From NCBI GenBank assembly GCA_937951455.1, contig CALFBU010000094.1:1-14529 (forward strand): a stretch of 14,529 bases of DNA, given 5' to 3'. The stretch is from an uncultured Rhizobiaceae group bacterium. GTDB lineage: Bacteria; Pseudomonadota; Alphaproteobacteria; Rhizobiales; Rhizobiaceae. Under the pieces are notes generated by a model. It did no database searches. It saw only the letters and a list, made by a program, of their open reading frames with translations, and was not told the origin of the DNA. The translations under genes were made by a program, and so were the position numbers. Positions 1 to 14,529 of this stretch are shown here, one piece after another; the stretch's first letter is position 1; every line of letters begins with the position of its first letter.

Positions 1-102
1 ACCCAAGGCCATCCCGTGCACTTGGCGGGAACGCTGAGCGCTGATTTCTGGCAAGGCTCAAGACGGGTTCAGTTAAGATTACTGGATGCGGCTGTTGTTT
101 AA
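1..102 (+). CDS. recJ: RecJ-like single-strand exonuclease, C-terminal end only
   Basis: The first frame is open from base 1 and ends at a TAA at 100-102, giving 33 residues of a C-terminus. It contains the string HPVHLAGTLSADFWQGSRRV followed by a short QLRLLDAA tail. This resembles the last beta strands of the OB-fold domain closing bacterial RecJ, the 5'-3' single-strand DNA exonuclease of recombination and mismatch repair, where a 'VHLAG-L--D-WQG---VQL-L-DAA' ending is usual. The gene is cut by the left window edge, so catalytic DHH motifs cannot be checked. It converges on the membrane protein gene at 134-733 with a 31-bp gap. The assignment rests on a short tail recognised from memory. 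Confidence 0.7.
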   Translation, partial: TQGHPVHLAGTLSADFWQGSRRVQLRLLDAAVV

Positions 103-127
103 ATTTATAGGTGCTGAGACCAAGTAT

Positions 128-146
128 GCGTTTTCAAACAAAACGC
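128..146. terminator. Inverted repeat, possible bidirectional terminator
   Basis: GCGTTTT (128-134) and AAAACGC (140-146) form a perfect 7-bp stem with a 5-nt CAAAC loop. It lies between the convergent recJ end (102) and the stop codon of the membrane protein gene (134-136), which it overlaps. No clear T-run follows on either strand, so terminator function is inferred mainly from the convergent position. Confidence 0.4.
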
Positions 147-733
147 CTGATAATTACCCACCCACCAATAATGAAGACCAAAGCACATAAAATTGTCTTT
201 GATAGTATTTCCATGGTGCCTTCAATAAGCAAGGCATGAACAACGCTGCCAATAATAATGACTGCTGCCAGTGCTGTATGACCCATACGCCAAGATCGTG
301 GTTTTAGCTTCAAGCGCTTTTTGTATACGGCCAGTATAGCAGTTACGAACACTGCCCACATGGCGATGACGCCCCAAATCGAAAAAGGCGTTGGCGAAGC
401 AAGCATGAGTGCATCGAGGACATCTGGCGGGCTTGTAATCCAAAGCCCAGCAACGTGTACGATGACCGCACAAACCAAGCCACCGCCTACCCAACGATGT
501 AAACGTCGCTCACTCATGGGCGATAAAGCGGGTAGATACCCACCGATTAAAAGCGGCTGAACAAACAATAAACAAAGCGCAATGATGCCCGCAAATCCGG
601 CAGTAACATAGACCGCATCGCGCCATTGAAGTTGCGGACTGAATGCGGCTGCGACTATCGGAAAAGTAAGTATTAGAAATAACGCGAACCAGATGGAAAC
701 GGTACGTGTCAGGCTTGCTTGTTTGTTATGCAT
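134..733 (-). CDS. Ferric-reductase-like six-helix membrane protein
   Basis: This 199-residue protein is nearly all hydrophobic helices, with about six segments near residues 12-30, 41-65, 83-101, 117-137, 153-171 and 178-197. Histidines H79 and H93 and histidines H152 and H166 are each 14 residues apart. This spacing is typical of the bis-heme ligands of the ferric reductase-like transmembrane domain (PF01794, as in NOX, FRE and MsrQ proteins), so a heme-b electron carrier across the membrane is inferred. There is no FAD/NADH domain, so electrons would need a separate donor or acceptor. The start codon is 4 bp after the stop of the upstream Tat-exported gene, with little Shine-Dalgarno signal, suggesting one transcript and translational coupling. 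The two products probably act together, the partner on the periplasmic side. The exact substrate is unknown. Confidence 0.7.
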   Translation of the reverse strand: MHNKQASLTRTVSIWFALFLILTFPIVAAAFSPQLQWRDAVYVTAGFAGIIALCLLFVQPLLIGGYLPALSPMSERRLHRWVGGGLVCAVIVHVAGLWITSPPDVLDALMLASPTPFSIWGVIAMWAVFVTAILAVYKKRLKLKPRSWRMGHTALAAVIIIGSVVHALLIEGTMEILSKTILCALVFIIGGWVIIRRFV

Positions 734-737
734 GTTT

Positions 738-1214
738 TTATGCTGGCTTTAAAACGAAGTCTGCGTGCAGTGTTGTATCACTTGCGCTTGGCATAACAGG
801 ACGCAGGAATACCGTTTCAAATTCATCGCTATCATAAGCCAGATGTGCATGGGGTTGACCAAAGGTCGGCACAATTTGCGGCATGTCCATGCGAAACTCG
901 CCGTTTGTGTCTGTAAGCGTTGCGCCATGGCTTTGTGGGTCACGTTCCTGACCTTCTGTCGTATGCGCCCAGATTTGAATGCGTTGACCCGCAAGCGGTT
1001 TGCCATCACCTGCACGGCGTACTGTGCCCGTCATTAAAAAACCGCCACCACCAATGCGTTCCATAATCGGTGCGCCTGGGCGATAATTATTAGAACCCCC
1101 ACGCATGCTTGGCGTTGGTGCAAGGCCTTGCGCGCGGGCAGGAACAATCAAACCGGTCACACTGGTCAGGCCAGCTGCAAGGAGAGTTCGTCGATTTATT
1201 GAAAGCTTTGTCAT
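738..1214 (-). CDS. Tat-exported intradiol-dioxygenase-fold protein
   Basis: The 158-residue product begins with a twin-arginine signal: NRR at residues 7-9, a hydrophobic stretch to about 25 and a likely cleavage after ARA (residue 28). The mature part has a beta-sandwich pattern typical of intradiol ring-cleavage dioxygenases: 'TGTVRRAGDGKPLAGQRIQI' near 62-81, 'TDTNGEFRM' near 101-109, and a PHAH motif (H122, H124) matching the His-x-His iron ligands of protocatechuate 3,4-dioxygenase. The two tyrosine ligands of that family are not at their usual positions; the only tyrosines in the mature part are Y44 and Y127. It is also shorter than catalytic members. It may bind a metal differently or have lost ring-cleavage activity. 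A good ribosome site (AAAGGGA, 6 nt spacing) supports the start. It is first gene of an operon with the ferric-reductase-like membrane protein. Confidence 0.6.
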   Translation of the reverse strand: MTKLSINRRTLLAAGLTSVTGLIVPARAQGLAPTPSMRGGSNNYRPGAPIMERIGGGGFLMTGTVRRAGDGKPLAGQRIQIWAHTTEGQERDPQSHGATLTDTNGEFRMDMPQIVPTFGQPHAHLAYDSDEFETVFLRPVMPSASDTTLHADFVLKPA

Positions 1215-1304
1215 GAGTGTTCCCTTTATTTGAATTTTATTGGCATGGGCTGATAGTAAGACTTTAGTGTTAGCTCGTGCATTTTCAAGATAAGGAAAAT
1301 ATTG

Positions 1305-2330
1305 TCACGATATTGTGGTTGACTTGTCGCCTTCCACAAATTGCTCTCGATAAGCCGTGGGCGGAGTTTTGATATGGCGTAAGAAAGCACGACGCATGCG
1401 TTCATCATCTTGAAAACCACTTTCTCTTGCAACACTCTTTATGCCAAGATTTGTTGTGATCAAAAGTTCACGCGCTTTATCAACACGCATTACCTCTATA
1501 GCCTTTGCTGGAGAAATACCCATGGTGGACATGTAAAGGCGAGAGAAATTTCTTGAACTCATGCCGCAGTGTTGAGCCATATCAGCGACTGAAAACCTTT
1601 TTTGAAGATTGTCTTTAACCCAATCATGCAAGTTAGAAAACTTGCCAGCAGTGTCACGTTCTTGTCTATCCAGTTCACGGCTAAATTGAGATTGGCCTCC
1701 AGAGCGTACCATAGGCGTAACTAGTGACCTTGCCATCGCAATTGCTGCAGGTTTCCCTAAATCTTCTTCAATGATTGCTAAAGCCATATCGATACCAGCT
1801 GTGATACCAGCAGAAGTCCAAACATGATCATCCTTGATGTAGATTGGATCAACTTCCACTTTAACTGCAGGGTTCTGCTTGGCTAGTTGGTCGCAATCTT
1901 CCCAATGCGTCACTGCGCGGCGTCCATCTAATAAGCCTGCAGCAGCAATAACAAGTGCACCATTACATACCGAACATACACGGGCAGACTGTTCAGCTAA
2001 TTGTTTCACTTGTTTTATAAAAGGCAGGTCTAGCGCTGCTTCATTTGCACCATCGCCACCGACAAATACAAGCGTGTGGATAGGTTTGTTAAGCCACTTC
2101 GTAAGTGGGGCCGAATCAATCGATAAAATTGTATTGGTCCTAATGCTTCCAGCCGCTTTGGACACAATATTGGTGCGATAGTAATTTTTTGATTCGGGCG
2201 TTTTGCGCGCATGGGTGAAAACCTGAAGAGGACCAACAAGGTCGAGCAATACAATATTTGGATAGACCACAAAGACGACATCGTTTGGCTTGGGTTTTGA
2301 AATAGATGATTTGGCATGAATAGAGGTCAT
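1305..2330 (-). CDS. GlxA-family regulator (DJ-1/PfpI domain plus AraC HTH)
   Basis: The 341-residue protein has a DJ-1/PfpI domain (about 16-200) followed by an AraC-type DNA-binding domain (about 235-332). The first part shows 'FVVYPNIVLLDLVGPLQVF', 'FVGGDGA' and the nucleophile-elbow region 'VCSVCNGALVIAAAGLLDGR' with C122 and the AVTHW box (H142). The second shows two helix-turn-helix units, the latter including 'GIKSVARESGFQDDERMRRAF' near 297-316. GlxA-family members are transcription regulators whose amidase-like domain is thought to sense a small ligand; enzymatic activity is usually doubtful. The gene diverges over 64 bp from a DUF1272 gene and a DJ-1 enzyme-like gene, so it most likely controls that pair and itself. 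There is little Shine-Dalgarno signal before the ATG, but no alternative start nearby keeps the whole domain. Confidence 0.87.
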   Translation of the reverse strand: MTSIHAKSSISKPKPNDVVFVVYPNIVLLDLVGPLQVFTHARKTPESKNYYRTNIVSKAAGSIRTNTILSIDSAPLTKWLNKPIHTLVFVGGDGANEAALDLPFIKQVKQLAEQSARVCSVCNGALVIAAAGLLDGRRAVTHWEDCDQLAKQNPAVKVEVDPIYIKDDHVWTSAGITAGIDMALAIIEEDLGKPAAIAMARSLVTPMVRSGGQSQFSRELDRQERDTAGKFSNLHDWVKDNLQKRFSVADMAQHCGMSSRNFSRLYMSTMGISPAKAIEVMRVDKARELLITTNLGIKSVARESGFQDDERMRRAFLRHIKTPPTAYREQFVEGDKSTTIS

Positions 2331-2339
2331 ATTGTCATT

Positions 2340-2366
2340 TATGCCATATATCTTTCATGTAGCATA
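2340..2366. promoter_or_regulatory. Imperfect dyad in the shared glxA-like/DUF1272 promoter gap
   Basis: TATGC (2340-2344) and GCATA (2362-2366) are inverted across a 17-bp AT-rich spacer within the 64-bp divergent gap. It is a plausible site for the neighbouring AraC-type regulator. The arms are short, so chance occurrence is possible. Confidence 0.3.
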
Positions 2367-2394
2367 GGCTTGTTTAAGTATGAAAGGATGCGAA

Positions 2395-2667
2395 ATGCTT
2401 ATACTCAAACCAAATTGCGAGTGTTGTGATAAAGACCTGCCACCTAATGCAAGAGACGCTAGAATCTGTTCATTTGAATGCACCTTCTGCGCTGAATGCT
2501 CAGAAAGCCATTTTAATAACATCTGTCCCAATTGCGGTGGCGAACAAGTGCGTAGGCCAATTCGGTCAGCCAACGACTTGGAAAAAAGCCCTGCGTCAAC
2601 GATACGATTCATTAAAAACCACGGTTTTTGCAAGCCTACCCTAAGTTACAAAGGGGAATCATCATGA
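2395..2667 (+). CDS. DUF1272 cysteine-rich (putative zinc-binding) protein
   Basis: The 90-residue product matches the DUF1272 family: 'LKPNCECCDKDLPPNARDAR' then ICSFECTFC and ICPNCGG, ending in a variable tail. Nine cysteines (C8, C10, C11, C25, C29, C32, C35, C44, C47) are arranged as CxCC, CxxxCxxCxxC and CxxC pairs, indicating one or two zinc sites. The family has no established biochemical function. An in-frame ATG exists 15 bases upstream at 2380, but AAAGGA at 2383-2388 sits 6 nt before the ATG at 2395, and family members start at this methionine, so 2395 is chosen. The stop TGA overlaps the ATG of the next gene (ATGA at 2664-2667), indicating translational coupling with the DJ-1-like protein. 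The tail after about residue 75 looks longer than in the members I recall. Confidence 0.85.
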   Translation: MLILKPNCECCDKDLPPNARDARICSFECTFCAECSESHFNNICPNCGGEQVRRPIRSANDLEKSPASTIRFIKNHGFCKPTLSYKGESS

Positions 2668-3272
2668 GAACATTAGCAGCTTTTGTTTTTCCAGGCTTTG
2701 AAACGCTCGACTATTTTGGCCCAATAGAAATGCTGGGAGGTCTTAGTGAAGAAATTGAAGTTGTCACCGTTGCAAAAGCAAGTGAGCCTGTTCCAAGCGT
2801 TCATGGGCAAAAAATTGTTATAGATAAACAATTATCTGACAAGGATGATTATGACCTTATGCTTATTCCAGGTGGTGATTCAGCTTTAGTAGAATGTGTT
2901 GATGATGAGACCCTTGAATGGATAAGTAGGGCATCAGCAAACGCAGAGAGGGTTATGGCCGTTTGTACAGGGACTGTGATTTTAGGTATGAGTGGTGTTT
3001 TAGATGGGCGAAAAGCAACTACTAACAAAATGGACTTTACCAGCACAGTCCATCTTGCTCCAAATGTTGAGTGGGTAAAAGAAGCAAGATGGGTGGAAGA
3101 TGGCAAGTTTTTTACATCGTCTGGTGTTTCGGCAGGAATGGATATGGCGTTAGCAGTTCTTGCAGATTTGTTTGGCAACAATGTTGCTGAAGAGATGGCA
3201 ATCGGTTGTGAATACGACTGGCATAAAGAACCTCATTGGGATCCGTTCGCAAAACTTGCTGGTTTAGTCTAG
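2664..3272 (+). CDS. DJ-1/PfpI family protein, isonitrile-hydratase-like
   Basis: The 202-residue protein is a single DJ-1/PfpI domain. It shows 'FVFPGFETLDYFGPIEML' at the N-terminus with D16, 'LMLIPGGDSA' near 65-74 and the nucleophile elbow 'MAVCTGTVILGMSGVLDGR' with C101. In Pseudomonas isonitrile hydratase (InhA) the catalytic pair is, to my knowledge, Asp17 and Cys101, so the core is conserved. The following 'ATTHW' box of InhA and GlxA proteins is replaced by 'ATTNKMDF', so the substrate may differ. An upstream in-frame start at 2628 is possible, but AAGGGG (2651-2656) lies 7 nt before the ATG at 2664 and the family starts there. The gene overlaps DUF1272 by four bases and faces the GlxA-type regulator across DUF1272. 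It could alternatively be a chaperone or deglycase-like DJ-1 member. Confidence 0.82.
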   Translation: MRTLAAFVFPGFETLDYFGPIEMLGGLSEEIEVVTVAKASEPVPSVHGQKIVIDKQLSDKDDYDLMLIPGGDSALVECVDDETLEWISRASANAERVMAVCTGTVILGMSGVLDGRKATTNKMDFTSTVHLAPNVEWVKEARWVEDGKFFTSSGVSAGMDMALAVLADLFGNNVAEEMAIGCEYDWHKEPHWDPFAKLAGLV

Positions 3273-3282
3273 GCGCTTATTT

Positions 3283-4824
3283 TTATTCGGCAGCTTCAAC
3301 TTTCCTAACCGCATCAGGATACTCAGCCTTGCCCGGCGCTGTGCCTTCAGGCCACGGGTATAACTCACTCAGTAAAATTGTTCGGCCATCGTTTTGCACC
3401 ATACGGACGTGATAGCGGCGTAGGCCTCTTGGTTCCAGCACACCGCAAGAGTTTGCGATGGTATCAACTTCCTGCACCAGGTTGTTGATGTAGCTTGCAA
3501 CACGTTGGCCTTTTTCCTTCGGCACAATACCACGTTGGAAACGCGCATCATGGGTCGTGATCCCAGTAGGGCAGGTGTTCTTGTTGCATTTCATGGCTTG
3601 TATGCAACCAAGCGCAAACATGGCACCGCGCGCCGTCACCACGAAATCAGCGCCCGCACACATTGCCCAGGCAACATCAGCCGGCGTAATAAACTTGCCA
3701 GATGAAATAATACGAATGCGATCTCTCAAACCATGCTTTGCTAGGACGTCGGCCACAAGCGGCAGCGCCTCACGTACAAGGAGACCGACATTATCCATCA
3801 AAGGCATGGGCGATGCGCCTGTGCCACCATCGCCTGAATCAATCGTGATGAAATCTGGCGCAGACTCAATGCCTCGCTTGTGAATTTCTTCGCACAAGCT
3901 ATCCATCCATTCTGGCGAGCCAATCACGGTTTTAAAGCCGACCGGCTTACCGGAGACCTCACGGATATGATTGATCATATCAAGAAGTTCAGCATTTGAA
4001 TTGATTTCAGGGTGGCGATTGGGCGATATGGAGGATGTACCTTCTTCAATGCCTCTTATCTCTGCAATCTCAGCATTGACCTTCGCCGCGGGCAGAATGC
4101 CGCCTTTACCTGGCTTTGCACCTTGCGCGAGTTTTAACTCAAACATTTTAACTTGCGGTTTAAGCGCCACTTCTCTGAGTTTGTCGTCGCTTAATCCGCC
4201 TTCTTTATTGCGAACACCATATTTTGCGGTACCGATTTGAAAGACGATATCGCAATTGCCGGAAAGATGATGAGGAGACAGGCCACCTTCGCCCGTATTA
4301 AGCCAGCAGTTTGCACGCTTCGCCCCTTTGGATAGCGCCTTGATGGCAGGGCGAGAAAGTGCGCCATAACTCATGCCTGATATGTTCACAAACGAAGTTG
4401 CTTCATAAGGTTCGCGTGCGTGTGGCCCTATCACCATGGTTGGAATTTCGATGTCCTCTTCTTCCAAATAAGGGTAGGGACAATTGACAAAGATAGGCGT
4501 ACCTGTGGGCGTCAGATTTTTGGTAGACCCGAAAGCGACTGTGTTTTTCTTGCCCTTGGAAGCACGCACAACCCATTCACGTTCCGCTCGGTTAAAAGGC
4601 ATTTCCTCGCGATCCATGGCGAAGAAGTATTGGCGAAAGAATTCACCCAGAGACGAAAAAAGATGACGAAAACGCCCAACCAAAGGATAATTACGTCTGA
4701 CGGGGTCTTTGGTCTGAACTACATCGATCACAAACGCACAGACTGCCCATAAGGCAAACAATCCAATCACAAGCACAAAGCTGGTTGCAAGAAAGGAGAG
4801 GGCTTGCGAGACGTAATCAATCAT
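3283..4824 (-). CDS. Membrane-anchored FMN glutamate-synthase-like protein
   Basis: The 513-residue protein starts with one transmembrane helix (about 10-36) and then carries the FMN-binding glutamate synthase domain (PF01645). Recognisable parts are 'ISGMSYGALSRPAIKALSKG' (149-168), 'NTGEGG' (176-181), a KPGKGG segment (237-242), 'ITIDSGDGGTGASP' (326-339), 'ISSGKF' and the cluster motif C407-x5-C413-x4-C418 for a [3Fe-4S] centre, followed by PTGITT. It lacks the glutamine amidotransferase domain and the NADPH-binding small subunit, as in many stand-alone bacterial homologues whose reaction is unsettled; true glutamate synthase activity should not be assumed. It probably sits on the inner membrane facing the cytoplasm. 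It converges on the DJ-1-like gene with only 10 bp between stops. Upstream is a 179-bp divergent gap containing a clear dyad. Confidence 0.87.
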   Translation of the reverse strand: MIDYVSQALSFLATSFVLVIGLFALWAVCAFVIDVVQTKDPVRRNYPLVGRFRHLFSSLGEFFRQYFFAMDREEMPFNRAEREWVVRASKGKKNTVAFGSTKNLTPTGTPIFVNCPYPYLEEEDIEIPTMVIGPHAREPYEATSFVNISGMSYGALSRPAIKALSKGAKRANCWLNTGEGGLSPHHLSGNCDIVFQIGTAKYGVRNKEGGLSDDKLREVALKPQVKMFELKLAQGAKPGKGGILPAAKVNAEIAEIRGIEEGTSSISPNRHPEINSNAELLDMINHIREVSGKPVGFKTVIGSPEWMDSLCEEIHKRGIESAPDFITIDSGDGGTGASPMPLMDNVGLLVREALPLVADVLAKHGLRDRIRIISSGKFITPADVAWAMCAGADFVVTARGAMFALGCIQAMKCNKNTCPTGITTHDARFQRGIVPKEKGQRVASYINNLVQEVDTIANSCGVLEPRGLRRYHVRMVQNDGRTILLSELYPWPEGTAPGKAEYPDAVRKVEAAE

Positions 4825-4919
4825 TTGTAAATACCTGAAAATTTAGAAATCACTCATAAACATATACCAAGTTTTTAATCACATGAAATCAATTTGAATT
4901 TTAGTTTCAGTTTTCGTTC

Positions 4920-4937
4920 ATGTGCGCAATGGCACAT
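4920..4937. promoter_or_regulatory. ATGTGC-N6-GCACAT inverted repeat, candidate operator
   Basis: ATGTGC (4920-4925) and GCACAT (4932-4937) make a perfect 6-bp dyad with a 6-bp spacer. It lies in the divergent gap, 96 bp upstream of the glutamate-synthase-like start and 67 bp upstream of the small membrane protein start, so a factor bound here could act on either. The arm sequence resembles a helix-turn-helix operator, but I cannot name the regulator. Confidence 0.4.
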
Positions 4938-5003
4938 TCCCATAAGTGAAAATCAGTTAGCCTGAAGATAGAAGCCAACGATTTTTACATTAGGGAGTAA
5001 AAC

Positions 5004-5195
5004 ATGAAAACCGAATTGATCGTCTTTGGAATCATAGCAGTAGTTGCCTCTGCATTTTTAAATGCAGATAGCACAAGACATACTCAACCCAAGCTTGCGG
5101 AAACAAAACTGCGCATTGAAAAAGCAGCAGATATTTATGCTCAGTCTCAGCAAGTCAAAAAAGTTGCCACAATCAAAAAGCCTAATGAAGGCTAG
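5004..5195 (+). CDS. Small hypothetical protein with N-terminal membrane segment
   Basis: The 63-residue product has a hydrophobic stretch at residues 5-20 (LIVFGIIAVVASAFLN) and a charged, lysine- and glutamine-rich remainder that looks helical. It could be a single-pass membrane protein or an exported peptide; no lipobox cysteine is present. I do not recognise a family. Evidence for a real gene is a good ribosome site (GGGAG at 4993-4997, 6 nt before ATG) and a position filling the space up to the next gene, whose stop lies 3 bp beyond on the opposite strand. It diverges from the glutamate-synthase-like gene across a gap with a dyad. No enzymatic residues are evident. Confidence 0.6.
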   Translation: MKTELIVFGIIAVVASAFLNADSTRHTQPKLAETKLRIEKAADIYAQSQQVKKVATIKKPNEG

Positions 5196-5198
5196 ACT

Positions 5199-6041
5199 TT
5201 ACTTATCCATTTTCACTTTTTGCTTCTGGTGACCAAGACCGGAAATATGAAGCTCCATCGTGTCTCCGACCTTCAGGAACTTTGGCTTCGGCTTGATACC
5301 AGCGCCTACACCAGGCGGCGTACCTGTAGAGATGACATCACCAGGTTGAAGCGTGAACATTTGTGACAAGTGAGAAATAATTTCTGCAACAGTGAAAATC
5401 ATCAAGGACGTATTGCCCGTTTGCATGCGCTTGCCATTCAGATCCAGTGAGAGATCCAGATTTTGCGGGTCCTTAATCTCATCCTTTGTAACAAGCCAAG
5501 GGCCGATGGGGCCAAACGTGTCGCATGATTTACCCTTTGTCCATTGGCCTGTGAGTTTCTTTTGGAAGGTGCGTTCTGAAACATCATTGCAAATGGTATA
5601 ACCCGCCACATATTTTAGAGCGTCTTTTTCGCTGACATATTTAGCCTTTCGACCGATCACGACCCCCAGTTCAACTTCCCAGTCGGTTGTCTTTGACTTG
5701 CGCGGTATCGAAACTGTGTCATTCGCTCCAATAATCGCTGAATTGGCTTTCATGAAGAGGAGAGGGTGCTCAGGAATGGAGGCGCCTGTTTCTGCTGCGT
5801 GGTCTGAATAGTTAAGACCGATACACATGAACTTTCCGATGTCACCAACTGGTGGTCCAAACCGCTGCTTGCCACTTACCAATTTCAGTTTTTTTTCGTC
5901 CAGTTTTTTAAGCTTGGAAATCTGTGAAAGACTTGCCGAGGTAATATCATCAATGTGCTTTGAAAGGTCACGTAGCTTGCCATCGCTATCGATCATACCC
6001 GGTTTTTCAGAGCCTACTTTACCATATCGTACCAATTTCAT
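5199..6041 (-). CDS. Fumarylacetoacetate hydrolase (FAH) family protein
   Basis: The 280-residue protein has the usual FAH-family length and motifs: 'FMCIGLNYSDHAAETG' (71-86, H81), 'DWEVELGVVIGRKAKYV' (120-136), 'AGYTICNDVSER' (146-157), 'KSCDTFGPIGPWLVT' (171-185) and 'PGDVISTGTPPGVG' (233-246). E122, E124 and D153 are the expected divalent-metal ligands and H81 fits the catalytic base. The family hydrolyses or decarboxylates acylpyruvate-like 2-oxo acids. Relatives are annotated as ureidoglycolate lyase, 2,4-diketo-3-deoxy-sugar-acid hydrolase or HpcE-type isomerase, and sequence alone does not choose among them. AGAAGG lies 8 nt before the ATG. The gene stands alone: tRNA-Glu is upstream in the same direction and a small gene converges at its end with 3 bp between. 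Confidence 0.88.
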   Translation of the reverse strand: MKLVRYGKVGSEKPGMIDSDGKLRDLSKHIDDITSASLSQISKLKKLDEKKLKLVSGKQRFGPPVGDIGKFMCIGLNYSDHAAETGASIPEHPLLFMKANSAIIGANDTVSIPRKSKTTDWEVELGVVIGRKAKYVSEKDALKYVAGYTICNDVSERTFQKKLTGQWTKGKSCDTFGPIGPWLVTKDEIKDPQNLDLSLDLNGKRMQTGNTSLMIFTVAEIISHLSQMFTLQPGDVISTGTPPGVGAGIKPKPKFLKVGDTMELHISGLGHQKQKVKMDK

Positions 6042-6086
6042 GAGATTTGCCTTCTGCTAAACGAATTTAGAAAACACAAGAAACAT

Positions 6087-6110
6087 AACATCGTGACAAG
6101 TCAAGATGTT
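6087..6110. promoter_or_regulatory. AACATC/GATGTT dyad upstream of the FAH gene
   Basis: AACATC (6087-6092) and GATGTT (6105-6110) are inverted across 12 bp, 46 bp before the FAH gene start and 39 bp after the 3' end of tRNA-Glu on the same strand. It could be an operator for the FAH gene or a weak tRNA transcript terminator; no T-run supports the latter. Confidence 0.25.
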
Positions 6111-6148
6111 GATTGGTTTGAATACGTTTTATGGAGGATAAATAACAC

Positions 6149-6223
6149 TGGTACTCCCTAGGGGAATCGAACCCCTCTTTCCAGGTTGAAAACCTGGCGT
6201 CCTAACCGATAGACGAAGGGAGC
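6149..6223 (-). tRNA. tRNA-Glu (anticodon TTC)
   Basis: Read on the minus strand, the 75-base cloverleaf starts GCTCCCTTCGTC and ends with a GTACCA tail, so CCA is encoded. Acceptor arm GCTCCCT pairs with AGGGAGT (with a G-T first pair). The anticodon stem CCAGG/CCTGG encloses the loop TTTTCAA, giving anticodon TTC. The T arm GGGGTTCGATTCCCC is complete. A strong promoter lies just upstream. Confidence 0.96.
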
Positions 6224-6237
6224 ATCAGTGTGAGCGT

Positions 6238-6266
6238 TGTATAGAAGCGAAATTGAAAAGCTTCAA
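6238..6266 (-). promoter_or_regulatory. Sigma-70-type promoter of tRNA-Glu
   Basis: On the minus strand TTGAAG (6261-6266) and TATACA (6238-6243) are separated by exactly 17 bp, and the tRNA 5' end follows 14 bp after the -10 box. This is close to the housekeeping sigma consensus. Confidence 0.7.
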
Positions 6267-6343
6267 GCGGTATTTTAAGTTTTTTGCAAAAATTTTAAAA
6301 TTATTTTGTCACAGGTAAAAAGCGCATGTTTTACGAGACTAAA

Positions 6344-7690
6344 TTATGTCTTTTTACGCTTGCGCTTTGATGACTTGCGGCAAGGGTGATGCCAATCGCG
6401 TTTTGAGCCGATATCAAAATGAACCGATTTTGTTCTGCAATAAGTGCCAACGCCACCACGACCGGGAAGAGTTCTCAAGTATTTGGCAAGGTTCCACTTG
6501 GAGACGCCTTCTACTTGAATATCCACTGCTTTACAGAATATATGTTGTGAGTTTCTAGCGCCGCCAGCACGTCGATTGCCCTTTGGGCTGCGATATCCGG
6601 AGGTAATTATGGGTTTTTTACCGTAACGTCTTTCAACCTGCTTTAGAATTCTCAAAACACCAGGCTTTAGACAAGCAACTTGCACTTTTGAATGTTGAAC
6701 ACGCAATCCATTTGGTGAAAGGCGTCCCAGAGAACCAAGCGATGCAACTTGTGTTGTGTTATCGGGTTTCTCAGCTATCGCAGCTTCATTCTTGATGCCA
6801 AAAATTTCATTATTCGACTTTACACCCGGCAAACCACTAGCGCTGTCGTTCACACTTGTGCGGGCACTTGCAACAATTGTTTTGGGTTTTGTAATTTTTC
6901 GTTTTGGGCGTTGAGCCACCGAATTAGCCGTAGAAATTCTAGATGAAGCGCGTGCACCTCTGTCTACTCTTGGTTTATTTAAACTGACGGCAGGACGTGG
7001 CGTTTTTTCTTTTGGTTCAAACAGTTTTTCAAAAAAAGTTTTCTTTTTAACAGTTTCGGTCTGAGGTGCTGTAACACTTGGTGCAGTTTCCACAGTCGGT
7101 GACAAGGATGCCACTTCAACAGATTGTTGTGTATTTGACGACACGGCTGTTGCTGTATTTTGACTTGTAGCAGCGGGGCTTGGTACCGGCGTTACTGTTG
7201 CTGGAGTTGGAGTTGAAGCAGCTTGAGCAGTGTTTTGTGGAACAGTAGTTTGAACTGAAGTTGTTTCATTTGTAGCAGGCTGAGTTGCCGCTGCAATCAC
7301 ATTTGCCGTTGGTACTTGGGAAGGGGCTGGGCTAACGGCAAGTGTTGTAGGCGTTTGAATAGCTGTCTGTGCGGTTTGTGCATTTGGCGTGACATTGCTT
7401 GCTTGTGCAACATTAGCAGATGGGCGCGGTGCCTTGATGGGTATTTGGTTGTTGGCAGAGATCGCAACAGGATTTGAATTAGCCGTACTGTCACCAGCGA
7501 GTGAAACACCCGTAGGAACTGGCTGTGTAATTTCTTGCCCGTTAAAATCGAGTGCAGATTGTTGAGAAACACATCCAGAAACAGCCAAAATTGCAAAAGT
7601 ACTCGCAAGTCCTTTAGCACATCTGGAAAAAATCGTGTCTTTTCTTGCATGGGGCAAGCCAAAGCCAATATGTTTTATGTTCCTGTACAA
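6344..7690 (-). CDS. Lipoprotein with M15/YcbK-like peptidase domain
   Basis: The 448-residue product begins with a basic segment, a hydrophobic helix and a lipobox AVSGC with C40 as the lipidation site. Residues about 41-330 are low-complexity, rich in Ala, Thr, Pro, Gln, Ser and Val, with basic stretches near 214-272. The C-terminal domain (about 328-438) resembles peptidase M15A/YcbK: 'ITSGYRSPKGNRRAGGARNS' (362-381), QH (H383), AVD (D390) and VHFDIG (H424) supply the three zinc ligands. Such enzymes cleave or trim peptidoglycan cross-links, so the protein is probably a cell-wall hydrolase held at the outer membrane with a wall-spanning tether. The four cysteines of the domain (340, 386, 418, 437) could form disulfides. 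The start is uncertain: no ATG precedes the signal, the TTG at 7690 lacks a well-spaced ribosome site, and TTG at 7657 would shorten the n-region while keeping the lipobox. Confidence 0.78.
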   Translation of the reverse strand: MYRNIKHIGFGLPHARKDTIFSRCAKGLASTFAILAVSGCVSQQSALDFNGQEITQPVPTGVSLAGDSTANSNPVAISANNQIPIKAPRPSANVAQASNVTPNAQTAQTAIQTPTTLAVSPAPSQVPTANVIAAATQPATNETTSVQTTVPQNTAQAASTPTPATVTPVPSPAATSQNTATAVSSNTQQSVEVASLSPTVETAPSVTAPQTETVKKKTFFEKLFEPKEKTPRPAVSLNKPRVDRGARASSRISTANSVAQRPKRKITKPKTIVASARTSVNDSASGLPGVKSNNEIFGIKNEAAIAEKPDNTTQVASLGSLGRLSPNGLRVQHSKVQVACLKPGVLRILKQVERRYGKKPIITSGYRSPKGNRRAGGARNSQHIFCKAVDIQVEGVSKWNLAKYLRTLPGRGGVGTYCRTKSVHFDIGSKRDWHHPCRKSSKRKRKKT

Positions 7691-7857
7691 ACTTCCAGCT
7701 TGCCCTTGATGTCTAGTTTTTGTTCGCGCGAGATGAATGTGAATTTATTAATAAAATCAAACTCAAATATGAATTTTCAGCCGTTTTCAATTTGCAGCAT
7801 TTATAGTTAACAAAACGTAATAGTTAGTTAAAATATGCGCAAACCAAAGCCCAACGC

Positions 7858-7871
7858 TTAGCTATAGCTAA
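7858..7871. repeat. Perfect 14-bp palindrome TTAGCTATAGCTAA
   Basis: The sequence is its own reverse complement and lies in the 246-bp gap between the lipoprotein start (7690) and the glyoxalase stop (7937). The rest of this gap is AT-rich with no gene visible. The palindrome could be an operator for the lipoprotein gene, though it is about 170 bp from its start. Confidence 0.35.
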
Positions 7872-7936
7872 AATAAGGCTGAAAAAAGTCATATTTGGAT
7901 TCTCACAACATTAATAGACTGGATATTTGACAGCTT

Positions 7937-8389
7937 CTACCACTCGCCTGTATTTTCCATACTTTTCCATGGCTCAATTGGCTCCAGGGCGTCGCCTTTT
8001 TGTAGTAATTCGATTGAAATACCATCAGGTGAACGAACAAATGCCATATAGCCATCACGGGGCGGGCGATTGATAGTTATACCTTTTTCCATGAGGTCTG
8101 CGCATGTTTTATGAATATTATCGACGGCATAAGCCAAGTGTCCGAAGTTTCTGCCGCCTTTATAATCTTCCGAATCCCAGTTGTACGTCAGCTCCAAACA
8201 AGGTGTCCGATCCGTACTAGCCTTGTCTTTGTTTGAATCCAAATCGTCAGGGGCACTCAGGAATATATTGGTAAAACGACCCGCATCATTGTCATAGCGA
8301 TAGACCTCAACCATCCCTAATTTGGCACAATAAAAGTCGAGTGATTCTTCCAAATTTTTGATCCGAACCATAGCGTGAAGGTATTTCAT
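7937..8389 (-). CDS. gloA: Glyoxalase I (lactoylglutathione lyase)
   Basis: The 150-residue protein is a VOC-fold glyoxalase I, which isomerises the methylglyoxal-glutathione hemithioacetal to S-lactoylglutathione. The expected metal ligands are H5 (LHAMVRI), E66 (CLELTYNWD), H84 (FGHLAYAVD) and E127 (ISIELLQ), the pattern of E. coli GloA (H5, E56, H74, E122), with about ten extra residues between the first two ligands, around 47-62. '[18 protein letters not shown]' and '[10 protein letters not shown]' are family signatures. The enzyme is cytoplasmic and detoxifies methylglyoxal. It is a single gene with AT-rich gaps on both sides, divergent from the cold-shock gene across 170 bp. The ATG at 8389 has a modest AAAGAGAA ribosome site and agrees with the family N-terminus. 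Confidence 0.92.
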
Positions 8390-8484
8390 TGATTTTCTCT
8401 TTCTGCTTTTCCCAATTTTCTGTGGATTTAGATATTACTTTTGCACAGTCTGGCAAGAGTTTAGGCTTTTTTTACGTTTAGTAC

Positions 8485-8515
8485 TTGCAGGCCTGACCTA
8501 CACAAGTGCTATTAT
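8485..8515 (+). promoter_or_regulatory. Candidate promoter of the cold-shock gene
   Basis: TTGCAG (8485-8490) and a CTATTAT stretch (8509-8515), giving an 18- or 19-bp spacer depending on the hexamer, fit an alphaproteobacterial housekeeping promoter. The start site near 8522 would leave a leader of about 40 bases before the ATG at 8560. Confidence 0.4.
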
Positions 8516-8559
8516 GAAACAGAATCAGTTTTTAGTAGTGCGGTGATTGAGAGTAAGCG

Positions 8560-9141
8560 ATGACGGGGGATAAAAATAATCTGGACTTTGACGCCTCTAA
8601 AAAGGGTAGCTCTGTTGATGGGGAAACAGCAGAAGTAGTCGAGATTGCCGGTTTTATCAAATGGTTTGATGTGTCCAAGGGTTTTGGATTTATTGTACCC
8701 GATGAAAAAATATCAGATGTTCTTATCCATGTAACTACTCTTCGCAGAGATGGTTTTCAAACCGCTTTAGAGGGCTCTCGCATCGTTTGCGAAGTTGTAA
8801 AGCGTGAACGAGGCTTTCAGGCTTTCCGTGTTTTATCAATGGATGATTCTACAGCCACTCACCCTTTACAAAAAGAGGGTGGTAAAACACATTTTGATGT
8901 TAAGGCTGACAGTGATCTTGAACGTGTTCAGGTTAAATGGTTCAACAGAAATAAAGGCTATGGGTTCGTAACGCGTGGGAGCGAAGACATTTTTGTTCAC
9001 ATGGAAACCTTACGTCGTTTTGGTCTAACTGAATTGCGTCCCGGTCAATATGTATTGGTTAGATTTGGCAACGGTCCAAAAGGCCTCATGGCAGCGGAAA
9101 TTTTCCCTGACAATGAAGATAGAACAATCCAAACAAACTGA
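8560..9141 (+). CDS. Two-domain cold-shock protein
   Basis: The 193-residue protein carries two cold-shock domains, about residues 29-94 and 123-183, joined by a polar linker. Domain 1 has [15 protein letters not shown] with RNP1 KGFGFI (40-45) and an altered RNP2 VLIHV (54-58). Domain 2 has [13 protein letters not shown] with RNP1 KGYGFV (132-137) and RNP2 IFVHM (144-148). These motifs bind single-stranded RNA or DNA, so a role as RNA chaperone or in post-transcriptional control is likely. Double-CSD proteins of this size are common in Rhizobiales, and the first domain is more divergent, as here. The next gene is DUF192, 142 bp downstream in the same direction, a neighbour pair I recognise from that group. 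Confidence 0.92.
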
Positions 9142-9283
9142 TTTACCTTAGGTTGTGTTCACTTATCACTCAGTGTTGCCATAGTTAGAGTCTACTTCAT
9201 TAGCGCTGAATAAGTGATTCAAACGATTGGAAAAACTCTCTATCGTGTTTGATCCAACGTAATATCGAAAGTGACTTTAACCC

Positions 9284-9772
9284 GTGATTTCACAACCAGC
9301 TATAAAAGCCATCCTTTCTTTGTTCCAAGCACTACTATTCCTTTTGATTACAACAGTAAGTTTTGCTCAGCCAGAGCCGGATACTGATGCAGTCTTTCCG
9401 GTAGAGTCGCTGGAAATTGTCACCAGCAATGGTTCTTTCCAGTTTTCAGTTGAAATCGCTGATGAGAGCGAGGAGCGTAGCAGGGGGCTGATGTTCCGCG
9501 AAACCATGTTGCCGACACACGGAATGCTGTTTGATTTTGGCGAAACTGCCCCGATCATGATGTGGATGAAAAATACGCCACTTTCCCTTGATATGTTGTT
9601 CATCAAAGAAGACGGAACGATTGCCCGCATTGCAAATAATACAAAGCCGTTCTCTACTGCCATAATTTCCTCAGGCGAGCCTGTATCGCATGTCCTTGAA
9701 TTAAACGCAGGAATAGCCAAACAAATAGGTGCAAAGCCGGGCGACCGAATTATGCACGCGTTTTTTGAATAG
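9284..9772 (+). CDS. Exported DUF192 protein
   Basis: The 162-residue product has a signal-like N-terminus (hydrophobic about 8-27, likely cleavage after SFA, residue 28) followed by a DUF192 domain (about 44-160). The domain shows 'VEIADESEERSRGLMFRETM', 'GMLFDFGETAPIMMWMKNT', 'LDMLFIKEDGTI', 'VLELNAG' and 'GAKPGDRI', all typical of the family. DUF192 proteins are small, mostly periplasmic, and of unknown biochemical function. The start is a GTG at 9284 with a weak ribosome site (GAAAG about 10 bases upstream). It is chosen because it gives a complete signal peptide and no ATG lies between it and the domain. It follows the cold-shock gene and precedes tRNA-Pro in a conserved arrangement. Confidence 0.87.
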   Translation: MISQPAIKAILSLFQALLFLLITTVSFAQPEPDTDAVFPVESLEIVTSNGSFQFSVEIADESEERSRGLMFRETMLPTHGMLFDFGETAPIMMWMKNTPLSLDMLFIKEDGTIARIANNTKPFSTAIISSGEPVSHVLELNAGIAKQIGAKPGDRIMHAFFE

Positions 9773-9866
9773 TAGTTAGTAATAAAGTCATTTTATTCAA
9801 TTTATGTGCATTTCTGGCTTGCGTGAAATTACGGGTCAGTGTAGTGAATGCCTCGACTTGATAAGT

Positions 9867-9943
<77 letters not shown>

Positions 9944-9978
9944 TCAAGGCTCATTCCTGAAACAAGTTGATGGAAAAT

Positions 9979-10284
9979 ATGTCCGCAAGAATTTTCAAAC
10001 CCGCAAAAACCGCTATGCAGTCTGGCAAAGCCAAGACCGATGGCTGGGTTTTGGAGTTTGAAGCGCAGAGTGCGCGGCAGGTTGAGCCGTTAATGGGCTA
10101 CACCAGTTCTTCGGACACTAAATCTCAAATCAAGCTTCAGTTTAAAACGCTGGAAGATGCCAAAGCCTACGCAGAAAAAAACGGCATTGCTTATTCGGTA
10201 CAAAAACCACAAAAAGCAAAACGTCGGGTTATGTCATACGCAGAAAACTTCAGCACAGACCGTTCTTTGCCTTGGACACATTAA
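9979..10284 (+). CDS. NDUFS4-like ETC complex I subunit
   Basis: The 101-residue product belongs to the ETC complex I subunit family (PF04800), the bacterial equivalent of the 18-kDa NDUFS4 accessory subunit of NADH:ubiquinone oxidoreductase. It opens with MSARIFKPAKTAMQSGKAKT, then WVLEFE, 'PLMGYTSSSDTKSQIKLQF', EDAKAYAEKNGI and the terminal YAENFSTDRSLPWTH, all close to alphaproteobacterial members. In-frame TTG and ATG codons exist at 9967 and 9970. The ATG at 9979 fits the family N-terminus and has GGA a few bases upstream, so it is chosen. The protein probably stabilises the peripheral arm of complex I on the cytoplasmic face. It lies between tRNA-Pro (36 bp upstream) and tRNA-Arg (80 bp downstream) and may be co-transcribed with the former. 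Confidence 0.9.
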   Translation: MSARIFKPAKTAMQSGKAKTDGWVLEFEAQSARQVEPLMGYTSSSDTKSQIKLQFKTLEDAKAYAEKNGIAYSVQKPQKAKRRVMSYAENFSTDRSLPWTH

Positions 10285-10324
10285 TTCAGGTTTGATAATT
10301 AAGGAATTAATCCAAATCTGCGAC

Positions 10325-10352
10325 TTGTCAGAATCATCCAAAACTTGATACA
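10325..10352 (+). promoter_or_regulatory. Candidate promoter of tRNA-Arg
   Basis: TTGTCA (10325-10330) and GATACA (10347-10352) are 16 bp apart, with the tRNA 5' end 12 bp after the -10 box. The arrangement matches that of the tRNA-Glu promoter in this window. Confidence 0.55.
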
Positions 10353-10363
10353 CAGTTCGCAAT

Positions 10364-10440
10364 GGTCCCTTAGCTCAGCTGGATAGAGCGTCTGCCTTCT
10401 AAGCAGAATGTCGGAGGTTCGAATCCTCCAGGGATCACCA
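10364..10440 (+). tRNA. tRNA-Arg (anticodon TCT)
   Basis: The 77-base cloverleaf has acceptor GGTCCCT pairing with AGGGATC (one G-T pair) and an encoded ACCA end. The anticodon stem TCTGC/GCAGA encloses CTTCTAA, giving anticodon TCT, which reads AGA/AGG. The T arm is GGAGGTTCGAATCCTCC. Confidence 0.96.
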
Positions 10441-10449
10441 TTTTCATTT

Positions 10450-10478
10450 CAATAATGTTTTCTTCTGTTTGATTATTG
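10450..10478 (+). terminator. AT-rich inverted repeat after tRNA-Arg
   Basis: CAATAAT (10450-10456) and ATTATTG (10472-10478) are inverted across 15 T-rich bases, starting 10 bp after the tRNA. The stem is weak; it could end the tRNA transcript or be chance. Confidence 0.25.
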
Positions 10479-10584
10479 CGAAATATAATGCTGAAACTTG
10501 AAGTTCAAATATTTAGAATTTTGCGCTTAAAGTGCTGAAAAGTCTCAAAAATCGGCTATTTACACTGTCTTAAGGGTGTTTTTG

Positions 10585-10612
10585 TATACTATTCGCATAT
10601 AGCAAAAAGGGA
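10585..10612 (+). promoter_or_regulatory. Candidate -10 box and ribosome site of the 43-residue gene
   Basis: TATACT (10585-10590) is a near-consensus -10 box, with a poorly spaced TTTACA upstream as the only -35 candidate. A strong ribosome site, AAAAAGGGA, ends at 10612, 8 nt before the ATG at 10621. Confidence 0.4.
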
Positions 10613-10620
10613 TAAGCCAA

Positions 10621-10752
10621 ATGTCTAAAGTGCGATCACAAGAAGACAGAAGAAAAACTGATAGACGCGTAGAACAAAAACCCAAGAATGAGCCGATTGC
10701 TGTCGAGCGTAGAACTGGCGAAAACCGTTCTGGTAAAGACAGGCGCGCCTAG
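10621..10752 (+). CDS. Small basic peptide with (D/E)RR repeats
   Basis: The 43-residue peptide starts MSKVRSQEDRRKTDRR and ends GKDRRA. It contains ten arginines and five lysines against eight acidic residues, and four (D/E)RR triplets at residues 9-11, 14-16, 29-31 and 40-42. It has no cysteine, no aromatic residue and no hydrophobic segment, so it is likely an intrinsically disordered, soluble, nucleic-acid- or protein-binding peptide. I do not recognise a family; RRxxDRR strings also occur before PilZ domains, but no such domain follows. A strong ribosome site and a near-consensus -10 box support a real gene. It lies between tRNA-Arg and the convergent GST gene. Its shortness makes the call tentative. 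Confidence 0.55.
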   Translation: MSKVRSQEDRRKTDRRVEQKPKNEPIAVERRTGENRSGKDRRA

Positions 10753-10774
10753 AACTAAAATCCCATAAAATGAA

Positions 10775-10807
10775 TACCGCCCAAGCCAATTAAAAGCTGG
10801 AGCGGTA
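10775..10807. terminator. Hairpin between the small peptide gene and the GST gene
   Basis: TACCGC (10775-10780) pairs with GCGGTA (10802-10807), with an inner CCA/TGG extending the stem after a bulge. It sits in the 62-bp gap between convergent stops at 10752 and 10815. The minus-strand continuation is moderately T-rich, so it may end the GST transcript. No strong T-run is present. Confidence 0.4.
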
Positions 10808-10814
10808 AATTACA

Positions 10815-11504
10815 TTATGTGTTGTTGACAGTGGGCGCATTGGCAGCGTCGCCGTCATACATAGCGCTGATACGATCAAACCACTTGCCTACGTTTGTGC
10901 TTTCATCGACTGGGCGATAAGCAACAACATCAATCCACTTTAGAACACCAAACAACGTATAGTCTGCATAGGTAGGTGCATCACCGCCGAGGTAATCGCT
11001 TGTGCCTAACGTGGCTTCAAAAACGCCCAGTCCTTTCGCAAGTGCTGCCTTGGCTGCGTCCTTGTCGCCATTATTGATATCGACAAGCTTTTTGCCGAAT
11101 TTGGCTTCACGTGTTTCGATGAAATATGCAGCGCTTTCGTCATCTATGATTTGGGACACGGGATAAATCGCCATGGACACAGCAGTTGCAAAAATCATCA
11201 TGTTGCAAATGTTGCTGACAAGTTGTGCATGCGCTTCGGCTTCCGCGTCTTTCATCAACATCGGCTTGTCGGGGTATTGCGCATCAAGATACTTGGCAAT
11301 CTCCCAACTGTCTGAAACCATTTTGCCATTGTCATAAATTGCAGGAACGGTTTTATGCTCTTTGGTGTCGCGGTCTCTGAACTGCCAGGCAATCGATTCA
11401 AAATCAACGCCCTTGTGCAAGAGCGCCATACGCGTGCGCCAGACGAAGGGGCTGAATTTAATGTCTTTGTTTTCAGCGGCAAGTTCGTAAAATTCAATGG
11501 TCAT
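10815..11504 (-). CDS. Glutathione S-transferase, LigE/LigF-like
   Basis: The 229-residue protein has an N-terminal thioredoxin-like GST domain and a helical C-terminal domain (about 90-215). Key features are 'KFSPFVWRTRMALLHKGVDF' (16-35) with S18 as a likely glutathione-activating residue, the cis-proline 'TVPAIYDNG' (52-60) and 'VSDSWEIAKYLD' (63-74) that binds the gamma-glutamyl part of glutathione. The FSPFxWRTxMAL pattern and SDSWxIAxYLD resemble the beta-etherase-like group (LigE/LigF relatives). That group has broad conjugation, isomerase or thiol-lysis activity, and no lignin role is implied here. It is cytoplasmic. It diverges from the mttB-like gene across 229 bp; a perfect palindrome lies 60 bp before its start, suggesting dedicated control. 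Confidence 0.87.
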   Translation of the reverse strand: MTIEFYELAAENKDIKFSPFVWRTRMALLHKGVDFESIAWQFRDRDTKEHKTVPAIYDNGKMVSDSWEIAKYLDAQYPDKPMLMKDAEAEAHAQLVSNICNMMIFATAVSMAIYPVSQIIDDESAAYFIETREAKFGKKLVDINNGDKDAAKAALAKGLGVFEATLGTSDYLGGDAPTYADYTLFGVLKWIDVVAYRPVDESTNVGKWFDRISAMYDGDAANAPTVNNT

Positions 11505-11563
11505 ATTGGTTTCCGTAATGTGTTGAGTATCAAGAAATCTGTAGCACTTTTCTGGCTCATGCT

Positions 11564-11580
11564 ACGACTAAATTAGTCGT
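11564..11580. promoter_or_regulatory. Perfect 17-bp palindrome, candidate operator
   Basis: ACGACTAA (11564-11571) and TTAGTCGT (11573-11580) are exact inverse complements around one central A. It lies 60 bp before the GST start and 154 bp before the mttB-like start, the right place to overlap a GST promoter. An ACTA-TAGT core recalls sites bound by small winged-helix regulators (MarR or HxlR type), but no such gene is in the window. Confidence 0.6.
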
Positions 11581-11733
11581 GATATAAAGTTTTAAAGAAG
11601 CATTTTGATTGTGCCAATTTAGAGCGATATGTGAAAATATTCTAATACCGCACATGCTGTCGTATTTTTCTGATTGCATTCTGCCAAGACGGTGCGAAAC
11701 TCGTTAAATGTATTGACGTGAATGGGAGAAAAC

Positions 11734-13332
11734 ATGTCCATCGAAGAGATTCAGTCAGAAGACAACGCACCGAAGCGAAGCGCTAGGCGAGGGCGAGGTG
11801 GTGGACGTGCAGGTAACAAGCGCGGGCAGGGTGCGGCGATAAAGCAAATTCCTTGGAGTGTCCCCCAAAATCATGACAAGCCAACCGAGCCACTGCCGCC
11901 GGAAGGTGTTGAGGCCGTCCACAATGCTGCGATGCGTGTGCTAGAGGAAATCGGGATCGAATTTCTAAATCTGGAGGCTGCAGAAATTTTGAAAGCCCAT
12001 GGCGCAGAACTCTCCAACATCACGAAAGAAAGCGCGTTGGTAAAGATGGACCGTGCGATGGTGATGGAAAAATTGAAGACCGTACCTTCGCAATTTACAC
12101 TAACGCCAAGAAATACAGATCGAAAAATTACAATTGGTGGCAATCATATTGTCTTTGGCAATGTGTCTTCGCCACCAAATTATTCAAATCTGGATGAAGG
12201 GCGCAAAGTCGGCAATCGCAAGGCCTATCAGGATTTCATCAAGCTAACGCAATATTTCAATTGTCTGCATTTTGCAGGTGGCTATCCTGTAGAGCCAATG
12301 GATATTCATCCCTCTATTCGCCATCTTGATTGTCTCTATGATAAACTGACGATGACGGATAAAGTCGTCCACGCTTATTCACTTGGCAAAGAGCGTGTCG
12401 AAGACGTGATGGAGATGACGCGCATTGCGGGCGGGCTAACGCATGAAGAGTTTGACGCAACGCCGCGCATGTACACAAACATCAATTCGACTTCGCCGCT
12501 AAAGCACGATCATCCGATGCTGGATGGCTTGATGCGTCTTGCACGACGTGGCCAGCCAACAGTCGTGACGCCGTTTACCTTGGCGGGTGCGATGTCGCCG
12601 ATTACATTGGCAGGGACGGTTGCACAATCGATAGCAGAGGCGCTTATCGCGGTTGTGTTAATACAATGCGTTAATCCAGGGTGTCCTGCAGCGATTGGTA
12701 CATTTTCTTCCAACGTTGATATGAAAACGGGTGCGCCAGCTTTCGGCACACCGGATTACATGCGCACAACGCAAATGACTGGGCAGATGGCGCGTTATTA
12801 CAACATACCGTTAAGAGCATCCAACACATGCGTTGCCAACGCACCTGACAATCAGGCAACTTGGGAAAGTTCTCATTCTTTATTTGCAGCTATGACTTCT
12901 GGCGTGAACATGGTCTATCATGCAGCCGGCTGGCTAGAAGGTGGGCTATGTGCTTCTTATGAAAAATTCATCATGGATTGTGAACAGCTTCAGCAAATGA
13001 TCACTTACATGGACAAGCCTGTTAAATGGGATGAGCAGGAATTGGCACTTGATGCCATGGCAGAAGTAGGTCACGGCGGCCATTTCTTTGGCATTCAGCA
13101 TACGCAAGACAGATACGAAACAGCCTTTTACGATCCTTTCCTCTCTGACTGGTCAAATTTTGAAAATTGGGAAGACAGAGGCGCAGAACTCACAGTAACC
13201 AGAGCCAACAAGATCTGGAAGCAAATTCTCAATGAGTTCGAAGCTCCGCCATTGGACGAAGCCATTCGGGAAGAATTGGAAGCCTTTGTGATCAAGCGCA
13301 AGGAAGAAGGCGGCGCACCGACAGACTTTTAA
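11734..13332 (+). CDS. MttB-superfamily methyltransferase homologue (non-pyrrolysine)
   Basis: The 532-residue protein belongs to the trimethylamine methyltransferase (MttB) family. Such enzymes demethylate quaternary or tertiary amines and pass the methyl group to a corrinoid protein. Visible segments include 'VHNAAMRVLEEIGIEF', 'CLHFAGGYPVEPMDIHPSIR', 'TPFTLAGAMSPITLAGTVAQ', 'GTFSSNVDMKTGAPAFGTPD', 'NAPDNQATWESSHSLFAAMT' and a C-terminal 'EVGHGGHFFGIQHTQDRYET'. There is no in-frame TAG, so no pyrrolysine: it groups with bacterial MttB/MtgB-like enzymes that use substrates such as glycine betaine, or with unassigned ones. The N-terminus is a basic Arg/Gly-rich tail (residues 13-35). An ATG at 11722 is in frame, but GGGAG (11724-11728) lies just before the ATG at 11734, which is chosen. 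No corrinoid protein is visible nearby. The cupin gene follows after 12 bp. Confidence 0.88.
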   Translation: MSIEEIQSEDNAPKRSARRGRGGGRAGNKRGQGAAIKQIPWSVPQNHDKPTEPLPPEGVEAVHNAAMRVLEEIGIEFLNLEAAEILKAHGAELSNITKESALVKMDRAMVMEKLKTVPSQFTLTPRNTDRKITIGGNHIVFGNVSSPPNYSNLDEGRKVGNRKAYQDFIKLTQYFNCLHFAGGYPVEPMDIHPSIRHLDCLYDKLTMTDKVVHAYSLGKERVEDVMEMTRIAGGLTHEEFDATPRMYTNINSTSPLKHDHPMLDGLMRLARRGQPTVVTPFTLAGAMSPITLAGTVAQSIAEALIAVVLIQCVNPGCPAAIGTFSSNVDMKTGAPAFGTPDYMRTTQMTGQMARYYNIPLRASNTCVANAPDNQATWESSHSLFAAMTSGVNMVYHAAGWLEGGLCASYEKFIMDCEQLQQMITYMDKPVKWDEQELALDAMAEVGHGGHFFGIQHTQDRYETAFYDPFLSDWSNFENWEDRGAELTVTRANKIWKQILNEFEAPPLDEAIREELEAFVIKRKEEGGAPTDF

Positions 13333-13344
13333 AGGATTGCGTCT

Positions 13345-13920
13345 ATGAAGTTAACGAAATTATTTTTGGATATTGCTGATGCCCTGAATGGTCCTCTAGC
13401 AATTGAGCAATTCGGTGCGAGTGAATTACGCAAATCCAGTGATTTTGCAGAATACAGCGCAGGGCATACGACACTTGAATCATCCATGATAGAAGTGTTG
13501 TTACAAAAGGATGCAGATCCGGTTTGTAATACAATTTCTGAAATGAATTTACTGTGGCAGCCACCCACAACATCTAATGACCCTGCCTATATCGCTGCGA
13601 GTAAAAGAAAAGTCCACGTTGAGCTTTTAGGTCCTAAAGGTTTGGTGCAATCTGATGTTATCAGGCTTGGGTTGTATGGAATGTATCCAAATTCTGACTA
13701 CGGTATAAGAACACACCCAGCAGAAGAAATATTCGTAATGCTTGCTGGCGAGGCTTTATGGAAAAGAGGGTCTGGTGATTATCTTTTACATAGGGCGGGT
13801 GAGCGATCGCATCATCCCTCGATGCTTCCTCACGCAAATAAAACTGCAAACAAGGCATTCATGTCCGTTTATGTTTGGGCAGGGGATATATCTACCGATA
13901 ACTATGTTTATCAGGGATAA
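13345..13920 (+). CDS. DMSP-lyase-like (DLL) cupin protein
   Basis: The 191-residue protein has a helical N-terminal part and a C-terminal cupin matching the DMSP-lyase family (DddQ/DddW/DddL-like). Key stretches are 'LGLYGMYPNSDYGIRTHPAE' (108-127), EEIFVMLAGEALW (127-139), 'HHPSMLPHANKT' (156-167) and YVWAGDIS (176-183). Aligned by eye with DddQ, H124, E128 and H163 fit the metal ligands and W178 and Y119 conserved active-site residues. However, the second metal-motif histidine is R122 and the DddQ Tyr131 position is F130. DMSP cleavage to DMS and acrylate is therefore possible but not safe to assume; DLL proteins with other functions exist. A strong ribosome site (AAAGGA, 13331-13336) overlaps the mttB stop and places the ATG at 13345, so the two form an operon. 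Confidence 0.8.
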   Translation: MKLTKLFLDIADALNGPLAIEQFGASELRKSSDFAEYSAGHTTLESSMIEVLLQKDADPVCNTISEMNLLWQPPTTSNDPAYIAASKRKVHVELLGPKGLVQSDVIRLGLYGMYPNSDYGIRTHPAEEIFVMLAGEALWKRGSGDYLLHRAGERSHHPSMLPHANKTANKAFMSVYVWAGDISTDNYVYQG

Positions 13921-13955
13921 TAAAATAAAAATTATAAAGTCATATATAACAAAAG

Positions 13956-13990
13956 TTACAAATGTAATTAATGTAAATTACAGTACGTAC
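13956..13990. promoter_or_regulatory. Nested TTACA/TGTAA inverted repeats and GTACGTAC
   Basis: Four half-sites occur in 27 bp: TTACA (13956), TGTAA (13963), TGTAA (13972) and TTACA (13978). They form TTACA-N2-TGTAA, TGTAA-N1-TTACA and the larger TGTAATT-N6-AATTACA dyad (13963-13982), followed by the palindrome GTACGTAC (13983-13990). This lies about 75-110 bp before the aminotransferase start. A multi-site operator is likely; the regulator is unknown. Confidence 0.5.
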
Positions 13991-14062
13991 ATATTTACAC
14001 AAATTTGATATCTTTATTCATCATTGGATTCCATTCTGCTCCCAACACTATGGAGAGATGCA

Positions 14063-14529
14063 ATGATGAAAAATACAAATGGCAAAACAGGACTTTTCAT
14101 TCCAGGTCCGACAAACATTCCTGATAGCGTGCGCCAAGCGCTCAACGTTCCGATGCAGGACATGCGCGCCCCGGACTTTGGCGACCTAACGCTTCCTCTT
14201 TTTGCGGATCTCAAAAAAGTTTTCAAAACTGAAACCGCGGAAGTTTTCATGTTCCCGGGTTCAGGCACTGCGGGCTGGGAATCGTGCCTTTCAAACCTGT
14301 TTAGTGCAGGCGAAAAAGTTCTCATGTCCAGCTTTGGCCAATTCTCTCTCTTGTGGGTAGATATGGCGCAAAGGTTTGGTCTTGACGTGCATCATTGTGA
14401 AGTTGAATGGGGCTACGGTATTCCGCACGCAGAATACCGCGAAATTCTTGAAAAGGACACGAACCGTGAAATCAAAGGCGTCTTCGCTTGTCATAACGAA
14501 ACAGCAACGGGCGTTGCATCAGATATTGC
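14063..14529 (+). CDS. Class V aminotransferase, serine/aspartate-glyoxylate type (partial)
   Basis: The reading frame starts at ATG 14063 (a second ATG follows at 14066) after GGAGAG at 14052-14057 and runs off the right edge, giving 155 residues. It shows GLFIPGPTNIPDSVRQAL (10-27), 'VFMFPGSGTAGWESCLSN' (61-78) with the phosphate-binding GSGT and W72-E73, 'LLWVDMAQRFGLDV' and CHNETATG (143-150), the substrate and cofactor motif. This is the N-terminal half of a PLP-dependent class V enzyme of the AGAT/SgaA group. The FIPGPTNIP opening, the VFMFPGSGTAGWE region and the EWGYGIP-type stretch also resemble BhcA, the aspartate-glyoxylate aminotransferase of the beta-hydroxyaspartate cycle. The usual DHR near residue 33 is DMR here (M34). 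The PLP lysine is outside the window. The gene begins 142 bp after the cupin with its own leader. Confidence 0.83.
   Translation, partial: MMKNTNGKTGLFIPGPTNIPDSVRQALNVPMQDMRAPDFGDLTLPLFADLKKVFKTETAEVFMFPGSGTAGWESCLSNLFSAGEKVLMSSFGQFSLLWVDMAQRFGLDVHHCEVEWGYGIPHAEYREILEKDTNREIKGVFACHNETATGVASDI

Follow-up and report, generated by a model that had tools for sequence, protein, structure and literature searches.

The window, meaning the whole 14,529-nucleotide stretch analysed here, ends in a block of three genes on the + strand. The first, at 11734..13332, putatively encodes a non-pyrrolysine corrinoid methyltransferase of the mttB family (PF06253, 701 bits); its open frame spans 11722-13332 (536 aa), with the ATG at 11734 as the most likely start, and contains no in-frame stop, i.e., it is read through without a pyrrolysine codon. 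The second begins 12 bp past the mttB stop (13345..13920) and encodes a DLL cupin of the R-T-H subtype (PF16867, DMSP_lyase; 53.3 bits versus a cut-off of 27). The third is the 5' part of a class V aminotransferase of the serine-glyoxylate type (14063..14529), whose ATG at 14063 lies 142 bp downstream of the cupin stop. Because the contig (14,529 bases) ends inside this gene, 155 codons are visible; the fragment scored 201 bits against the BhcA model and 19.2 bits against PF00266, below the Pfam cut-off of 21.5. The frames and profiles bear out the original prediction of these three genes running in one direction.

A scan of 11500-14529 found no promoter or terminator between the cupin and aminotransferase genes: promoter-like matches numbered four, versus 5.0 in shuffled sequence, and the five terminator-like sites were all on the - strand. 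An Rfam gathering search of the window returned three tRNAs only, with no riboswitch 5' of mttB. Beyond the window lie genes for an orphan 145-aa protein, a ScfR-type regulator and a PhnD-like protein, in place of the bhcB/C/D, corrinoid and folate genes sought by rightward extension; genes of an unrelated kind at this position were one of two outcomes named beforehand as counting against a cassette.

Neighbourhood of mttB

The order of the block is not a product of chance, as four further genus genomes show it too. Altogether, mttB-cupin-aminotransferase occurs in 5 of 12 genus genomes (with the window's aminotransferase cut) and was seen only in this genus. Two of the 12 (G008 and G010) have an acyltransferase-like gene in the cupin's place and four have mttB with neither neighbour, the downstream side in G007 being at a contig end; window-type mttB is carried by 11, six of them without an adjoining cupin. 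Across 38 clade-A genomes, a dimethylglycine-dehydrogenase-like (FAD/GcvT) gene was found downstream of mttB in 10, a DLL cupin in six (one overlapping with the dehydrogenase-like set) and a DddP-like M24 gene in two, with all three absent directly downstream in 21. These genomes are related, so the counts are not independent, and the neighbour searches, limited to a set list of queries, may have overlooked other partners. The FAD/GcvT protein of locus L074 matched dimethylglycine dehydrogenase 5l46 with an E-value of 7.1e-161.

A dehydrogenase-like enzyme (10/38) and DMSP-lyase homologues of two unrelated folds beside some MttB relatives fit the degradation of a methylated zwitterion, and to this extent the original prediction stands; its idea that the three genes form a single conserved pathway is not supported, given an order confined to 5 of 12 genus genomes and the four with neither neighbour. 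An enolase-superfamily neighbour in G290, G130, G119 and G156 was considered as a proline-betaine racemase and rejected: its best matches were galactonate dehydratase and mandelate-racemase-like proteins, and none of its 38 listed solved matches had a betaine-specific name.

MttB subfamily and substrate pocket

In the tree, the window MttB falls in a subfamily that is the sister group of canonical MtgB (support of clade A+B, 0.991). It matches the solved structures 4yyc (E 2.6e-102) and, for MtgB, 9yce and 2qne (8.1e-90 and 9.1e-90). Identification as the trimethylamine methyltransferase MttB (TIGR02369) was rejected, with 269.6 bits versus a cut-off of 525 and no in-frame stop. Docking predicts an MtgB pocket of Tyr94, Asn199, Arg309 and His345 (PMC6855144). 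Asn199, Arg309 and His345 of DhMtgB are kept in 58/58 clade A+B sequences, while Tyr94 is replaced by Ser, Ala or Gly in all 57 that are readable at this site; the window MttB keeps the Asn, Arg and His and has Ser145 for the tyrosine, which is present in 9/9 clade C sequences. Position 184, picked by eye and thus post hoc, is Thr in 9/9 clade C sequences and Tyr in 39/40 of clade A and 17/18 of clade B.

In Ruegeria pomeroyi, growth on glycine betaine depends on MtgC and MtgD, as shown with mutants, and two PF06253 proteins rise (Mausz et al. 2025, PMC12478193). Genomes hold up to seven PF06253 genes, presumably with diverse substrates, and several that lack an assigned substrate are a frequent finding in marine bacteria carrying mtgC and mtgD (PMC12478193). 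Like MtgBCD(E) of R. pomeroyi and Sinorhizobium meliloti (PMC12478193), the system described here has a non-pyrrolysine PF06253 protein; a small corrinoid protein (PF02607) is encoded in 10 of 12 genus genomes and a RACo-type activase in 11 of 12, and some relatives of the window MttB have a dimethylglycine-dehydrogenase-like partner. Unlike MtgB, the window MttB lies in a paralogous sister clade with Tyr94 changed to Ser, Ala or Gly and has no corrinoid gene nearby, none being found in its own genome (71.7% complete) either; furthermore, the wider cassette adds a DMSP-lyase-family gene, which the available text of PMC12478193 does not mention for MtgBCD(E).

A lyase-family slot beside mttB

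The window cupin has the DLL fold. The residues reported to be essential in DddQ are Tyr120, His123, His125, Glu129, Tyr131 and His163 (PMC4437653), at which the window cupin has Tyr119, Arg122, His124, Glu128, Phe130 and His163. The metal-site residues His124, Glu128 and His163 are thus kept, while His123 and Tyr131 of DddQ are replaced by Arg122 and Phe130, so a lyase step of the DddQ kind may not occur. The change from His123 to Arg is common to 56/56 aligned cupins and that from Tyr131 to Phe to 34/56, including the window's. R-T-H cupins differ from the DMSP lyases DddQ, DddW and DddL in this arginine and in standing beside mttB in some lineages. An initial scan of genome contigs with a single cupin sequence yielded no relative.

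Among 45 cupin loci, 42 were script-readable; mttB adjoins in six of the 42 and is absent from 36, at least four of which start no more than 150 bp from a contig end. Such scarcity would be expected if this were a small metal cupin, widely distributed and functionally unrelated (an isomerase, a sensor or a housekeeping protein), and the aminotransferase adjoined by genus synteny. The acyltransferase-like replacement in G008 and G010 also favours this explanation, as does cupin identity of 58-65% to L036-L038, far below the 92-93% of MttB, a gap that would befit a neighbour under weak constraint. However, mttB-cupin adjacency appears in two MttB branches of the tree (the genus plus L074/L086, and G098), a DddP-like gene replaces the cupin at the equal position, and a rough binomial estimate for 6/45 gives 2.5e-7 to 6.5e-3 for assumed mttB copy numbers of 2 to 13, values that are only indicative since related loci were treated as independent and 45 loci were used, not the 42 readable ones. 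We regard a mere bystander role for the cupin as unlikely.

Within the 30 best DddP-like loci, an MttB gene lies within 6.5 kb in 18, an FAD/GcvT gene in 18 and both in 16. MttB is directly upstream in seven of its 18 loci and separated by FAD/GcvT in 11; the 12 loci with no MttB within 6.5 kb include one at a contig end. Since 14 of 18 clade-B MttBs were fetched for having a DddP-like gene nearby, the link between clade-B MttB and DddP-like proteins arises partly by selection. Gene orders match across the two folds: MTTB>CUPIN>FAD/GcvT> occurs in G098, L074 and L086, and MTTB>DddP-like>FAD/GcvT> in G283, G240 and G108; KBL>TDH>MTTB> is followed by the cupin in G098 and by the DddP-like gene in G069; and a divergent gene resembling iron-containing alcohol dehydrogenases stands ahead of mttB-DddP-like in G088 and of mttB-cupin in L074 (both from scans), and by eye also in L086. 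Kbl, Tdh, the OafA-type acyltransferase, cobN, cobO, cobyric acid synthase and malate-CoA ligase are presumptive names that we gave by eye from N-termini, as are the homocysteine-methyltransferase-like and 'B12corr' proteins of L044. The cupin and the DddP-like protein are unrelated in fold and share one slot across matching cassettes, and DMSP-lyase relatives of two folds in one spot hint at a common methylated substrate.

Like DddP, an M24 DMSP lyase, the DddP-like proteins keep eight metal-site or catalytic positions, including Tyr366 and Asp377, in 30/30 of the best loci. Three of the eight, Asp295, Tyr366 and Asp377 of DddP, are named in PMC4108388. Unlike DddP, the DddP-like proteins of the cassettes scored 428-496 bits in 7/7 scanned, below the DddP cut-off of 600, although some were scored with a short N-terminus, and they lie beside mttB and dehydrogenase-like genes; the window contains none. 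Its own genome also encodes a protein above that cut-off (737.6 versus 600 bits).

Alternatively, these genes may be co-located because two osmolytes arrive together and not for a common substrate: MttB and the dehydrogenase-like enzyme would serve glycine betaine, and the cupin or DddP-like protein would serve DMSP or a similar sulfonium compound. Glycine betaine is the obvious demethylase substrate in view of the resemblance to MtgB and dimethylglycine dehydrogenase (PMC12478193), the conserved DddP positions agree with a DMSP-type role, and the high-scoring protein in the same genome makes DMSP use plausible. Yet six loci have the slot gene placed between mttB and its dehydrogenase-like partner, a closer arrangement than such an island needs, and both the replacement of Tyr94 in all readable MttBs of clade A+B and the low scores of the cassette DddP-like proteins, some of them scored with a short N-terminus, speak against it. 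We regard this two-osmolyte arrangement as somewhat unlikely.

Aminotransferase and glyoxylate metabolism

Two full-length orthologues of the aminotransferase scored 583.3 and 587.8 bits against the BhcA model NF045640, short of its cut-off of 650, and the nearest solved structure to a full-length orthologue is serine-glyoxylate aminotransferase 6pk1 (E 3.9e-124). PF14031, which we take to be the BhcC-type aldolase family, was found in none of the 12 genus genomes (four at least 90% complete) and in 2 of 14 control genomes. Among NCBIfam models, BhcA fits the aminotransferase best, which would suit a block feeding the beta-hydroxyaspartate cycle, but this reading fails because the cut-off is missed and PF14031 is absent from the genus. 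The structural match points elsewhere, and homologues of 61-62% identity in G009 and G095 precede a malate-CoA ligase beta-like gene (by eye); a BhcA role is highly improbable and already largely refuted.

The serine cycle resembles the present case in its serine-glyoxylate aminotransferase. It differs in that the five block genomes (72-94% complete) show malate-CoA ligase beta matches of only 41-46%, or none; a close homologue of the ligase (query named by eye) was found only in G007 and G009 of the 12 genus genomes. A classical serine cycle with malate-CoA ligase is not favoured for the block genomes on this ground.

Proposed pathway

We tentatively read the window as carrying one local form of a cassette that is more widespread among alphaproteobacteria, demethylates an onium zwitterion and includes a lyase-like slot, a reading for which doubt and confidence are nearly balanced. 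Judging from its family, the MttB protein would take a methyl group from a quaternary ammonium or possibly a sulfonium zwitterion and load it onto a small corrinoid protein whose gene lies elsewhere, from where it would reach tetrahydrofolate. In relatives with the gene beside mttB, the dimethylglycine-dehydrogenase-like FAD/GcvT enzyme would take the next methyl. Least certain is the third step, in which the DLL cupin or the DddP-like M24 metal enzyme may act on the same substrate class, probably by lyase-type cleavage. In the genus variant, the dehydrogenase-like gene is not beside mttB and the aminotransferase that follows could pass on amino and C2 products. Glycine betaine is incapable of a DMSP-type elimination, which as yet makes it hard to fit the dehydrogenase and the lyase slot to one substrate.

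A bolder and rather unlikely extension holds that R-T-H DLL cupins and DddP-like M24 proteins are isofunctional non-homologues in one pathway around this MttB subfamily and the dehydrogenase-like enzyme. Parts of both DMSP-lyase superfamilies would then natively act on a nitrogen or other onium zwitterion, e.g., a beta-alanine-betaine-like compound, and not on DMSP.

Literature searches joining MttB, DMSP lyase and cupin, or 'DMSP lyase-like' with DLL and cupin, returned nothing within a coverage that most subscription papers fall outside. When measured, one DddP had low activity as a DMSP lyase (Km 13.8 mM, cited in PMC4108388). The recurring cassette links one MttB subfamily with a dehydrogenase-like enzyme plus a member of one of two DMSP-lyase superfamilies, and so names exact genes for probing PF06253 substrates and low DddP activity jointly. 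In the accessible portion of the existing literature, DddP is co-mentioned with 'trimethylamine methyltransferase' and with 'dimethylglycine dehydrogenase'.

Results and discussion

The window is the entire contig C94 of a metagenome-assembled genome (G000, 71.7% complete), and at its right end mttB (11734–13332), a DMSP-lyase-like (DLL) cupin gene 12 bp after it (13345–13920) and a class V aminotransferase gene (from 14063; 155 codons before the contig end cuts it) lie together on the + strand. The presence and order of these genes, as originally noted, are real; the three-gene pathway for a methylated zwitterion built on them is confined to the genus and in part incorrect, namely in the BhcA identity and the DMSP activity.

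Across 12 genomes of the genus (G000–G011), mttB of the window's clade (clade A) occurs in 11 and is absent from G002. The mttB-cupin-aminotransferase order is present in five (G000, with the aminotransferase cut, G001, G005, G006 and G011), while in two (G008 and G010) the cupin's place between mttB and the aminotransferase is taken by one or two genes that resemble acyltransferases (OafA type, by eye; L133 7271–9277, L134 8097–12046). Four genomes carry mttB with neither neighbor (G003, G004, G009 and G007, in the last of which the contig ends 206 bp 3' of mttB). The block is therefore a genus-level arrangement in which the cupin is optional. Identity to the window is 56–65% for the cupin (L036–L039) versus 83–93% for MttB and 88–94% for the four listed aminotransferase matches, so that the middle gene is the fastest-evolving of the three. 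Beyond the aminotransferase, relatives have a 145-aa protein directly 3' (L037 13327–13764; 9/101 genomes, genus only; no match in Pfam or NCBIfam), an ScfR-type regulator and, on the opposite strand, a phosphonate-binding-like protein.

Another G000 contig (C50; L035 1–10080) holds a second stretch of cut cupin, aminotransferase, 145-aa protein and ScfR genes. Its cupin shares 99% identity with the G011 cupin but 59% with the one in the window, and the stretch would represent a second strain, contamination or a duplication.

Searches covering 101 relatives, 397 genomes from the same order and 385 from the class recovered a clade-A MttB in 38 genomes (E up to 1e-190). A census of their neighbors, based on a fixed query list that may miss further partners, placed a dimethylglycine-dehydrogenase-like FAD/GcvT gene 3' of mttB in 10 genomes, a cupin in six (G098 counts in both, its FAD/GcvT gene lying behind the cupin) and a DddP-like M24 protein in two (G069 and G088); all three were missing from that list's hits in 21/38. 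In G130, a DddP-like gene lies 5 kb 3' of mttB, behind FAD/GcvT. The FAD/GcvT protein of locus L074 matches dimethylglycine dehydrogenase at E 7.1e-161. Gene orders are parallel: mttB-cupin-FAD/GcvT in G098, L074 and L086, and mttB-DddP-like-FAD/GcvT in G283, G240 and G108. Kbl- and Tdh-like genes stand 5' of mttB in 4/38 genomes, with the order kbl-tdh-mttB followed by the cupin in G098 and by the DddP-like gene in G069. That one slot holds two unrelated folds, each familiar from DMSP lyases, is the most interesting result.

The association also appears from the DddP side. The G088 DddP-like protein matched 56 of 387 genomes of the order (E up to 1e-90). At the best 30 loci, fetched wide, MttB lay within 6.5 kb at 18 (directly upstream at seven, with FAD/GcvT between at 11) and at none of the other 12, one of which is at a contig end; FAD/GcvT was present at 18 and both genes at 16. 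Eight DddP positions are kept in all 30, and the seven cassette proteins scanned, some with short N-termini, scored 428–496 bits on the DddP model (cut-off 600). Gene order thus supports a broader putative MttB cassette with a DMSP-lyase-family slot across several families of the order.

The window's genome also encodes, on contig C61 (L244 2112–3386), a protein at 737.6 bits; as this is above the NCBIfam DddP cut-off of 600, it is a candidate true DddP apart from the cupin.

A tree was built from the query and 70 further PF06253 proteins and rooted on the three most distant of them. It unites clade A (the query and 40 others) with 18 B proteins in a single group at support 0.991, and the sister of this group is clade C (nine). 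B proteins alone were not monophyletic, and 14/18 had been sampled because of a nearby DddP-like gene. Clade C comprises the sequences nearest the MttB on G000 contig C227, which adjoins a homocysteine-methyltransferase-like gene, and is taken as canonical MtgB. Asn199, Arg309, His345 and Tyr94 are the predicted glycine betaine pocket residues of D. hafniense MtgB (PMC6855144). The first three are conserved in clades A, B and C; position 94 is Tyr in 9/9 clade C proteins and Ser, Ala or Gly in 57/57 readable A and B proteins (one gap). It is therefore unlikely that the window MttB is simply the glycine betaine enzyme, although this compound may still be its substrate.

In Ruegeria pomeroyi, mutants show that growth on glycine betaine requires both MtgC, a corrinoid protein, and MtgD, a pterin protein, and two PF06253 proteins increase on this substrate; Mausz et al. 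(2025) suggest that additional PF06253 copies serve other methylated compounds (PMC12478193). The cassette MttB is consistent with such a copy. DMSP-type elimination requires a leaving group beta to the carboxylate, which glycine betaine lacks; therefore, either the slot enzyme acts on a beta-onium acid, or it catalyzes a different reaction, or DMSP and betaine genes are merely co-located in an island.

For the aminotransferase, an identity as BhcA of the beta-hydroxyaspartate cycle was considered. Full-length orthologues reached 583 and 588 bits, short of the BhcA cut-off of 650, and PF14031, the BhcC family, was found in 0/12 genus genomes (2/14 control genomes were positive), so this identity was dropped; the sole solved structure matched at E <1e-40 was serine-glyoxylate aminotransferase 6pk1. 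Homologues at 61–62% identity in G009 and G095 lie 5' of a malate-CoA ligase beta-like gene (by eye), whose close homologues within the genus are confined to G007 and G009. Beside mttB, the aminotransferase may serve amino-group or C2 handling.

Elsewhere in the window, tRNA-Glu (6149–6223), tRNA-Pro (9867–9943) and tRNA-Arg (10364–10440) are the only Rfam families at gathering score. A GlxA-type regulator (DJ-1 plus AraC HTH; 1305–2330) scored 117.7 bits on the GbdR model of choline metabolism (cut-off 480) and 229.7 on FtrA (cut-off 425). On contig C14 of G007, two DLL cupins have cobalamin-like surroundings (L040 12001–12567; L041 6548–7195), one adjoining a cobyric-acid-synthase-like gene and the other between cobN- and cobO-like genes (by eye), which may tie DLL cupins to corrinoid metabolism.
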